DNA of 64,000 nucleotides from contig NZ_JAUSWJ010000001.1 in the NCBI RefSeq assembly GCF_030815145.1, forward strand, positions 1,054,001 through 1,118,000, read 5' to 3'. The DNA is from Kaistia geumhonensis (GTDB lineage: Bacteria > Pseudomonadota > Alphaproteobacteria > Rhizobiales > Kaistiaceae). Below the pieces are notes generated by a model. It saw only the letters and a program-made list of their open reading frames with translations, searched no databases and had not been told where the DNA came from. The position numbers and the translations under genes were made by a program. Of this stretch, positions 1 through 64,000 are shown piece after piece (within the stretch, counting starts at the first letter, position 1; every line of letters starts with the position of its first letter).

Positions 1-519
1 CGCGTCGGCCGGATAGGCCGGGACCTTATACTCGGCCAGCGCCACCAGCGGAACCCCGACATCCGCCTCGCCGGCCGAACGGTCGATCAGGCAGGCGACC
101 GCGACCACCTCGCCGCCGAGCGCGCGGATGGCCTCGATGGTCTCGCGGCTGGAAAGGCCGGTCGAGATGATGTCCTCGACGACGAGCACGCGGGCCTTCT
201 CGGGCAGTTCGAAACGGCGGAGGCGGAAGACGCCGCCTTCCCTCTCCACCCAGAGCGCAGGTACGCCGAGATGCCGCGCGGTCTCGTAGCCTGGGATGAG
301 CCCGCCCAGCGCCGGCGACACCACAATGTCGAAGTCGAGCCCGCTCGCGCGCACCTTCGCCGCCAGCGCCTTGCAGAGCTGCTCGGTGCGCTCGGGATAC
401 ATGAACACTCGCGCCTTCTGCAGGAAGACGGGGCTGTGCAGGCCCGAGGACAGGATGAAATGGCCTTCGAGCAGCGCGCCGCAGGCGCGGAAGACGTCGA
501 TGACCTCGTTTTGCTGCAT
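1..519 (-). CDS. pyrE: Orotate phosphoribosyltransferase (3' end outside window)
   Basis: Makes orotidine 5'-monophosphate from orotate and PRPP in cytoplasmic de novo pyrimidine synthesis. Only 173 codons are present, from the ATG at 519; the C-terminus lies left of position 1. The PRPP-binding signature [11 protein letters not shown] is at about residues 111-121. The N-terminal [11 protein letters not shown] is typical of the family, and the last visible residues (VPAYPADA) resemble the end region of alphaproteobacterial PyrE. It follows rsh by 28 bases on the same strand, so it is probably the third gene of an rpoZ-rsh-pyrE block. Identity is secure; the length cannot be judged. Confidence 0.93.
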
Positions 520-547
520 GATATGCCCCGGATGGATGCTGCGCCGT

Positions 548-2758
548 TCAGGCGTTGACGCGGTTGGCGGTGCTGACGACGTGGCGCTCGCGCAAATCGC
601 TCAGCAGGCGGTTCAGGTGCTTCAGGTCCCAGACCTCGAGATCGATCTCGATCTGCGAGAAATCGGGCGCGCTGCGGGTGATCCTCAGATTGGAGATGTT
701 GCCGTCATTGTCGGCGATGACCTGCGCGATCTGCGCGAGGCTGCCCGGCTCGTTGAGCGCCACGACCTCGACCCGCGCCGGGAAGCGTTCGCGATTGGCG
801 GCGTCGATATCCCAGCGCACATCGAGCCAGCGGTCCGGCTCGTCGTCGAAATCCTTCAGCGCCGGCGACTGGATCGGATAGATCGTGATCCCCTCCCCCT
901 GCGACATGATGCCGACGATGCGGTCGCCGGGGACCGCGCCGCCCTCGGGGGCGAAGCGCACCGGCATGTCGCCATGCAGGCCGCGGATCGGGATCGCATG
1001 CGCCGCGTCGGAGGGATCGCCGCTCGGCACGCGGAACATCATGCCGTTGCCCTTCTTGAGGCCGAACCAGCCGGCCTCGCCGCCAGTCGAGGCGCCGCCC
1101 TTCGGCATCGCCGTGGCGCGCTCCTCCTTGTGATCGGGATAGACGGCCTTCAGCACATTGACCGACGGGATTTCTCCGCGTCCGACCGAGGCGAGCATAT
1201 CCTCGATGTTCTGCTGCGCGAGCCGCGACAGCGCCGCCTTCAGCCGCTCCTCGGAATAGTCGCGGCCGGCGCGCTCGAAGGCCCGCTCCAGGATCTTGCG
1301 GCCGAGCCCGGCATATTGCTTGCGGATGGCGGCGCGAGCGGCACGGCGAATCGAGGCGCGCGCCTTGCCGGTGACGGCGATCGACTCCCAGGCGGGCGGC
1401 GGGATTTGCCCCTTCGAGCAGATGATCTCGACCTCGTCGCCGTTCTTCAATTCGCTCGTCAGCGGCATCATGCGGCCGTTGATCTTGCAGCCCACGCAGG
1501 TATCGCCGATGTCGGTATGGACGGCATAGGCGAAGTCGATCGGCGTCGCACCGCGTGGCAGCGCTATCAGGCGGCCTTTGGGCGTGAAGCAGAAGACCTG
1601 ATCGTGGAAGAGCTCGAGCTTGGTGTTCTCGAGGAACTCCTCGGGTGTGTCGCCCTCGGCCAGCATCTCGACCGTGCGGCGCAGCCAGGTATAGGCGCGG
1701 CTCTCGTCCGAGAGGCGCCCGCCGACCTTGTCCTTATAGAGCGAATGCGCTGCGATGCCGTATTCGGCGACCTCATGCATCTCCCAGGTGCGGATCTGCA
1801 ATTCGACGCGCTGGCGACCGGGACCGACCACAGTCGTATGGATCGAGCGGTAGTCGTTCTGCTTCGGCGTCGAGATATAGTCCTTGAAGCGTCCCGGAAC
1901 GGTTGGCCAAGCCATATGCACGATGCCGAGCGCGGCGTAGCAGTCGGCCCGCGTATCGACGAGGACGCGGAAGCCCAGGATATCCGACAGCTGCTCGAAC
2001 GAGATCGCCTTGCGCTCCATCTTGCGGAAGATGGAATAGGGCCGCTTCTCGCGGCCGTAGACCTCCGCCTTGATCCCGTACTTCTCGAACTTCTCGCGCA
2101 GGTCCTTTTCGATCTCGACGATGAGGCCCTGGTTGCGGACGCGGATCTCGGCGAGGCGGTCGGTCACCGCGGCATGCGCCTCGGGATTGACGACGGCGAA
2201 GGCCAGCTCCTCAAGCTCCTCGCGCATGTCGTGCATGCCCATGCGGCCGGCGAGCGGAGCATAGATCTCGAGCGTTTCCTCGGCGATACGCCCGCGCTTT
2301 TCCGGCGGCATGAAATGCAGCGTGCGCATGTTGTGCAGCCGGTCGGCGAGCTTGACCAACAGCACGCGCACATCCTCGGAGATGGCGAGCAGCAGCTTGC
2401 GGAAATTCTCGGCCTGCGCGGCCTTGCGCGAGACGAGATCGAGCCGCTTGATCTTGGTGAGGCCCTCGACGAGGCGGCCGATATCCTCGCCGAAGGTGGC
2501 GTCGATCTCGGAGCGTGTCGCGTCCGTATCCTCGATCGTGTCGTGAAGCAGCGCGACCGCGATCGTCGAATCGTCCAGCTTCAGGTCGGTGAGGATGCCG
2601 GCGACTTCGAGTGGATGGGAGAAATAGGGGTCGCCATTGGCGCGCCGCTGGCTGCCATGCTTCTGCATGGCATAGACATAGGCCTTGTTCAAAAGCCCCT
2701 CGTCGGCCTGCGGATTGTACCGCTGGACGCGTTCGAGGAGTTCGTACTGGCGCATCAT
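548..2758 (-). CDS. rsh: Bifunctional (p)ppGpp synthetase/hydrolase, RelA/SpoT family
   Basis: Makes and degrades the stringent-response alarmone (p)ppGpp in the cytoplasm. It has 736 residues, normal for a full-length Rsh. The N-terminal HD hydrolase domain has [11 protein letters not shown] (His48) and LLHDTIEDT (His72-Asp73), so hydrolysis looks intact. The synthetase domain (about 230-345) has [10 protein letters not shown] and [15 protein letters not shown] domain follows at about 390-450 ([20 protein letters not shown]) and an ACT domain ends the protein ([21 protein letters not shown] region). Two ATG codons are adjacent at 2758 and 2755, with no strong ribosome site before either. It appears to be the only Rsh in the window, between rpoZ and pyrE. 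Confidence 0.95.
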
Positions 2759-2898
2759 GGCGCGGTTATCCGGCGACAGGCCTCAGGCCGCGAAGCGCGG
2801 CCGCTTTCCGTGTCATATAGGATCGCGGCGCCTGCCGGACGGCAAGCGCCAAGATGGCCGAGGAGCAGTGATGCGCGACTAGCTTCGAGTCGCGGCGA

Positions 2899-3273
2899 TC
2901 AGAAGTCGTCCTGCTTGTCCGGAGGGACCATGCTCTCGAGGCCGCGCAGCAGTTCCTCTTCCGACATGCGGTCGAACGCGACGGCGTTGTCGTCGGCGAG
3001 GTCCTCGTCGGCGAGGAGCGCGACGTCCTGCTCGGGCTCGTCCACCTCGACATATTTCTGCAGCGAGTGGATGAGATCTTCCTTGAGATCGTCCGGAGCG
3101 ATCGTCTCGTCCGCAATCTCGCGCAGGGCCACGACAGGGTTCTTGTCGTTGTCGCGCGCCACGGTCAGCGACGACCCGGAGGCGATCATACGGGCACGAT
3201 GGGCCGACAGCAGAACCAGCTCGAAGCGGTTCTCGACCTTGTCGACGCAGTCTTCCACGGTCACGCGCGCCAT
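2899..3273 (-). CDS. rpoZ: DNA-directed RNA polymerase omega subunit
   Basis: Small subunit that helps assemble the beta' subunit of RNA polymerase and takes part in (p)ppGpp sensing in several bacteria. It has 124 residues; the start [20 protein letters not shown] is canonical for omega. The extra acidic C-terminal tail beyond E. coli length is usual in alphaproteobacteria. The ATG at 3273 is preceded by GGAGA at suitable spacing. It lies 140 bases upstream of rsh on the same strand, a neighbourhood that pairs a ppGpp-responsive polymerase subunit with the ppGpp synthetase. Confidence 0.96.
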
Positions 3274-3548
3274 GGTCAGGTCTCCAACAGGCTGATGGGG
3301 TTCAGGCGGGGATGAATAGGTGGCGAGCGCGCGGAATGCAAGCCCTGCGCCGGAATCGCCAGGCCCTCGACCGCAATCGCCTTGACGGAGGCTTGGCCGC
3401 CATCTTGCGATTCACCATTCCACAAGTTCCTGCCGCAAAGCGTTTGCGGCTCGTCGCTGCGAGGCCTATTTGACTCAAATGTGCAGAAGTGGCGGTTCAT
3501 TTGCAGCCACGACGGTCCCCGCATCTTTCAGTTCATGGATTTGCCCAG

Positions 3549-4151
3549 ATGATCGATTCCCGCGAGAAGCTCGCCCTTTTCATCGACGGAGCCAATCTCT
3601 ACGCGACGTCCAAGTCGCTCGGCTTCGATATCGACTACAAGAAGCTGCTCGGCGAATTCAACGCCCGCGGCTATCTGGTCCGTGCCTACTACTATACCGC
3701 GCTGGCCGAGGATCAGGAATATTCGTCGATCCGGCCGCTGATCGACTGGCTCGACTATAACGGCTACAGCGTCGTCACGAAGCCAACGAAGGAATTCTAC
3801 GACGCGACCGGGCGGCGGAAGATCAAGGGCAACATGGATATCGAGCTCGCCATCGACGTGATGGAGCTCGCCGACCATGTCGATCACATCTACATATTCT
3901 CCGGCGATGGCGATTTCCGCTCGTTGGTCGAGGCCGTGCAGCGCAAGGGCCGCAAGGTGAGCGTCGTCTCGACTCTCGCGACGCAGCCGCCGATGATCGC
4001 CGACGAACTGCGCCGCCAGGCCGATCACTTCATCGAGCTCACCACGCTGCAGCAGCGCATCGGCCGTGATCCGTCCGAGCGGGCGACCCGCGTCGCCGAG
4101 CGCGTGCAGGCGCAGGAGACCTTCGACGACGATTTCGACGAGGGCGTCTGA
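3549..4151 (+). CDS. NYN domain (LabA/DUF88-like) protein, putative RNase
   Basis: A 200-residue protein of the LabA-like NYN family, PIN-like nuclease folds thought to act on RNA. The N-terminal LALFIDGANLYATSKSLGFD carries the first acidic motif; further acidic residues are in GNMDIELAIDVMELADH and IYIFSGDGDFRSLVEAVQRK. The C-terminus is acidic and probably disordered. I place the start at ATG 3549, which gives MIDSREKLALF as in relatives; an in-frame upstream start at 3489 would add 20 residues with no family character. No clear ribosome site precedes 3549. The next gene begins 12 bases after the stop, so the two probably form an operon. Family assignment is firm, the substrate is unknown. 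Confidence 0.87.
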   Translation: MIDSREKLALFIDGANLYATSKSLGFDIDYKKLLGEFNARGYLVRAYYYTALAEDQEYSSIRPLIDWLDYNGYSVVTKPTKEFYDATGRRKIKGNMDIELAIDVMELADHVDHIYIFSGDGDFRSLVEAVQRKGRKVSVVSTLATQPPMIADELRRQADHFIELTTLQQRIGRDPSERATRVAERVQAQETFDDDFDEGV

Positions 4152-4163
4152 GCGGCGTTCCCC

Positions 4164-4805
4164 GTGAGCCTCGCGGCGGCCGACGCGCCGCATGACTGCC
4201 CGCTCTGCCCGCGCCTCGTCGCCTTCCGCGAGGCATGGCGTGCCCGCGAGCCGGGCTGGCACAACGCACCCGTTCCCTCCTTCGGGACCGCCGATGGCCG
4301 GCTGCTGATCGTCGGCCTCGCGCCGGGACTGCGCGGCGCCAACCGCACCGGCCGGCCCTTCACCGGCGACTATGCCGGAGACCTCCTCTACGAGACGCTC
4401 GTCGCCTACGGTTTCGCGACCGGCCGCTATGCGGCGCGGCCCGACGACGGGCTGGCGCTCAAGGGAACCGCGATCGCCAATGCGGTGCGCTGCGTGCCGC
4501 CTGAGAACAAGCCGACGACCGAGGAGATCCGCACCTGCCGGCCTTTCCTCACCGCCACCATCGCCGCGATGCCCGATCTCGCCGCGATCGTCGCGCTCGG
4601 CAAGATCGCGCATGATTCGGTCGTCGTCGCCCTCGGCGAGCGCATGGCCCGGCATCCGTTCGGCCATGGCCGCCGGCACGCGATCGGCGGCTTCGCCGTC
4701 TTCGACAGCTATCACTGCTCCCGCTACAACACGAATACCGGCGTGCTGACGCCGGAGATGTTCCGTGCCGTCTTCGCGGCGGTCCGCACCGAGCTCGATC
4801 GATAG
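4164..4805 (+). CDS. Uracil-DNA glycosylase, family 5 (UDGb-like)
   Basis: Removes uracil and possibly other deaminated bases from DNA. It has 213 residues from a GTG start at 4164. The family-5 motif A is GLAPGLRGANRTGRPFTGD (about residues 51-69). Four cysteines fit the iron-sulfur site of families 4 and 5: CPLC near the N-terminus, then Cys-Val-Pro-Pro and Cys-Arg-Pro in the middle of the protein. The C-terminal FDSYHCSRYNTNTG corresponds to the second catalytic motif. It starts 12 bases after the NYN-domain gene and is followed directly by a perfect palindrome that may end or stabilise the transcript. A generic family-4 UDG is the alternative, but the ANRTGRPFTGD motif favours family 5. 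Confidence 0.88.
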   Translation: MSLAAADAPHDCPLCPRLVAFREAWRAREPGWHNAPVPSFGTADGRLLIVGLAPGLRGANRTGRPFTGDYAGDLLYETLVAYGFATGRYAARPDDGLALKGTAIANAVRCVPPENKPTTEEIRTCRPFLTATIAAMPDLAAIVALGKIAHDSVVVALGERMARHPFGHGRRHAIGGFAVFDSYHCSRYNTNTGVLTPEMFRAVFAAVRTELDR

Positions 4806-4807
4806 GC

Positions 4808-4829
4808 CGTCACCGGCCGGCCGGTGACG
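4808..4829 (+). terminator. Perfect 22-bp GC palindrome after the uracil-DNA glycosylase gene
   Basis: Eleven-base arms (CGTCACCGGCC and its complement) meet with no spacer three bases after the stop codon. As RNA this would be a strong hairpin, but no U-run follows (AAACCAAACG does), so it is a poor intrinsic terminator. It may protect the mRNA end, or be a DNA-binding palindrome. Confidence 0.5.
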
Positions 4830-5059
4830 AAACCAAACGACGGTCGTGCCGAAAAGGTCACAACCCCGCGTCGAAGAACCGTCACATGGACAGCGGCGGT
4901 TCGCAGTGCAGCATCTGGCTGTAAAGTGTCGTCAGTCACTCGGTTGGGGGCCGCTGGGACTGCGGGATTGGCGGCCGCTCGACGCGAGCGCGGCCGCTGG
5001 TATTCACTCGCAGCTCGACGCATGGCCGCCGCCGAACTCCCCTTGCATGGAGATCGCCG

Positions 5060-6313
5060 ATGCGCGCCCGCCAGATTCTACTCCTCACCGCCGCCGCCTT
5101 CGTCACCATGGGGACCGCGCATGCGGCCGACCTCACGGTCGCCGAGCCGGTCGACTATGTGAAGGTCTGCGACGCCTTCGGTGAGGGCTTCTTCTATTCG
5201 CCGGGCACCGACACCTGCATCAAGATCGGCGGCTATGTGAAGTTCGGCACGGCCTTCGGCGACACCGACTTCGGCTACTACAACGAAACCTATCCGGGCA
5301 GCAAATGGGACAACTTCTACACTGAGGCGTCCATCCAGCTGACCGCCTCGTCGGTGACGGAGTTCGGCAATCTCACCGGCTTCATCGACATGCGCGCGCA
5401 GACGGGCAACCAGGGCAATTTCAGCGCGTCGGCCATCCAGGTCGTCAACAGCCAGACCAACACCGCCTATCTCGACAGCGGCTATCTCCAGCTCGGCCCC
5501 GTCAAGGCCGGCTATTTCACCTCGCTGTTCGATTTCGGACGCGGCTACACCGACACCGAGGCCTTCGGCTCCGACACCACCACCGACCATATCGAGTTCA
5601 CCTATGCGACCGGCGGCTTCGCCTTCGCCTTCTCGATCGAGGACCAGCGCGATCGCGGCGCCGTCGGCGCGACCGACGGCCTCGTCGAGGAAGACGGCGA
5701 ATGGTCGATCGGCGGCCAGAAGAACATTCCCGATCTCGTCGGCGCGATCTCCTATTCGTCCGGCATCGTCAGCGCCAAGCTGGCCGGCGCCTATGTCAAC
5801 GACGCGATCAACATCAATGGCAGCGGCACGGCGATCGATCCCTATGTCGCCGATCCGGAGACCGGCTGGGCGATCGGCGGCGGACTCGAGTTCAATCTCG
5901 ACGCGATCGCCAAGGGAGACGCCTTCTTCTTGTCGGCGTCCTACGGCAACAATGCCAACAGCTATACCGGAATCGCGGGCGGTACCTCGGTCGCGGATCT
6001 CGGCGGCTTCGAATTCGACGAACTGGCGGCGGCGGCGACCGGATCGAGCTGGAGCGCGCTCGCGTCCTACAAGCACAACTGGTCGGACAGCGTCTATTCG
6101 GCGGTCACCGGCGGCTATGCCTCCTATGACGGCGACGGCAGCTTCTTCGGCGACTACAGCCTCGACGCTTGGCGCGGCGTGGTCTCGACCGGCTGGACCC
6201 CGGTCACCGGCCTCGACCTGATGCTCGACGGCTCCTATTCCAAGGTCGAGGAATCGGACGACGGCACCGGCGACGCCTGGGCGGTCAATCTGTGGATGCA
6301 GCGCAGCTGGTAA
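5060..6313 (+). CDS. Outer-membrane porin, Porin_2 family
   Basis: General diffusion porin of the Rhizobiales type (Omp2/RopA-like), 417 residues, expected as a trimeric 16-stranded barrel. A signal peptide (MRARQILLLTAAAFVTMGTAHA) ends at the AHA/ADL junction. The mature N-terminus VDYVKVCDAFGEGFFYSPG, followed by two-cysteine spacing up to TDTCIKIGGYVKFG, is the hallmark of the family. The rest alternates short Gly/Tyr/Asp strands and ends in an aromatic residue (MQRSW), as required for Bam-dependent assembly. GGAG lies about 8 bases before the ATG. It is followed by a GC hairpin and a separate secreted-protein gene. The 254 bases upstream hold no gene I can see. Confidence 0.92.
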   Translation: MRARQILLLTAAAFVTMGTAHAADLTVAEPVDYVKVCDAFGEGFFYSPGTDTCIKIGGYVKFGTAFGDTDFGYYNETYPGSKWDNFYTEASIQLTASSVTEFGNLTGFIDMRAQTGNQGNFSASAIQVVNSQTNTAYLDSGYLQLGPVKAGYFTSLFDFGRGYTDTEAFGSDTTTDHIEFTYATGGFAFAFSIEDQRDRGAVGATDGLVEEDGEWSIGGQKNIPDLVGAISYSSGIVSAKLAGAYVNDAININGSGTAIDPYVADPETGWAIGGGLEFNLDAIAKGDAFFLSASYGNNANSYTGIAGGTSVADLGGFEFDELAAAATGSSWSALASYKHNWSDSVYSAVTGGYASYDGDGSFFGDYSLDAWRGVVSTGWTPVTGLDLMLDGSYSKVEESDDGTGDAWAVNLWMQRSW

Positions 6314-6321
6314 CGCCATCG

Positions 6322-6344
6322 GCGCGCCGGTCCACCCGGCGCGC
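6322..6344 (+). terminator. GC hairpin downstream of porin gene
   Basis: Nine-base arms GCGCGCCGG / CCGGCGCGC with a five-base loop begin 8 bases after the porin stop. There is no U-tract, so termination efficiency is uncertain; transcript stabilisation is equally likely. Confidence 0.5.
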
Positions 6345-6552
6345 GCCTCGTCCTGCGGGAGGATCGCGCGCCGTCTCGCGCCCTCCGCGGCGCTGCTCCG
6401 CGTGGTGTCGCGTCGAAACACCCGGAAACGGAGAAAGAGCCAAAGATCGCCATTGATGGGCCTTGCCGAATTGGAAGACGGTGAGGCGTCCTCACGGCTG
6501 CCGGAGTGCGGCCGTGGGGCTCGATGGACCCGCAGCCTGAGCCCGTACCCAG

Positions 6553-7245
6553 ATGAAAACGCCCTTCCTCGTCGCCGTCTCCCTCGCGGCCCTGATCTCG
6601 TCCCTGCCCGCCTTCGCGGATGAGACCGGCGGCAAGACCGGTCTCTTCAACACCCGCTATTGCGAGATCCTGACGCTCGACCGCGACGGTCTCAAGGTCG
6701 ACGCGACCGTCTACAACACCATCGGCTTCAACGACTGCCCGAGCGATGCCTGGAACGGGATCACGGAAAAGGCCGCCGCCAGGCAGCTCGGCGTCGGCGG
6801 CGTCGAACTGAATGGCCCGCGTTACTGGGTGCTGGACGGCATCAAGGGCTCGGGCGTCTCGACCACTGGCAAGACGATCACCATCAACGGAATCGAGATG
6901 GGCGAGCGCGCGACGCTGGTCGCTTCGATCTTGCAGGCGCTCGGCGACCACAAGCTCTACAAGCCGTCCGAGATCAAGCGTGACACCGTCTTCACCTACA
7001 GCGCCGGCAAGCCCGTCTTCGACCTGACGGATCCGGATGGCAATGTTTACCGGATGCAGTCCTATGCCCAGATCGTCGACAAGCAGCAGACGCTGGATGA
7101 TCTCGCCGGGCTTGGCGCGAAGCTGAAGCTCCCGAAGGGCTGGGCCTATGCGACTCGCATCCTCGACAAGGACGAGGAACTCGTCGCGACCGGGATCGCC
7201 TATGTCCTGCAGGACGACTTCCTGAACAGCTACCAGCGCATGTAG
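6553..7245 (+). CDS. Secreted protein of unknown function
   Basis: A 230-residue protein with a clear signal peptide (MKTPFLVAVSLAALISSLPAFA, cleaved before DETGG), so it is probably periplasmic. The mature part has two cysteines about 30 residues apart (RYCEILTLDRDG and FNDCPSDAWNG) that could form a disulfide. It has no membrane segment after the signal. I do not recognise the family by name; similar exported proteins of this length are, in my recollection, found in other Hyphomicrobiales. It stands alone between the porin and the convergent smpB gene. A hairpin between it and smpB may serve both. Confidence 0.82.
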   Translation: MKTPFLVAVSLAALISSLPAFADETGGKTGLFNTRYCEILTLDRDGLKVDATVYNTIGFNDCPSDAWNGITEKAAARQLGVGGVELNGPRYWVLDGIKGSGVSTTGKTITINGIEMGERATLVASILQALGDHKLYKPSEIKRDTVFTYSAGKPVFDLTDPDGNVYRMQSYAQIVDKQQTLDDLAGLGAKLKLPKGWAYATRILDKDEELVATGIAYVLQDDFLNSYQRM

Positions 7246-7286
7246 GCTGCGGAGCCGGTCCGGACCGGAATGATGGACGAAGAGAG

Positions 7287-7305
7287 GGCCGGCAGGGTGC
7301 CGGCC
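7287..7305. terminator. Hairpin between convergent genes (secreted protein and smpB)
   Basis: Perfect 8-base arms GGCCGGCA / TGCCGGCC with a three-base loop sit directly next to the smpB stop codon. On the minus strand a pyrimidine-rich stretch (CTCTCTTC) follows, so it is more convincing as the end of the dapA-smpB transcript. Confidence 0.6.
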
Positions 7306-7306
7306 A

Positions 7307-7783
7307 TCAACCCTTGTCGCGCAGCAGCCGGCTCTTCTCGCGGTTCCAGTCGCGTTCCTTCTCGGTCGCGCGCTTGTCGTGCAGCTTCTTGCCGCGTGCG
7401 AGCGCGATCTCGACCTTGGCGCGGCCGCGATCGTTGAAGAAGATCTTGAGCGGCACGATGGTCATGCCCTCGCGCTGCACGGCGACGGCGAGGCGGCCGA
7501 TCTCCTTCTTGTGCAGCAGGAGCTTCCGCGGCCGCCGCGTCTCGTGGTTGAAGCGGTTGGCCTCGAGATATTCCGGGATATAGGCGTTGTAGAGCCAGAC
7601 CTCGCCGTTCTTCTCGGCGGCGTAGGATTCGCCGATCGTGCTCCGGCCGCCGCGCAGCGACTTGACCTCGGTGCCGGTCAACTGAATGCCGGCCTCGAAG
7701 GTCTGCCCGATCTCGAAGTCGAACCGCGCCCGGCGGTTGTCGGCCGCCAGCCGGTAGCGGGGGTCGCCCGTTCCGCCAGCCAT
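7307..7783 (-). CDS. smpB: SsrA (tmRNA)-binding protein SmpB
   Basis: Binds tmRNA and delivers it to stalled ribosomes for trans-translation. It has 158 residues, the usual length. Conserved stretches are [36 protein letters not shown] and [12 protein letters not shown], and the basic tail [20 protein letters not shown] is the part that reaches into the mRNA channel. The ATG at 7783 is preceded by GAGGA, which overlaps the dapA stop codon; the genes are only 10 bases apart and probably translationally linked. The tmRNA gene itself is not in this window. Confidence 0.97.
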
Positions 7784-7793
7784 CAGATCGTCC

Positions 7794-8669
7794 TCAGTTG
7801 GTCAGGCCCGCATGCACCAGGGCGGCGCGGATCGCGGTCTTGGTCTGCTCGGTGATGCCGACGAGCGGCAGGCGCACGTCGTCGCGGATGGTGCCGAGCA
7901 CGGACAGCGCATACTTCACACCGGTGGGATTGGGCTCGATGAACAGCGCCGAATGCAGCGGCATCAGGCGGTCCTGATAGCTGAGCGCCTTCGTATAGTC
8001 GCCCGCGAGGCAGGCTGCCTGGAATTCCGAGCAGAGCCGGGGCGCGACATTCGACGTGACCGAGATGCAGCCGACACCGCCATGGGCGTTGAAGGCGAGC
8101 GCGGTCGCGTCCTCGCCCGAGAGCTGGATGAAGTCCGGCCCCACGGCATGGCGCGTCATGCTGACCCGCTCGATCTTGGCGGTCGCATCCTTGACGCCGA
8201 CGATGTTCGGCAGATCGGCGAGGCGCGCCATGGTCTCGACGCTCATGTCGATCACCGAGCGGCCGGGGATGTTGTAGATGAAGATCGGCAGCGAGACGGC
8301 GTCGTTGATCGCCTTGTAGTGCTGGTAGAGCCCTTCCTGGTTGGGCTTGTTGTAGTAGGGCGTCACGACCAGCACCGCATCGGCGCCGGCGCTCTCGGCA
8401 TGGAGCGCCAGATCGATCGCCTCGCGGGTGTTGTTGGAGCCCGCGCCGGCGATGACCGGGACGCGGCCGGCCGCGACCTCGATGCAGATCTCGACGACGC
8501 GCTTGTGCTCCTCATGCGAAAGCGTCGGGCTCTCGCCCGTGGTTCCGACCGGCACGAGGCCGTTGGTGCCCTCGGTGATCTGCCAGTCGACGAAGCTGCG
8601 GAACGCCTCCTCGTCGACAGCGCCATCACGCATCGGCGTCACCAGAGCCGTGATCGAACCCTTGAACAT
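7794..8669 (-). CDS. dapA: 4-hydroxy-tetrahydrodipicolinate synthase
   Basis: Condenses pyruvate with aspartate semialdehyde, the first committed step to diaminopimelate and lysine. It has 291 residues from the ATG at 8669 ([16 protein letters not shown]); an in-frame upstream ATG at 8696 would add nine residues without family similarity. Visible sites are [14 protein letters not shown], the tyrosine in [11 protein letters not shown] and the Schiff-base lysine in [10 protein letters not shown]. It is immediately upstream of smpB. This copy is much closer to canonical DapA than the DHDPS-like protein at 39959-40882, so it is the biosynthetic enzyme. Confidence 0.96.
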
Positions 8670-8941
8670 CGCGCGAATCCGCCCCTTTGCCGTCAATCGG
8701 CCCGATTCCGTCCGGATAGAGTTGGAGGGCGGCTCGGGCTATGCTGCGGCGATCATGCCCTCAACGAGGGCGGGACCATAGAGGCTGGCTCGCGCGAGGG
8801 CAAGGACCCGCCAGCGCCGACCGGCAGCCACGGAGACGCGCGTCAAGCCTTTCTTCACCATGGCGCCGGTAGCATCGCGAAGGGCGGAGCGTCGCGCCGG
8901 GGGCCGGCACGACGCTGTACAGCGTGAGGAGAGGACGAGGC

Positions 8942-11092
8942 ATGATGGCGCGAGATACGGGCAGGAACCGGCTGAAGGGCGGGATGATGGCGCGCGTGGC
9001 GCTTGCCGCGCTGCTCACCGGCTCCATGGCCGGGCAGACACTCGCCGAAACCATGCCGAAGCCCCGTGCCCATCCGGCCCGGTCCGCCTCGAACGACGAT
9101 CTCACCACCTCGGCCATCGCGCCGGTCGCGAAGCCTTCGGCGCCGGTCAAGGCGTCGGCGGCCTCGCTCGCCAACGACTTCGCCAGCGCGCTCTCGCCGA
9201 GCCAGATCGGGCTCGAGGCGGCGATCAAGCTGGTCGACAGCGGCCAGGTCGGCAAGGCGATGGCGATCGCGCAGCTGATGCCCGACCAGACCAACCGCCA
9301 CATGATCCAGTGGCTGGTGGCGCAGAGCGGCAGCCCCGACGTCTCGGTGCAGATGATCACGCAGACGGCCGCCGAACTGCCCGACTGGCCGGGCCAGTCG
9401 CTGATGCGGCGGCGCGCCGAACAGGCGCTGCAGCGCATGAATGCCGATCCGGCGACGATCATCGGCGCCTTCGCCAACACCAAGCCGGGCTCAGACGAAG
9501 GCCTCATCCTCCTGACCGGCGCGCTGGTCTCGGCCGGCCGCACCAACGAGGCGGCGGCGCTGCTTCGTCCGCGCTGGCGCCGCGACAGCTTCTCGGCGGC
9601 CAACGAGGCGACCATCCTGCGCCAGTTCGGCGGGCTGCTGACCGCGGCCGACCACAAGGCGCGGATGGACAAGTTCTTCTATGACGACGACGCCGAGGAA
9701 GGCCTCGCGATCGCCAAGCTGCTCCCGGCAGACTATCAGGCGCTCGCCGCGGCCCGGGCCGCGGTGATCAACAAGTCGCCCAAGGCCGGCGCGATGCTCG
9801 ACAAGGTGCCGGCCAAACTCAAGAAGGACCCGGGCTACATCTATTCGGCGACGCAGTATCTGCGCCGTGCCGAGCGCTACAAGGAAGCGGCGGCGATGAT
9901 GCTGACCGCGCCGCGCACGGCCGAGCAGCTCGTCGATCCCGATGCCTGGTGGATCGAGCGGCGCGTCCTCTCGCGCGAGATGCTCGATCTCGGCGATGCG
10001 CGCACCGCCTACAAGCTCGCCTCCGAGCATGCGGCGGAATCGAGCGCCAACCAGGCCGACGCGGAGTTCCATGCCGGCTGGTATGCGCTGCGCTTCCTGA
10101 ACGATCCCGTCACCGCCCGGCGCCATTTCGCGGCGATCCAGGCGGCCTCGACCATGCCGCTCAGCCAGTCGCGCGCCGAATACTGGCTCGGCCGCTCGGC
10201 CGAGGCGATGGGCGACCGCAACGAGGCCATCGCCCAGTACCGCCTCGCCGCCGCCTATCCGACGACCTTCTACGGCCAGATCGCCGCCGCCAGGCTCGGC
10301 GTCAAGCAGCTGAGCCTGAAGAACCCCGGCTCGGCCGACGGCGCGACGAAGAAGCGCTTCCTCTCGCGCGAGATGGTCCAGGCCCTGCAACGCTTCGCGG
10401 CCGCCGGCTATGCCGACCGTTCGCGGCAGTTCTACATGCAGCTCGCCGATACGCTGACCAACCCGACCGAGGTCGGACTGCTGGCCGCGATGGCCGAGAA
10501 GAGCGGCCAGCATCAGGTGGCGCTGCAGATCGGCAAGAAGGCCTATGTCCGCGGCCTGCCCGTCGATACCCTCGCCTTCCCGATCGCGGCGATCCCGAGC
10601 GGCGTCAAGACGACGGCGATCGAGAAGTCGGTGGTCTATGCCGTCGCGCGGCAGGAGAGCGCCTTCAATCCGGCCGCTGTCAGCCATGCCGGCGCGCGCG
10701 GCCTGCTGCAGTTGATGCCGGGCACGGCCAAGATGGTCGCCAAGGCGGCGGGCGTGCCCTATTCGCTGCCGCGCCTCACCAGCGATCCCGGCTACAACGC
10801 GACGCTCGGGGCGGCGCATCTCGCCGATCTCGTGGACGACTTCAACGGCTCCTACATCATGGCCTTCGCCGCCTACAACGCCGGCAAGAGCCGCGTGACC
10901 AAGTGGGTGCAGCAATATGGCGACCCGCGCGACCCGAATGTTGACGCCATCGACTGGATCGAGCGCATCCCGTTCACCGAGACGCGCAACTATGTCCAGC
11001 GCTGCACGGAGAATCTCCAGGTCTATCGCGCGCGGCTCGGCGAACCGGCGCTGGTGATCAACCGCGACCTGCATCGCGGCAACCCGACCTGA
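8942..11092 (+). CDS. Soluble lytic murein transglycosylase (Slt70-like)
   Basis: Periplasmic enzyme that cleaves peptidoglycan strands and forms anhydro-muramyl ends. It has 716 residues from the ATG at 8942, which has a GAGG-rich site just upstream; GTG 8924 is an in-frame alternative. A signal sequence lies around ARVALAALLTGSMAGQTLAE. A long alpha-helical, TPR-like region fills residues 60-540. The C-terminal SLT domain (about 560-690) has the catalytic glutamate in ARQESAFNP, then GARGLLQLMPGTAK and the late FAAYNAGKSRV motif. Divergent from dapA with 272 bases between them; the hydrolase gene that follows starts 8 bases after the stop. Confidence 0.93.
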   Translation: MMARDTGRNRLKGGMMARVALAALLTGSMAGQTLAETMPKPRAHPARSASNDDLTTSAIAPVAKPSAPVKASAASLANDFASALSPSQIGLEAAIKLVDSGQVGKAMAIAQLMPDQTNRHMIQWLVAQSGSPDVSVQMITQTAAELPDWPGQSLMRRRAEQALQRMNADPATIIGAFANTKPGSDEGLILLTGALVSAGRTNEAAALLRPRWRRDSFSAANEATILRQFGGLLTAADHKARMDKFFYDDDAEEGLAIAKLLPADYQALAAARAAVINKSPKAGAMLDKVPAKLKKDPGYIYSATQYLRRAERYKEAAAMMLTAPRTAEQLVDPDAWWIERRVLSREMLDLGDARTAYKLASEHAAESSANQADAEFHAGWYALRFLNDPVTARRHFAAIQAASTMPLSQSRAEYWLGRSAEAMGDRNEAIAQYRLAAAYPTTFYGQIAAARLGVKQLSLKNPGSADGATKKRFLSREMVQALQRFAAAGYADRSRQFYMQLADTLTNPTEVGLLAAMAEKSGQHQVALQIGKKAYVRGLPVDTLAFPIAAIPSGVKTTAIEKSVVYAVARQESAFNPAAVSHAGARGLLQLMPGTAKMVAKAAGVPYSLPRLTSDPGYNATLGAAHLADLVDDFNGSYIMAFAAYNAGKSRVTKWVQQYGDPRDPNVDAIDWIERIPFTETRNYVQRCTENLQVYRARLGEPALVINRDLHRGNPT

Positions 11093-11100
11093 GCGCCGGG

Positions 11101-11955
11101 GTGCCGGGCGAGGCCTTCACCTATCGCTCGAAGGATGGGCTGACGCTCGCCGGCACCGCCTACGGCGCCGGCAATCCGGGTCTGCCGGTCGTGTGCCTGC
11201 CCGGCCTCACGCGGACGACGCGCGATTTCGCGCTGCTCGGCCGCGCTCTCGAAGACACTGGCCGGCAGGCCGTCGCCTTCGACTATCGCGGCCGTGGCCG
11301 TTCCGGCCGCGACCCGACCGGCCTCACCTATACGGTCCCGGTCGAGCTCGACGATGTCGTGACCGGAATGGAGGCCCGCGGGCTCGGCCGCTCGATTCTC
11401 GTCGGCACGTCGCGGGGCGGCATCATCGCCATGAGCATGGCGCTCGCGCGGCCCGACCTCGTCGCCGGCGCCGTGCTCGTCGATATCGGCAGCCGCATCG
11501 AGACCGCGGGCCTGTTGCGCATCAAGTCCTATGTCGGCAAATCCGCGCCGCCGCTCGATTTCGGCATGGCGGCCGGCATGCTTCGCGCGCTGAACGGCGA
11601 GAGCTTCCCGGCCTTCAGCGACGCCGACTGGCAGGAGCAGGCGCGGCTCACCTTCGCCGACGAGGGCGGCAAGCCCGTTGCCGACTACGATCCGGCGCTC
11701 GCGGCCGGAATGGCGGCGCTCACCGAGGCGACGCCGGCCATCGACCTCACCCATGCCTTTGATGCGCTGGCGGGCGTGCCCGTGATGGTCATCCGCGGCG
11801 CGACGTCGGACCTCCTCAGCCCGGCGACGGTGGCGGAGATGGCGGCGCGCCATCCCGGCCTCGTCGCGATCGAGGTCCCCGGCGAGGGGCATGTGCCGAT
11901 GCTGCGCGGCGGCCTCGTGACGGCAATCGTCGATTTCGCGCGGTCTATCGGCTAG
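11101..11955 (+). CDS. Alpha/beta hydrolase
   Basis: A 284-residue alpha/beta-fold hydrolase starting at GTG 11101, 8 bases after the transglycosylase stop, so probably co-transcribed. The oxyanion region is VVCLPGLTRTTRDF, the strand-4 motif is AFDYRGRGRSG, and the nucleophile elbow is LVGTSRGGI (Ser in GTSRG). An acidic residue in MVIRGATSDLLS and the histidine in EVPGEGHVPML complete a plausible Ser-Asp-His triad. No signal peptide, so it is cytoplasmic. The substrate cannot be told. Its last 11 bases overlap the convergent gene on the other strand. Confidence 0.88.
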   Translation: MPGEAFTYRSKDGLTLAGTAYGAGNPGLPVVCLPGLTRTTRDFALLGRALEDTGRQAVAFDYRGRGRSGRDPTGLTYTVPVELDDVVTGMEARGLGRSILVGTSRGGIIAMSMALARPDLVAGAVLVDIGSRIETAGLLRIKSYVGKSAPPLDFGMAAGMLRALNGESFPAFSDADWQEQARLTFADEGGKPVADYDPALAAGMAALTEATPAIDLTHAFDALAGVPVMVIRGATSDLLSPATVAEMAARHPGLVAIEVPGEGHVPMLRGGLVTAIVDFARSIG

Positions 11956-12502
11956 CGCGCGGTCCCCGCACGGGACCATCGGCGATCGCCAGCCGCGCCG
12001 CCTGCCCGATCCAGTCCTCGGCGACGGGCGTCTCCCCGGCATTGAGATAATCGGCGACCCAGGCGAGTTCCTGCGGCGTCCAGGCGGCGATCTGGCTGAA
12101 GTGATAGACGCCGATGCCGAACAGGCGGTCGGCATTGCGCCGGCCGAGCCCGGCGATCCGGTGCAGCGGATCGGCCCTGCCCTTTCGGGGCCCGGCCAGC
12201 GCCGGCGGCCGCATCTTGGCGGGCATGCGCTGCGGCCGCGCCGGCGGCGGTTCCTCGGCCAGCACCTCGGCCTCCACGACGACGGACGCCTCTTCCGAAG
12301 GCCGGCGCGGGCGCGGCGGTTCCGGGCGGGCCGGCACCGGCAGCGGCGCCGCCAGCAGCGTGGCCTCGCGCGGCTCCGATCCGGCGCGCTTCGGCTGCCA
12401 GACGAGCGGGCGCAATCCGCGCGACAGCAGCCAGCCGACCAGCCCGCCGACGACGAAGCAGAGTGCCAGGATCGCCCAGATCTCGGCGGCGAAGCGGATC
12501 AT
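11945..12502 (-). CDS. Membrane-anchored helix-hairpin-helix protein
   Basis: A 185-residue protein with one N-terminal membrane segment (IWAILALCFVVGGLVGWLL), a Pro/Ala/Arg-rich linker (residues 35-110) and a C-terminal helix-hairpin-helix-like domain (LHRIAGLGRRNADRLFGIG, then YHFSQIAAWTPQELAWV). Such C-terminal domains occur in alphaproteobacteria on several unrelated proteins, including NuoE fusions. The start ATG overlaps the stop of the 45-residue membrane protein gene by 4 bases (ATGA), so the two are translationally coupled, and the OmpA-like gene is 10 bases further upstream. It probably works with them in the envelope. Function is unknown. Confidence 0.8.
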   Translation of the reverse strand: MIRFAAEIWAILALCFVVGGLVGWLLSRGLRPLVWQPKRAGSEPREATLLAAPLPVPARPEPPRPRRPSEEASVVVEAEVLAEEPPPARPQRMPAKMRPPALAGPRKGRADPLHRIAGLGRRNADRLFGIGVYHFSQIAAWTPQELAWVADYLNAGETPVAEDWIGQAARLAIADGPVRGPRASR

Positions 12503-12636
12503 CGGCGCCCCCGCTCGATCCGCTGGCCGAGCGTCCTGCGGCGCGCGGCGACGATCTCGGCCGCGATGCCCGCGAGGATGCCGAAGCCGGCGCTGGCGGC
12601 CATGAACGGCCAGAGGCGGAACAGGAGATAGTCCAT
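12499..12636 (-). CDS. 45-residue membrane protein
   Basis: A very small protein (MDYLLFRLWPFMAASAGFGI and on, 45 residues) with one membrane helix (about residues 8-30) and a basic tail (ARRRTLGQRIERGRR). It sits between the OmpA-like gene (10 bases upstream) and the helix-hairpin-helix gene (4-base ATGA overlap downstream), so its reality rests on this tight packing, its hydrophobic profile and the positive-inside tail. Two membrane-anchored partners encoded next to an OmpA-like protein suggest one complex. Unknown family. Confidence 0.72.
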   Translation of the reverse strand: MDYLLFRLWPFMAASAGFGILAGIAAEIVAARRRTLGQRIERGRR

Positions 12637-12646
12637 TCCCGCTCCC

Positions 12647-14779
12647 CTATCGGCTCTCGACGGTGAAGGCGATGCGGCTGTTCCGCTCCCGCCCTTCGGC
12701 CGTCCCGTTGCTCGCCACCGGCTTCGCCTCGCCATAGCCGACTGCGGTCAGCCGCTCGCGCCGGACGCCGTCCGCAACGAGGAATGCGAGCACCGCTTCG
12801 GCCCGGTCGGCGCTGATCGCCTTGTTGCGCTTGGCGCCGCCGGCCGAATTGGTGTGTCCGCCGATCTCGATCCGCGCGGCGGGGCAGCGCTGCACGATCG
12901 CCGCGAGGCGGTCGACAAAGCCGAAGCTCTCCGGCGCGATCGTATTGTCGTCGGCAAAATCGATCTCGCGGGCGGCCAGCGCCTCGTCGAGCGCCGCCTG
13001 GCATTCGGCGGCCGAGAGCGGCGCGCCGCCGACCGCGACGATGGTGCGCGAGGTGAAGGCGAACTCCTTCGGCAGCGCCGCGGTCAACGCCGCCTCGATC
13101 GCGGCCCGGGCATCCGGCGACACCGCCGCGCCGGACAGCGTCAGTGACTGGTCGGCGATATCGGCGCGGCCCGATGTGAGACGGCTGACCGCCTGCACCG
13201 CCGCGACCGCGACATCCGTGAAGGCGGGCGGCGCGCCGCTGGCCCGCTCGACGCCGATTTCCACCTCCGCTTCCGGCAGGCGCGGCTTGGCGGCGGCGAG
13301 GATGGCGGAGGTCGCCGCATCGTCCGGCACGAAGCCGCCCAGCGTCAGGCTCCTGTCGGTCCGTGCCAGGCTGAAGGTGAAGGGCGAGACCCGCGCCGGC
13401 GCCACCGCCTCGCTTTCGAGATCCATGCCGGCCGGCAGCGTCTTCGCCAACTGGTCCGAAAGCGTCTTGAAGGCGGCGATCGAGGCGGCCTCGCCCTCGA
13501 TCGCATAGCGCTTGCCCTCGAGCGCGACGCTTCCCCGCGACAGGAGGGCGAGCTGGTCGAGGCTGAAGCTGAGCGCGCCGATCCAGTCCATCTTCGGGTC
13601 GCCGGCGGCGATGACGAGCCGATTGTCGATCCTGACACCTGGAAAAATGCTGGCCGCGGCATCGGAGACCCGCGCGCGGACATCCCCGGTCGGCACATAG
13701 CCGGCGAGGATCAGCCGGTCGGCCGTGCGGCTCGCGCGCCAGACATAGGGATCGACGAAGGGCGGCACGATCTCGAGCGAGCCGAGCGCAACGCCCTCTT
13801 CGCCACCGTCGCGCCGGGCGCCGAGATCGGCCAGCAGGGCCTGATGATCGGCGACCGACTTCGCCTTGCCGGAGAGCGAGAGTACGCCGCCCTCGATCGT
13901 CGCGGCGCCCTCGGCGAGGCGGGGCAATTCCGTCACGGCGAACACCGCCGCCGCGGCGAACCCGTCCGGCCCGCCGGAAGCGAGGCGTGTCTGGTCGTCG
14001 AGGGCGATGTCGGGTTTCGCCGCGCGCGCCGCCGCGTCGATGGCATCGCGCGCTGCTTCGGAGGGTACGAAGCCGGAAATGCTCACCTTTGTTCCGTCAA
14101 AGGCGGCCCTCCAGACGAAGGCCTCGGCTCTCGGCGGCAGGATACGGACGGTGCGCAGCGTGATGTTCGCGGGCATGCCCTTGGTCAGCGCCGCGGCCGC
14201 GGCGGCGAAGCGATCCTCGTCGAGCGCCGTTCCCTCGATGGAAAGATCGGGGCCGGTCAGCGTCGCCGTGCCGTCCGAAAGCTCGGCGACCCGGGCCAGG
14301 GCGAATCGGGCGAGGCCGAGGAAATCCACCGGCTGGCCGCGCGCAAGCTGCGTCCGGTCATCGACGGTGACACCGGGAAAGAGACCGGCGAGGTCCGATT
14401 TCAGCGCGAGTCGGATGTCCTCGGACGGCACATAGCCGCTCAGGGACACCCCGTCGCGGTCGCGCGTCGCCGCGAACACATAGTTGGCCTTGAGCGGCAG
14501 GATCGCGCTGGAATCGATCACCCGGCGCACCCCCTGGACCGTGGCGGCGGTCGCGTCCGCGAGGCGCTGGGCCTCGAGCGTCGGCGCGGTACCGCCGAGC
14601 ACGACCGTCTGCCCCTCGACACGGGCGCTCGCCCAGGACTGGCCGGCTTCCGCCAGCTGGCGGTCGACGCGCTCGGCGAGGTCAGCCTCGATCGGCGCGC
14701 GGATCATCGCCACCGCCGCCGCGGCGAGCAGCGAGACGATCAGCAGCCCGGAGAGAAAAAAGATGCGCAGGCCGGTCAT
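12647..14779 (-). CDS. OmpA-like protein with four tandem repeats
   Basis: A 710-residue protein from ATG 14779 (MTGLRIFFLSGLLIVSLLAA, an N-terminal membrane anchor or uncleaved signal). A TTG at 14818 would add 13 residues; neither start has a clear ribosome site. A BON-like segment follows (SWASARVEGQTVVLGGTAP), then four degenerate repeats of about 123 residues, each opening with a (S/A/G)G(Y/F)VP motif near residues 116, 237, 361 and 484. The last ~115 residues are an OmpA C-terminal, peptidoglycan-binding domain (IEIGGHTNSAGGAKRNKAIS, then DRAEAVLAFLVADGV). In the usual GHTD motif the aspartate is an asparagine here; the later arginine is kept. It heads a three-gene group, and likely ties the inner membrane to the cell wall. 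Confidence 0.85.
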   Translation of the reverse strand: MTGLRIFFLSGLLIVSLLAAAAVAMIRAPIEADLAERVDRQLAEAGQSWASARVEGQTVVLGGTAPTLEAQRLADATAATVQGVRRVIDSSAILPLKANYVFAATRDRDGVSLSGYVPSEDIRLALKSDLAGLFPGVTVDDRTQLARGQPVDFLGLARFALARVAELSDGTATLTGPDLSIEGTALDEDRFAAAAAALTKGMPANITLRTVRILPPRAEAFVWRAAFDGTKVSISGFVPSEAARDAIDAAARAAKPDIALDDQTRLASGGPDGFAAAAVFAVTELPRLAEGAATIEGGVLSLSGKAKSVADHQALLADLGARRDGGEEGVALGSLEIVPPFVDPYVWRASRTADRLILAGYVPTGDVRARVSDAAASIFPGVRIDNRLVIAAGDPKMDWIGALSFSLDQLALLSRGSVALEGKRYAIEGEAASIAAFKTLSDQLAKTLPAGMDLESEAVAPARVSPFTFSLARTDRSLTLGGFVPDDAATSAILAAAKPRLPEAEVEIGVERASGAPPAFTDVAVAAVQAVSRLTSGRADIADQSLTLSGAAVSPDARAAIEAALTAALPKEFAFTSRTIVAVGGAPLSAAECQAALDEALAAREIDFADDNTIAPESFGFVDRLAAIVQRCPAARIEIGGHTNSAGGAKRNKAISADRAEAVLAFLVADGVRRERLTAVGYGEAKPVASNGTAEGRERNSRIAFTVESR

Positions 14780-15026
14780 GGCGGTGCGCGGCGGGTCGAG
14801 GAAGCGCCTGGCGAACAAGGATGGCGCCGGCCGGGCAGCGACCCGGCGGCGCGCTCAGCTCGCGGCGGACAATCGCCGGCCATCGTCCCGCTCTCCGGCC
14901 ATCATGGCGCCGGCCGTTCATGCCGCCGGCGGATCAGGGATAAGTGCAGGAATCGTGGGTTCGCCGCAAGCATCGCGGCGAAACGCGCGGTGGATGAAGA
15001 CCGAAGGGACCCCGAGGCCCCGGCCG

Positions 15027-15851
15027 CTATTGCGCGGCGGCCTGGTCGCGCCCGCCATGCTTGGCCATCCAGTCGTCCGACAGCGCCAGCGCGGTCCGCC
15101 GCTCCGTCTCCGTCGCGACCGAGAAGGCCTGTTCCTGAAGCCGCTGGATCCAGGGATCGTCGCCCTGCGAACGGTCGCGGGCGACATTCAGATACATGAG
15201 GCCGAGCACCGGCTCGCGGCCGACGCCCTCGCCCTCGAACAGCATATGGCCGAGCAGCGCCTGCGCGCGGACATTGCCCTTGGTGGCGGCGAGCTTGGCC
15301 CAGCGCACGGCCTGGCGCGGGTCGGGATCGCCGCCCTCGCCTTCGTAATACATGCGGGCGAGATTGAGCTGCGCTTCCGGATCGCCGAAATAGGACGCCG
15401 CATAGGCGTACATCTGCCGGGCGCGGCCGAAATCCGGCTTGATGGCGCTGTTCGGGATGCCCTCCCGATAATAGGAGCCGAGCTCGACGAAGGCGTTGGC
15501 GACGAAGCGGGCCGAGCTCCCGGCCGGATTGTCGTCGGCATGGCCGTCGGCAATCTCGCTGAACATCTCGAAGGCCTTCATGTCGTCCTTGGCGAGGCCG
15601 TCGCCTTCGGCATACATGCGCCCGAGCTTCCACTGCGCAGCGGCGTGGCCCTTCTCGGCGGCATAGGTCAGCGCCTCGATGGCCGTGGTCTTGTCGCCCT
15701 GCTTGTAGGCGTTGAATCCGAGACGGAACGCTTCGGTCGGCGTGGCGTTCTTGTCGAGCGTGCGGGCATCGAGCGCGAATGCGCCCGAAAGACCGCTCAA
15801 CAGGCCAAGGCCGAACAGGGCAGCGCCGCCGAACGCGTTACAGTACCGCAT
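15027..15851 (-). CDS. exoR: ExoR-like Sel1-repeat periplasmic regulator
   Basis: A 274-residue exported protein with Sel1/TPR-like repeats. It resembles rhizobial ExoR, the periplasmic inhibitor of the ExoS sensor kinase that controls exopolysaccharide, motility and acid response. The signal peptide is near FGLGLLSGLSGAFA. Repeats include EALTYAAEKGHAAAQWKLG, YAAEKGH/MYAEGDGL, LNLARMYYEGEGGD and RAQALLGHMLFEGEGVG; the end, WIQRLQEQAFSVATETERR, is very ExoR-like. I start at ATG 15851; an in-frame start at 15938 adds 29 residues that spoil the signal peptide. ExoS and ChvI are not in the window, so the regulatory role is inferred from family only. Confidence 0.82.
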   Translation of the reverse strand: MRYCNAFGGAALFGLGLLSGLSGAFALDARTLDKNATPTEAFRLGFNAYKQGDKTTAIEALTYAAEKGHAAAQWKLGRMYAEGDGLAKDDMKAFEMFSEIADGHADDNPAGSSARFVANAFVELGSYYREGIPNSAIKPDFGRARQMYAYAASYFGDPEAQLNLARMYYEGEGGDPDPRQAVRWAKLAATKGNVRAQALLGHMLFEGEGVGREPVLGLMYLNVARDRSQGDDPWIQRLQEQAFSVATETERRTALALSDDWMAKHGGRDQAAAQ

Positions 15852-16352
15852 AGCTTGCCACTTCGTTGCGGACAGCCGCGCCTTCAGCGGCGAAAAAGCA
15901 CCACTGTCGGCCGAGGCGGGCCGCGTCGCCGCGGCCATGAATGGGTTGAAGGAGAATATGGCCCTGCTTTCCGGCGAAACCTAGGCCGGCGAAGAGGGCG
16001 TCGACCGAATGCCTCGGCCGGTCGCCAACTGTGCAAGCAGAACCGCTGTTTCCCACGCTACGCCGCAAGATCTGTCCTATCCGCCCCCGGATGGTGCGCA
16101 AGCTCGTGTCGCTTTATGGCTGAAAGGGGGCAGATCGGGGCAGATGAAGACCGGCGCGGAGTCTTGCTGCAACACTGTTGCCACCCCGCCACAGACGCTT
16201 CGACAGCGACCGCCGGAGGAGTTCGGTCCGGCGGCCGACCGCACTCAAATCGAACAAAACGGAAACACTCTCGCCCGGGAGCCGCGGGCGTGGCAAGATT
16301 CCTGCTTGATTCGTGGGGACGGTCCGGGCCATCTCCCCGCGACAGGAACGGG
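15852..16352. other. 501-bp intergenic region between exoR and parE
   Basis: Divergent regulatory region with no convincing gene. It contains an imperfect spacer palindrome GCAAC-act-GTTGC at 16169-16181, a tandem direct repeat of GGGGCAGAT at 16127-16135 and 16137-16145 (10-base period), and a possible nine-codon open frame (ATG 15958, product MALLSGET) preceded by a good AAGGAG site. I could not pick out clear -35/-10 pairs for either neighbour. AGGA before ATG 16353 is the likely parE ribosome site. Confidence 0.5.
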
Positions 16353-18416
16353 ATGCCAATGGACGACACCAGCGATCTCTTCGGCGCGGCTCTGCCCGAT
16401 GCGGCCAAGCCGGCGCCGGGCACGAAGGCTCGGTCTGCCGAGGCCCGCTCTGCCGAGACGCGCGCCGCCGCCCCTCGCCCGGCGGAGGCCGACTATTCCG
16501 CCGCCGATATCGAGGTGCTCGAGGGTCTGGAGCCGGTACGGCGCCGGCCGGGCATGTATATCGGCGGCACCGACGAGAAGGCGCTGCACCATCTCTTCGC
16601 CGAGGTGATCGACAATTCGATGGACGAGGCCGTCGCGGGCCACGCCAATTTCATCGAGGTCGAGCTCACGGCCGACGGCTTCCTGACGGTCACCGACAAT
16701 GGACGGGGCATCCCGGTCGACCCGCATCCGAAGTTCAAGGACAAGTCGGCGCTCGAAGTGATCATGACGACGCTTCACTCCGGCGGAAAGTTTGATTCCA
16801 AGGTCTACGAGACCTCGGGCGGCCTGCACGGCGTCGGCGTCTCGGTGGTGAACGCCCTGTCCGAGGTGCTGGAGGTCGAGGTCGCGCGTGGCCGCAAGCT
16901 CTACCGCCAGTCCTTTGCGCGCGGCGTTCCGACATCCGGCCTCGAGCTCGTCGGCGATGTCCAGAACCGGCGCGGCACGCGGACCCGCTTCAAGCCCGAC
17001 CCGCAGATCTTCGGAGCGGGAGCGACTTTCAGCCCGGCGCGCATCTTCGCCATGGCCCGTTCCAAGGCCTATCTCTTCGGCGGCGTCGAGATCCGGTGGA
17101 ACTGCGCGGCCGAACTCATCGCGACGGGCGCAGCGACGCCGACCACGGCGGTCTTCCATTTTCCGGGCGGCCTCAAGGACTTCCTCGCCGCCGATCTCGG
17201 CGAGGAGAAGCCGGTCACCGGCACGATCTTCGCCGGCCGGACGGACAAGGCGAGCGGCCATGGCGCCGCCGAATGGGCCGTCACCTGGTTCCCCGGCGAC
17301 GGCTATGTCCGCTCCTACTGCAACACCATCCCGACCCCGGAGGGCGGCACGCACGAGCAGGGTCTCCGTACGGCGCTCCTGCGTGGCCTCAAGGCGCATG
17401 CCGAACGTACCGGCAACAAGCGCGCCTCGATCATCACCGCCGAGGACGTGATGACCTCCTGCGCGGCGATGCTGTCCGTCTTCGTCCGCGAGCCGGAATT
17501 CGTCGGCCAGACCAAGGACCGCCTCTCGACCGGCGAGGCGGCGCGCATCGTCGAGAAGGCGATCGGCGATCCCTTCGACCACTGGCTGGCGGCCTCGCCG
17601 CAGGATGCCTCGCGCCTGCTCGACTGGGTGATCGAGCGCGCCGACGAGCGGCTGCGCCGCCGTCAGGAGAAGGAAGTCTCGCGCAAGAGCGCGGTCCGCA
17701 AGCTTCGCCTGCCGGGCAAGCTCGCCGATTGCAGCCAGAGCGCGGCACAGGGCAGCGAGATCTTCATCGTCGAGGGCGATTCGGCCGGCGGCTCGGCCAA
17801 GCAGGCGCGCGACCGCGCCAGCCAGGCGGTGCTGCCGCTCCGTGGCAAGATCCTGAACGTCGCCAATGCCGGCCGCGAGAAGCTCGGCGCCAACCAGCAG
17901 CTCGCCGATCTCATGCAGGCGCTGGGCGTCGGTCCGCGCAGCCAGTATCGCGACGAGGACCTTCGCTACGACAAGGTCATCATCATGACCGACGCCGATG
18001 TCGACGGCGCCCATATCGCGTCGCTGCTCATCACCTTCTTCTATCGCGAGATGCCGCAGATGATCGCCAACGGCCATCTCTATCTCGCCGTGCCGCCGCT
18101 CTACCGCATCAGCCAGGGCGGCAAGACGCTCTATGCGAGAGACGACGCACACAAGGATCAGTTGCTCAGGACCGAGTTCACCGGCAAGGGCAAGGTCGAG
18201 ATCGGCCGGTTCAAGGGCCTCGGCGAGATGATGCCGGCGCAGCTCAAGGAAACGACGATGCACCCCTCGAAGCGGACGCTGCTGCGCGTCGGCATCGTCG
18301 ATGGCGAGATCGAGCTGACGCGCGACACCGTGGAACAGCTCATGGGCAACAAGCCCGAGGAGCGCTTCCGCTTCATCCAGGACAACGCCGCCTTCGCGAC
18401 CGAGATCGACATCTAG
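16353..18416 (+). CDS. parE: DNA topoisomerase IV subunit B
   Basis: ATPase subunit of topoisomerase IV, which separates linked daughter chromosomes. It has 687 residues. The GHKL ATPase region shows RRRPGMYIGGTDEKALHHL, EVIDNSMDEA, NGRGIPVDPH and GGLHGVGVSVVNALSE. The TOPRIM domain has IVEGDSAGGSAKQARDRA and IIMTDADVDGAHIASLL. The N-terminal 50 residues are an Ala/Glu-rich extension. ATG 16353 is chosen because AGGA lies 6 bases before it; ATG 16359 is also possible. Calls of ParE over GyrB rest on the ~690-residue length and lack of the GyrB insert. The partner parC is not nearby; gyrA is at the other end of the window. Confidence 0.95.
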   Translation: MPMDDTSDLFGAALPDAAKPAPGTKARSAEARSAETRAAAPRPAEADYSAADIEVLEGLEPVRRRPGMYIGGTDEKALHHLFAEVIDNSMDEAVAGHANFIEVELTADGFLTVTDNGRGIPVDPHPKFKDKSALEVIMTTLHSGGKFDSKVYETSGGLHGVGVSVVNALSEVLEVEVARGRKLYRQSFARGVPTSGLELVGDVQNRRGTRTRFKPDPQIFGAGATFSPARIFAMARSKAYLFGGVEIRWNCAAELIATGAATPTTAVFHFPGGLKDFLAADLGEEKPVTGTIFAGRTDKASGHGAAEWAVTWFPGDGYVRSYCNTIPTPEGGTHEQGLRTALLRGLKAHAERTGNKRASIITAEDVMTSCAAMLSVFVREPEFVGQTKDRLSTGEAARIVEKAIGDPFDHWLAASPQDASRLLDWVIERADERLRRRQEKEVSRKSAVRKLRLPGKLADCSQSAAQGSEIFIVEGDSAGGSAKQARDRASQAVLPLRGKILNVANAGREKLGANQQLADLMQALGVGPRSQYRDEDLRYDKVIIMTDADVDGAHIASLLITFFYREMPQMIANGHLYLAVPPLYRISQGGKTLYARDDAHKDQLLRTEFTGKGKVEIGRFKGLGEMMPAQLKETTMHPSKRTLLRVGIVDGEIELTRDTVEQLMGNKPEERFRFIQDNAAFATEIDI

Positions 18417-18445
18417 GCGAGGCCGGCCGGAACGGGGACGCACCC

Positions 18446-18820
18446 ATGGGCGTGACGGGCATCGGCGGTTTCTTCTTCCGGGCGCGCGATCCCGAGGCCC
18501 TGCTCGCCTGGTATGCCGAGCATCTCGGCATCGGCGCCGATCCGAACCCCGTCTGGCATACCGAGGCCGGCCCGACGGTCTTCGCCCCCTTCGCCGAGGC
18601 CAGCGACTATTTCGCCGCCGATCGCCGCTGGATGCTCAATCTGCGCGTCGACGATCTCGACGCGCTCGCGGCCAGCCTCCGCGCGGCCGGGATCGAGGTC
18701 GTCACCCGGCCGGAATGGGACATGCCCGGCATCGGCCGCTTCGCCCGCATCCACGACCCGGAAGGCAACCCGATCGAACTCTGGCAGCCGGCTGCTGTGG
18801 CTCGGTCCGCCGCATCATGA
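18446..18820 (+). CDS. VOC-family glyoxalase-like protein
   Basis: A 124-residue vicinal-oxygen-chelate protein starting at ATG 18446. It opens with GIGGFFFRARDPEALLAWYA and closes with ARIHDPEGNPIELWQP, whose glutamate would be a metal ligand; the middle strand is WMLNLRVDDLDALAASLRAA. The fold is typical of glyoxalase/bleomycin-resistance proteins, but the substrate cannot be guessed. It lies 29 bases after parE on the same strand, so co-transcription is likely, although no functional link is obvious. The convergent Tag-like gene ends 10 bases beyond its stop. Confidence 0.87.
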   Translation: MGVTGIGGFFFRARDPEALLAWYAEHLGIGADPNPVWHTEAGPTVFAPFAEASDYFAADRRWMLNLRVDDLDALAASLRAAGIEVVTRPEWDMPGIGRFARIHDPEGNPIELWQPAAVARSAAS

Positions 18821-18830
18821 CGCGCTGTCT

Positions 18831-19532
18831 CTAGTCGCCCTCCTCTATGGCCGACCTGTTCTCGCCGATCGACAGGGCGCAGATGCGCGAGAGGTGGGTG
18901 TAGGGAAGACCCGTCTCGGACCGCCAGGCGTTGAAGGCCTTCTGGATCTTCGCCATGTCGCCCTTCGATTTCGGCTCGGCCGCGATATCGACGCCGGCAT
19001 CGCGGAGGCACGCGACGACGTCGGCCGAGGTGACGAAGGCGTCGAAGCCGAGGAAGCGCAGCAGCATCTGGCCTGAATTGCCGCCGAGCCGGCTGCCCCG
19101 TTTCGCGAGGAGATCGAGTAGGCCGACCTCGTCGTCCGCCGGCCAGGCGGCGAGGAAGCGGCCGAAGCTGCCATGCTCGGCGGCGATCGCCCGCACGAAG
19201 GCGGCGTTCTCCCGCACCGAGCGGATCTTGGCGCCGTTGCGCACGATGCGCGTATCGCGCTCCAGTCCGTCCCAGTAGTCGTCGGGCTGGAACATCAGCG
19301 CCGCCGGATCGAAGCCGAGAAAAGCCGCCTCGAAGCCCGGCCACTTGGCCTCGATGACGCTCCAGACGAAGCCAGCGCTGAAGACGCGCTTCGCCATCAT
19401 CGCCAGCGCGCGATCGTCGGGGAGAGCGGCGAGCGCTCCGTTGCCGGGAACGGCCGGGAGAAGCGCGGCGAGCGCCGCCGCGCCGCCCTTGCGCTCTTCC
19501 GCGCGCTCGCGAATGAAGGCAAACGGGATCAT
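18831..19532 (-). CDS. DNA-3-methyladenine glycosylase I-like protein
   Basis: A 233-residue member of the Tag family (HhH-type alkylbase glycosylases), predicted to excise alkylated adenine. Family stretches include MMAKRVFSAGFVWSVIEAKWPGFE as a region, RNGAKIRSVRENA and GSFGRFLAAWP. The E. coli enzyme holds zinc through an N-terminal Cys and His and a C-terminal His-x3-Cys. Here the first 25 residues have neither Cys nor His, and the C-terminus has His-x4-Cys (THLSRIC), so the zinc site looks absent. This form seems a distinct alphaproteobacterial subgroup. Its ATG overlaps the stop of the upstream DUF2254 gene by 4 bases, so they are translationally coupled. Confidence 0.82.
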   Translation of the reverse strand: MIPFAFIRERAEERKGGAAALAALLPAVPGNGALAALPDDRALAMMAKRVFSAGFVWSVIEAKWPGFEAAFLGFDPAALMFQPDDYWDGLERDTRIVRNGAKIRSVRENAAFVRAIAAEHGSFGRFLAAWPADDEVGLLDLLAKRGSRLGGNSGQMLLRFLGFDAFVTSADVVACLRDAGVDIAAEPKSKGDMAKIQKAFNAWRSETGLPYTHLSRICALSIGENRSAIEEGD

Positions 19533-20845
19533 CGGACCTCCTCCCCGCGCCTTTCGGCGTCCTGTCCTGCATGCGTCTCGAGCCGCCGACCGGCAATGAG
19601 GCCGGCGAGCCGCGCGCGATCCGCCTCGAGGGCGAGCGAGTGCTCGGCGCGGGCGAGTGCCAGTTCGGCCTGCGCCAGGGCGGCGCGCCGGAAAGCCTCG
19701 CTGCCGATCGCGGCGAGCGCGAACAGCGCCTTGCGGATGCGCAGCTGCACCTCGATCAGCCCGGCGCCGTCGCGGGCGACCAGCATGAAGGCGTCCTCGA
19801 AGAGGTCGGCGTCATCGAGCGGGGCGACATGGACGCGCGGAAACTGGATCTCGATCTCCTCGGGACGATCCTTACCCTCCCCCCACAGCGCGAGCAGCCG
19901 CGTCGTGCGGCCGATCACGTCGATCGCGGTGCCGGGATCGTTAGTGGCCGGCGAGAGCGCGCGCGAAGCGATCTCGCTCATCACGGCGAGGCCGAAGCGC
20001 GGGTCCTGGTCGAAGCTGCGCTCGGCGCCGATCGAGAAGGCGCCCCTGATGGCCGCGATCGCCTCGCCGCCCTTCTCGCCTTCGAGCGAGCCGGCGACGA
20101 AGACGAGCGGCGTTTCCGGATAGAGGAACGCGCCGACCGAGGTCGCCAGAAAGATGTCGCCGTCGATGTCGTCGGCGGCGTCGGCCAGTGCTCCGATGTC
20201 GATATGCTGGACATAGCCGATCTGATCCGTCGTGACGGGCGCGGCATCATGCGGGATGTCCCCGGCATCGCTTAGCGGCGCGCCGCCGAGCGTCGGCTGC
20301 GCGATCCATATCGCGAGCGCCGAACGCGCCGCGCGCTCGACGCGGTCGGTCGTCTCGCCGACCCGCCCGAGCCGCGTCAGATGGTCGATCCAGCGCAGCA
20401 GCGTCACCACGATGAGCACGATGACTCCGATGGTGACGAGGAAGAGGATGGTGCGGCCGCGGTCGCCATAGGCGCCGGTCTTGAGCACGACGATCCCGAC
20501 GATGCCGAAGAGGAACGAGCCGAGGAAGGTCGACAGCACATTCTGCGTGACGCGATCCTCGATCAGGAGCTTGGTCGCGCGCGGCGTCACATTGCTGGTC
20601 GCGGAGCCATAGGCCGAGGTCATGACGCTGAGCGAGAAGGTGGTGACGGCCAGCATCGAGGAGGCGATGATGTCGAGAATGCCCTCGACGGCATCCGCCC
20701 CGATGTCACCCGGCAAGGTCCAGGGAATGTATCGCTCGACCACCGCGGCGAGAATCGCTGCGAAGACGCCGATCGCACCGATGAACGAGGCGCGGATCCA
20801 CAGGCGCCGCGTCAGCTGCCTCAACAGCCATTCCCACCGCGACAT
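19529..20845 (-). CDS. DUF2254 membrane protein
   Basis: A 438-residue predicted inner-membrane protein. Four hydrophobic segments occupy the first ~150 residues (SFIGAIGVFAAILAAVV, GILDIIASSMLAVTTFSLSV, FLGSFLFGIVGIVVL and ILFLVTIGVIVLIVVTLL). The remaining ~290 residues are soluble and contain the family-typical AFSIGAERSFDQDPRFG and ALSPATNDPGTAID. Function is unknown for the family. It is the first gene of a two-gene unit with the Tag-like glycosylase (ATGA overlap) and is divergent from yqaA across 92 bases. Confidence 0.88.
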   Translation of the reverse strand: MSRWEWLLRQLTRRLWIRASFIGAIGVFAAILAAVVERYIPWTLPGDIGADAVEGILDIIASSMLAVTTFSLSVMTSAYGSATSNVTPRATKLLIEDRVTQNVLSTFLGSFLFGIVGIVVLKTGAYGDRGRTILFLVTIGVIVLIVVTLLRWIDHLTRLGRVGETTDRVERAARSALAIWIAQPTLGGAPLSDAGDIPHDAAPVTTDQIGYVQHIDIGALADAADDIDGDIFLATSVGAFLYPETPLVFVAGSLEGEKGGEAIAAIRGAFSIGAERSFDQDPRFGLAVMSEIASRALSPATNDPGTAIDVIGRTTRLLALWGEGKDRPEEIEIQFPRVHVAPLDDADLFEDAFMLVARDGAGLIEVQLRIRKALFALAAIGSEAFRRAALAQAELALARAEHSLALEADRARLAGLIAGRRLETHAGQDAERRGEEVR

Positions 20846-20937
20846 GCACGCCTCCCCGCTCCGGTCCGGCCATGGCGCGAGTCGCGCCTCGGGAGAATCT
20901 AGCGCGCCGGTCCGGATTCGGCGAAAGGCACCCCGGC

Positions 20938-21372
20938 GTGGCCGCTGAACTCGCCGGTCTCTTTCTCGCCGCCCTCGTCGCCGCCACCATCCTGCCGGCG
21001 CAGTCGGAGGCGGTTCTGATAGCGCTGATCGCCAGGGGCGACGTTCCGGTGGCGCTGCTGGTGGCGGTCGCCACCGCCGGCAATGTGCTCGGCTCGGTGG
21101 TGAACTGGCTGCTCGGCCGCTTCATCGAGCGCTGGCGGGACCGCCGCTGGTTTCCCGCTTCGGAAGCGTCGCTCGACCGGGCGCAGCGCTGGTATCGGCG
21201 CTTCGGCCGCTGGAGCCTGCTCTTCGCCTGGCTGCCGGTGGTCGGCGATCCGCTCACGGTCGTCGCCGGCATGCTGCGCGAGCCGCTGCCGTCCTTCCTC
21301 CTCCTCGTGACGATCGGAAAGCTCGGCCGCTATGTCGCGCTGGCGCTGGCGGCGAAGGGCCTCGTCGGGTGA
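20938..21372 (+). CDS. YqaA-family (DedA-like) membrane protein
   Basis: A 144-residue small relative of the DedA/SNARE-associated membrane family, similar in size to E. coli YqaA. The GTG at 20938 is chosen because AAAGG lies about 8 bases upstream and it yields a protein beginning with a hydrophobic helix; an in-frame ATG at 20872 would add 22 polar residues. Conserved features are LPAQSEAVLIALI, TAGNVLGSVVNWLLGR, the RWYRRFGRWSLLFAWLP region and GDPLTVVAGMLR. Such proteins may handle lipid or undecaprenyl-phosphate movement, but this subfamily is uncharacterised. Its stop is 3 bases from the stop of the convergent SRPBCC gene. Confidence 0.85.
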   Translation: MAAELAGLFLAALVAATILPAQSEAVLIALIARGDVPVALLVAVATAGNVLGSVVNWLLGRFIERWRDRRWFPASEASLDRAQRWYRRFGRWSLLFAWLPVVGDPLTVVAGMLREPLPSFLLLVTIGKLGRYVALALAAKGLVG

Positions 21373-21375
21373 GCG

Positions 21376-21846
21376 TCAGACATAGAAGCCGTCGCGCAGA
21401 TTGATGCCGTGCTCGATATAGGCCTTCATGCAGGCGAGCATCTGCGCCCAGCCCTGACAGTTGCCGAAGCTGGATCGGAGGCCCGCCTCGGTCTGCCGCC
21501 AGCCCGCCTCGCTGATGGTGACGAGCGTGCGCCCGTCGGCGAGCGGCTCGAACAGCATGGTGACGGTCGTCTCGTAGGGTCCGGCCTTGCCGCCCGGCGC
21601 CGCGTCGCGGTCGCCCGCCTCCCAGCGCAGCACGATCCGCCGATCCTTCTCTACCTCGACGACATGGACCGGGAAGGCTCCGGGAAAGTCGGCGAAATCC
21701 CATGTCACCGTGGCGCCGGTCTTGAGCCGGCCCTCGGCGCCGCCGGTGGTGAAATAGCCGGAGAGCGTCTTCGGATCGACGACCGCCTCGAACACCTCGG
21801 AGACGGGCCGGGCGATGCGGCCGGAAATCGTGAAGGCGAGATCCAT
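21376..21846 (-). CDS. SRPBCC (AHSA1-like) domain protein
   Basis: A 156-residue START-like (AHSA1/SRPBCC) protein with a hydrophobic ligand cavity. It starts MDLAFTISGRIARPVSEVFE, contains YFTTGGAEGRLKTGATVTWD and WRQTEAGLRSSFGNCQGWAQ, and ends as these small proteins usually do. GGAGGAA precedes ATG 21846, which rules out a longer in-frame version that would run through the promoter. It is divergent from the ArsR-family gene, separated by 52 bases that carry a palindrome. SRPBCC proteins paired with ArsR regulators are common, and the regulator probably controls both. Confidence 0.88.
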   Translation of the reverse strand: MDLAFTISGRIARPVSEVFEAVVDPKTLSGYFTTGGAEGRLKTGATVTWDFADFPGAFPVHVVEVEKDRRIVLRWEAGDRDAAPGGKAGPYETTVTMLFEPLADGRTLVTISEAGWRQTEAGLRSSFGNCQGWAQMLACMKAYIEHGINLRDGFYV

Positions 21847-21880
21847 GGCGAGGTTCCTCCCGATGACGACGCCACCGATC

Positions 21881-21900
21881 ATGTTATAAAAAGATAACAT
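21881..21900. promoter_or_regulatory. Palindromic operator between arsR-like and SRPBCC genes
   Basis: A perfect inverted repeat ATGTTAT-AAAAAG-ATAACAT in otherwise GC-rich sequence. The right arm contains the first two bases of the ArsR-family start codon (ATG 21899). This is a likely binding site for the ArsR-type protein, which would let it repress itself and the divergent SRPBCC gene. Confidence 0.7.
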
Positions 21901-22228
21901 GTCAACCGATGATTCGATGGAGCGCGTCTTCAAGGCGCTGGCGGCGCCGACAAGGCGGGCGCTGATGGATGCGCTGAAGGACGGCCCGCTGACGACCGGG
22001 GAGCTGTGCCGGCGCTTCCCCGAGCTGGACCGCTGCACGGTGATGCAGCACCTGAAGGTGCTGGAGGCGGCCGACCTCGTGGTCCCGCAGCGCAAGGGCC
22101 GCGAGCGCTGGAATCATCTCAACGCGCTGCCTATCCGGCACATCCACGACCGCTGGATCGGGCCGCATGCCGCGCGCGCCGCCGGGCTGCTCATGCGTCT
22201 GGAGACGGACCTTGGCTCCGCCGAATGA
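21899..22228 (+). CDS. ArsR-family transcriptional regulator
   Basis: A 109-residue winged-helix regulator. It has FKALAAPTRRALMDALKDG, the helix-turn-helix region LTTGELCRRFPELDRCTVMQ, and the wing HLKVLEAADLVVPQRKGRER. No metal-binding CVC motif is seen, so it is probably of the non-metal group that partners SRPBCC proteins. The ATG at 21899 lies inside the palindrome and has no ribosome site, so translation may be leaderless or start at the in-frame ATG 21917. Divergent SRPBCC gene is the obvious target. Confidence 0.88.
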   Translation: MSTDDSMERVFKALAAPTRRALMDALKDGPLTTGELCRRFPELDRCTVMQHLKVLEAADLVVPQRKGRERWNHLNALPIRHIHDRWIGPHAARAAGLLMRLETDLGSAE

Positions 22229-22323
22229 GGGATGCGGATCGGCTTGCCGACCCCGCGGTCGGGAAGTAGCGTCGCGGCCGCCGGCTGCCACGCGCCGGTC
22301 GAACTGACGCCCCGGAGGTCAGC

Positions 22324-22779
22324 ATGCCGAACCGCGCCCTGCTCACGACCGCGCTTCTCGCAGCCGGACTGGCGGCCGTGGAACCTGTCGCCACCGCCAG
22401 GGCGGATGCCGTCGCCGACGCCGTCGCGACCATGGAGGCCTCCGTTCAGGACGTGCGGATCGCCGGAGGCTGGGAGCAGGACGGCCGCAAGGGCGTCTTC
22501 CGAGTCGTCATCGCGAGGTCCGGGTTGCCGCAGACCGCGCGGTTGTTCGTGCAGTGGATCGCCACCGGCGTCGACGGTTCCGAGGCGCTCGTCCGCTCGG
22601 TCGAGATCGCGGAGATGGAGGCGCTGAAGCTCGATATCGCCGATTTCGTCACCGAGTCGGACCCCGACGGCCTCAGCGTCTTCGTCGAGGTGATCGACCC
22701 CAAGGCCGACACCGATCAGAGCTACGAACTGTTCCTCGACCACGACGGCAGCTACCGCTTCGGGCCGGCCAGTAACTAA
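22324..22779 (+). CDS. Small secreted protein of unknown function
   Basis: A 151-residue protein with a signal peptide (MPNRALLTTALLAAGLAAVE through ATARA) and an acidic mature domain rich in beta-strand residues (KGVFRVVIARSG, ARLFVQWIATG, LSVFVEVIDPKAD). GGAGG stands before the ATG, one of the best ribosome sites in the window. It has no cysteine, no membrane segment and no motif I recognise. It is likely a periplasmic protein. It lies between the ArsR-family gene and the helicase, with about 95 and 145 bases on either side, so it may be transcribed alone. Confidence 0.78.
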   Translation: MPNRALLTTALLAAGLAAVEPVATARADAVADAVATMEASVQDVRIAGGWEQDGRKGVFRVVIARSGLPQTARLFVQWIATGVDGSEALVRSVEIAEMEALKLDIADFVTESDPDGLSVFVEVIDPKADTDQSYELFLDHDGSYRFGPASN

Positions 22780-22825
22780 AAAAGCAGGAATCGGCGTCGC
22801 ATAGGCCCGAATTCCTTCTAAAAGT

Positions 22826-22855
22826 TTGACAAATCGACCTCGATGCCGGTATCTG
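22826..22855 (+). promoter_or_regulatory. Candidate promoter for the DEAD-box helicase gene
   Basis: TTGACA (22826-22831), an 18-base spacer and TATCTG (22850-22855) fit a housekeeping sigma promoter with a perfect -35. It argues against using the TTG of this -35 as a start codon. A transcript starting near 22862 would have a leader of about 60 bases before TTG 22925. Confidence 0.5.
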
Positions 22856-22924
22856 CCTGCGACGCTCACCGTTGGCGCCGACGCCACGTCGCCGGGCCAC
22901 GCAGCCCATCGGGCCATATCCTTC

Positions 22925-24481
22925 TTGACCGCATCCTTCTCTACGCTCGGGCTTAGCCCCAAAGTGCTGTCTGCCGTCGAGGCAAGCGGCTACACGACTC
23001 CGACGCCGATCCAGGCCGAGGCGATTCCCCATGTGCTGGCGCGCCGCGACGTGCTCGGCATCGCCCAGACCGGCACCGGCAAGACGGCGGGCTTCGTCCT
23101 GCCCATGCTGACGCTGCTGGAGCAGGGCCGGGCCCGCGCCCGCATGCCCCGCACGCTGATCCTCGAGCCGACCCGCGAACTCGCGGCGCAGGTGGAGGAG
23201 AACTTCAACAAGTACGGGCAGAACCACAAGCTCAACGTGGCGCTGCTCATCGGCGGCGTCTCGTTCGGCGACCAGGAAAAGAAGCTCGACCGTGGCGTCG
23301 ACGTCCTGATCGCGACGCCCGGCCGCCTGCTCGACCATTGCGAGCGCGGCAAGCTCCTGATGACCGGCGTCGAGATCTTCGTCATCGACGAAGCCGACCG
23401 GATGCTCGACATGGGCTTCATTCCCGATATCGAGCGCATCAGCAAGCTGCTGCCCTTCACGCGCCAGACGCTGTTCTTCTCGGCCACCATGCCGCCGGAG
23501 ATCCAGCATCTCGCCGATACGTTCCTGTCCAATCCGGCGCGCATCGAGGTGGCCCGCCCCGCGACCACCGCAAAGACGGTGACGCAGGCCTTCCTCGCGA
23601 CCGGCCGGGAATCGGCCGAGAAGCGCGAGGCGCTGCGCGGCCTCATCCGCGGCGCGACCGATCTCAAGAACGCGATCATCTTCTGCAATCGCAAGCGCGA
23701 CGTGGCGGTTCTCGCCCGCTCGCTCGAGAAGCATGGCTTCTCCGTCGGCGCGTTGCACGGCGACATGGATCAGCGCGCCCGCATGGCGACGCTCGACGCG
23801 TTCAAGAACAACCGCCTCACGCTGCTCGTCGCGAGCGACGTGGCGGCGCGCGGCCTCGACATCCCCGATGTCAGCCATGTCTTCAACTTCGATATCCCGA
23901 CCCATGCGGACGACTATGTCCACCGCATCGGACGCACCGGCCGCGCCGGACGCTCGGGCACGGCGATCACCCTCGTCGCGCCCGCCGACCAGAAATATCT
24001 CTCGGCGATCGGCAAGCTGACCGGCGACGACGTGACCTGGCTCGGTGACCCCGTCCAGGCCGGCGAGCGCGAGGAGCGCCCTGCCCGTTCCGGGCGCGGT
24101 GGTCGCAAGCCCGAAGGCAAGGGAGAAGGTCGCAGCGAGGCGAGGAGCGCCCCGAGGGGCGAGACCGCTTCTCATGCCGAGACCGCGGCTGACACCGAGG
24201 ATCGCGAGGTCCAGGTTCGCGCCGAGGACAGCAAGGCCGAGGGTCGCCGCTCCGGCGGCCGCAAGCCACGTCCCGCCGTTGCCGAAGAGGCCGCCGACCT
24301 CTCGGCGCGCCCGGTTCGCCAGGGCGAGGAAAGCCGCCGGCCCGTGCCGCGCAGCCCGGCTCCGCCCCGCCCCGAACGTGGCCAGCGACGCCCTGAGCGT
24401 GACGATGGCGAACGCGTCATCGGCCTCGGCGATCACGTTCCGCAGTTCCTTCTGCGGCCGGTTCGCGCACCGTCCTCCTGA
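22925..24481 (+). CDS. DEAD/DEAH-box RNA helicase (RhlE-like)
   Basis: ATP-dependent RNA helicase for ribosome assembly or RNA turnover, 518 residues. Motifs are TPTPIQAEAIP (Q motif), IAQTGTGKT (I), PTRELAAQ (Ia), TPGRLLDH, VIDEADRMLDMG (II), FFSATMPPE (III), VASDVAARGLDIP and HRIGRTGRAGRSG (VI). The last ~140 residues are a low-complexity Arg/Glu/Gly tail, typical of RhlE-type proteins. I place the start at TTG 22925 (MTASFSTLGLSPKVLS); an in-frame TTG at 22826 coincides with the -35 box of a promoter. No good ribosome site is visible, so the start is uncertain by about 30 residues. Confidence 0.9.
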   Translation: MTASFSTLGLSPKVLSAVEASGYTTPTPIQAEAIPHVLARRDVLGIAQTGTGKTAGFVLPMLTLLEQGRARARMPRTLILEPTRELAAQVEENFNKYGQNHKLNVALLIGGVSFGDQEKKLDRGVDVLIATPGRLLDHCERGKLLMTGVEIFVIDEADRMLDMGFIPDIERISKLLPFTRQTLFFSATMPPEIQHLADTFLSNPARIEVARPATTAKTVTQAFLATGRESAEKREALRGLIRGATDLKNAIIFCNRKRDVAVLARSLEKHGFSVGALHGDMDQRARMATLDAFKNNRLTLLVASDVAARGLDIPDVSHVFNFDIPTHADDYVHRIGRTGRAGRSGTAITLVAPADQKYLSAIGKLTGDDVTWLGDPVQAGEREERPARSGRGGRKPEGKGEGRSEARSAPRGETASHAETAADTEDREVQVRAEDSKAEGRRSGGRKPRPAVAEEAADLSARPVRQGEESRRPVPRSPAPPRPERGQRRPERDDGERVIGLGDHVPQFLLRPVRAPSS

Positions 24482-24649
24482 GCGGAGACGGCGCGGCCTG
24501 GCCGCGCCTTAACGCGCCGTTCACGATGCCATGCCGCGGCTTCTGCGAGGCCGTGGAGTGCGAACCCCCCTTAGCACCTCGTTAGGAATTCGCGTCCAGA
24601 TTGTACCCGTCCGAGGGATCGAAAGGTCCCGCACAGACGGTCGGGGGAC

Positions 24650-25681
24650 ATGAAGGACAGCGGTGACTTTCTGCGTAAGGCCAGCCTGGCCCGGGCGGCG
24701 CTCGCCGCGCTGGAGCAGCACGACCTGGCGCCCGAGCCGCAGAATTACGCACTCTTCTATGCCTATGCTTCGGGAAGCGAGCCGCTTCTGAAGGAGGCGG
24801 TCGACGGCATCCTGCGCGAAGAGGGAGCGCTGTCGCGGGCGGATCTCGCCATGTTGTGCCGGGCCTTCCTGCGCGACCAGGCGCTGGGGCTCACCTGGCA
24901 CGAATTGCCACTCGACCCGATCGGAAACGCACCATCGGCGTCACGCGATGCCACCACCAGCGCCGCCGCGGCGCTGAGCGCGGCGCACGCGGCAGCGACG
25001 CGCAACGGCAGCCGAACGGCGACCATCGATCTCGTCCGCCGCCTCGTCGCGGCGACCCGATCGATCGAGGAGCGCAAGCGGCTGATCGAGGAGGAGCTTG
25101 TCCGCTCGCGCGCCGAGCTCGACGCGCTGCAGGCCAGCCTCGACAATGTGCGGCATGAGACGCTGAACGACCAGCTGACCACGCTCGCCAGCCGACGCCA
25201 TTTCGACGAGGCCTTCGAGCGGGCGATCGCCGGGACACGTGAGAGCGGCGCTCCCCTCTCGCTGCTCTTCACCGACATCGACCACTTCAAGTCGTTCAAC
25301 GACCGCTACGGCCACCAGACCGGCGACCATGTGCTGCGGCTGGTCGCGCTGGCGGTGAAGCAGAATGTGCGCGAGCAGGACACGGCTTGCCGCTATGGCG
25401 GCGAGGAGTTCGCCGTGATCCTGCCCGGCACCGCCGCCGCGGAAGCGATGGTGATCGGCGAAGAGATCCGGGCCGCCGTGATGGGGCGCGAGTTCCGCCG
25501 TCGCGCCAGCGGGGAAAAGTTGAGGCCGGTGACGATCTCGATCGGCATCGCCAGTTTCCTTCCCGGCGATACGGCCTCCAGTCTCATCGAGCGGGCAGAC
25601 CGCTGCCTTTATCGGGCGAAGAGCTCCGGCCGCAACCTCGTGATGTCCGACGACGGGCAGCCGCTGCGCGAACGCGCATGA
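24650..25681 (+). CDS. Diguanylate cyclase (GGDEF)
   Basis: Makes cyclic di-GMP from two GTP. The protein has 343 residues with no membrane segment, so it is cytoplasmic. An N-terminal helical region (MKDSGDFLRKASLARAALAA and on) and a coiled-coil-like stretch before residue 170 precede the GGDEF domain (about 175-335). The active site is GGEEF (in CRYGGEEFAVILPG), which is catalytically competent. A product-inhibition site RxxD (REQD) lies exactly five residues before it, so feedback control is expected. No EAL domain. The DUF4287 gene follows after 79 bases. Confidence 0.93.
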   Translation: MKDSGDFLRKASLARAALAALEQHDLAPEPQNYALFYAYASGSEPLLKEAVDGILREEGALSRADLAMLCRAFLRDQALGLTWHELPLDPIGNAPSASRDATTSAAAALSAAHAAATRNGSRTATIDLVRRLVAATRSIEERKRLIEEELVRSRAELDALQASLDNVRHETLNDQLTTLASRRHFDEAFERAIAGTRESGAPLSLLFTDIDHFKSFNDRYGHQTGDHVLRLVALAVKQNVREQDTACRYGGEEFAVILPGTAAAEAMVIGEEIRAAVMGREFRRRASGEKLRPVTISIGIASFLPGDTASSLIERADRCLYRAKSSGRNLVMSDDGQPLRERA

Positions 25682-25760
25682 GCGCTATTCCCGCAATGCC
25701 TTGCGATGCGGTCCCCGGTGGGTGAAGCTGCGGACGTCACGAGGAGGAGTCTCGACCGCC

Positions 25761-25970
25761 ATGGCTGACCAGCCCGTCAAGGGACCTGCGTCCTACTTCC
25801 CCTCGATCGAGAAGACATACGGGCGGCCGATCGCCGAATGGCAGGAGCTGCTGCGCGGCCGCCTGCCGGCGAAGCATATGGAACTGGTCGCGTTCCTCAA
25901 GCAGGAGCACGGCATGGGCCATGGTCACGCCAACGCGCTCGTCGCGCATCTCCTGGCGGGCCAAGGCTGA
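25761..25970 (+). CDS. DUF4287 domain protein
   Basis: A 69-residue protein (MADQPVKGPASYFPSIEKTY and on) that is essentially one DUF4287 domain: the segment FPSIEKTYGRPIAEWQ and KQEHGMGHGHANALVAHLL are its hallmarks. ATG 25761 follows GAGGAGG with a slightly long spacing of about 13 bases. Function is unknown; the short helical fold is found alone or beside DUF5655-like domains. It follows the diguanylate cyclase gene on the same strand, but the gap gives no proof of co-transcription. Confidence 0.85.
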   Translation: MADQPVKGPASYFPSIEKTYGRPIAEWQELLRGRLPAKHMELVAFLKQEHGMGHGHANALVAHLLAGQG

Positions 25971-26005
25971 CGGATCGGCGCCGGCGCCCGCCGCAGTCGA
26001 TGGCG

Positions 26006-26620
26006 CTAGAGCCGGGTCAGCGCCCAGCTGGTGAGTTCGATCAACACCTGGTCGAGTGCCTGGTTGAGCCCGGCGACGGCAGCTGGCGCGGTATCGGCCG
26101 TGACGGGCACGCGGGCACGGAACACCTTGAAATCGACCACGCGGCCGTTGCGGTCGTTCATGAGACGCGCCGAGATCTCGACATCCGCGACCATGCCCGA
26201 GCCGTCGACGACGACGTTGAAGGTGCGGATATCGGTCAGCAGCTGATAGTCGATCGACAGGCCCTCTCCGGGCCGGCCGACGGCATGCGCCTGCTTCGAA
26301 AGCTCGAAGGTCTCGATGATCCGCGCCTGGAGGACGTTCGGCAGCGTGTCGGGATATTGCGCGTCCGGGTAATAGGCCATCAGCGAGCCGCGCGAGACGA
26401 CGATGCGCTGTGTCGCGAGGATCTGCAGCGCAGTCGGCGCCGGGATGAGCACCTGGGCGCGGCCCGCGCGGGAAACCTTGGGCAGTTCGCGCGGGCCCGT
26501 CAGGTCATAGGTGTTCGGCGGCGGCCGCGTGACGAGCGCGCTGACGCAGCCGGCGAGCAGTGTGGCGAGCAGGACGGCGGCCAGAGCGCCGAACGGCAGG
26601 GATCGCGTCATCTTGGCCAT
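26006..26620 (-). CDS. ABC-type transport auxiliary lipoprotein (PqiC/MlaD-associated)
   Basis: A 204-residue lipoprotein at the end of the Mla-type operon. ATG 26620 is preceded by GAGG, and the lipobox LLAGC at the end of a short signal (FGALAAVLLATLLAGC) makes Cys the mature N-terminus. The rest (YDLTGPRELPKV, LIPAPTALQILATQRIVV, DYQLLTDIRTFNVVVDGSG) matches the ABC_trans_aux domain seen in PqiC-like outer-membrane lipoproteins. It begins 35 bases after mlaD stops. It probably links the MCE protein to the outer membrane, standing where MlaA or PqiC would in other systems. Confidence 0.88.
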   Translation of the reverse strand: MAKMTRSLPFGALAAVLLATLLAGCVSALVTRPPPNTYDLTGPRELPKVSRAGRAQVLIPAPTALQILATQRIVVSRGSLMAYYPDAQYPDTLPNVLQARIIETFELSKQAHAVGRPGEGLSIDYQLLTDIRTFNVVVDGSGMVADVEISARLMNDRNGRVVDFKVFRARVPVTADTAPAAVAGLNQALDQVLIELTSWALTRL

Positions 26621-26655
26621 CTTGGTCTGCCCTCGCGGTTGGCGGTAACCCGCGG

Positions 26656-28026
26656 TCATTTGCGGTTGTATTCCTTGACGGTCGGGTTCCCGAAGACGAA
26701 GCCCTGCGGATTGCTCTGAACGGAATTCAGCGTGCGGTTGAACTGCGTCGTCGTGCGCTGCAACTGGTTCACCAGCTGGTCGATATTGCGCAGGCCCGAG
26801 CCCGTGAAGTCGGCGATGTTGGCCGAGATCGCGTCGGCGCGGCCGGCGAAGGCGTCGGCGACCTTGCGGATGGACACCGCCGCGGCCGCCGCCTCCTTGA
26901 AGAAGTTCTTGCTGTCTGGATCGTTCACGATCGCGTCGGCGCCGCCGAGGATCGAGTCGAGCTTCGCCGAGGCGTCGTTGAGCCGGCCCATCAGCTGGTT
27001 GGTGCTGCCGACGATCTGCTCGACCTCAGGCTGCTGCTTGCGGGCGAAGGCGACGAAGTCGCGGGCGTCGGCCACGGCGGCGCTGGCATCGGCAACGATC
27101 TTGTCGACGTCGACGGTCGCGCCCTGGATACGGCGGGCGACGGTCGCGACGTCCTGGATCGTGCTCTTCACGGCCTCGACCTGAACGGCGTCGATGATCT
27201 GCCGCGCCGAGGCGAGCGTCTGGCCGAGCTGCTCCGAGACGTCCTTCACGTTGGAGACGATCTGCGGGAAGGCGTCGGCCGATTGCGCCAGCTTCTCGAC
27301 CACCTTGTCGATCTGGTTGATCGCGTCGGCGATCTTGCTCGGATCGACGGCGGCGAGGATCCTGTCGGCCTTGCCGACGAGGCCCTGCAGGTCGCCCGAC
27401 AGCGCACCGACCTGCTTCGACAGCGCCGAAACATTGGCCAGGAAGTCGTTGATTCCATCGGAGTTCTGCGCCAGCGCGCCGGTGAACTTCTCGACATTGG
27501 CGAGCGTCGTCTTCACCGAGGGCTGGGCGTCGTCGAGGATGACGTTAAGCCGCTCGACGGTCACATTCGCCTTGTTGAGAAGGTCCTGCGCGCTGGTCAG
27601 GATCTCGGAAAGACCGGAGCCCGAAGCGACGAGGGTCGGAATTTCGGTCTCGTCGAAGATGCTCGGCAGATTGGCCGAGCCGCCGCGCAGCTCGATCGAC
27701 GCGATGCCGGTCAGGCCCTGCACGCCGACGGTGGCCTTGGTGTCGGACTTGATCGGCTGGTTGGGGTCGACCGAGACCATGGCCTCGACCTGGTTCGGGT
27801 CCTGCGGGTTGATGCGCAGCGTGGTCACGTCGCCGATTCTGATGCCGTTGAACAGCACCTGGCTGCCATTGGCGAGACCGGTGACCGAGCCGGGAATGAG
27901 GATGCGCAGCGGCTTGCGCGTGCCGCTCTCGTCATAGCGGGCGAGCCAGTAGACGAAGGCGAAGCAGGCGACGATCACCGCCAGGGTGAACACGCCGATG
28001 GTCGCGTAGTTCGCGCGGGTTTCCAT
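26656..28026 (-). CDS. MlaD-family MCE-domain substrate-binding protein
   Basis: Periplasmic phospholipid- or lipid-binding subunit. It has 456 residues, longer than E. coli MlaD (~180). One N-terminal membrane helix (IGVFTLAVIVACFAFVYWLA) anchors it, a single MCE domain follows at about 40-115 (GSVTGLANGSQVLFNGIRIG, GLTGIASIELRGGS), and the rest is a long helical region that probably forms a tube toward the outer membrane. ATG 28026 is 3 bases after the ATPase stop. With permease, ATPase and lipoprotein it completes a four-gene lipid ABC system. Confidence 0.93.
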   Translation of the reverse strand: METRANYATIGVFTLAVIVACFAFVYWLARYDESGTRKPLRILIPGSVTGLANGSQVLFNGIRIGDVTTLRINPQDPNQVEAMVSVDPNQPIKSDTKATVGVQGLTGIASIELRGGSANLPSIFDETEIPTLVASGSGLSEILTSAQDLLNKANVTVERLNVILDDAQPSVKTTLANVEKFTGALAQNSDGINDFLANVSALSKQVGALSGDLQGLVGKADRILAAVDPSKIADAINQIDKVVEKLAQSADAFPQIVSNVKDVSEQLGQTLASARQIIDAVQVEAVKSTIQDVATVARRIQGATVDVDKIVADASAAVADARDFVAFARKQQPEVEQIVGSTNQLMGRLNDASAKLDSILGGADAIVNDPDSKNFFKEAAAAAVSIRKVADAFAGRADAISANIADFTGSGLRNIDQLVNQLQRTTTQFNRTLNSVQSNPQGFVFGNPTVKEYNRK

Positions 28027-28029
28027 GCC

Positions 28030-28824
28030 TTACGCCTGCTCCTCGAGGCGGCGCGCTCGGGCGCCGCGGAAGTATTTCTGAACCCATGGATGATCGAAAG
28101 CGAGCATGTCCTTGATGGTGCCCTCGATCAGCACATGCCGGTCGCCCAGCACGGCGATCCGGTCGCACACCGTATAGAGACTGTCGAGATCGTGCGTCAC
28201 CATGAACACGGTGAGACCGAGCGTATCGCGCAGCGTCGCGATCAGCGCATCGAATTCCGCCGCGCCGATCGGATCGAGGCCGGAAGTCGGCTCGTCGAGG
28301 AACACGATGTCCGGATCGAGCGCCAGCGCCCGCGCGAGGCTGGCGCGCTTGATCATGCCGCCGGAAAGCTCCGAGGGCAGGCGATCGGCCGCTTCCGGCG
28401 CGAGGCCGACGAGGTCGATCTTCAGCCGGGCCAGTTCCTCCATCAGCCGCGGCGAGAGCTTCAGATGCTCGCGCATCGGAAACTCGACATTCTGCAGCAC
28501 GTTGAGCGACGAGAAGAGCGCGCCCTGCTGGAAAAGCACCCCGAGCCGCTGGTCGATCTGCGCGCGGATCGCGGGCTCGGCGTCGTCATAGGGCTGGCCG
28601 AGGATCTCGACACTGCCGGCCGTCTTGGCCTGCAGGCCGAGGATCGTGCGCAGCAGCACCGACTTGCCCGTGCCGGAAGCGCCGACGATGCCGAGGATCT
28701 CGCCGCGATAGACGTCGATGTCGAGATTCTCGAGGATCATGCGCTCGCCGAAGCCGACCGTGATGCCGCGACCGCGGATCACGGTCTCGCTCTTCACGGG
28801 CACGGACGTCTTGCGGACCGCCAT
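28030..28824 (-). CDS. Mla-type ABC transporter ATP-binding protein
   Basis: MlaF-like ATPase, 264 residues. Walker A is VGASGTGKSVLLR, the Q-loop is in LFQQGALFSSLNVLQNVEF, the signature is LSGGMIKRASLARALAL and Walker B is DIVFLDEPTSGLDPIG; the switch histidine is in VTHDLDS. The LSGGM signature is typical of the MlaF/Mkl family. ATG 28824 gives MAVRKTSVPVKSE, two bases after the permease stop; a longer frame reading upstream belongs to the permease gene in another frame. It energises the permease encoded just before it. Confidence 0.94.
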   Translation of the reverse strand: MAVRKTSVPVKSETVIRGRGITVGFGERMILENLDIDVYRGEILGIVGASGTGKSVLLRTILGLQAKTAGSVEILGQPYDDAEPAIRAQIDQRLGVLFQQGALFSSLNVLQNVEFPMREHLKLSPRLMEELARLKIDLVGLAPEAADRLPSELSGGMIKRASLARALALDPDIVFLDEPTSGLDPIGAAEFDALIATLRDTLGLTVFMVTHDLDSLYTVCDRIAVLGDRHVLIEGTIKDMLAFDHPWVQKYFRGARARRLEEQA

Positions 28825-28826
28825 GA

Positions 28827-30014
28827 TCAGTAGCTCACGGCGCTGAAATAGATGGCGAACACGCCGTCGACGACGATGACCATGAAGATCGCCTTCACGA
28901 CGGAGGATGTCGTCCGCGCGCCGAGCGACTCGGCGCTGCCCTGGACGCGGAAGCCTTCGGTCGCCGCGATGATGCCGATGATCAGCGCCATGAACGGCGC
29001 CTTGATGATGCCGACCCAGAAGGTGCTGACATAGACCGCGTCGCGCAGCCGCATGATGAAGGCGGAGGGCGGCAGGCCGACATAAAACCAGCTGACAAGG
29101 CCGCCGCCGACGAGGGCCGAGAAATCGGCGACCACCGTCAGAAGCGGCAGCGCGATCACCAGCGCCAGGATGCGCGGCAGGACGAGCACCTCGTTGACGT
29201 CGAGGCCGATGACGTCGAGCGCGTCGATTTCCTCGCGCATCTTCATCGAGCCGATCTCGGCCGTGAAGGCGCTGCCGGAGCGGCCGGCGATCATGATCGC
29301 CGTCAGGAGCACGCCGAGCTCGCGCAACACGAGGACGCCGACGAGATCGACGACATAGACCTCGGCGCCGAAGGGGCGCAGCTGGAAGGCGCTCTGCTGC
29401 GCGATGATGGCGCCGATCAGGAGCGACATCAGCGAGATGATCGGAACGGCGCGCAGCCCGGCGCGGTCGATGTGGAACACGACCGACGTGATTCGGAAGC
29501 GGCTCGGGTTGACCAGCGCCTTCAAGAAGCCGACGGCGACGCCGCCGAGAATGTTGAGGCCCGCTTCGGCGTCCGAGACGGCGCCATACATGCCGCGGCC
29601 GATGCCCTCGAGCAGCTCGACGACGACGCTCTGCCGCTTCTTGCGCGGCGGCAGCTCGCGCTCCGCGTCCTTGAGCGCCGCCAGAAGGCGCATGACATTG
29701 TCGGAGCCGCCCTCGAAGCTGACCTCGACGCCCTTGGCGCCGACCTCGCGCTCCAGCCGCGTGATCAGCCAGCCGCCGGCGGTGTCGATATGGTCGACGT
29801 CGGAAAGATCGATGACGACGGCGCGATCGGCCGCTGCGACCGCCTTCTCGATTTCGCCCTCGAGGACGCTGGCGCTGGCGAGAGTCCACTCGCCGCGCGG
29901 AACGAGTCGCAGCTGGCCGTCCGAACCGTTTGTTTCGAGTTTCGCCGCTGCTTCAGCCGCCACGACCATTACCGGTGTCGAACCCTCTTGCGGCCGTGAC
30001 CTGCGGGCAGCCAT
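28827..30014 (-). CDS. Mla-type permease with fused N-terminal STAS domain
   Basis: A 395-residue protein joining an MlaB-like STAS domain (about 30-120, with VVIDLSDVDHIDTAGGWLI) to an MlaE permease (about 150-395). The MlaE part has PSRFRITSVVFHIDRAGL, LGVLLTAIMIAGRSGSAFTA, and the EIGSMKMREEIDALDVIG motif, then about five membrane helices. In E. coli MlaB is a separate protein; here it is covalently attached. ATG 30014 is used, and ATG 29969 with AGAGGG before it is an alternative. It is the first gene of the lipid-transport operon. Confidence 0.93.
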   Translation of the reverse strand: MAARRSRPQEGSTPVMVVAAEAAAKLETNGSDGQLRLVPRGEWTLASASVLEGEIEKAVAAADRAVVIDLSDVDHIDTAGGWLITRLEREVGAKGVEVSFEGGSDNVMRLLAALKDAERELPPRKKRQSVVVELLEGIGRGMYGAVSDAEAGLNILGGVAVGFLKALVNPSRFRITSVVFHIDRAGLRAVPIISLMSLLIGAIIAQQSAFQLRPFGAEVYVVDLVGVLVLRELGVLLTAIMIAGRSGSAFTAEIGSMKMREEIDALDVIGLDVNEVLVLPRILALVIALPLLTVVADFSALVGGGLVSWFYVGLPPSAFIMRLRDAVYVSTFWVGIIKAPFMALIIGIIAATEGFRVQGSAESLGARTTSSVVKAIFMVIVVDGVFAIYFSAVSY

Positions 30015-30110
30015 TGTGATGCTGTCCGCTCACCAAGCTTCCCGACCCATCCCACCTAGTGGCATGGGGAGAGGAAGGACGGCAAGCGTCCACTGAAAGG
30101 AACCTTCGCC

Positions 30111-31127
30111 ATGCAGATCGTCACACCTTACCTGTTGTTTTTGGGTGACGTTCCCGACGCCCTCGCGGCGAAGACGGCGCTCGGCATCGTCGACTGGCGC
30201 CCGGAGTGGTGCATCGGCCAGTTGCGCCTTCCCGGCTGCAAGGCCGATGCCGGCGTCCCGGACCTCGGCATCGCCGAGGCGAAGGCAGCCGGGGTGCGCA
30301 CCATGATCGTCGGCGCGGTGAATGCCGGCGGCGTGCTGCCGGATCACTGGATCGCCTCGATCGTCGAGGCGCTCGAAGCCGGTCTCGACGTGGCGAGCGG
30401 CCTGCACACGAAGCTCGGCGACATCCCGGCGATCCGCGAGGCGGCCGAGCGCAACGGCGCGACGCTCTTCGACGTGCGCCATTCGAGCGAGCGATTCCCG
30501 ACCGGCAAGGGCACGAAGCGATCCGGCAAGCGTCTGCTCACGGTCGGCACGGACTGTTCGGTCGGCAAGAAATACACCGCCCTCGCGCTCGAAGCGGCGA
30601 TGCGCGAGGCCGGCTTCAGCGCCGATTTCCGCGCGACGGGCCAGACCGGCGTGTTCATTTCCGGGCGCGGCGTCGCCATCGACGCGGTGGTGGCCGACTT
30701 CATCTCCGGCGCCGTCGAATGGCTGTCGCCGGCCGCCGACGCCGATCACTGGGACCTCGTCGAGGGTCAGGGCTCGCTGTTCCATCCCTCCTTCGCCGGC
30801 GTCTCGCTCGGCCTGCTGCATGGCGCGCAGCCGGATGCCTTCGTGGTCTGCCACGAGCCGACGCGCACGCGGATGCGCGGCGTGCAGCATCCCCTGCCCT
30901 CGATCGAGGATGTGATCGACCTCACCGTTCGCTGCGGCAGCCTCACCAATCCCGACATTCGCTGCGTCGGCATCGCGATCAACACCGCGGCGCTCGACGA
31001 CGCCGCCGCGACGGCTCTGCTGGCCGAGACCGCCGGGCGCCTGTCGCTTCCCGCCGTCGACCCGATCCGCACCGGCGTCGCGCCGATCGTCGCCGAGATC
31101 GGCCGCGTCTTCGGCAAGGCGGGCTGA
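30111..31127 (+). CDS. dgcN: D-glutamate N-acetyltransferase DgcN (DUF1611)
   Basis: A 338-residue DUF1611 protein. Members adjacent to a dipeptide epimerase-like gene are known as DgcN, which acetylates D-glutamate as the first step of a D-glutamate catabolic route. Conserved stretches are GIVDWRPEWCIGQLRLPGC, VGTDCSVGKKYTALALE (a P-loop-like site) and GLHTKLGDIPAI. AAAGGAA precedes ATG 30111. The gene for DgcA begins 3 bases after its stop, which strongly supports the assignment. D-glutamate is abundant in cell walls. Confidence 0.88.
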   Translation: MQIVTPYLLFLGDVPDALAAKTALGIVDWRPEWCIGQLRLPGCKADAGVPDLGIAEAKAAGVRTMIVGAVNAGGVLPDHWIASIVEALEAGLDVASGLHTKLGDIPAIREAAERNGATLFDVRHSSERFPTGKGTKRSGKRLLTVGTDCSVGKKYTALALEAAMREAGFSADFRATGQTGVFISGRGVAIDAVVADFISGAVEWLSPAADADHWDLVEGQGSLFHPSFAGVSLGLLHGAQPDAFVVCHEPTRTRMRGVQHPLPSIEDVIDLTVRCGSLTNPDIRCVGIAINTAALDDAAATALLAETAGRLSLPAVDPIRTGVAPIVAEIGRVFGKAG

Positions 31128-31130
31128 GCG

Positions 31131-32117
31131 ATGGCGCTGCGCAAGCTCTCCGTCGCCATCGAGCGCTGGCCGATCGCCGGCAGCTTCGTCATCTCGCGCG
31201 GGTCGCGGACGGAGGCGACGGTGGTCGTGGCGACCATCGAGGAGGACGGGCATGTCGGCCGGGGCGAATGCGTGCCCTATGCCCGCTACGGCGAGACCGT
31301 CGAAGGCGTCGCCGAGACGATCCGCACGCAGGGATTCGCGATCGCCGGCGGTATCGACCGGGAGGGGCTGCTCGCCACGCTGCCCGGCGGGGCGGCGCGC
31401 AATGCGATCGATTGCGCCCTTTGGGATCTCGAGGCCAAGCTTTCGGGGATCTCCGTCGCCGAGAGGCTCGGTCTCGCCTCGCCGCACGCGCTGGAGACGG
31501 CCTATACGCTCAGTCTCGGCACGCCGGAGAGCATGGAGGAGGCGGCCCGGGCCGCCGCCGGACGTCCGCTGCTCAAGGTGAAGCTCGGCGGCGAGGGCGA
31601 CGATGCGCGCATCGCCGCAGTGCGGCGCGGCGCTCCGAAGTCGCGGCTCATCGCCGACGCCAACGAGGGCTGGCCCGTCGAGCAGTTCGACCGGCTAATG
31701 CGGGCCTGCGCCGCCGCCGGCGTCGAACTGATCGAACAGCCACTGCCGGTCGGCGCCGACGACATCCTGCGCTATGTCGATCGCACGGTTCCGATCTGCG
31801 CCGACGAGAGCCTGCACGAGGCGGCGGACTGCGCGCTGCTCGCCGACCGCTATGACGCGGTCAACATCAAGCTCGAAAAGACGGGCGGCCTGACCGGGGC
31901 GCTTGGCGTCGTCCGCGCGGCACGCGCCCAGAATCTCGCGGTCATGGTCGGCTGCATGGTCGGGACCTCGCTCGCCATGGCGCCGGCCGTGCTGCTTGCG
32001 CAGGACGCCGACTATGTCGATCTCGACGGTCCGCTCCTCCTGGCGCGTGACCGCGAGCCGGGCCTCGACTATCGCGGCAGCCGCGTCAGCCCGCCCTCGC
32101 CCGCGCTCTGGGGCTGA
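31131..32117 (+). CDS. dgcA: N-acetyl-D-glutamate racemase DgcA
   Basis: A 328-residue enolase-superfamily enzyme of the muconate-cycloisomerase/dipeptide-epimerase type. Paired with DgcN it should convert N-acetyl-D-glutamate to the L form. Active-site residues: the lysine pair in LLKVKLGGEG, metal ligands in LIADANEGW, LIEQPLPVG and ICADESLH, and the second lysine in NIKLEKTGG. Without DgcN next to it, it could be an L-Ala-D/L-Glu epimerase. Its last 49 bases overlap the convergent MFS gene. Confidence 0.88.
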   Translation: MALRKLSVAIERWPIAGSFVISRGSRTEATVVVATIEEDGHVGRGECVPYARYGETVEGVAETIRTQGFAIAGGIDREGLLATLPGGAARNAIDCALWDLEAKLSGISVAERLGLASPHALETAYTLSLGTPESMEEAARAAAGRPLLKVKLGGEGDDARIAAVRRGAPKSRLIADANEGWPVEQFDRLMRACAAAGVELIEQPLPVGADDILRYVDRTVPICADESLHEAADCALLADRYDAVNIKLEKTGGLTGALGVVRAARAQNLAVMVGCMVGTSLAMAPAVLLAQDADYVDLDGPLLLARDREPGLDYRGSRVSPPSPALWG

Positions 32118-33268
32118 AGCACGAGGCGGTCGAAAAGGAGGATGGCCGCCGCCAGCGCCGCGAAAGCTGACATCGCCCAGAATCCATTGACGCCGAAATG
32201 CTCGTAGAGCGGCCCGGCCATCAGCGTCGTCAGCGCCATCAGCACGCCCGCCGCCACCATGCAGAGCCCCTGCGCCGAGGCCGTCATCTCCTCCGGCACG
32301 GATCGCGCGATGGCGAGCTGCATGCCGACGAAACTGGCGCCGAAGGTGAAGGCGTGCAGCAACTGGAGGACGAGATTGGCGGCGAGGCTGGCCGCGAAGG
32401 GCAGCAGCGTCCAGCGCAGCACGGCCGCGAGCGCGCCGATCAGGATCAGTGTGTGCGGATGGAGGCGCAGCAGCCGGCTGGACACGGCGAACATGACGAT
32501 CTCGGCGATGACGCCGGCCGCCCAGAGCAGGCCGATCTGGGAACCCGAGAAGCCGAGGGTCTGCCACTCGATGGTGCCGAAGGAATAGAACAGGCCATGG
32601 CTCGCCTGGATGAGGCCGGTCGACGAGGCGACGACGAGGAATTGCGGGCTGAGCAGGATCGCGCGGGCCGAGCGTCGGACCGGACGCGCGGCATCGTCGG
32701 CGGCGCGCTCGGCCGGCGGCGTCACCGGCAGGGCGAAGGCGGCGGCGAGGCAGACGACGAAACCGGCAGTGATCATCGGGGCGAGGATCGGCGCGCCGAA
32801 CCAGCCGAACACGACACCGGCGGCGACGCTCACCACGACGAAACTGATCGAGCCCCAGACGCGCATGCGCCCATAATCGACACCGAAGCGCCGGACACCG
32901 GTCAGCGCCAGGGCGTCTGCCGCCGGCTGGTTGAGCTGCCAGGCCGTGACCGCGAGCCCCGTCAGGAGCAGGACGAGCGGGATCGGAGACACGAAGATCG
33001 CGGGCACGAAGAAGCACAGCCCGAGAATGGAAAAGAAGATGATCGCCAGGCGGCGGTTGGGGGCGCGGTCGGCCAGCCAGCTTCCGGCGGGAGAGGCGAC
33101 GATCCGCGCGGCGAGCGGAAAGGCGAGGCAGGCGGCGATCTCCACCGCCGAGAAGCCCCGCTCGCGCAGCCAGACCGGCAGGAACGGCACGGTGACGCCG
33201 CTCACCATGAAGGAGGCCGCATAGAAGGCGGACATGCGAACCCTGAAAAGGGGCGGCGCGGCGGTCAT
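32069..33268 (-). CDS. MFS transporter (3-phenylpropionate-type)
   Basis: A 399-residue major-facilitator protein with about 12 membrane helices, most similar to the HcaT/PPP-type MFS_1_like family. It opens with FYAASFMVSGVTVPFLPVWL, has SWLADRAPNRRLA in the first cytoplasmic loop and ends with a charged tail. ATG 33268 is used, and ATG 33235 with AGGG before it would remove 11 residues. Its stop lies inside the end of dgcA on the other strand. The substrate cannot be told; proximity to dgcNA does not prove a link, as the two are convergent. Confidence 0.88.
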   Translation of the reverse strand: MTAAPPLFRVRMSAFYAASFMVSGVTVPFLPVWLRERGFSAVEIAACLAFPLAARIVASPAGSWLADRAPNRRLAIIFFSILGLCFFVPAIFVSPIPLVLLLTGLAVTAWQLNQPAADALALTGVRRFGVDYGRMRVWGSISFVVVSVAAGVVFGWFGAPILAPMITAGFVVCLAAAFALPVTPPAERAADDAARPVRRSARAILLSPQFLVVASSTGLIQASHGLFYSFGTIEWQTLGFSGSQIGLLWAAGVIAEIVMFAVSSRLLRLHPHTLILIGALAAVLRWTLLPFAASLAANLVLQLLHAFTFGASFVGMQLAIARSVPEEMTASAQGLCMVAAGVLMALTTLMAGPLYEHFGVNGFWAMSAFAALAAAILLFDRLVLQPQSAGEGGLTRLPR

Positions 33269-33368
33269 TCAGGGAACCTGACAATCTTTGTGGCGGAACG
33301 ACTCGGCGGCGATCCGCGGCGTTGAAGCGTATCAAGCAGCAGGGCAAGCCGCCATGGCGACGGCGCCG

Positions 33369-34340
33369 TCAAGGGGCCGAAAGCGCCCTCGCGAGCATCG
33401 GCTCGTCGATATTGCCGCCGGAGAGCACGGCGACCACAGTCCGTCCGCCGACCGCGAAACGGCCGGAGAGCAGCGCGGCGAGCGCCACCGCCCCGCCGGG
33501 TTCGACCACGAGCTTCAGCGTACGAACCGCGAAGGCAACCGCCGCGAGCGCCTCCGCGTCGCTCACGGTCAGCGCGCCGGCGGCGAGGCGGCTGTTGATG
33601 GTGAAGCCCCGCCTGCCGGGCGCCGGCGCCATCAGCGCGTCGCAGACCGAACCGGAGAGGCGCTCGTTGCGCAGGATCGTTCCCGCCTCCAGCGAGCGGC
33701 CATAGTCGTCGAACCCTTCCGGCTCCACGAGATGGACAGCCGCGGCCGGCATGCGTTCGCTCAGCGCCAGTGCGATGCCCGACGAAAGACCGCCGCCGCC
33801 GCAGGGCACCAGCACGGCATCGGCGACCTCGCCGCGCGCCGCCAGCGCGGCGGCGATCTCGAGACCGACCGTCCCCTGCCCGGCGATCACGGCAGGATCG
33901 TCGTAGGGATGAACGAGCCGCGCCCCGGTCCGCTCCATGATCTCGGCGGCGATCGCCTCGCGATCGTCCTCGGCGCGGCGATAGGTGACGACCGCGGCGC
34001 CGAGGCGGCGCGTGCCCTCCAGCTTCGCGGCCGGCGCATCCTCCGGCATGACGATCGTCGCCGCGACGCCGAACAGCCGCGCCGCCGCCGCGACGCCCTG
34101 CGCATGATTGCCCGAGGAGACCGCGACGACACCGCGGCTCCGCTCCGCTGCGTCCATCGCGGCGAGCGCGTTGTAGGCGCCGCGGAACTTGAACGAGCCG
34201 GTGCGCTGAAGCGTCTCCGCCTTGAGATAGACGCGGCCACCGACGGCCGCATCCAGCGCCGGCGAGGAGAGCAAGGGCGTCGCGAGGGCCTTGCCGGCGA
34301 TCCGCCCCGCCGCGGCCTCGATATCGTCGATGGTGATCAT
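33369..34340 (-). CDS. Threonine/serine dehydratase (PLP-dependent)
   Basis: A 323-residue fold-type II PLP enzyme. The cofactor lysine is in TGSFKFRGAYNAL, the Asn/Gly site is VAVSSGNHAQG, and the phosphate-binding glycine loop is VPCGGGGLSSGIALAL. There is no C-terminal ACT-type regulatory domain, so it is of the short, catabolic type: deamination of threonine or serine to a keto acid, with serine racemase or EutB-like hydroxyectoine dehydratase as alternatives. It is 100 bases before the MFS gene on the same strand and divergent from the AraC-family regulator gene. Confidence 0.88.
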   Translation of the reverse strand: MITIDDIEAAAGRIAGKALATPLLSSPALDAAVGGRVYLKAETLQRTGSFKFRGAYNALAAMDAAERSRGVVAVSSGNHAQGVAAAARLFGVAATIVMPEDAPAAKLEGTRRLGAAVVTYRRAEDDREAIAAEIMERTGARLVHPYDDPAVIAGQGTVGLEIAAALAARGEVADAVLVPCGGGGLSSGIALALSERMPAAAVHLVEPEGFDDYGRSLEAGTILRNERLSGSVCDALMAPAPGRRGFTINSRLAAGALTVSDAEALAAVAFAVRTLKLVVEPGGAVALAALLSGRFAVGGRTVVAVLSGGNIDEPMLARALSAP

Positions 34341-34438
34341 GCCGCCGGGCTACCAGTCCGCGGGACCGTGAGCAATCCCGATCAAGCGGGGCGCGGTGAA
34401 GTGACTAGGATGCGTGACCGAAGGCGGGGACGGGACGG

Positions 34439-35278
34439 ATGGACACGGTCAAGCGGGCACTCTGGCATATCGAACGCTGCATCGGCGAACAGCCGACGCT
34501 CGATCGCATCGCCGCCGCCATCGGCCTCTCCCGGTTCCATCTTTCGCGGATCTTCGTGGAGGCGACCGGCCGCTCATTCTCCGGGCATGTGCGGGGCCGC
34601 CGCCTCAGCGAGGCGGCACGGCAGCTGGCGGATGGCGCACCGAACATTATGACGGTGGCGCTCGATGCCGGCTACGGCTCGCATGAAGCCTTCTCCCGCG
34701 CCTTCAAGGACCAGTTCGGCCTGACGCCCGAAAGCCTTCGGCTCAGGGCGGATCTTTCCTCCCTCACGCTCGTGGAGCCCATCCCGATGCCCGACACGCC
34801 CATCGCCATCGAAGACCCCGAGATCCGCAGCGTCGATACGCTGCTGCTGGCTGGCTTGCGCCAGTTCTTCACCTATGAGGAACGCGCGGGTATTCCGCTG
34901 CTCTGGCAGCGCTTCGGGCCGCATATCGACCATGTGCCGGACCAGATTCCCGGCGATGCCTATGGCGTCTGCATCCGCTCCGACGATGAACGCACCGACG
35001 GCTTCGACTATCTCGCCGCCGTGCCGGTCTCCTCGCTCGACCGGCTTGGCGAAGGGCTCGTCGGCGTGCGTATCCCGCCGCTGCGCTTCGCCGTGTTCCA
35101 GCATCGCGATCACGTCTCGACCATCGGCGCGACCTGCGCCGCGGCCGGCGACTGGCTTGGCCGCGAGCGGCGCGCGCATCCGGCGAGCACGATCCTGATG
35201 GTCGAATATTACGGGCTGGACTTCGATCCCGTGACCGGCCTCGGCGGATGCGAGGTCTGGGTGCCGGTACGCGACTGA
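34439..35278 (+). CDS. AraC-family regulator with GyrI-like effector domain
   Basis: A 279-residue regulator. The two helix-turn-helix units of the AraC type are in residues 1-100 (TLDRIAAAIGLSRFHLSRIF and MTVALDAGYGSHEAFSRAFK, then FGLTPESLR). A GyrI-like small-molecule-binding domain fills about 115-279. This order resembles Rob and its relatives, which respond to drugs or hydrophobic compounds. It is divergent from the dehydratase gene across 98 bases. The last 70 bases overlap the 3' end of the convergent glycosyltransferase gene. Confidence 0.9.
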   Translation: MDTVKRALWHIERCIGEQPTLDRIAAAIGLSRFHLSRIFVEATGRSFSGHVRGRRLSEAARQLADGAPNIMTVALDAGYGSHEAFSRAFKDQFGLTPESLRLRADLSSLTLVEPIPMPDTPIAIEDPEIRSVDTLLLAGLRQFFTYEERAGIPLLWQRFGPHIDHVPDQIPGDAYGVCIRSDDERTDGFDYLAAVPVSSLDRLGEGLVGVRIPPLRFAVFQHRDHVSTIGATCAAAGDWLGRERRAHPASTILMVEYYGLDFDPVTGLGGCEVWVPVRD

Positions 35279-36315
35279 ACTCGCCCGGTCGAGCGCGTCG
35301 GCCGCGGCGCGCGATGCACGGCCGTCACATTGTCGAGAAACTGCCGCGTGGCCGACTGCCAGGAGTTCTGCAGCGCCACCTCGCGGCAGCGTTCGCGCGA
35401 GATCGACAGCGCCGCGATCGCCGCTGTCCGGAGATCGTTGTCGAGCACGCCGGCGCCCGAATTGCCGACGACGTCGCGCGGGCCGGCGACCGGATAGGCC
35501 GCGACAGGCAGGCCGGAGGCCATCGCCTCCAGCATCACCACGCCGAACGTGTCGGTGCGGCTGGGGAAGACGAAGCAGTCGGCGGCGGAATAGATGTCCG
35601 CGAGCTCGGACCCGACGCGCGTTCCGAGGAAGGCCACCTCGGGATGGGCGCGGCGCAGCGTCTCGAGTTCGGGGCCGTCGCCGACCACCACCTTGCTGCC
35701 GGGGAGGTCGAGAGCGAGGAAGGCGCCGATGTTCTTCTCGACCGCGACGCGGCCGACATAGAGATAGATCGGGCGAGGTAGATCGAGCACGGCCGGATTG
35801 CGGCCCGGCCGGAAGAGATCGGCGTCGACGCCGCGCGACCAGCGCATCAGGTTGCGGAACCCCCGCTCCTGAAGCTCGAGCTCGATCGAGCGGGTCGAGA
35901 CCATGCAGCCGGCGCCGGCATTGTGGAAACCGCGCAGCATGGCATAGCTCCAGCCGACCGGGATCGGCAGCCGCGCGGCGAGATATTCCGGGAAGCGCGT
36001 ATGATAGCTGGTCGTGAACAGGCGCCGGTTGCGCAGGCACCAGCGCCGCACGGCGAAGCCGATCGGCCCTTCCGTCGCGATGTGGACATGGTCGGGGTCG
36101 ATCGCGTCGAGCCGTCGGCCGATGCTGCCTGGCAGGGCCACCGTCAGGCGGATCTCCGGATAGGTCGGGCACGGCACGGTGGCGAAGCCGTCCGGCGTCA
36201 GCATGACCGGCTCGACGCCGAATTCCGGCAGATGACGGGCGAGGCGTTCCAGCGTCCGCACGACCCCGTTGATCTGCGGGTGCCAGGCGTCGCTCGCGAT
36301 GAGGAGCCGGCTCAT
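35209..36315 (-). CDS. GT4 glycosyltransferase, Agt-like (probable glycolipid synthesis)
   Basis: A 368-residue GT-B glycosyltransferase. The N-terminal acceptor part has DAWHPQINGVVRTLERLA and FTTSYHTRFPEYLAARLP; the donor part has YLYVGRVAVEKNIGAFL and FPSRTDTFGVVMLEAMASG (E-x7-E-like motif). Its ATG overlaps the metallophosphoesterase stop by 4 bases, so the two are translationally coupled. Agt glycosyltransferases next to PlcP make glycosyl-diacylglycerols during phosphate starvation in Agrobacterium and marine bacteria; I infer the same here. The last ~45 residues (Pro/Arg/Thr-rich) are read from the opposite strand of the AraC-family gene and look unlike the family. Confidence 0.83.
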   Translation of the reverse strand: MSRLLIASDAWHPQINGVVRTLERLARHLPEFGVEPVMLTPDGFATVPCPTYPEIRLTVALPGSIGRRLDAIDPDHVHIATEGPIGFAVRRWCLRNRRLFTTSYHTRFPEYLAARLPIPVGWSYAMLRGFHNAGAGCMVSTRSIELELQERGFRNLMRWSRGVDADLFRPGRNPAVLDLPRPIYLYVGRVAVEKNIGAFLALDLPGSKVVVGDGPELETLRRAHPEVAFLGTRVGSELADIYSAADCFVFPSRTDTFGVVMLEAMASGLPVAAYPVAGPRDVVGNSGAGVLDNDLRTAAIAALSISRERCREVALQNSWQSATRQFLDNVTAVHRAPRPTRSTGRVQSRTGTQTSHPPRPVTGSKSSP

Positions 36316-37121
36316 GCCGCTACCTGATCGACCTTCGCGTCATTGTCCACGACGACCGCCGCATCCTTCGCGATCGTCGACCAGCGCAGGATCTCGAGCC
36401 GTCCGTCGTGATGCTCGGCGATGGCGGTGCAACTCTCCACCCAGTCGCCGGTGTTGATGTAGCGGATGCCGAACTGGTCGTGCAGCGCGGCATGGTGGAT
36501 GTGGCCGCAGACGACCCCGTCGGCGCCGACCCGCTTCGCCTCGCTCACCAGCGCCTTCTCGAAGGCGCCGATGAAGCTGACCGCGTTCTTGACCTTGAGC
36601 TTCGCCCAGGCCGACAGCGACCAGTAGTCAAACCCGAGTTTTCGTCGAATTTTATTGAGAATTGTATTGAGACCGAGCGCCAGAACATACGCGCCGTCCC
36701 CCAGGAAGGCGAGCCAGCGCGCGTGGCGCACGACCACGTCGAACTGATCGCCATGGATGACGAGCAGCCGTTTCCCGTCCGCCGTCTCGTGGACGATGCT
36801 GTCGACCACCTCGATGCCGCCGAGCTGCGTGCCGAGATAATCGCGGAGGAATTCGTCATGGTTGCCAGGCAGATAGACGAGCCGGGCGCCCTTGCGGCCC
36901 TTGCGCAGCAGCTTCTGCACCACGTCGTTGTGCGACTGCGGCCAGTACCAGCTCTTCTTGAGACGCCATCCATCGACGATGTCGCCGACAAGGAAGATCG
37001 TCTCGGCGTCGTGGTATTTCAGGAAGTCGAGCAGAAGATCGACCTGGCTGCCACGCGTGCCGAGGTGAATATCCGACAGAAACAACGTCCGCAGATGACG
37101 GGGAGCAACCGCGATCGACAT
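36312..37121 (-). CDS. PlcP-like metallophosphoesterase (UDP-2,3-diacylglucosamine pyrophosphatase-like)
   Basis: A 269-residue calcineurin-like phosphoesterase with all metal motifs: FLSDIHLGT, LVGDIVDGW, LPGNHDEFLRD, VIHGDQFD and VVCGHIHHAAL. General annotation would be LpxH-like, but the middle (SWYWPQSHNDVVQKLLRKGR, SLSAWAKLKVKNAVSFIGAF) resembles PlcP, the phospholipase C that releases diacylglycerol from phospholipids when phosphate is short. The overlapping glycosyltransferase gene supports that role, and a PHO-box-like sequence lies 55-72 bases upstream. Around residues 150-165 a run of AT-rich codons is unlike the rest of the gene. A lipid A role cannot be excluded. Confidence 0.8.
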   Translation of the reverse strand: MSIAVAPRHLRTLFLSDIHLGTRGSQVDLLLDFLKYHDAETIFLVGDIVDGWRLKKSWYWPQSHNDVVQKLLRKGRKGARLVYLPGNHDEFLRDYLGTQLGGIEVVDSIVHETADGKRLLVIHGDQFDVVVRHARWLAFLGDGAYVLALGLNTILNKIRRKLGFDYWSLSAWAKLKVKNAVSFIGAFEKALVSEAKRVGADGVVCGHIHHAALHDQFGIRYINTGDWVESCTAIAEHHDGRLEILRWSTIAKDAAVVVDNDAKVDQVAA

Positions 37122-37175
37122 GATCTTGATTCGTCCTCGGCCGATGAAGAATTAGAGATCGCTTAGCGGATGCGA

Positions 37176-37193
37176 ACAACAGATTTGTGACGC
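37176..37193 (-). promoter_or_regulatory. PHO-box-like sequence upstream of the plcP-like gene
   Basis: Read on the minus strand the 18 bases are GCGTCAC-AAAT-CTGTTGT, with the 7-4-7 arrangement of a PhoB site and a perfect AAAT spacer; about 5 of 7 bases match in each heptamer. It lies 55-72 bases before ATG 37121. The -10 at the expected spacing is weak (TAAGCG), so this is a candidate only. Confidence 0.5.
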
Positions 37194-37220
37194 AGCGGCC
37201 AGGCCGTCCGGCGGAACGCC

Positions 37221-37826
37221 CTAAACGAGGGTCGGCAACATGCTTACAACGAGCAGGACCGCCATGGCCACGTTGAAGATCGTCACATGGCGTTCGCTCG
37301 ACAACACCCGCGCGATCACCGTGCCGAACAGGCACCAGACCACCGTCGACGTGATCGCGGTGAGAAAGAACGCCACCGCGAGACGTCCGGCGGCGACCAG
37401 CGGCGGATCGCCGGGAAGCACGTAGAGCGCCGTCGCCCCCACCGCCATGATCCAGGCCTTCGGATTGACCCACTGGAAAAGCGCGGCCGAAAGGAAACTC
37501 ATGGGCCGGCCGACCTTCACGCCCGCGGCATCGACCCGCCCCGCCCGGGCAAGCTTGACGGCGAGCCAGCAGAGATAGGCGAAGGCCACCCAGGTCAGGA
37601 CGCGATGCAGCATGGGCTCGGCGAGCAAGAAGCCTCCCAGCCCGAGCGCCACCGCGAGCACCATCACCGGAAAGCCGAAACTGATGCCGAGGCAATGCGG
37701 GATCGAGCGGACGAAACCGAAATTCGCGCCCGAAATCATCAGCATCATGTTGTTGGGCCCGGGGGTGAACGCCGTGACCGCGGCAAAGCCGAGAATGGCC
37801 AGCCAGGTATCGAGATGCGTCTGCAA
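37221..37826 (-). CDS. LysE-family amino-acid exporter
   Basis: A 201-residue inner-membrane protein of the LysE/RhtB export family with about six helices. The family motif is near the N-terminus (AFTPGPNNMMLMISGANFG), and FQWVNPKAWIMAVGA is a second conserved piece. It probably exports an amino acid or a derivative; substrate cannot be told. It is divergent from the FAH gene across 203 bases, and its stop is about 30 bases from the PHO-box-like site of the following minus-strand gene. Confidence 0.9.
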   Translation of the reverse strand: MQTHLDTWLAILGFAAVTAFTPGPNNMMLMISGANFGFVRSIPHCLGISFGFPVMVLAVALGLGGFLLAEPMLHRVLTWVAFAYLCWLAVKLARAGRVDAAGVKVGRPMSFLSAALFQWVNPKAWIMAVGATALYVLPGDPPLVAAGRLAVAFFLTAITSTVVWCLFGTVIARVLSSERHVTIFNVAMAVLLVVSMLPTLV

Positions 37827-38029
37827 GCGGGCCTCCGGCGGAACACTCCGGCCTCATCGCCCTCCGGAGCCGGTCTTCGTTCGCATGGCGCCGTCTCGCG
37901 GTCAACGAAGGGAATGAGCGCCCATCTGTTCCGCCAGGGCAACAATCCATTGCTGAATGAACGCTTCACGCCGCTTGCATCCCCCCAGACGCTCGCCCAT
38001 GATCGCCGCCGCCAACACGGAGAATAACG

Positions 38030-38878
38030 ATGAAACTCCTACGCTTCGGCGCCGCGAGCGCGGAGAAGCCGGGCCTTCTCGACAAGGACGGCACGATCCG
38101 CGACCTCTCGGGCGTCGTCTCGGACATTACCCCGGAAACGCTCAAGAACGGTGCGATCGCCAAGATCGCCGCGATCGATCCCGCCACGCTTCCCGCCGTC
38201 GAGGCCGGCGTGCGCCTCGGCCCGATCGTCAACGGCGTCAGGAACTTCATCGCGGTCGGCCTCAACTATGTCGACCATGCGCATGAGACGGGCTCGCCGA
38301 TCCCCTCCGAGCCGATCCTGTTCAACAAGGCGCCGAACTGCATCGTCGGCCCCAACGACACCGTCATCATCCCGAAGAACTCGCAGAAGACCGACTGGGA
38401 AGTCGAACTCGCGATCGTGATCGGCAAGACGGCGAGCTATATCAGCGAAGCCGAGGCGATCGACCACATCGCCGGCTATGCCGTCTGCCACGACGTGTCC
38501 GAGCGTCATTTCCAGACCGAGCGCGGCGGCCAGTGGATGAAGGGCAAGGGCTCGCCCACCTTCGGACCGCTCGGCCCGTGGCTGGTCACGCCGGACGAGG
38601 TCGCCGATGTGCAGAACCTCGACATGTTCCTCGACCTCAACGGCACGCGCGTCCAGACCGGCAACACGAAGACCATGATCTTCGGCGTCGCCCATCTGGT
38701 GTCCTATATCAGCCAGTTCCTGCAGCTCGATCCCGGCGACGTGATCACCACCGGCACGCCGCCCGGCGTCGGCATGGGCATGAAGCCGCCAAAGTTCCTG
38801 AAGGACGGAGATCAGGTCCGCCTCGGCATCGCCGGCCTCGGCGAGCAGCAGCAGACCTTCCGCGCCTGGTCGGCCTGA
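38030..38878 (+). CDS. Fumarylacetoacetate hydrolase-family protein
   Basis: A 282-residue FAH-fold hydrolase. It has VGLNYVDHAHETG, the metal-binding region DWEVELAIVIGKTA (E-x-E), VCHDVSERHFQTERGGQW and ITTGTPPGVGMGMKPP. Proteins this similar (start MKLLRFG, end LGEQQQ) include the 2,4-diketo-3-deoxy-L-fuconate or rhamnonate hydrolases of non-phosphorylative sugar breakdown, so I favour a sugar-acid role over aromatic breakdown. The neighbouring lactonase and DHDPS-like genes fit. It is convergent with the lactonase gene, and a GC stem-loop lies between them. Confidence 0.88.
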   Translation: MKLLRFGAASAEKPGLLDKDGTIRDLSGVVSDITPETLKNGAIAKIAAIDPATLPAVEAGVRLGPIVNGVRNFIAVGLNYVDHAHETGSPIPSEPILFNKAPNCIVGPNDTVIIPKNSQKTDWEVELAIVIGKTASYISEAEAIDHIAGYAVCHDVSERHFQTERGGQWMKGKGSPTFGPLGPWLVTPDEVADVQNLDMFLDLNGTRVQTGNTKTMIFGVAHLVSYISQFLQLDPGDVITTGTPPGVGMGMKPPKFLKDGDQVRLGIAGLGEQQQTFRAWSA

Positions 38879-38902
38879 CCGGCGCAGACCGCGCGAGCAA
38901 AA

Positions 38903-38936
38903 GCCCGCCGCTCCGGCAGATCCCGGGGCGGCGGGC
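38903..38936. terminator. Stem-loop between convergent FAH and lactonase genes
   Basis: Twelve-base arms (GCCCGCCGCTCC / GGGGCGGCGGGC, one mismatch) with a ten-base loop. On the minus strand TTTTGC follows, so it best serves the lactonase transcript; on the plus strand only ATTCT follows. Confidence 0.65.
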
Positions 38937-38952
38937 ATTCTCGTGCAGGCGC

Positions 38953-39834
38953 TCAGGCGCCGCGGAAGCGCCAGGCGGGAACGCCGGCGACGAAGGAACG
39001 GCCGACGAAGACACTGCCCGTCAGCGGATAGCGCGCCAGTTCTTCCGCGGTGCGGCCGTCGCGATTGCTGGTCACGAAGAGAGTGCGCCCATCCGGGCCG
39101 CCGAAGCAGGGCATGCTGATCGAGGCCGGGATTTCGAAGCTCTCGACGAGCTGGCCTTCTGCCGACCAGCGGTTCAGCTTGCCAGCCGAGATTCCAGCGC
39201 TCCAGTAATAGCCGTAGACGTCCGTCGCGCCGCCGTCCGGCCGTCCTATGGCGTCGTCCGGCTCGGCGATGCGCGTGCGATCCGAGATCGCGCCGGTATC
39301 GGGATCAAAGGTCCAGCGGTCGATCCAGACGCCACGCGTGTCGGTATGGAACATGGTGCGGCCGTCGGCCGTCCAGGCGAGGCCGTTCGAGGCCTTGATG
39401 CCGTCGACCTTCACCTCGACATTTCCCGACGCATCGATGCGATAGAGCACGGCGATCGCCGCCTTGTCGGGCGCATTGTTGATGCCTCCGACCCAGAAGG
39501 CGCCGTCCGGCCCGACCTTGCCGTCATTGAGGCGCACGGTCGGCAGGTCGGCCCCGACGGTCGCAAGCGTCGTCCGCTCGCCGGTCGCGGGGTCGAAGAG
39601 GATGATGCTGTCCTTGAGCGCCACGACGAAACGGCCGCTTTCGCAAAGGCCGTATGAGGCGACGATCTCCGGAAAGCGCCAGATATGCTCCTCGCCCGAC
39701 TTCAGGTCGACGGCATGGATCTCGCCATCGAGGATGTTGCAGAAAAGAAGCCGGTCGGTGCGGTCGTCATAGACAGGGCATTCCGCCAGCCTGTGCAGCG
39801 TCGGGATGAGAGGTTCGAGGCCGAGGTCGTGCAT
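38953..39834 (-). CDS. SMP-30/gluconolactonase-family protein
   Basis: A 293-residue six-bladed propeller lactonase of the LRE/SMP-30 family, expected to open a sugar lactone. Metal-ligand candidates are Glu18 (LAECPVYDD), the Asn in KASNGLAWTADG and the Asp in GRPDGGATDVYGYYW. ATG 39834 (MHDLGLEPL) has GGAG about 11 bases upstream; longer in-frame starts are in the divergent intergenic region. It is transcribed away from the DHDPS-like gene, 124 bases apart, so they may share a control region. The reaction fits between sugar dehydrogenase and dehydratase. Confidence 0.9.
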   Translation of the reverse strand: MHDLGLEPLIPTLHRLAECPVYDDRTDRLLFCNILDGEIHAVDLKSGEEHIWRFPEIVASYGLCESGRFVVALKDSIILFDPATGERTTLATVGADLPTVRLNDGKVGPDGAFWVGGINNAPDKAAIAVLYRIDASGNVEVKVDGIKASNGLAWTADGRTMFHTDTRGVWIDRWTFDPDTGAISDRTRIAEPDDAIGRPDGGATDVYGYYWSAGISAGKLNRWSAEGQLVESFEIPASISMPCFGGPDGRTLFVTSNRDGRTAEELARYPLTGSVFVGRSFVAGVPAWRFRGA

Positions 39835-39958
39835 GGGTCGCGTCTCCGAAAGGCAGGGGGCGACCATGGCATGAAGCGGCGAGATCGTCGATGCGCGCCG
39901 ATGGTTGACGCCGGTGCGCAAGGCGGACGACAAAGGACGCCAACACGGGGACGAACGC

Positions 39959-40882
39959 ATGAAGACCGATGTCGTCGAGCCGATCGATCTCGCCCGCTCG
40001 GTGATCAGCGTCCCGCCCTTGCCGCGCGGCGCCGACGGCACGCTCGACCGCGAGGAGACGCAGAAGCTCGTCGACCATCTCGCGGCCGGCGGCGTCTCGA
40101 CCTTCCTCTTTGGCGGCAATGCCAATCTCTACAATATGAGCTTTCGCGAGTTCGGCCCCTTCCTCGATCTCATCGAGGATGTGACGCCGGAGGATGGCTG
40201 GGCGATTCCCTCGGTCGGCGCCGACTTCGGCAAGGCAACCGACCAGATCGACATGCTGCGCGAGCGCGGTTTTCCGACAGCGATGCTGCTGCCGGCCTCC
40301 TCGGCTGCGACACCGGCCGGTGTCGCCACCGGCATCCGCCGCCTTGCCGACCGATACGGTCGTCCCCTCATCGCCTATGTCCGCGCCGACGGCTATCTGG
40401 CGCCGCGCGACCTCGCGGCGCTGTTCGACGACGGCGCGGTCGCGGCGCTGAAATATGCGATCGTGCGGTCGGACCCCGCCGAGGATCCGGCGCTCACGGC
40501 GATGCTCGACGCCGCCGGTTCGGCGGAGCGGATCGTCAGCGGCATCGGCGAGCGGCCGGTCATCGCCCATCTCGGCGGTTTCGGGCTGAAGAGCTTCACC
40601 TCCGGCTCCGTGTGCATTGCGCCGCATCTCTCCACCGCCATCCTGCACGCGATGAAGGGTGGCGACATCAACGCGGCCTCGCTGCTGCGCGAGCACTTCC
40701 TGCCGCTCGAAGATCTGCGCGACGCGTATTCCCCGATCCGCGTGCTGCACGAGGCCGTCCGTCTCGCGCGTATCGCCGACACGGGGCCGCTGTCGCCCTT
40801 CCTCGCCAATATCGAGGATCCGGGTACGCTGGACGAGATCGAGCGCGCTGCCTGCCGGCTGCGCGACACGACCTTCGGCTGA
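39959..40882 (+). CDS. DHDPS/N-acetylneuraminate lyase-family protein
   Basis: A 307-residue class I aldolase or dehydratase of the DapA/NanA superfamily. The Schiff-base lysine is in VAALKYAIVRS. The usual GTTGE motif is replaced by LFGGNANLYNMSF, which is outside biosynthetic DapA. Family members of this kind act on 2-keto-3-deoxy sugar acids. ATG 39959 (MKTDVVEPIDL) has GGGGACG before it; the in-frame ATG at 39905 overlaps the control region. It is followed after 232 bases by an ABC importer for a sugar, which suggests one catabolic unit. The precise substrate is not readable. Confidence 0.87.
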   Translation: MKTDVVEPIDLARSVISVPPLPRGADGTLDREETQKLVDHLAAGGVSTFLFGGNANLYNMSFREFGPFLDLIEDVTPEDGWAIPSVGADFGKATDQIDMLRERGFPTAMLLPASSAATPAGVATGIRRLADRYGRPLIAYVRADGYLAPRDLAALFDDGAVAALKYAIVRSDPAEDPALTAMLDAAGSAERIVSGIGERPVIAHLGGFGLKSFTSGSVCIAPHLSTAILHAMKGGDINAASLLREHFLPLEDLRDAYSPIRVLHEAVRLARIADTGPLSPFLANIEDPGTLDEIERAACRLRDTTFG

Positions 40883-40892
40883 CATCTCTTCT

Positions 40893-40931
40893 GCACCGCA
40901 GCAGATTATATCGATTTTATACTGCGGCTGC
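40893..40931. promoter_or_regulatory. Imperfect inverted repeat upstream of sugar ABC transporter
   Basis: Arms GCA-CCGCAG (to 40901) and CTGCGG-C-TGC (from 40922) flank an AT-rich centre with ATCGAT, between the DHDPS-like gene and the binding-protein gene. It may be an operator for a sugar-responsive regulator; no regulator gene lies next to it. Confidence 0.4.
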
Positions 40932-41032
40932 ACAGACATCCTGCGCCGCCATCGAGCCTGCGGCGCCATGGATTAGTGAAATCGTCCTACAATTTCGTCC
41001 CGAAATTCGGCAGAAGTCGCCTCAGCTGGGCG

Positions 41033-41061
41033 TTGCGGCTGCGCAAACCCTTCAATATGCT
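41033..41061 (+). promoter_or_regulatory. Candidate promoter of the sugar ABC transporter operon
   Basis: TTGCGG (41033-41038), a 17-base spacer and TATGCT (41056-41061), 53 bases before the binding-protein start codon. Good -10 and spacing; moderate -35. Confidence 0.5.
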
Positions 41062-41114
41062 GCCTCAACTCGGATCGCCCAAGAAAATCCGGGGTATCTT
41101 TCGGGAGGAAAAGA

Positions 41115-42197
41115 ATGACCAGGCTCATGAAGACGCTCGCGCTCGGCGCGGCGGTCTCACTCGTCGGCACCTATGCCTATGCGCAGTCGGGAACGCTGGA
41201 CAAGGCGGTCGGCGGCTACACGTTCGAGGACGCCTCCAAGGAGGCAGCCGGCACGAAGGACTTCCATTCCAAGGACGGCAAGCTCACCTTTGCCATCATC
41301 ACCCACACCGCCGGCAACGGCTTCTTCGATCCGACCTATGTCGGCGCCCAGGTCGCCGCCAACGCATTCGGCATCAACCTGATCAAGCTGGGATCGGAAG
41401 CGCCGGTCGACGACATTCCGCGCGAGATCGAAATCCTCAACCAGGTCATCAACGACCCGACCATCGACGGCATCATCATGACGACGCCGCAGTCCGGCGC
41501 CTATGACGACATCGTCAAGAAGGCCTTCGCCAACGGGATTCCCGTCGCGACGACCAACTCCTTCGATCCGAAGCTCGCCAACCGCTCGCAGATCAGCCAT
41601 ACCGGCCAGCAGTCGGCGGCCGCTGCGATCGGCGGCGAGGCGCTCGCCAAATGCGTGCTCGACTCCGGCGCCAAGGGCGGCTCGATCATCTTCCCGTCGA
41701 CCACCACGCTCGGCAACGAAGAGGTGAACCGCCGCGTCACCGCCGCCTTCGAGGCGACCGTGAAGGCGCTGAACGACGCCGGCCGGCTGAACGACTTCAA
41801 GGTCGACGCCGGACCCGAGAACATCGGCATCGACGTCAACAAGGACGACATCGTCAACTCGATCGTCTCGCTCATCGAGTCGCGCGGCGACGTTGTCGGC
41901 GGCTTCGCGGCCAACGGCTTCGTGACGCCCGCCCTCGGCGACGCCGTCGCGCAGTTGAAGCTCAACGGCAAGGTCTGCGCCTTCGGCTTCGACCTCGGAC
42001 CGAAGCAGCAGGAACAGATCCGCACCGGCGCGCTCTCCGGCTCGCTCGGCCAGCAGCCGTTCCTGCAGGGCTTCTGGCCCGTCGCGCAGCTCTATCTCCA
42101 GATCGACCGTGGCATCTCGTCCGCCAATCTCGACACGAGCGCCCAGCTCGTGACGAAGGATACGGTCGACCTGGTCGGCAAGCGCTTCGAGAACTGA
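41115..42197 (+). CDS. Sugar ABC transporter substrate-binding protein
   Basis: A 360-residue periplasmic binding protein of the type I (RbsB-like) fold. The signal peptide is MTRLMKTLALGAAVSLVGTY through AYA. The mature part has LTFAIITHTAGNGFFDPTY, IDGIIMTTPQSGAYDDIV and VGGFAANGFVTPALGDAV, typical of the pentose/hexose group. GGGAGGAA stands before ATG 41115. It is the first gene of a three-gene importer with a double-length permease and a single ATPase. A strong stem-loop follows its stop codon, which may raise its level relative to the membrane genes. Confidence 0.92.
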   Translation: MTRLMKTLALGAAVSLVGTYAYAQSGTLDKAVGGYTFEDASKEAAGTKDFHSKDGKLTFAIITHTAGNGFFDPTYVGAQVAANAFGINLIKLGSEAPVDDIPREIEILNQVINDPTIDGIIMTTPQSGAYDDIVKKAFANGIPVATTNSFDPKLANRSQISHTGQQSAAAAIGGEALAKCVLDSGAKGGSIIFPSTTTLGNEEVNRRVTAAFEATVKALNDAGRLNDFKVDAGPENIGIDVNKDDIVNSIVSLIESRGDVVGGFAANGFVTPALGDAVAQLKLNGKVCAFGFDLGPKQQEQIRTGALSGSLGQQPFLQGFWPVAQLYLQIDRGISSANLDTSAQLVTKDTVDLVGKRFEN

Positions 42198-42202
42198 GCA
42201 AA

Positions 42203-42237
42203 GACCGGCGCGCGCTGCGCGAGCAGCCGCGCCGGTC
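42203..42237 (+). other. Strong intercistronic stem-loop after binding-protein gene
   Basis: Six bases after the stop, arms GACCGGCGCG / CGCGCCGGTC enclose an inner stem GCTGC / GCAGC closed by a GCGA tetraloop, giving about 15 base pairs with one bulged C. No U-run follows, so it is unlikely to stop all transcription. Such structures protect the upstream message from 3' decay or reduce read-through. Confidence 0.7.
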
Positions 42238-42374
42238 ATTCCCGCTCCACACGACATCTCTGCCGTCCTGGTCGCCCGTCACGGTCGCCCGCGCGGCCAT
42301 GACAGGCGGCGCCCTGCCGGACGAGCCGGCCGGCGCCGCGAACCACCTGCATTTCCCACGAGCCAGAGCCCGCG

Positions 42375-44660
42375 ATGACGGCGATCAGCACCGCCCCTCC
42401 CCTCCGCAGACGCCTGCCCTTCGAGCTGATCGGCGGCTGGGAGATCGGCCTCCTCGCCTTCATGGTGCTGCTCTATGCAGCCGGCGTTGCGATCAACCCC
42501 AAGTTTTTCGGCCAGACCGACGCCTTCTCGGCCATCCTGCGCGATACGGCCCGCTTCGGCGTCATGGCCGCCGGGATGACTTTCGTCATCGTCAACAAGG
42601 ATCTCGACCTCTCTGTCGGATCGACCTTCGGCCTCGTCGCGACGATCTTTTCGATCGCCTTCTCCAAGTCCTATTTCGATCTCGGCATCGTCGCATCGCT
42701 CACGGCGGCGGTCATCACGGGCGTGCTGGTCGGCCTCGTCAACGGCGTGTTCGTCACCGTCCTGCGGGTGCCGGCCTTCATCACCACGCTCACCATGCTG
42801 TTCATCGGCCGTGGCCTCGTGCTCGGCCTGACCGGCGGCAAGACGATCTCCTACAGCGAGAAGGCAACGAGCGACGGCGCCTGGTTCTTCTCCATCGGCG
42901 AGACCAACGCGCTCGGCTTCAACAACCAGATCCTGATCTTCATCCTCGTCACCGTGGTCGGCATGTTTGCGCTGGCCAAGACGAGCTGGGGCTACGAGAC
43001 TTACGCCACCGGCGGCAACGAGCTCGCCGCGACCTATGCCGGCATCCCGACGCGCCGGGTGCGCATGCGCGGCTATGTCCTCTCCGCCCTCTCCGCGACG
43101 CTGGCCGGCCTCATGAGCGTCGCGCAGGACAAGGGCATCACCTCGCAATATGGCCAGGGCGCCGAACTCATCGTGATCGCGGCCGTGATCGTCGGCGGCG
43201 CCTCGATCCTCGGCGGCCGTGGTCGCCTGCTCGGCGGCGCGCTCGGCGCCATCCTCGTCACGCTGATCGACAAGGTGCTCCGCGAGGGCATCCCGATGAC
43301 GCGCGTGGTCAAGGTTGGCGACGTCGAGATGAAGGTGCAGGGCATGGCACAGCTGCCGCCCGGCGCCGTTCCAGCCTTTCTCGGACTTATCCTTCTGCTC
43401 TCGGTGCTCATCGAGCCGTGGATCATCCGCCGCAACGTCTTTCCGCGCCTCTTCGCGCGGCTGATGGGACGGCCGCTGCCGCCGGTCGTCGAAGTCGGCG
43501 GTGTTGCCATCGAAGGCGCGCAGACCAAGGGCTCGTCGGCTCATGACCGCTCGCTGAAGGCTCGCGGGCCGTTCGGCCGCTTCCTGGCGCGCCGCGATGC
43601 GGCGGCGATCATCCTCGCCGTGGCGCTCTGGTGCGTCGGACTCTATCTGCGGCCCGACTTCTGGGGCTCGATCGACAATTCCTTCAACCTGATGCTGTCC
43701 TTCACCGAGGTCGGGTTGCTGGCCATCGGCATGACCTATGTCATTGCCAATGGCGACATCGACCTCTCGGTCGGCTCGGTGCTCGCCCTGTCGGCCGCCA
43801 CCTGCGCCTTCCTCATGAAGCAGCTCGGCTTCGACCCGGCGACTGCGGTCTTCCTGGCCCTCGTGGCGGGCGCGGCGGCCGGCGTCGTCAACGCGCTGCT
43901 CACGGTCGGCTTCGGCCTGCCGGCCTTCGTCGCGACGCTCGGCATGTTCTACATGGCACGCGGCATCGGCGCCTGGTTGACCGCCGGCCGCCAGCTTTCC
44001 TCCTTCCCCGAGGGCTTCAACCTGCTCGGCCGCAAGCTGATCGACGCGCTGACCTATTTCGGCGTGGCCCCGGCGCGAGGGAGCCTTGCCTACGACCTCG
44101 CGGCGGCACTCAGCGTGCAGACGATCTTCATGATCGCGGTCGCGGTCATCGCCGGCCTCGTTCTGGGCAAGACTCCGTTCGGCCAGATGATCTATGCGAC
44201 CGGCGGCAACCGCCGCGCCGCGGAATATGCCGGCATCGACACCGGCCGCGTGCGGGCGATCAGCCTCGTCTTCTCGGCCCTCTGTGCCGCCTGCGCCGGC
44301 GTCATCTATGTCGCCTTCCTGCGCTCGTTCAATCCGTCGGCCGGCCAGCTTCGCGAACTCGACGCGATCGCGGCGGTGATCATCGGCGGCGGCTCGATCT
44401 TCGGCGGCTACGGCACGGTGATCGGGGCGCTGGCAGGCGCGGCAGTGATCGCGCTGATCCGCGCCCTGCTTTCGCTGCAGCTGATCCTCGGCAACGGCCA
44501 GTCCTTCGTGATGCCGCAGCACTGGGTCAACGTCTTCATCGGCCTGATCCTCATGGTCGCCGTGGTCGGCGATGTCTGGATCCGGCAAGGCAATATCGGC
44601 GCGGCGATCCGCCGCCGCCTCGGCGGGCGCCGAAGCGCCGCGCCCCGCACAGCCTCCTGA
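42375..44660 (+). CDS. Sugar ABC transporter permease, tandem fusion of two RbsC-like domains
   Basis: A 761-residue inner-membrane protein containing two complete permease domains of the RbsC/BPD_transp_2 family. Domain 1 (about 20-380) has NKDLDLSVGSTFG, YATGGNELAATYAGIPTRRV and VIVGGASILGGRGR. Domain 2 (about 410-750) has NGDIDLSVGSVLA, YATGGNRRAAEYAGIDTGRV and VIIGGGSIFGGYGT. A charged linker of about 50 residues joins them. Ordinary relatives are single domains of ~330 residues that dimerise. The ATPase gene downstream encodes only one domain, so the fused permease would pair with two ATPase copies. Frames are intact throughout. Confidence 0.9.
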   Translation: MTAISTAPPLRRRLPFELIGGWEIGLLAFMVLLYAAGVAINPKFFGQTDAFSAILRDTARFGVMAAGMTFVIVNKDLDLSVGSTFGLVATIFSIAFSKSYFDLGIVASLTAAVITGVLVGLVNGVFVTVLRVPAFITTLTMLFIGRGLVLGLTGGKTISYSEKATSDGAWFFSIGETNALGFNNQILIFILVTVVGMFALAKTSWGYETYATGGNELAATYAGIPTRRVRMRGYVLSALSATLAGLMSVAQDKGITSQYGQGAELIVIAAVIVGGASILGGRGRLLGGALGAILVTLIDKVLREGIPMTRVVKVGDVEMKVQGMAQLPPGAVPAFLGLILLLSVLIEPWIIRRNVFPRLFARLMGRPLPPVVEVGGVAIEGAQTKGSSAHDRSLKARGPFGRFLARRDAAAIILAVALWCVGLYLRPDFWGSIDNSFNLMLSFTEVGLLAIGMTYVIANGDIDLSVGSVLALSAATCAFLMKQLGFDPATAVFLALVAGAAAGVVNALLTVGFGLPAFVATLGMFYMARGIGAWLTAGRQLSSFPEGFNLLGRKLIDALTYFGVAPARGSLAYDLAAALSVQTIFMIAVAVIAGLVLGKTPFGQMIYATGGNRRAAEYAGIDTGRVRAISLVFSALCAACAGVIYVAFLRSFNPSAGQLRELDAIAAVIIGGGSIFGGYGTVIGALAGAAVIALIRALLSLQLILGNGQSFVMPQHWVNVFIGLILMVAVVGDVWIRQGNIGAAIRRRLGGRRSAAPRTAS

Positions 44661-44674
44661 CGAGGGAGTTCCCC

Positions 44675-45484
44675 ATGACCAAGAGCCCCGCCATGTCCTC
44701 CGGTCCCGCCACACCGCTGCTCATCGAGATGCGCAACATCTCGAAGGCTTTCGGCCCCGTCCAGGCGCTGCGCGACGTCAATCTCCGCCTGGCGCCGGGC
44801 GAAATCCTCGGCCTCGTCGGCGACAACTCGGCCGGCAAGTCGACGCTGATGAAGGTGATGACCGGCGCCTATCAGCGCGATTCCGGCGATGTGCTGGTCG
44901 ACGGGCGGCCGACGCATTTCAAGAGCCCCCATGAAAGCCGCGTTGACGGCATCGAGATGATCTATCAGGACTTCGCGCTCTGCGGAAACATGGACATCGC
45001 GCAGAACATCTTCCTCGGGCGCTGGCCGCGCCGCGGCCTCTTCGTCGATCGGAAGCGCATGTATGCCGAGGCCGAGGAGGTGCTGAAGCGCCTCAAGGTC
45101 GATGTGAACTCGGTGTTCCAGAAGGTCGAGAGCCTGTCGGGCGGGCGCCAGCAATCGGTTGCCATCGCACGCGCCATCTCGTTCAACCCGCGCGTGGTCG
45201 TACTCGACGAGCCGACCGCCAATCTCTCGGTCATGGCGACGGAACGGCTGCTGGAGACGATGGCCGAGCTGAAGCGCCACGGCGTCGCGCAGATCATAAT
45301 CTCGCACCGGCTGACCGACATCTTCGATGTCGGCGACCGGATTATGGTGATGAAGCGCGGCCAGGCCGTCGGCGACCGCTATATCCGCCACACCGACGAG
45401 GCCGAGGTGCTGGAGCTCATCGTCTCCGGCACGCCGGAAACCGCGTTGACAGCCGACCAGGCGCTCGCAGCCAAGGCAGCCTAG
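44675..45484 (+). CDS. Sugar ABC transporter ATP-binding protein (single domain)
   Basis: A 269-residue ATPase starting at ATG 44675 with GAGGGAG upstream, 14 bases after the permease stop. Walker A is LVGDNSAGKSTLMK (49-60), the Q-loop is IYQDFALC, the signature is SLSGGRQQSVAIARA, Walker B is VVVLDEPTANLS and the switch is IISHRLTD. Sugar ATPases such as RbsA are fused pairs of ~500 residues; this is one unit, like FrcA of rhizobial fructose import. Longer upstream frames overlap the permease in another frame. A palindromic repeat region follows. Confidence 0.92.
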   Translation: MTKSPAMSSGPATPLLIEMRNISKAFGPVQALRDVNLRLAPGEILGLVGDNSAGKSTLMKVMTGAYQRDSGDVLVDGRPTHFKSPHESRVDGIEMIYQDFALCGNMDIAQNIFLGRWPRRGLFVDRKRMYAEAEEVLKRLKVDVNSVFQKVESLSGGRQQSVAIARAISFNPRVVVLDEPTANLSVMATERLLETMAELKRHGVAQIIISHRLTDIFDVGDRIMVMKRGQAVGDRYIRHTDEAEVLELIVSGTPETALTADQALAAKAA

Positions 45485-45491
45485 ACGGCGA

Positions 45492-45628
45492 GCAAGGCCC
45501 TCATCCCGGCCCTTGCCCAAGGGAGAAGGGAGCGTCGCGAGTTGCCTCCGCTCATTTCACGCGTACCGGAAAATTCCTCCGGGAAGCCCGACCAATTGCC
45601 GGCCTAACCCCTCTCCCGTTGGAGAGGG
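45492..45628. repeat. REP-like palindromic intergenic elements
   Basis: Two hairpin-forming units lie between the ABC operon and valS: GCAAGG...CCTTGC at 45492-45516 enclosing CCCTCATCCCGGCC, and a perfect 8-base stem CCCTCTCC-CGTT-GGAGAGGG at 45609-45628. The motif CCCTC(A/G)(T/C)CCCGGCC recurs at 58968, so this is a dispersed family of small palindromes. They may end transcription from both sides. Confidence 0.6.
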
Positions 45629-45684
45629 TTGGGCGAGGACAGTCCGGCTCCATAAATGACGGCGGACGCAAACGTCGCCTCCCG

Positions 45685-48516
45685 TCAGCCCTTCAGCCGT
45701 TCCAGAGCCGCCGCGAACTTGGCGACCAGGGCCTCAGCCTCGGCGAGGCGCTCGCGCTGTTCCTCGATCACCTCTTCCGGCGCCTTGCTGACGAACTGCT
45801 CGTTGCCAAGCTTGGCGTTGATCTTGGCGATCTCCTTCTCGGCCTTGTCGCGCTCCTTCGTCAGGCGGGCGCGCTCGGCATCGAGATCGATGACGCCCGC
45901 GAGCGGCAGCGCGATCGTCGCCTCGCCGACCACGGTCTGCACGGCTCCCTTCGGCGCGGCGTCGGCGACGGCGACCTCGGCGGCGCGGGCGAGGCGCTTG
46001 ATCAGCGCGTCATGCGTCGCCAGCCTCTCGACCGTCGCAGGTGCGGCGCCGACCACGGCGAGCGGGACCATCGCACCCGGCGGCACGTTGATCTCAGAGC
46101 GGACCGAGCGCACCGCGGTGATCAGGTCGACCAGCCAATTGATTTCGCTAGCCGCGGCCTCGTCCTCGAAAGAAAGGCGCGGCCAGTCGGTCAGCACCAG
46201 CATTTCGTTGCGGCTGCCGGTCCGACCCCAGAGTTCCTCGGTGATGAAGGGCATGAAGGGGTGGAGAAGCGTGACGATCCGGTCAAAGGTCCAGCCGATC
46301 GCCGCGCGCGTCTCCGCCTTCGCCGCGTCCGAACCCTCGTTCAGGACCGGCTTCACCAGTTCCAGATACCAGTCACAGTAGGTGTTCCAGACGAAGCGGT
46401 AGAGCGCGTTGGCGGCGTCGTTGAAGCGATAGGCTTCGAGCGCCTCGGTGACGGCGCGCGCGGTGCGCGTCGTCTCGGTGGCGATCCAGCGGTTCAACTT
46501 CTCCTGCGCGGCCGACGGATCGAAGTCACCGCCGTGGACGGCGCCGTTCATCTCTGCGAAGCGGGCGGCGTTCCAGAGCTTTGTCGCGAAGTTGCGATAG
46601 CCCTCGACACGGCTCGTCGCCAGCTTGATGTCGCGGCCCTGCGCGGCCATCGCCGCCAGCGTGAAGCGAAGCGCATCGGCGCCGTACTGGTCGATGAGGC
46701 CGAGCGGATCGATGACGTTGCCCTTCGACTTCGACATCTTGGCGCCGCGCTCGTCGCGGACGAGGGCGTGGATGTAGACGTCCTTGAAGGGCTCGACCGG
46801 CGTGCCGTTCTCGTCCTTCATGAAGTGCAGACCCATCATCATCATCCGGGCGACCCAGAAGAAGATGATGTCGAAGCCCGTAATGAGCACGCTGGTCGGG
46901 TAGTAGCGGGCGAGTTCCGCCGTCTCGTCCGGCCAGCCGAGCGTCGAGAACGGCCACAGCGCTGACGAGAACCAGGTATCGAGCACGTCCTCGTCGCGAA
47001 CGAGCGTCAGCTCCAGCGCCGTCGCCGCGTCGTCGAGTTCTCCGGGAACAGCGGCCGTACCGATGACAATCCGCTCGAGATTTGGCGCGATCGGGCCGGC
47101 GTCGTCGGTCGCGAACTTGTAGTAGCGATAGGCTTCGTCGCGAGCCTCGTCCTCGTTGGCCGCCACGAAGGTGGCGCCGTCGGGGCCGTACCAGGCCGGG
47201 ATCTGATGGCCCCACCAGAGCTGGCGCGAGATGCACCAGGGCTGGATGTTCTCCATCCACTCGTAATAGGTCTTTTCCCAGTTCTTCGGGACGAAGTTGG
47301 TGCGGCCCTCGCGCACCGAGGCGATGGCCGGCGCGGCGAGCGTCTTTGCGTCGACATACCACTGGTCGGTCAGGAACGGCTCGATCGGCACGTTGCCGCG
47401 ATCGCCATGCGGGACCATGTGCATGTGGTCCTCGACCTTGGCGAGATAGCCGCCCTCCTCCATCATCGCGACGACCGAGCGGCGCGCCGTGAAGCGGTCA
47501 TGGCCTTCCAGTGCATCGATCAGCGCGGCCAGCGCCTCGCCCTTCGGCAGCCCCTCGAGGAACTCCGCATTGCCGGCGAGCGCGATATTCGCCTCGCGGT
47601 CGAGCACCGAGATCATCGGCAGGCTGTGCCGCTTGCCGACCTCGAAGTCGTTGAAGTCGTGCGCGGGCGTGATCTTGACCGCGCCCGAGCCCTTCTCCGG
47701 ATCCGAATAGGTATCGGCGACGATCGGGATGCGGCGCCCGACGAGCGGCAGGATCACATGCTTACCGATCAGCGCCTGCCAGCGCTCGTCGTCGGGGTGA
47801 ACCGCAACGGCGGTGTCGCCGAGCATCGTTTCCGGCCGCGTCGTCGCGACGACGATATAGCTGGCTTCGTCGGCGGGATCGAACGCACGCCCCTCGATCG
47901 GATAGCGGAAATGCCAGAGATGGCCCTTCGTCTCGATCTGGACCACTTCGAGGTCCGAGATCGCGGTGATCAGGGCCGGGTCCCAGTTGACGAGCCGCTT
48001 GTCCTTGTAGATCAGCCCGGCGCGGTGCAGCTCGACGAAGACCTTGACGACGGCGCGCGACAGCCCCTCGTCCATGGTGAAGCGCTCGCGCGACCAGTCC
48101 GCCGATGCGCCGAGGCGCTTCAGCTGGCCGATGATCGTACCGCCGGATTCGCCCTTCCAGGTCCAGACCTTCTCCAGGAACTTTTCGCGGCCGATGGCGC
48201 GGCGGCCCGGCTCCTGCCGCTCCATCATCTGCCGCTCGACGACCATCTGCGTGGCAATGCCGGCATGGTCGAGCCCGACCTGCCAGTGCACATCGCGTCC
48301 GCGCATGCGCTCGAAGCGCACCAGCACGTCCTGCAGCGTGTTGTTGAGGGCGTGCCCCATATGGAGCGAGCCGGTGACATTGGGCGGCGGAATGACGATG
48401 GAGAAAGGCTCGGCGCCTTCCTTCGCGCCGGCGCCGGCCTTGAAGGCGCCAGCCTGCTGCCACGCGTCATAGATGCGCGGCTCGACGGCGGCCGCGTCGT
48501 AGTTCTTGTCCAGCAT
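45685..48516 (-). CDS. valS: Valyl-tRNA synthetase
   Basis: Charges tRNA-Val, with editing of threonine. It has 943 residues from ATG 48516 (MLDKNYDAAAVEPRIYDAWQ); an in-frame GTG at 48570 would add 18 residues that look like leader sequence. Class I motifs are PPPNVTGSLHMGHALNN (HIGH) and KMSKSKGNVIDP (KMSKS). The CP1 editing domain lies between about 200 and 400. The C-terminal ~65 residues form the coiled coil typical of ValRS. It is downstream of popZ by 106 bases on the same strand, an order seen in related genomes. Confidence 0.97.
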   Translation of the reverse strand: MLDKNYDAAAVEPRIYDAWQQAGAFKAGAGAKEGAEPFSIVIPPPNVTGSLHMGHALNNTLQDVLVRFERMRGRDVHWQVGLDHAGIATQMVVERQMMERQEPGRRAIGREKFLEKVWTWKGESGGTIIGQLKRLGASADWSRERFTMDEGLSRAVVKVFVELHRAGLIYKDKRLVNWDPALITAISDLEVVQIETKGHLWHFRYPIEGRAFDPADEASYIVVATTRPETMLGDTAVAVHPDDERWQALIGKHVILPLVGRRIPIVADTYSDPEKGSGAVKITPAHDFNDFEVGKRHSLPMISVLDREANIALAGNAEFLEGLPKGEALAALIDALEGHDRFTARRSVVAMMEEGGYLAKVEDHMHMVPHGDRGNVPIEPFLTDQWYVDAKTLAAPAIASVREGRTNFVPKNWEKTYYEWMENIQPWCISRQLWWGHQIPAWYGPDGATFVAANEDEARDEAYRYYKFATDDAGPIAPNLERIVIGTAAVPGELDDAATALELTLVRDEDVLDTWFSSALWPFSTLGWPDETAELARYYPTSVLITGFDIIFFWVARMMMMGLHFMKDENGTPVEPFKDVYIHALVRDERGAKMSKSKGNVIDPLGLIDQYGADALRFTLAAMAAQGRDIKLATSRVEGYRNFATKLWNAARFAEMNGAVHGGDFDPSAAQEKLNRWIATETTRTARAVTEALEAYRFNDAANALYRFVWNTYCDWYLELVKPVLNEGSDAAKAETRAAIGWTFDRIVTLLHPFMPFITEELWGRTGSRNEMLVLTDWPRLSFEDEAAASEINWLVDLITAVRSVRSEINVPPGAMVPLAVVGAAPATVERLATHDALIKRLARAAEVAVADAAPKGAVQTVVGEATIALPLAGVIDLDAERARLTKERDKAEKEIAKINAKLGNEQFVSKAPEEVIEEQRERLAEAEALVAKFAAALERLKG

Positions 48517-48622
48517 GACCGTGTCCGGATGAGGGGTCGTTCGGTTGCTGGTAATCGGAGGAGCGCCCACGAGTCAACCGAACCGGGCCGCGATGGTGGC
48601 CCGCGCTCGCCGCGATGACAGC

Positions 48623-49342
48623 TCAGCGGCCGCGCGAGACGCGTTCGATCTCGTCGCGAACCAACCTTTCGACCAGCGGCGGCAGGTTGGTGTCGAGCCA
48701 CGACTTGAGCATCGGTCGCAGCATGTCCTTGACCAGATCCTCGAGCGTGCGCGCCTGTCCGGAGAGCAGAGTATGGGCCAGATCGCCGAAAGACGCCGCG
48801 ACGGCAGCGTCGGCGGTCGGCGAAAGGAGCTGACGGCCCGCGGGCACATCCTCGACCTGATCGCCGGCGTGCCGAGGCGCAGGCGCAAACTCGGCGGCGG
48901 CATCGCGCTCTGCCGGAGACGAACCGGCGCGTCCTGCCGGAGGAACCATCGGGCGCGGCTGGGTCTCGGTGCGAAGAGGCTCGAGACGCGGCGCGGGCCG
49001 AGACGGCGCATCGGGTCGAGGAGGAGCATCCGGCCGCGGCGGCATCTCGAGCCGGGGACGCGGAGCGGGCTCCGAGCCGCGAGCAGGCTCGGGCCTGGCA
49101 GATTCCGGCGCGTGCACCGGTTCCGGCCGTGGCGGATCCTGTCGGAGGAAAGAGGGGATCGGATCGTCCTCGATCGGCGCCCGCGCCCCGAACAGCGCAT
49201 CGATCGCCTGGGTAGAGACACTCGGACCGGGCTTGCCGGCCGGAGGCAGCAGCGCGTCGTCGCCATCATCCGAGATGATGCGGCGGATGGAGGCGAGGAT
49301 CTCCTCCATCGACGGCTCCTGAACCTGATTGACCTTGGCCAT
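48623..49342 (-). CDS. popZ: PopZ-like polar organising protein (DUF2497)
   Basis: A 239-residue protein with the three-part layout of PopZ: an N-terminal helix (VQEPSMEEILASIRRIISDD), a long Pro/Arg/Glu-rich central stretch (about 50-150), and C-terminal helices (LAHTLLSGQARTLEDLVKDM, PMLKSWLDTNLPPLVERLV) that polymerise. PopZ organises cell poles and anchors chromosome partition proteins. Start ATG 49342 is preferred to GTG 49348. It lies between tolC (upstream, with a terminator in between) and valS, so it probably has its own promoter in the ~140 bases between the terminator and its start. Confidence 0.88.
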   Translation of the reverse strand: MAKVNQVQEPSMEEILASIRRIISDDGDDALLPPAGKPGPSVSTQAIDALFGARAPIEDDPIPSFLRQDPPRPEPVHAPESARPEPARGSEPAPRPRLEMPPRPDAPPRPDAPSRPAPRLEPLRTETQPRPMVPPAGRAGSSPAERDAAAEFAPAPRHAGDQVEDVPAGRQLLSPTADAAVAASFGDLAHTLLSGQARTLEDLVKDMLRPMLKSWLDTNLPPLVERLVRDEIERVSRGR

Positions 49343-49482
49343 GGCCACCCGATGCCCCCGACGCCTACCATCCGAATCGCTTGATTCTCATGCGATTTCG
49401 CTGACGACGCTAGCGAATTCCGCCGGGTCCCGAAACGGCGGGGGCAGCGTTATGCACGAAGCAGACACGGCCGGAGCGCACG

Positions 49483-49509
49483 AAAAAACGCCGGCCAGGA
49501 GGCCGGCGT
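49483..49509 (-). terminator. Rho-independent terminator of tolC
   Basis: On the minus strand a nine-base stem (ACGCCGGCC with its complement, loop TCCT) is followed by TTTTTT. It lies 32 bases after the tolC stop and before popZ. One of the two clearest terminators in the window. Confidence 0.88.
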
Positions 49510-49540
49510 CGATCTCGACCCGTCGGGGCTCCCGTCCGGG

Positions 49541-50911
49541 TCAGCGGCCGTCCGGCGTGCGCAGGCCGAACCACTTGTCGCGAACGGCGTTGTAGTGCTG
49601 CTGCGGCTTGTAGGTCGCGACCTTGAGGCCGAGCTTGTCGGCGGAGAGCGAGCCGACCGACGACATGATCGAATAGGCGGCGACGATCACGCTGCGCTGG
49701 GCAAGGACGAGTGACTCGCGGGCCTGGATCAGCGTCTGCTGCTGCAAGAGGACGTCGAGCGTCGTGCGCTGACCGACCTTCTGCTCCTCGATGACGCCGT
49801 CGAGCGCAAGCTGTGCAGCCTTGACGCCGGCCTCGGCCGACACGACCGCGGCGCGCGCCGCCTCGAGTTGGCCCCAGCTGGTGCTGACCGCCGAACGGAC
49901 CTGGTCACGGGTCCCATCGAGCTGGATGCGGCGCTGGCCTAGCGTTTCCTTCGCCTGACGTGCCTGCGAATAGACGACGCCGCCCTCATAGATCGGCACG
50001 ACCAGGTTGGCGGTGACGGAGGCCGAGTTGCTCCAGACATTCTGCTGGGACTGCTCGTCCGCATGCGACACGCTGCCCTGCAGCGAGACGGTTGGCAGCA
50101 GCTGGCCTTCGATCGACTTCACGTTGAAGGCCGCCGTGTCGACATTGTACGACGCGGTGAGGATCGCCGGGTGGTTCTTGAGGCCGATCGACATCGCCGC
50201 ATTCAGCGATTTCGGCAGCATCGCATTGTTGATCACCGGGGTCGCGAGGTTCCGCGGCGGCATGCCGATGACCTGAAGATAGGTCGCCTTGTTGGCGTTC
50301 AGGTTGGAAACCGCAACCTGGTAGTCGGTCTGGCCCTGGCTGAGGCTCGCCTCGGTCTGCGCCAGATCCGTCCTCGTACCCTCGCCTACCTTCAGGCGGT
50401 CGGTCGCGGCGCGCACCTGCTCCTGCAGGAAGACGATGTTCTGCTCGCGCAGCTGCAGGATCGCCTGAGCCTGAATGACGTTGGTGTAAGCGCCGACGGC
50501 GTCGAGGAACACGTCCTGCTCGGTCGACCGCAGCACCTCGCGCCCGGCGAGGACCGACGATTCGGCCTGCTTGACGTTGTTCTGGGTCTGGAAGCCGCGA
50601 AAGAGCGGCTGCTCGATCGTCAGGCCTACGGAGCGGGGCGTCAGCGCGACGCTGCTGCCTGTCGTATTGACGTTCGCGAAGCCGATGCCGGCAGTGCCGG
50701 TGACGACCGGACGATAGCCGGCGAGCGCCTGAGGAACGCCTTCATCGGTCGCACGAAGAGCGGCGCGCTGGGCATTCAGCGTCGGGTTGGTGTTGTAGGT
50801 GGAAGCAAGAGCGGCTGCGAGCGTATCCGCTCGAGCGGCTGCCGGTATGGCAGCCAGGAGGGCGACCAGAGCGACGGATGTCAGAGAGACCCTGGAAAAC
50901 GGCACTATCAA
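49541..50911 (-). CDS. tolC: TolC-family outer-membrane efflux protein
   Basis: A 456-residue outer-membrane channel protein for type I secretion and multidrug efflux. The signal peptide covers VALVALLAAIPAAARA. Both repeats of the trimeric TolC fold are visible: STYNTNPTLNAQRAAL and its later partner with helical LREQNIVFLQEQVRAATDR. The C-terminus (LGLKVATYKPQQHYNAVRDK) is typical of alphaproteobacterial TolC. A candidate promoter lies 62-89 bases upstream and a strong terminator follows. No secretion ATPase or adaptor gene is next to it, so the channel probably serves several pumps. Confidence 0.92.
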   Translation of the reverse strand: MIVPFSRVSLTSVALVALLAAIPAAARADTLAAALASTYNTNPTLNAQRAALRATDEGVPQALAGYRPVVTGTAGIGFANVNTTGSSVALTPRSVGLTIEQPLFRGFQTQNNVKQAESSVLAGREVLRSTEQDVFLDAVGAYTNVIQAQAILQLREQNIVFLQEQVRAATDRLKVGEGTRTDLAQTEASLSQGQTDYQVAVSNLNANKATYLQVIGMPPRNLATPVINNAMLPKSLNAAMSIGLKNHPAILTASYNVDTAAFNVKSIEGQLLPTVSLQGSVSHADEQSQQNVWSNSASVTANLVVPIYEGGVVYSQARQAKETLGQRRIQLDGTRDQVRSAVSTSWGQLEAARAAVVSAEAGVKAAQLALDGVIEEQKVGQRTTLDVLLQQQTLIQARESLVLAQRSVIVAAYSIMSSVGSLSADKLGLKVATYKPQQHYNAVRDKWFGLRTPDGR

Positions 50912-50972
50912 ACCTCGACGTTGCGAGGCGACGCCCCCCTACCGGACGTCCACCAGCGGACAAGACGCCGAT

Positions 50973-51000
50973 AATTTACGCTGGCCCCGATGACGGTCAA
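50973..51000 (-). promoter_or_regulatory. Candidate promoter of tolC
   Basis: On the minus strand: TTGACC (51000-50995), a 16-base spacer and TAAATT (50978-50973), in a locally AT-richer stretch about 62 bases before the tolC start codon. Confidence 0.5.
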
Positions 51001-51112
51001 ATGGCACAGCCCAGAGATGCGTTGATAAACTGTATGCTGCGGCGCGAATGACACAGCTACCGATCGGCACAAATTGGCCGGCTGGTTACCAAGCGGTTGA
51101 TAATGCAGGGAT

Positions 51113-51781
51113 TCAGAAAACGAAGGCCTTGGGACGCGCAAATTCCGGCAACGGGCGCACATGGGTGTTGAAAGCCGGCCGACCGCTGACGGTACGACCC
51201 GAACGGGTGAATATGGTCGCCTTGCCGGCGAGACCGTTGGCCCCCACTACCGCAACGATTCGCCCGCCATCGGCGAGTTGGTCGGAAATGACGTCGGGCA
51301 GAAGCTCGATCGCCCCCTCGAACAGGATCACGTCATAGGGCGCACCGGCGGCATGGCCGGCGGCCAGCGGTCCGGCGACGATCGTCACATTGTCATGGCC
51401 GAGCCGCGCCAGCGTGGCCCTAGCCGTCTCCGCGAGCGCGGCATCGGGATCGACGCCGGTGACATGAGCCGCCAGCGTGGCGAGGATGGCTGTCGAGTAG
51501 CCCGAGGCCGGCCCGAGATCGAGCACCCGGTCGGTGGGCATGATCTGCGCGAGTTGCACGAGGCGAGCGAGCGGGCCCGGCTCCATCAGGTAGCGAGGCG
51601 CGCTCCCCGGGGCGGAGACAAGCAGATCCTCGTCGATATAGGCGAGCGGCTTCAGAGCGTCCGGCACGAATTCCTCGCGCGGGACCGCCGCGAAGGCGTC
51701 GAGGACGGGATATTCGGTGACGTCGACCGTGCGCACCTGGCAATCGACCATCGTGGCGCGCGCCTTGGCGTAGTCGACCAT
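51113..51781 (-). CDS. Protein-L-isoaspartate O-methyltransferase-family protein
   Basis: A 222-residue SAM-dependent methyltransferase of the Pcm family, repair enzymes for isoaspartyl damage. It starts MVDYAKARATMVDCQVRTVD at ATG 51781, with GAGG upstream. The SAM site is DRVLDLGPASGYSTAILATL. Unlike canonical Pcm, the conserved N-terminal MVxxQL-type motif is MVDCQVRT and the typical active-site Ser/Thr segment SAPGSAPRYLMEPG is only loosely matched, so this belongs to the alphaproteobacterial variant. It lies upstream of tolC by 201 bases on the same strand. Confidence 0.85.
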   Translation of the reverse strand: MVDYAKARATMVDCQVRTVDVTEYPVLDAFAAVPREEFVPDALKPLAYIDEDLLVSAPGSAPRYLMEPGPLARLVQLAQIMPTDRVLDLGPASGYSTAILATLAAHVTGVDPDAALAETARATLARLGHDNVTIVAGPLAAGHAAGAPYDVILFEGAIELLPDVISDQLADGGRIVAVVGANGLAGKATIFTRSGRTVSGRPAFNTHVRPLPEFARPKAFVF

Positions 51782-51977
51782 GATCGGAAACCCTCGTCCT
51801 GCTGTTTGGATGTCGTTCCTGATCCATACAAAGAGAGGGTTGTCGAGACAAGCGCGGAGAGATTCGGCGAGACAAGCCGCCGCGCCATGTGCAGCGCGGG
51901 CGGCAGCGGACATGGTGGATGACGGCGAGAAAGTGCTTGCCTATGGAAGGGCCTTGCCTCTACATCCGCAACCCGAG

Positions 51978-52051
51978 GGCCTCGTGGCGGAATGGTTACG
52001 CAGAGGACTGCAAATCCTTGCATCCCGGTTCGATTCCGGGCGAGGCCTCCA
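51978..52051 (+). tRNA. tRNA-Cys (anticodon GCA)
   Basis: Acceptor arms GGCCTCG (51978-51984) and CGAGGCC (52041-52047) pair fully, followed by discriminator U and an encoded CCA. The anticodon loop is CTGCAAA with GCA at 52010-52012, and the T-arm is CCGGTTCGATTCCGG. The cobD start codon is only 6 bases beyond the CCA, so the two are likely on one primary transcript. Confidence 0.97.
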
Positions 52052-52057
52052 CTCTTC

Positions 52058-53074
52058 ATGACGCGCGATACGCTGCCCAGCGATGACCGACACGCCGAAC
52101 CCCGGCATGGCGGAGCGCTCGCCGCTGCGACGGCGCGATACGGGTTTCCAGCCGGCGGCTGGCTCGATCTTTCCACCGGAATCAATCCGGAGCCCTGGCC
52201 CGCCCCCGCACCGACCGTCGAGGCGTACGCCCGGCTTCCCGATCCCGCCGATCTCGCGAGCCTTATGAAGGCCGCGCGATCCACCTATGGCGCGCCGGCG
52301 CAGGCTCTCCTCGTCGCGGTGCCCGGAAGCGACGTCGCGCTGCGGCTTCTGCCGAGCCTGGCGCCCTGCGGGACGGTCGCCGTCCTCTCGCCGACCTACT
52401 CCGGCCATGCCGAGGCGTGGCGCGGTGCCGGGCATGCGGTCCGGGCCATATCGGCCCTGAACGACGCGGCGGGCAGCGACGTCGTGGTACTCGCCAATCC
52501 CAACAATCCCGACGGGCGCGTCACGGCGCCCGCTGACATCCTTCGCGTCCTCGCCGCGCTGCCCGCAAAGGGGCTTCTGGTCGTCGACGAGGCCTTTGCC
52601 GACCTGACGCCCGAGATCAGCATCGTCCCGGCACTGGGCGACCCGCGTCTCGTCGTCCTCAGGTCCTTCGGCAAGTTTTACGGCCTCGCCGGGCTCCGGC
52701 TCGGCTTCGTGCTCGGCAGCGGGGCGATCGTGGAGCGGCTCGCGGCGCTGATGGGCGATTGGCCGGTCTCCGGTCCGGCGCTCGCGGTTGGCCGCGCGGC
52801 GCTCTCGGATACCGGCTGGCGGGATGCGACGCGGCTTCGCCTCGCAGAGCGGCGTCGCCGGCTCGACCTGGTGTTGGCGCGGCACTCGCTCGCGATCGCC
52901 GGCGGCACGGATCTCTTTCGCCTCATCGGGGTGGCGGACGCCGGCGCCCTTCATGAAAGGCTGGCGCGGCGCGGCGTCTGGACGCGGGTCTTCGCCGAGC
53001 GGCCGGGTTTCATCCGCTTCGGCATTCCCCGCGACGCCGACCTCGACCGCCTTGATGCCGCGCTCGGCCGTTGA
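52058..53074 (+). CDS. cobD: Threonine-phosphate decarboxylase (cobalamin synthesis)
   Basis: A 338-residue class I/II PLP aminotransferase-like protein that makes the aminopropanol side chain of adenosylcobalamin. The N-terminal HGGALAAATARYG then WLDLSTGINPEPWP are CobD marks; the PLP sites are VLANPNNPDGRV, VVDEAFADLTPE and the cofactor lysine in RSFGKFYGLAGLRLGF. ATG 52058 is 6 bases after the tRNA-Cys CCA and has no ribosome site, so translation after tRNA processing may be leaderless. No other cobalamin genes are nearby. HisC-like enzymes are an alternative that the HGG start argues against. Confidence 0.9.
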   Translation: MTRDTLPSDDRHAEPRHGGALAAATARYGFPAGGWLDLSTGINPEPWPAPAPTVEAYARLPDPADLASLMKAARSTYGAPAQALLVAVPGSDVALRLLPSLAPCGTVAVLSPTYSGHAEAWRGAGHAVRAISALNDAAGSDVVVLANPNNPDGRVTAPADILRVLAALPAKGLLVVDEAFADLTPEISIVPALGDPRLVVLRSFGKFYGLAGLRLGFVLGSGAIVERLAALMGDWPVSGPALAVGRAALSDTGWRDATRLRLAERRRRLDLVLARHSLAIAGGTDLFRLIGVADAGALHERLARRGVWTRVFAERPGFIRFGIPRDADLDRLDAALGR

Positions 53075-53115
53075 GAGACCGATTCAGCCGAAGCGCCCAA
53101 AGCCTTGGCAGAGAA

Positions 53116-53352
53116 TCAGAAAGCCCGGAACGTCATGATGGTTCGGGTGTCCCGGATGCCCGGAAAGCGCTGGATCGATTCGGTGACGAAATGGCCTGGA
53201 TCGACCGCGTCTTCGAGGTAACACTTCACAAGGAGGTCAAACTCGCCGGCCGTCGAGTAGATCTCGGAAGCGATCTCGCTGTCGGCGATCGCGGTGGCGA
53301 CCTCGTAGGCCCGGCCGAGTTCACATTTGATCTGGACGAACAGCGCTTTCAT
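53116..53352 (-). CDS. Stand-alone Lrp/AsnC ligand-binding (RAM) domain protein
   Basis: A 78-residue protein that is only the RAM domain of Lrp/AsnC regulators, with no DNA-binding part: MKALFVQIKCELGRAYEVAT, GEFDLLVKCYLED and FPGIRDTRTIMTF. Such proteins are known in many bacteria and may bind amino acids or modulate full-length Lrp proteins. GGAG lies before the ATG at about 8 bases. It is convergent with cobD (41 bases apart) and divergent from the DUF4864 gene. Function is unproved. Confidence 0.9.
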   Translation of the reverse strand: MKALFVQIKCELGRAYEVATAIADSEIASEIYSTAGEFDLLVKCYLEDAVDPGHFVTESIQRFPGIRDTRTIMTFRAF

Positions 53353-53505
53353 CGGAGGCTCCCTGCGGTCCTGATGCGACGGAACGCAACCGGATAGCAG
53401 GCACCGGCCCGGTGCGAAAGCCGCGAAAATCGGTGGCCCCCTCCCTTGCCGGATCGCGCCGTGTGGCTAGTTGCTTCTCTGGCGCTATCGTCCAGGGAGG
53501 TTCCG

Positions 53506-53943
53506 ATGCGCGTCCGTTGCCTCATCTCCGCCGCCGCGATCGCCGCCGCCGTCAGCGCCAGCGCGCTCTCTCCTGTACAAGCGGAGCCGTCGAGCGCCGA
53601 CCGAGCCGACTTCAAGGCGCTGGTGCAGCAGCAGCTCGACGCCTTCCGGCGTGACGACGGCGCCGCCGCGTACAGCCACGCAGCGCCCGGCATCCGTCGG
53701 ATGTTCCCCACTCCTGACATCTTCATGACCATGGTCCGCCAGGCCTATCCGCCGGTCTATCGCTCGCAGAGCGTTGTTTTCGGCGAAGTGGTCGAGGGTC
53801 CGCTCGGACCGATGGAGAAGGTGTATCTGACGGCCGCCGATGGCTCGGGCTGGATCGCACTCTACAGCTTCGAGAAACAGCCTGACGGAACATGGAAGAT
53901 CTCTGGCTGCCAGCTCCTGAAGGACGAGGCGCCGACGATCTAG
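53506..53943 (+). CDS. DUF4864 secreted protein
   Basis: A 145-residue protein with a signal peptide (MRVRCLISAAAIAAAVSASA through VQA) and a DUF4864 domain, a small NTF2-like fold: VQQQLDAFRRDDGAAAYSHA, IRRMFPTPDIFMTMVRQAYP and YSFEKQPDGTWKISGCQL. GGGAGG before ATG 53506 sets the start; a longer in-frame version has no signal. Its last 4 bases overlap the 3' end of the convergent P-type ATPase gene. Function is unknown. Confidence 0.85.
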   Translation: MRVRCLISAAAIAAAVSASALSPVQAEPSSADRADFKALVQQQLDAFRRDDGAAAYSHAAPGIRRMFPTPDIFMTMVRQAYPPVYRSQSVVFGEVVEGPLGPMEKVYLTAADGSGWIALYSFEKQPDGTWKISGCQLLKDEAPTI

Positions 53944-56549
53944 GCCGGCTTGGCGCCGGCGGCTGCGAGACGCTTGTAGATTTCCATCACGGCGAGTACC
54001 GCGATCCCGCCAACCGAGAGCGCTATGCCCTCGACGAGGCTGATGCCGTCCAGCGAAAGAAGATCGCGGAGGGGCGGGATGGCCGGGGCGAGCATCTGAA
54101 GCGCCTGGGCTCCGGCCACGGACGCGACGAGAAGCGGGTTGTTCGAGAGCGGAATGCCGAAGACCGAACGTGTCTCCGACCTGCAGTTGAAACAATGGGC
54201 GTTCTCGCACCAGACGAGAAGCCAGAGCGTCGCGCCCTGCGCCACCGGCTGTGAGAACCCCGCCGCGAGGGCACCCGCATAGAAGGCAAAGGCGATCAGG
54301 CCGATCGCGGCGCCGCTCACGAGAACCGCGCGGATCATCGCGGTGTCGAGGATCGGCGCACCGGCCGGGCGCGGACGGCGGCGAAGAACTCCCGCCTCGC
54401 CCTTTTCGAAGGCGAGCGCCACGTCCTGCAAACCGTTCGTGACCAGGTTGAGCCACAGAAGCTGCACCGCCGTCAGGGGCGGCGGCAGGCCGGAAAGCGT
54501 CGCCAGGAGCATCAGGAGGATTTCCGCGGCTCCGGTCGAGACGACCAGCAGGATCACCTTTCGGACATTGTCGTAGGCAATGCGTCCTTCCTCGATGCCG
54601 GCGACGATCGAGGAGAAATTATCGTCGGCGAGGATGAGGCCGGCCGCTTCGCGCGCGATATCGGTGCCGCCGCGCCCCATGGCCACGCCGATATCGGCGG
54701 CATGCAGCGCCCCGGCATCGTTGACCCCGTCGCCGGTCACGGCGACGACATGGCCTTGCCGTTTCAGGCTCTCGACGATGGCGAGCTTCTGCAGCGGCTC
54801 GATGCGGGCGAAGACGCGAGCCCCCGCGGTCGCGGCATCGAAGGCCGCCGGCGTCCCGAGGCTGGCGAGTTGCGCCCCGCTCACCACGCTCTCCGGATCG
54901 TCGGCGATGCCGACCTGCCGCGCGATGGCGAGCGCGGTCAGCGGATGGTCGCCCGTCACCATCACGACGCGGATGCCCGCGTCCCCCGCCGCCGCGACCG
55001 CCTCGGCGGCGCCCGCCCTCAGAGGGTCGATGAGCCCGGCGAGCCCGATCAGCGAAAGGCCCGCCAGCGCCGCCTCGCCGGTGGCCGCGACCTGGCCCGC
55101 GGCGACGGCGATGACGCGGAACCCTCGTGCCGACAGGTCGCGCGCGGCGGCGAGCGCTGCGCCGCCATCATCGTCAGAGAGCATCGCGATCGTCTCGGGC
55201 GCGCCCTTGGCATAGGCGATGATCGTGTCGCCGTCGCCGTGGAAGGCGGCCGCATATCGACGTTCCGCCTCGTAGGGAACGCGGCCGAGCGGGTCGGGCC
55301 GGGGTGCCGTTCCTCGGCGCGGATGGCGGGCGGCGGCGACGTGGAAGGCGAGGTCGACGGCGTCGCCGCTGAGACGATCGCCTTCGAGCGCGGCGACCTC
55401 GCTCGCCAAGGCTCCAGCCTCGAGCACCGGCGCCGATGCCGCATCGCCGGCCGCTACCTCCCCGAGGCCTGGGATCCAGATGCGCTCGACCGTCAGCCGG
55501 TTCTCGGTCAACGTCCCTGTCTTGTCGGTCGCGATCAGCGTGCAGGACCCGAGGCCTTCGACCGCCATCATGTGGCGCACGATGACCTGGCGGCGCCCCA
55601 TGCGCTGCATCGCGATCGAGAGCGCGACGGTCATGGCGACCGGAAGCCCTTCGGGGATGGCCGAGACGGCGAGCGCGACGGCGAGCAGCACGATCTGGTC
55701 CGGCGGCGAGCCGCGCATCGCCTCGATGGCACCGATGATTGCGATCAGCACCAGCGTCACGAGCGCGACATCGCGCGTGAAGCGCTCCATGCGCACCATC
55801 AGCGGCGGAGGCACGTCCTCGGTATCGAGACTGGCGGCGAGCTGGCCGATCACCGTCAGCCTTCCGGTGGCGACCACGATGCCGACGCCGCGCCCGCGCT
55901 CCGCCACCGTCCCGGCATGCAGCATCGTCACCCGCTCGCCAAGCGGCGCGTCGGCGGCTGCCGGCGGTTCCGCCATCTTCTCGACCGCAAGCGATTCGCC
56001 CGTCAGCAGGCTTTCGTCCACCGACAGGCCGGTTGCCTCGGCCAACCGGAGATCGGCGGGAATGCGGGCTCCGCCTTCGATCTCGACGATATCTCCCGGC
56101 ACCAGCAGCCGCGCGTCGAGACGGGTCAGCACCCCGCCTCGCCGGACCGATGCCGTCACCGGGATCAGCGACTTGAGCGCCCGCGCACGAGACTCCGCCC
56201 GCCACTCCTGAAAGGAGCCGATCGCGGCGTTGCTCGCGAGAACGATGAAGATGAACCAGGCATCGGAGCCATGGCCAAGCGCAAAGGAAATCGCGGCTGC
56301 GATCAGCAGCAGGTAGATGAAAGGACTGCGGAACTGCCCGGCGACAACCTCGAAAAGCGACTTGCTGCGCGGCTCCGGCAGTCGGTTGGGACCGCTGCGG
56401 GCAAGGCGCGCCGCCGCCTCGCCCTCTGTCAGGCCCTCGAGCGCCGTATCGAACTCCGCCAGGACTGCATTGACGGTGCGGCTAGCGCAGGCGGCATCAC
56501 CGGATGCGGAGCCGTGCCCGGCGCCGCCGTACTGGTTCGCTGCCGCCAT
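53940..56549 (-). CDS. Cation-translocating P-type ATPase (P2-like)
   Basis: An 869-residue ion pump of the P2 type. M4 has AIPEGLPVAMTVAL, the phosphorylation site is DKTGTLTENRL, the nucleotide domain has MVTGDHPLTALAIA, the hinge is VTGDGVNDAGALHAADIG, and M6 has LWLNLVTNGLQDVALAFE. It lacks the CPC motif of heavy-metal pumps. Compared with Ca2+ pumps, the M6 aspartate (NLVTDG) is asparagine here and an aspartate comes three residues later, so ion choice is uncertain. I start at ATG 56549; a TTG at 56600 would add 17 residues. The 3' end overlaps the DUF4864 gene. Confidence 0.88.
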   Translation of the reverse strand: MAAANQYGGAGHGSASGDAACASRTVNAVLAEFDTALEGLTEGEAAARLARSGPNRLPEPRSKSLFEVVAGQFRSPFIYLLLIAAAISFALGHGSDAWFIFIVLASNAAIGSFQEWRAESRARALKSLIPVTASVRRGGVLTRLDARLLVPGDIVEIEGGARIPADLRLAEATGLSVDESLLTGESLAVEKMAEPPAAADAPLGERVTMLHAGTVAERGRGVGIVVATGRLTVIGQLAASLDTEDVPPPLMVRMERFTRDVALVTLVLIAIIGAIEAMRGSPPDQIVLLAVALAVSAIPEGLPVAMTVALSIAMQRMGRRQVIVRHMMAVEGLGSCTLIATDKTGTLTENRLTVERIWIPGLGEVAAGDAASAPVLEAGALASEVAALEGDRLSGDAVDLAFHVAAARHPRRGTAPRPDPLGRVPYEAERRYAAAFHGDGDTIIAYAKGAPETIAMLSDDDGGAALAAARDLSARGFRVIAVAAGQVAATGEAALAGLSLIGLAGLIDPLRAGAAEAVAAAGDAGIRVVMVTGDHPLTALAIARQVGIADDPESVVSGAQLASLGTPAAFDAATAGARVFARIEPLQKLAIVESLKRQGHVVAVTGDGVNDAGALHAADIGVAMGRGGTDIAREAAGLILADDNFSSIVAGIEEGRIAYDNVRKVILLVVSTGAAEILLMLLATLSGLPPPLTAVQLLWLNLVTNGLQDVALAFEKGEAGVLRRRPRPAGAPILDTAMIRAVLVSGAAIGLIAFAFYAGALAAGFSQPVAQGATLWLLVWCENAHCFNCRSETRSVFGIPLSNNPLLVASVAGAQALQMLAPAIPPLRDLLSLDGISLVEGIALSVGGIAVLAVMEIYKRLAAAGAKPA

Positions 56550-56671
56550 CGCCGCAATCTCGCTCTTGCCAGGATTGCGGTATCCTAGCGCGATCGGCAA
56601 TGTGACGCTTGGCCAAGATCAAGTCGCGGCCGGATGGGCGCGGGCTGGCAGGCGCGGAACCGGTCGCGCGC

Positions 56672-57802
56672 TCAGAGTGGCGCGATGTCGCCGCGAGCCC
56701 AACCCGCCTTGGTCGTCTGACGGAACTTTTCGAACCGATCTTCGTCGATCGCGGCCCGGATGCCGGCCATCAGGCTCTGGTAATAGGCGAGATTGTTCCA
56801 GGTGAGCAGCATGGCGGCGAGCGTTTCGCCCGACTTGAAGAGATGGTGCAGATAGGCGCGCGAATAGTCGCGGCTCGCCGGACAGTCCGAGCTTTCGTCG
56901 AGCGGACGATGATCCTCGGCATGGCGGGCGTTCTTGAGGTTCACCTTGCCGAAACGGGTGAAGGCAAGGCCGTGCCGGCCGGCACGGGTCGGCATCACGC
57001 AATCGAACATGTCGACGCCGCGGGCGACCGATTCGATAATGTCCTCCGGCGTGCCGACGCCCATCAGGTAGCGCGGTTTCTCCCTGGGCAGGATCGGGGT
57101 CGTCATCTCCAAAATGCGTAGCATCACCGCCTGCGGCTCCCCGACCGCGAGGCCACCGATCGAGTAGCCCTTGAAGTCCATCGCGGCGAGCGCGGAGGCG
57201 GATTCCCCGCGAAGCCGCTCGTTGTCGCCACCCTGAACGATTCCGAAGATCGCCTTGCCCGGCTGGTCGCCGAAGGCCGCCTTCGAGCGCTCGGCCCAGC
57301 GCAACGAAAGCTGCATGGCGCGCTCGATCTCCTTTTCCTCGGCCGGCAGTGCGACGCATTCGTCGAGCTGCATCTGGATGTCACTGTCGAGCAGGCCCTG
57401 GATCTCCACCGAGCGCTCCGGCGTCATCTCGTAGCGTCGGCCATCGATGTGGCTCTGGAAGGTGACGCCGTTCTCGTCGAGCTTTCGGAGCTGGGCCAGC
57501 GACATGACCTGGAAACCGCCGGAATCGGTCAGGATCGGATGCGGCCAGTTCGCGAAGACATGCAGCCCGCCGAGCTTCGCCACCCGCTCGGCGCCCGGCC
57601 GCAACATCAGGTGATAGGTGTTGCCGAGGATGATGTCGGCACCGAGCTCGCGGACCTGGCCGGGATACATCGCCTTGACCGTGCCAGCCGTGCCGACCGG
57701 CATGAAGGCGGGCGTGCGGATCGTGCCGCGCGGCATGTCGATGCGGCCGCGGCGCGCCCCGCCGTCGGTCTTCAGCAGCGTGAACGAGAAACGGTCGGTC
57801 AT
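56672..57802 (-). CDS. tgt: tRNA-guanine transglycosylase, variant zinc site
   Basis: Exchanges guanine for preQ1 at position 34 of tRNAs for Asp, Asn, His and Tyr. It has 376 residues. Catalytic segments are [13 protein letters not shown], the nucleophile in [14 protein letters not shown] and [19 protein letters not shown] is also present. The zinc motif is altered: CxCxxC reads Ser305-x-Cys307-xx-Ser310 ([18 protein letters not shown]). Its ATG overlaps the queA stop by 4 bases, so the two queuosine genes are coupled. The start [15 protein letters not shown] is canonical. Confidence 0.95.
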
Positions 57803-58881
57803 TCGGCCTCGGCAGGATGGAGCAGCGACGCGTCGCCGTAAGAGTAGAAGCGGTAGCCGCAGCGGATTGCGTGGCCATAGGCCTCGCGCATGGTCTCGAG
57901 GCCCGAAAAGGCGGAAACCAGCATGAAAAGCGTCGAGCGCGGCAGGTGGAAATTGGTCATCAGAAGGTCGACGGCGCGGAACCGGTAGCCCGGCGTGATG
58001 AAGATGCTGGTTGGTCCGTTGAACGAACGGATCATGTGATCCTCGCCGGCAGCGCTCTCCAGGAGGCGAAGGGATGTGGTGCCGACGGCGACGACGCGGC
58101 CTCCGCGGGCGCGCACGGCGTTGAGCGCGGCGGCGGTCGCCTCCGAGACCTCGCCACGCTCTGCATGCATCCGGTGATCGGCGGTATCGTCCGCCTTGAC
58201 CGGCATAAAGGTGCCGGCGCCGACATGCAGCGTCACGAAATGCCGCTCGACGCCGCGTGCATCGAGGCGCTCGAACAATTCGGGCGTGAAGTGGAGGCCG
58301 GCCGTCGGCGCGGCGACGGCGCCTTCCTCGCGGGCATAGATGGTCTGGTAGTCAGCGCGATCCTCGGCGTCCTCGGCCCGTTTCGAGGCGATATAGGGAG
58401 GCAGAGGGATATGGCCGAGAGTCGCGATGGCGGCGTCGAGATCGGGGCCGGTGAGGTCGAAGGCGAGCACGACCTCGCCCGCCTCCCCCTTCTCCGCGAC
58501 CGTCGCGGCGAGGCCCGACACGAGACAGGCGCGATCCGCCGTTTCGCCGAACAGGATGCGGTCGCCCGCCGCGATCTTCTTCGCCGGGCGCAGGAAGGCG
58601 CGCCAGCGATCGCCCGCCTCGCGCATATGCAGCGTCGCGCCGATGCGGGCCGAGACGCCATCGCGCACCCGCTCGCCGAACAACTGCGCCGGGATGACCC
58701 GCGTATCGTTGAAGACGAGCGCATCGCCCGGGCGCAGGAGGTCGGGCAGCTCGCGGACGATGCGGTCTTCCGGCGCGGCACCGGGCTTCACGACGAGCAG
58801 CCGGGCGGCATCTCGCGGGCGCGCCGGCCGGAGCGCGATGCGCTCGTCCGGCAGGTCGAAATCGAAAAGGTCGACGCGCAT
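57799..58881 (-). CDS. queA: S-adenosylmethionine:tRNA ribosyltransferase-isomerase
   Basis: Adds the epoxycyclopentane ring during queuosine synthesis after Tgt. It has 360 residues from ATG 58881 ([20 protein letters not shown]); the in-frame extension to 58956 lacks family character. Conserved pieces are [49 protein letters not shown] and [20 protein letters not shown]. It overlaps tgt by 4 bases (ATGA). The 135 bases upstream, toward the cyclophilin gene, contain a REP-like hairpin. Confidence 0.96.
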
Positions 58882-58967
58882 CGGTACTCGCGAAGGTCTC
58901 GAATGGGAAAGGGCGCCAGACGGCGCCCGGTCTCTTGCTTCTGATCGCGGCGGCAAGCGCCGCCAAG

Positions 58968-59007
58968 CCCTCGCCCCGGCCTTCTCCGAAGAGGGCCGGG
59001 GTGAGGG
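58968..59007. repeat. REP-like hairpin between queA and cyclophilin gene
   Basis: Fourteen-base arms (CCCTCGCCCCGGCC / GGCCGGGGTGAGGG, one G-T type mismatch) surround an inner CTTC/GAAG stem. The left arm matches the unit at 45498-45511 at 12 of 14 positions. It lies 9 bases after the cyclophilin stop and may end that transcript. Confidence 0.65.
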
Positions 59008-59016
59008 ACTTCCTTG

Positions 59017-59490
59017 CTACGCCACGTCGGCTGCGACGCGGAGCGTGACGATCTGGTCGGGATCCTTGACCGGCTCGCCGCGCTTGATCTTGTCGATGTT
59101 TTCCATGCCCTCGATCACCTTGCCCCAGACGGTGTACTGGCCGTCGAGGAATCGGGCGTCGGCGAAGCAGATGAAGAACTGGCTGTCGCCCGAGTCGGGG
59201 TTCTGGGCGCGGGCCATCGAAAGCGTACCGCGCAGATGCGGTTCGCGGTTGAACTCGGCCTTGAGCTTCTTGCCCGAGCCGCCCATGCCGGTGCCGGTCG
59301 GATCGCCAGTCTGCGCCATGAAGCCGTCGATTACGCGGTGAAAGACGATGCCGTCATAGAACTTCTCGCGTGCCAGTTCCTTGATGCGAGCGACATGGTT
59401 GGGGGCGAGGTCGGGCCGAAGCTCGATCACCGCCGTGCCCTTGGTCGTCTCCAGGATCAGCGTGTTTTCCGGGTCCTTGATATCGGCCAC
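59017..59490 (-). CDS. ppiB: Cytoplasmic peptidyl-prolyl cis-trans isomerase (cyclophilin)
   Basis: A 157-residue cyclophilin without a signal peptide, for folding of proline-containing proteins in the cytoplasm. The catalytic region has FYDGIVFHRVIDGFMAQTGD (Arg of FHR), GMGGSGKKLKAEFN and FFICFADARFLDGQYTVWGK. It is the second of two tandem cyclophilin genes; the upstream one has a signal peptide. They share about half or more of their residues, which points to an old duplication. Confidence 0.94.
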   Translation of the reverse strand: MADIKDPENTLILETTKGTAVIELRPDLAPNHVARIKELAREKFYDGIVFHRVIDGFMAQTGDPTGTGMGGSGKKLKAEFNREPHLRGTLSMARAQNPDSGDSQFFICFADARFLDGQYTVWGKVIEGMENIDKIKRGEPVKDPDQIVTLRVAADVA

Positions 59491-59593
59491 GTTTCAATCT
59501 CCGTTCGGGGAATTTCGGGAAGGCTTCTGCCACCAATCGGCGGCCGCCGCGAGCCCAATCGGCAGCGGCGGCCCGATTGCGGCGTCGACCGCG

Positions 59594-60139
59594 CTACTTG
59601 GCGTCGGCCGCGACCTGCATCTTCACGATCTTGTCCGGATTGGCCGGCGGCTCGCCCTTCTTGATCTCGTCGACATATTCCATGCCGCTGACCACCTCGC
59701 CCCAGACCGTGTACTGGCCGTCGAGAAAGCCGCCATCGGCAAACATGATGAAGAACTGCGAATTGGCGCTGTTCGGGTCCTGCGACCGCGCCATGCCGAC
59801 CGTGCCACGGCCGAAATGAGCGTTCGAGAACTCCGCCGGGATATCGGGCAGCTTGGAGCCGCCCATGCCGGTGCCGGTCGGATCGCCGGTCTGCGCCATG
59901 AAGCCGTCGATCACGCGGTGGAAGACAATGCCGTCATAGAAGCCTTCGCGGGTCAGCTTCTTGATCTGCTCGACATGCTTGGGCGCGAGATCGGGGCGCA
60001 GCTTGATGACGACGCGTCCATCCTTGAGATCGAGATAGATGGTGTTCTCAGGATCGAGCTTCTCGGAGGCGGCCATCGCCGGGGCGACGGCGAGGAAGAC
60101 GGCGAGCATCGCCGCCATCATGCTGAAGAATCGAGTCAC
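59594..60139 (-). CDS. Periplasmic peptidyl-prolyl cis-trans isomerase (cyclophilin)
   Basis: A 181-residue cyclophilin with a signal peptide (FSMMAAMLAVFLAVAPAMA, cleaved near AMA/ASE), so it acts in the periplasm. Core motifs match its cytoplasmic neighbour: FYDGIVFHRVIDGFMAQTGD, TGTGMGGSKLPDIPAEF and QFFIMFADGGFLDGQYTVWG. It is 103 bases upstream of the cytoplasmic copy and 49 bases downstream of coaD, all on the minus strand, and may be in one operon with coaD. Confidence 0.94.
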   Translation of the reverse strand: MTRFFSMMAAMLAVFLAVAPAMAASEKLDPENTIYLDLKDGRVVIKLRPDLAPKHVEQIKKLTREGFYDGIVFHRVIDGFMAQTGDPTGTGMGGSKLPDIPAEFSNAHFGRGTVGMARSQDPNSANSQFFIMFADGGFLDGQYTVWGEVVSGMEYVDEIKKGEPPANPDKIVKMQVAADAK

Positions 60140-60188
60140 GGAAATCTCCGGTTGTTCGCCATATGGCAGGATGAACGGCGGGGTGCGG

Positions 60189-60689
60189 TCAGGAAGCGAA
60201 TTTTTGTGTCAGCTTTCGGGCGACGAAATCCGGCACGAATGGAGTGACGTCGCCGCCGAGCCTGGCGATCTGGCGGACGAGCGTGGCGGTGATCGGCCGC
60301 GTCGCCGTCGATGCCGGCACGAAGATAGTCCGGATATCGGGCGCCATGGCGCCGTTCATGCCTGCGAGCTGCATCTCGTAGTCGAGATCGGTGCCGTCGC
60401 GCAGTCCCCGGATCAGGATGCCGGCGCCCGCTTTCCGCGCGGCATCGATGGTCAGCCCGTCAAAGGCGACGGTGGACACGCGTCCTGCCCCGCCCTCGAT
60501 CGCCGCGGTAAGCATATCGATCAACGCCACCCGTTCGTCGAAGGCAAAGAGCGGCACCTTGCCGGGGTGCGTGCCGATCCCAACCACGACCTTGTCACAG
60601 AAGGCGAGTGCCGCCGCGAGGATGTCGGCGTGACCGTTGGTAATCGGGTCGAAGGATCCCGGGAAAAAGCCGGTCCGGATGGGCGGCAT
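60189..60689 (-). CDS. coaD: Phosphopantetheine adenylyltransferase
   Basis: Makes dephospho-coenzyme A from phosphopantetheine and ATP. It has 166 residues from ATG 60689; the ATG six bases earlier (60695) is only 3 bases from GGAG, too close, so the second is preferred. A longer in-frame start at 60857 is not supported. Motifs are [15 protein letters not shown] (nucleotide site) and [16 protein letters not shown], plus [20 protein letters not shown]. It lies between gyrA and the two cyclophilin genes, an order common in rhizobia-like genomes. Confidence 0.95.
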
Positions 60690-60888
60690 CGGCATGATCT
60701 CCGTTCGGTAAATCACGTGATCGCGAAGCTGTGACCGGCCCCGCCCCTGAAATTCCGCGGAACCGCCTCGATTTCGCGACGTTGACAGCCCAAGTGAAGG
60801 GCAGATGAACAGCGCGTAGTGATGCGGTTCATAGCCCCGATGGCGTGATGTGTCCAAGTTCAGATCGTCCGCGATACGGAGAGCGGCA

Positions 60889-61116
60889 ATGACGACATGG
60901 TTTCATAGTCTGATCCTTGCGACTTCGGCGGTGGCCACCATCGCCGTAGGCGTGGCCGGCGCAGGTGTTCTGAACGACATGCGCGCCCCCGCTGCCAAGA
61001 AGGCCGATCGCCTCGCGGTCATGGCCGATCTCGGCGGCAGCCCGGAGATCACGATCGAGCAGCGTGGCGAAGGTGTGTCGATATTGACCCGAGTTCCCTC
61101 GCCGGCCGCCAACTGA
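60889..61116 (+). CDS. Small exported or membrane protein
   Basis: A 75-residue protein of unknown function: [20 protein letters not shown] and a short following region give one hydrophobic segment (signal or anchor), then a charged part ([39 protein letters not shown]). GGAGAG stands before ATG 60889, and a strong terminator follows 68 bases after the stop. A GTG start at 60850 is possible but poorer. It is divergent from coaD and convergent with gyrA. Good ribosome site and terminator support its reality. Confidence 0.72.
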
Positions 61117-61183
61117 GCCCGGGCCCCTTTTCCTGACCTCGGTAAACCCCGACCGATCAAGAAACGACCTCCCCCATAAACTG

Positions 61184-61213
61184 AAACGCCGGCTCGCGCC
61201 GGCGTTTTCTTTT
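61184..61213 (+). terminator. Rho-independent terminator between small gene and gyrA
   Basis: Perfect ten-base stem AAACGCCGGC / GCCGGCGTTT with loop TCGC, followed on the plus strand by TTCTTTTC. On the minus strand only a short A/T stretch follows, so it mainly ends the small plus-strand gene; gyrA stops 18 bases away and may use it too. Confidence 0.87.
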
Positions 61214-61230
61214 CTGTCTGTCGGCAACGC

Positions 61231-63993
61231 TTATTCGGCGCGCGGCTCGACCTCGTCGCCGGTCTCTCCAAGACGGTCGACCGAAACGACCTTCTCGCCC
61301 TCGGCGGTGTCGAAGACGATCACGCCCTGCGAACCGCGCGAGACGATGCGGATCGGCTTGTCGCCGCCGACCGGCATGCGGATCATCTGACCGCCATCGG
61401 TCACGAGCATGATCTGGTCGCTGTCCTCGACGGGGAAGGACGCCACGAGCTGGCCGTTGCGCTCGTTGACGGCCATCGCGACGATGCCCTTACCGCCGCG
61501 ATTGGTGACGCGGTATTCGAAGGACGACGTCCGCTTGCCGTAGCCGTTCTCGGAGATCGTCAGGACGAACTGCTCGGCTGCGCTCATGGCGACGTAGCGC
61601 GACTCGGAGTCGGCCGTCGGGTCGCCCGCCATGTCGGCCGTCTCCGACTCGACGTCGTCCGAAACGACATCCTCGGTCTCGGGCTCTCCCCTGACCGCGC
61701 GGCTCTTCTTGAGATATTCGGCGCGCTCCTCGGCGCTCGCATCGAAATGGCGCAGGATAGCCATCGAGATGACCCGGTCGCCATCGCCGAGCGCGATGCC
61801 GCGGACGCCGGTCGAGTCTCGACCTTTGAAGACGCGGACATCGGTGACTTCGAAGCGGATGCACTGGCCCGCGGCCGTCGTCAGCAGCACGTCGTCCTGT
61901 TCCGAGCAGAGCTGGACGTCGACGATCGCGTCGCCATCCTCGTCGAACTTCATCGCGATCTTGCCGTTACGGTTGACCTGGACGAAGTCGCTCAGCTTGT
62001 TGCGGCGCACGGTGCCACGCGTGGTGGCGAACATCACGTCGAGCGTCTCCCAGCTCGCCTCGTCTTCCGGCAGCGGCAGGATCGAGGTGATACGCTCCCC
62101 GTCCTGCAGCGGCAGGAGATTGTTGAGGAACTTGCCGCGCGCCTGAGGCGCCGCGAGCGGCAACCGCCAGACCTTCATCTTGTAGGCGATGCCGCGGGAG
62201 GAGAAGAACACCACCGGGGTATGCGTGGAGGCGACAAACAGGCGCGTGACGAAATCCTCGTCCTTGGTCGCCATGCCGGACCGGCCCTTGCCGCCGCGGT
62301 TCTGCGCGCGATAGGTCGCGAGCGGCACGCGCTTGATGTAGCCCTCGTGGCTGACGGTGACGACCATGTCCTCGCGCTGTATCAGGTCCTCGTCCTCGAA
62401 ATCGGCGCCGCCTTCGAGGATCTCGGTCTTGCGCGGGGTCGCGAACTCGTCGCGCACCGCCGTCAGCTCGTCGCGGATGATGCCCATGATCCGGGCGCGC
62501 GAGCGCAGGATGTCGAGATAGTCGGCGATCTCGATGCCGATCTTGTTCAGTTCGTCGGCGATCTCGTCGCGGCCGAGCGCGGTGAGGCGCTGCAGGCGCA
62601 GATCAAGGATCGCGCGCGCCTGCGCATCTGACAGCTGATAGGTGCCGTCGGCGGCGAGGCGATGGCGCGGATCATCGATCAGCGCGATCAGCGGCGCAAC
62701 ATCGAGCGCCGGCCAGTGACGCTCCATCAGCCGCTCGCGCGCCGTCGTGGGATCGGGCGCGGTGCGGATGAGCTGGATGATCTCGTCGATATTGGCGACG
62801 GCGATAGCGAGACCGACGAGCACATGGGCGCGATCGCGCGCCTTGTTGAGCAGGAACCGCGTCCGGCGCGTCACCACTTCCTCGCGGAAGGCGACGAAGG
62901 CCTGGATGAGGTCCTTCAGGTTCATCAGCATCGGGCGGCCGCCCGAGAGGGCCACCATGTTGACGCCGAACGAGGTCTGAAGCGGCGAGAAGCGATAGAT
63001 CTGGTTCAGCACCACATCGGCCACCGCGTCGCGCTTCAGTTCGATCACGACGCGCATGCCCTGGCGGTCGCTCTCGTCGCGGATGTCGGAGATGCCCTCG
63101 ATGCGCTTGTCGCGCACCAGTTCGGCGATCTTCTCGATCATCACCGCCTTGTTCACCTGATACGGGATCTCGGTGATGATGAGCGCCTCGCGCTCCTTGC
63201 GGATCGTCTCGACGGCGACACGGCCGCGCATCAGGATCGAGCCGCGCCCGTCCTGATAGGCGGCGCGGATGCCGGCGCGGCCGAGGATCAGGCCGCCAGT
63301 CGGGAAATCGGGACCGGGCACGATCTCCATGAGATCGGCGATCGAGATGGCCGGATCGGCGATATAGGCGATGCAGGCGTCGATCACCTCGCCGAGATTG
63401 TGGGTCGGGATGTTCGTCGCCATGCCGACGGCGATGCCGCCGGCACCGTTGACGAGCAGGTTCGGGAAGCGCGCCGGCAGGACGACAGGCTCGCGCTCGG
63501 AGCCGTCATAGTTGTCCTGATAGTCGACCGTGTCCTTGTCGATATCCTCGAGCAGGGAATGGGCCGCCTTGGCGAGACGGACCTCGGTGTATCGCATGGC
63601 CGCGGGGCTGTCGCCGTCGACCGAGCCGAAATTGCCCTGGCCGTCGGCCAGCATGACGCGCATGGAAAAATCCTGCGCCATGCGGACCAGCGCGAAATAC
63701 ACCGACTGGTCGCCATGCGGATGGTACTTACCGATCACGTCGCCGACGACACGGGCCGACTTGCGGAACGGCTTGTTCCAGTCATAGCCCTGCTCGTTCA
63801 TCGAATGCAGGATGCGGCGATGCACCGGCTTGAGGCCGTCCCGGGCGTCGGGAAGCGCACGGCTGACGATCACGCTCATGGCGTAATCGAGGAAGCTGCG
63901 CTTCATCTCGTCGGAGATGGAGATGCCTTCGAATTCGGAAGGCCGGCCGTCGCCGGGCTCGTCCTGGCGCGGCGGCTCGTTGGTATCGGACAA
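61231..63993 (-). CDS. gyrA: DNA gyrase subunit A
   Basis: Breakage-reunion subunit of gyrase, 920 residues as read from a TTG at 63993, 7 bases from the window end; a start further upstream cannot be excluded. The catalytic tyrosine is Tyr135 ([12 protein letters not shown]) and the GyrA box is [11 protein letters not shown], so it is GyrA and not ParC. The C-terminal beta-pinwheel carries an acidic insert ([20 protein letters not shown]). In the quinolone-determining region [17 protein letters not shown], the positions of E. coli Ser83 and Asp87 are Gln96 and Phe100. The gene reads toward coaD. Confidence 0.95.
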
Positions 63994-64000
63994 CAGATGT

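Follow-up and report, generated by a model that had tools for sequence, protein, structure and literature searches.

In Escherichia coli, the CUT2-type importer genes rbsA and rbsC comprise 1506 bases (501 codons, encoding a double ATPase) and 966 bases (321 codons), respectively, and the gene for the ATPase YtfR, at 1503 bases, is also of two-domain size. A two-domain ATPase is common but not universal in the CUT2 family, FrcBCA of Sinorhizobium being a CUT2-type importer with a one-domain ATPase. Importers with a homodimeric pore require an asymmetric binding protein to dock onto a structure with two-fold symmetry. In the accessible sections of a survey from 2013, 17 CUT2 membrane proteins are given 7–12 predicted helices, none being near 20 (PMC3654945). 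A one-chain permease is known from FhuB which, in the excerpts available of its description, has 20 helices and two halves around one path, with matching coupling helices, and is served by two near-identical, one-domain copies of FhuC (PMC8660799).

The importer described here lies in the window, that is, the whole stretch of 64,000 nucleotides of Kaistia geumhonensis DNA that was analysed, and its parts and neighbours are as follows.

38030..38878, + strand: FAA-hydrolase-family enzyme, of sugar-acid catabolism type
38953..39834, − strand: SMP-30/gluconolactonase-type lactonase, divergent from the cassette (PF08450, E 1.3e-65); 39834 is a tentative start, the longest frame extending to 40125
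39905..40882, + strand: DHDPS/KdgD-like protein, upstream of the cassette; the start is possibly later, at about 39965
41115..42197, + strand: substrate-binding protein of 360 aa (Peripla_BP_4, CUT2-type sugar-binding), the first gene of the cassette
42375..44660, + strand: fused double permease of 761 aa with two RbsC-type domains, as judged from Pfam, the open frame and orthologues
42435..43430, + strand: membrane domain of the N-half, residues 21–352, about 10 predicted helices (AlphaFold2; one tree clade)
42981..43046, + strand: putative coupling segment of the N-half, residues 203–224, ending in GGN..AA..AGI
43284..43364, + strand: helix 9–10 loop of the N-half with its insertion, residues 304–330, modelled as a beta-hairpin and predicted to be periplasmic
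43431..43589, + strand: linker between the halves, residues 353–405, predicted to be cytosolic
43590..44588, + strand: membrane domain of the C-half, residues 406–738, about 10 predicted helices (AlphaFold2; one clade)
44172..44237, + strand: putative coupling segment of the C-half, residues 600–621
44675..45484, + strand: one-domain ABC ATPase of 269 aa, RbsA-like (first-domain type), with intact catalytic motifs

An initial annotation had described two RbsC-like domains in one 761-residue chain beside a single-domain ATPase, the opposite of the arrangement in the best-known RbsA/RbsC systems, and this observation, with its contrast to E. coli, is confirmed. The frame at 42375–44660 (+) is open across 761 codons, with two PF02653 stretches in the protein (239.9 bits against a cut-off of 26.8; protein E 3.5e-71), and third-position GC stays at 0.82–0.96 in every 150-base block within the gene, also across the junction (15 blocks, a sixteenth extending beyond the stop and not being counted). 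Placement in the CUT2 family agrees with the RbsA-like ATPase and the Peripla_BP_4 binding protein that are encoded alongside the permease, the latter matching PF13407 at E 1.3e-30 and having 31 relatives in a PDB sequence search, the majority with sugar-binding names. A binding-protein gene stands directly 5' of the fused permease in loci with sufficient upstream DNA, the exception being L065, where a match upstream of the permease was looked for and none was found. The permease does not reach the curated equivalogs RbsC (278.1 bits, cut-off 398) or GguB (287.5, cut-off 450).

The ATPase of this cassette is not of the two-domain kind: its 269 residues contain one PF00005 stretch, and its best NCBIfam match, RbsA, covers positions 4–239 of 501 at 222.9 bits, below the cut-off of 745. 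Walker A (GDNSAGKST), Q98, SGGRQ, D178-E179 and H211 do not vary across 22 aligned orthologues. Three further one-domain ATPases are encoded near PF02653 permease genes of this genome (270, 302 and 266 codons), and a plasmid cassette (L079, 2762–5610) has one of 243 codons beside a single permease, so that the one-domain ATPase is ordinary. FhuB/FhuC is a precedent for the combination of a fused permease with such an ATPase. The reading favoured here, as a likely one, is that of a CUT2-type permease forming a one-chain pseudodimer on a homodimeric ATPase, FhuB-like in layout, derived from one old duplication and importing a sugar of the galactose/arabinose type.

Neighbouring genes point to an aldose of D-galactose/L-arabinose type as the probable substrate, which would be oxidised inside the cell via a dehydrogenase–lactonase route. 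Eight marker proteins were sought in 36 loci (L038–L059, L061–L069 and L077–L081), after omission of L060 and L070–L074, which are cut by contig ends, and of L001–L037, L075 and L076, which are short or duplicate. Galactose-oxidation genes of the De Ley–Doudoroff type lie beside the cassette in 5 of the 36; genes for a kinase (DGOK) and a KDPGal-type aldolase adjoin it in L047, L050, L057, L059 and L069, and an aldose dehydrogenase of at least 48% identity occurs in nine loci, L047 and L059 having supplied the query proteins. In L057 and L059 the cassette is surrounded, by similarity, by genes for a dehydrogenase, lactonase, kinase, aldolase, GguC/AraD1 and a GntR regulator. Six of the nine initial catabolic-gene candidates rest on similarity to the L047/L059 proteins rather than on family scans of each locus. 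The genes beside the cassette in these loci count against the strongest competing explanation, namely that the substrate is something else, such as a 6-deoxy sugar, a sugar acid or an unusual aldose, and that the galactose genes of five loci are atypical. That explanation is a serious contender, if the less probable one. It is favoured by the 16 loci without any of the eight markers (three of which, L049, L055 and L061, hold <7.2 kb), a further two having weak matches only, and by an Ensifer locus with mandelate-racemase-family, aldose-epimerase and FAA-family genes, although these surround a neighbouring single-permease cassette. In the window itself, the FAA-family enzyme at 38030 best fits the NCBIfam model for 2,4-didehydro-3-deoxy-L-rhamnonate hydrolase, at 434.7 bits (cut-off 500, not reached), which points the same way. 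No sugar kinase or dehydrogenase was found next to the cassette among the genes scanned in the window. The DHDPS/KdgD-like protein (PF00701 at 22.4 bits, cut-off 22.1) is a possible catabolic partner of the importer; of 8 Kaistia-type loci, 6 have its gene upstream of the cassette.

Alignment of the two halves with each other, as had been proposed initially, gave 34% identity over 347 columns (E 1e-34), and each half is 25–37% identical to nine E. coli CUT2 members. A set of 62 near-full-length fused proteins was reduced to 31 representatives with less than 84% identity. Among these, the two halves share one residue, at a frequency of ≥90%, in 62 columns, whereas in 26 columns each half is fixed (≥90%) for a residue of its own (31 if a fixed gap in one half is also allowed), so that the halves do differ in signature residues, as first noted. 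They also differ in loop length. Residues 298–334 of the N-half form a span of 37 residues in all 31 N-halves, the matching region having 21–26 residues in C-halves and 17–18 in all 72 single permeases sampled; the N-half thus has a conserved insertion of about 20 residues that is absent from the sampled singles, with modelled strands at 306–314 and 317–325. The C-half has a smaller helix 9–10 insertion and a longer helix 5–6 loop, but the latter is weaker evidence of distinctness, a loop of at least 45 residues being present there in 9 of the 72 singles. Divergence of the periplasmic faces was also considered as proof of separate roles. Periplasmic identity is 0.16 between the halves, and 0.12 and 0.13 between each half and single permeases, but lower periplasmic than cytoplasmic identity is general in CUT2-type permeases, and in a control 8% of 1225 single-permease pairs were skewed towards periplasmic divergence at least as much as the halves. 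The control weakens that argument, and reliance is therefore placed on the helix 9–10 insertion.

In trees, the N- and C-halves are sister clades, with an SH-aLRT of 99 for the joint group and, in a further tree in which the bootstrap was not fully settled, a bootstrap of 100. One old duplication is therefore indicated, and the pattern suggests that its product was passed on in fused form in scattered Alphaproteobacteria. Sampling included the 70 PF02653 places of the Kaistia genome itself, most of which were retrieved, 30 single-permease rows passing the length and score limits. The second tree held 14 of the 31 fused representatives and 24 new single rows, with nine rows omitted (the L020/L021 near-copies, the long-branched L025/L026/L114 group and the truncated fused L070). 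The halves have long branches (1.18 changes per column for N and 0.87 for C in one tree, 1.08 and 0.70 in the second), and two-gene systems such as YtfT/YjfF are known, both of which would suit a fusion between two genes that had already diverged within a two-permease system, as opposed to duplication within one gene. Such an origin is nevertheless unlikely, as the N- and C-halves are sisters, apart from 72 sampled singles that include the nearest found, with no single permease among those 72 branching with only one of the two clades. YtfT and YjfF are placed elsewhere, each next to a permease of this genome, and the trees do not support a fusion of two known permease types. Duplication into a tandem pair, with fusion only afterwards, would leave the same pattern as duplication within one gene.

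The AlphaFold2 model of the permease, built from an alignment of 27 related sequences (pLDDT 77.2, pTM 0.77), places two ten-helix halves of the type II fold in one chain, with pLDDT below 50 at linker residues 372–396. In a Foldseek search of the PDB the sole match under E 0.001 was FhuB (7lb8_B, E 1.7e-6), with a loose superposition (TM 0.44/0.51, rmsd 15.6), and many unrelated rows with low probabilities lay between FhuB and rows of the BtuC type (ranks 18, 25, 35 and 45). A second structural comparison aligned FhuB over 525 residues spanning both halves (Z 13.4, rmsd 5.7), a Z near the level flagged by the tool as a possible common arrangement of helical proteins; its first nine rows are all importer permeases, and the eight besides FhuB cover the C-half only. 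Unrelated rows (P-glycoprotein, BetP and others) were left unused. Identity to FhuB in the structural alignment is 10–12%, and no PDB sequence relative of the permease was found up to E 1 with either the single sequence or the 27-row profile. The predicted model supports the initial proposal that the pore would be a built-in heterodimer. The 26 differing columns and the unequal loop lengths could also be expected if one half were a regulator or scaffold outside the pore, the working pore being made by two chains. This is very improbable, since the DLSVG and GGN...AA..AGI motifs are kept by both halves and the model matches FhuB across both. The N-half coupling motif is common to the C-half and largely to the E. 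coli permeases; the role assigned to residues 203–224 is by analogy with BtuC/FhuB. Mean column conservation is 0.87 in the N and 0.82 in the C coupling segment and 0.77 in each body, and falls below both bodies in the linker (0.61), where A361, P369, A378 and T384 are nonetheless invariant in 27 sequences.

Searches for the same fusion elsewhere found it in other genomes, several genera and plasmids. Among 397 genomes of the order, all 20 matches (the Kaistia genome itself being one) are fused, as are both further matches among 385 genomes of the class, and in 35 of 35 matching plasmid records a single place spans at least 80% of the query; a double match in L027 proved to be one domain split in two and was excluded. 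A scan of the whole collection with the permease returned close relatives only. No unfused, half-length orthologue was found with the N-half as query in 249 genomes, where the lowest fused match scored 436.7 bits and the next 144.2 (39% identity). The best plasmid-borne single permease is 38% identical. Two of the 35 matching plasmid records align to the permease query in broken pieces. Fusion is therefore standard in this alphaproteobacterial orthologue group but not among RbsC-type permeases at large, so that one of the grounds for refutation named in the initial annotation applies in part. Although two-gene CUT2 permeases that might have been joined by a sequencing or assembly error or an in-frame stop loss in this genome only do exist (YtfT/YjfF, LsrC/LsrD), that account is virtually discounted by the invariant linker positions and by the same fused frame in separate genomes and assemblies of several genera, at 96% identity in one case (L002, L038). 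The fused arrangement is real, old and common to related bacteria.

In the favoured reading, a one-chain pseudodimer on a homodimeric ATPase, both membrane domains would form a single chain of about 20 helices arranged as in the ferrichrome permease, and two copies of the ATPase would pair as a homodimer, both ATP sites being intact, and press on alike coupling segments, one per half. The periplasmic faces differ, and therefore each half has probably become adapted to one of the lobes of the binding protein, the pore opening as a built-in heterodimer. We infer the stoichiometry of one fused chain to two ATPases, the sidedness of the loops, the docking of the binding protein and the substrate, and the interpretation in the initial annotation is partly supported. 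A further proposal has close to an even chance, leaning slightly to doubt: that this is a separate group of sugar importers, as yet undescribed, with an obligate asymmetric pore encoded by one gene. The cytoplasmic face would be two-fold, to suit a homodimeric ATPase, and the periplasmic docking surfaces would be unlike, with the hairpin insertion on the N-half and, on the C-half, the smaller helix 9–10 insertion and the longer helix 5–6 loop; the binding protein could then dock one way only, and the group would parallel FhuB independently within the sugar family. Because the halves of this natural one-chain permease are unlike, mutations can be confined to one of them, and what each contributes to docking, gating and coupling can thus be tested for a sugar importer. 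The permease also gives the FhuB layout a second, apparently independent example, and sequence searches of the PDB found no solved relative of it.

No paper on a fused CUT2 permease was found among the matches listed from open PubMed Central articles. The RbsABC-type CUT2 importers (RbsC, AraH, XylH, YtfT/YjfF; TC 3.A.1.2) share PF02653, Peripla_BP_4 and an RbsA-like ATPase with the Kaistia cassette, but have one permease domain per chain and a two-domain ATPase, and the Kaistia permease has extra residues in the helix 9–10 loop. FrcBCA and the L079 cassette are alike in their one-domain ATPase and unlike in their single-domain permease. The YtfQRT-YjfF/GafABCD furanose importers, in the excerpts available, are also CUT2 systems with two different permeases for galactose/arabinose-type sugars (PMC10191376), but these are two genes and are placed elsewhere in the tree. 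FhuB/FhuC already combines a fused permease with a one-domain ATPase, as its excerpted description indicates (PMC8660799), but its binding-protein family and substrate are unlike those of the Kaistia cassette, the binding protein of which is of the sugar type PF13407 and not of the siderophore type. The Kaistia permease likewise falls outside the siderophore permease family, PF02653 alone being found by Pfam at E ≤0.001, and neither that scan nor the sequence searches of the PDB gave a match between it and FhuB. The fused CUT2 permease and FhuB are apparently separate duplications, and the layout is a variant within known kinds of importer, not a new type of machine.

By its domains the system is a CUT2-type importer, of the RbsC-like family of sugar importers. 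The window that contains it (G000:C1:1054001-1118000) belongs to a genome of 4.59 Mb. Its cassette comprises the following genes:

41115-42197, Peripla_BP_4 sugar-binding protein, codirectional with the permease and ATPase genes
42375-44660, permease of 761 residues, with PF02653 twice (Pfam)
44675-45484, ATPase of 269 residues, with PF00005 once (Pfam)

The two RbsC-like domains in one 761-residue chain and the single-domain ATPase described in the initial annotation were thus both borne out by Pfam. The permease frame is uninterrupted, with third-position GC even across the domain junction. Its first and second PF02653 domains (N-half and C-half) are 34% identical and, as had been claimed, differ in fixed residues, with 26 differently fixed columns when gaps are excluded and 31 when they are counted. 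The genome has 70 PF02653 places and is therefore rich in importers of this type; by the listed frame lengths, only the window's gene holds two of them in one frame.

Full-length fused orthologues occur in 16 of 28 genomes of the family, own included, and two further genomes carry pieces cut by contig ends. At order level, 20 of 397 sampled genomes (own included) matched at E <= 1e-60, every match covering both halves; one was flagged with a TGA, yet its 815-codon open frame contains both domains. Matches were found in three of 385 genomes at class level and three of 398 at phylum level, own included in each, the other two in the phylum sample belonging to the same order. Across the genome collection, 37 loci were recovered, in genera that include Kaistia, Chelatococcus, Mesorhizobium, Inquilinus, Thalassobaculum and Dongia. 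The closest named permeases are from Kaistia species (85-90% identity) and from one record each under the labels Mesorhizobium sp. (89%) and Bosea sp. (96%), and the window's genome is accordingly taken to be a Kaistia or a near relative. L054, a cassette-bearing contig labelled Mycobacterium sp. KBS0706, has ~12 kb of DNA 91% identical to Inquilinus limosus (L064), so that its record name is probably wrong. The MAG L038, whose label is Bosea sp., is 88-91% identical to the window over ~14 kb and seems closely related to the window's genome.

Among plasmids, 35 of 72,556 records match: 17 from Rhizobium, 14 from Sinorhizobium, three from Phyllobacterium and one from Ensifer. Where annotation is given among the 30 of 35 listed, it reads 'ABC transporter permease' or 'sugar ABC transporter permease'. 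Two of the 35, CP087972.1 (Rhizobium sp. RCAM05350) and NZ_CP104968.1 (Phyllobacterium sp. A18/5-2), match in pieces (hits H65, H85, H63 and H109), and their copies may be broken. A sequencing or assembly error, which the initial annotation had feared might have removed a stop between the domains, is ruled out by the same fused permease in other genomes of the family, order, class and collection and on plasmids. When plasmids were searched with each half, the best single permease was 38% identical to the N-half, and the C-half found nothing outside the fused group at E <= 1e-25; across 249 genomes, scores with the N-half fell from 436.7 to 144.2 bits. Given this clear gap, fusion is, judged by sequence, the rule for the orthologue group, though patchy in occurrence. 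The other caveat raised earlier, that the fusion might be standard, thus holds for this group and not for the remaining RbsC-type family, in which none was seen, as sampled.

A first tree combined 31 fused representatives, 48 entries taken as one-domain permeases (singles) and nine E. coli permeases. N-halves formed one clade, and N- and C-halves were sister groups (SH-aLRT 99); L070, entered as a single, is a truncated fused copy and grouped with the C-halves. In a second tree, with the nearest singles from searches of 249 and 240 genomes (many overlapping earlier searches), 14 N-halves, 14 C-halves and 72 singles separated into three clean groups, the joint N+C group having a bootstrap of 100, a value not fully settled. 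The simplest reading is a single tandem duplication inside a single-permease gene; a tandem pair that came first and was fused into one gene later is a possible course of events.

An AlphaFold2 model of the permease (27 sequences, mean pLDDT 77.2, pTM 0.77) has two helical halves, each with about ten helices, and a linker that is poorly ordered at 372-396. Across the linker (43431-43589, residues 353-405), conservation is below that of the membrane parts; A361, P369, A378 and T384 are invariant in 27 sequences, and R358 and G386 nearly so, around GGVAIEGxQTxG. Such conserved positions in a poorly ordered region suggest that the linker may have a binding partner, possibly the ATPase. In the 22 aligned orthologues every ATPase motif is invariant, and a homodimer would therefore have both ATP sites in working order. 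The coupling segment is kept in both permease halves (conservation 0.87 and 0.82). With segments defined by the model's helices, the two halves share 0.56 identity in predicted cytoplasmic segments, 0.35-0.36 in those of the membrane and 0.15-0.16 in periplasmic ones, the last being 0.57 identical among orthologous N-halves and 0.69 among C-halves. The low periplasmic value carries less weight in view of single-permease pairs of like divergence, which follow this trend too (8% of 1225 pairs are as skewed); moreover, either half is about as distant from singles as from the other half. Loop length is stronger evidence that the halves are unlike. The helix 9-10 segment (window residues 298-334) has 37 residues in 31/31 N-halves, 21-26 in C-halves and 17-18 in 72/72 singles, and the helix 5-6 segment has 49-51 in C-halves versus 35-37 in N-halves, being also long in 9/72 singles. 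With sidedness taken from the ten-helix, N-inside layout of BtuC/FhuB, we infer that these loops would form two unlike periplasmic surfaces, one per half, on which the binding protein's two lobes could dock.

Gene neighbourhoods offer some clues to the substrate. Judged by similarity, the genes flanking the cassette in Dongia deserti (L059) and in a MAG labelled Rhodospirillum (L057) encode a KDPGal-type aldolase, 2-keto-3-deoxygalactonokinase, GguC/AraD1, a GntR regulator, a lactonase and an SDR of the aldose 1-dehydrogenase type. Marker families were named on two representative loci: in L047 the kinase is PF05035 and the aldolase exceeds its cut-off, and in L059 GguC exceeds its cut-off and GntR was identified; the SDR best matches D-xylose 1-dehydrogenase at 340 bits, below the cut-off of 400. 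We take these genes to represent the De Ley-Doudoroff route for D-galactose. Routes of this type also serve L-arabinose-like sugars. An outline of the De Ley-Doudoroff route appears in PMC12421959. Kinase and aldolase occur together in five of the 36 loci scanned (L047, L050, L057, L059 and L069) and an aldose dehydrogenase at >= 48% identity in nine; the eight Kaistia-type loci instead have a lactonase (7/8) and a DHDPS-like protein (6/8), and no marker gene was found in 16 of the 36. For these reasons a galactose/arabinose-like aldose is graded as the probable substrate.

Beside the cassette, the DHDPS-like protein at 39905-40882 (22.4 bits against a Pfam cut-off of 22.1) could be a sugar-acid dehydratase or aldolase that has diverged. 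Two related loci have a gamma-glutamyltransferase gene on the downstream side of the cassette (L047:9673-11415 and L050:9026-10774), and in locus L065 the usual binding protein was unmatched in the 2.6 kb upstream of the fused permease. Elsewhere in the window, reverse-strand frames at 26006-30014, read by eye from the ORF list as an ABC ATPase, a permease with a STAS-like start and an MCE protein, look like a Mla/MCE-type lipid transport cluster.

Searches of the open-access literature turned up no account of a CUT2 permease with fused domains, among the matches listed. A 2013 survey gives CUT2 membrane proteins 7-12 predicted helices, with no member approaching 20, and presents FhuB, of the E. 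coli ferrichrome importer, as a 20-helix case with an internal repeat (PMC3654945). FhuB was also the sole PDB match under E 0.001 in Foldseek (E 1.7e-6; TM 0.44/0.51, rmsd 15.6 over 778 columns); BtuC, BhuU and a metal-chelate permease, at ranks 18, 25, 35 and 45, had probabilities of 0.92-1.00 and weak E-values, interspersed with unrelated rows of low probability. In a second structural comparison rows 1-9 were importer permeases of the BtuC/FhuB/PsaC kind, of which FhuB alone aligns across both halves, over 525 residues between 16 and 734 (Z 13.4, rmsd 5.7); the rest align to the C-half only. Helical proteins can commonly reach Z values of up to about 13, as the tool cautions, so that the strongest support lies in the ranking of FhuB and its relatives above all other rows. 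In the account of FhuCDB in PMC8660799, 20 helices in one chain form two halves round one path; the FhuC copies are nearly identical, the coupling helices are symmetrical and the FhuD lobes are misaligned. By its layout the window's importer would work in the manner of FhuB/FhuC, but its permease does not belong to the FhuB family by sequence.
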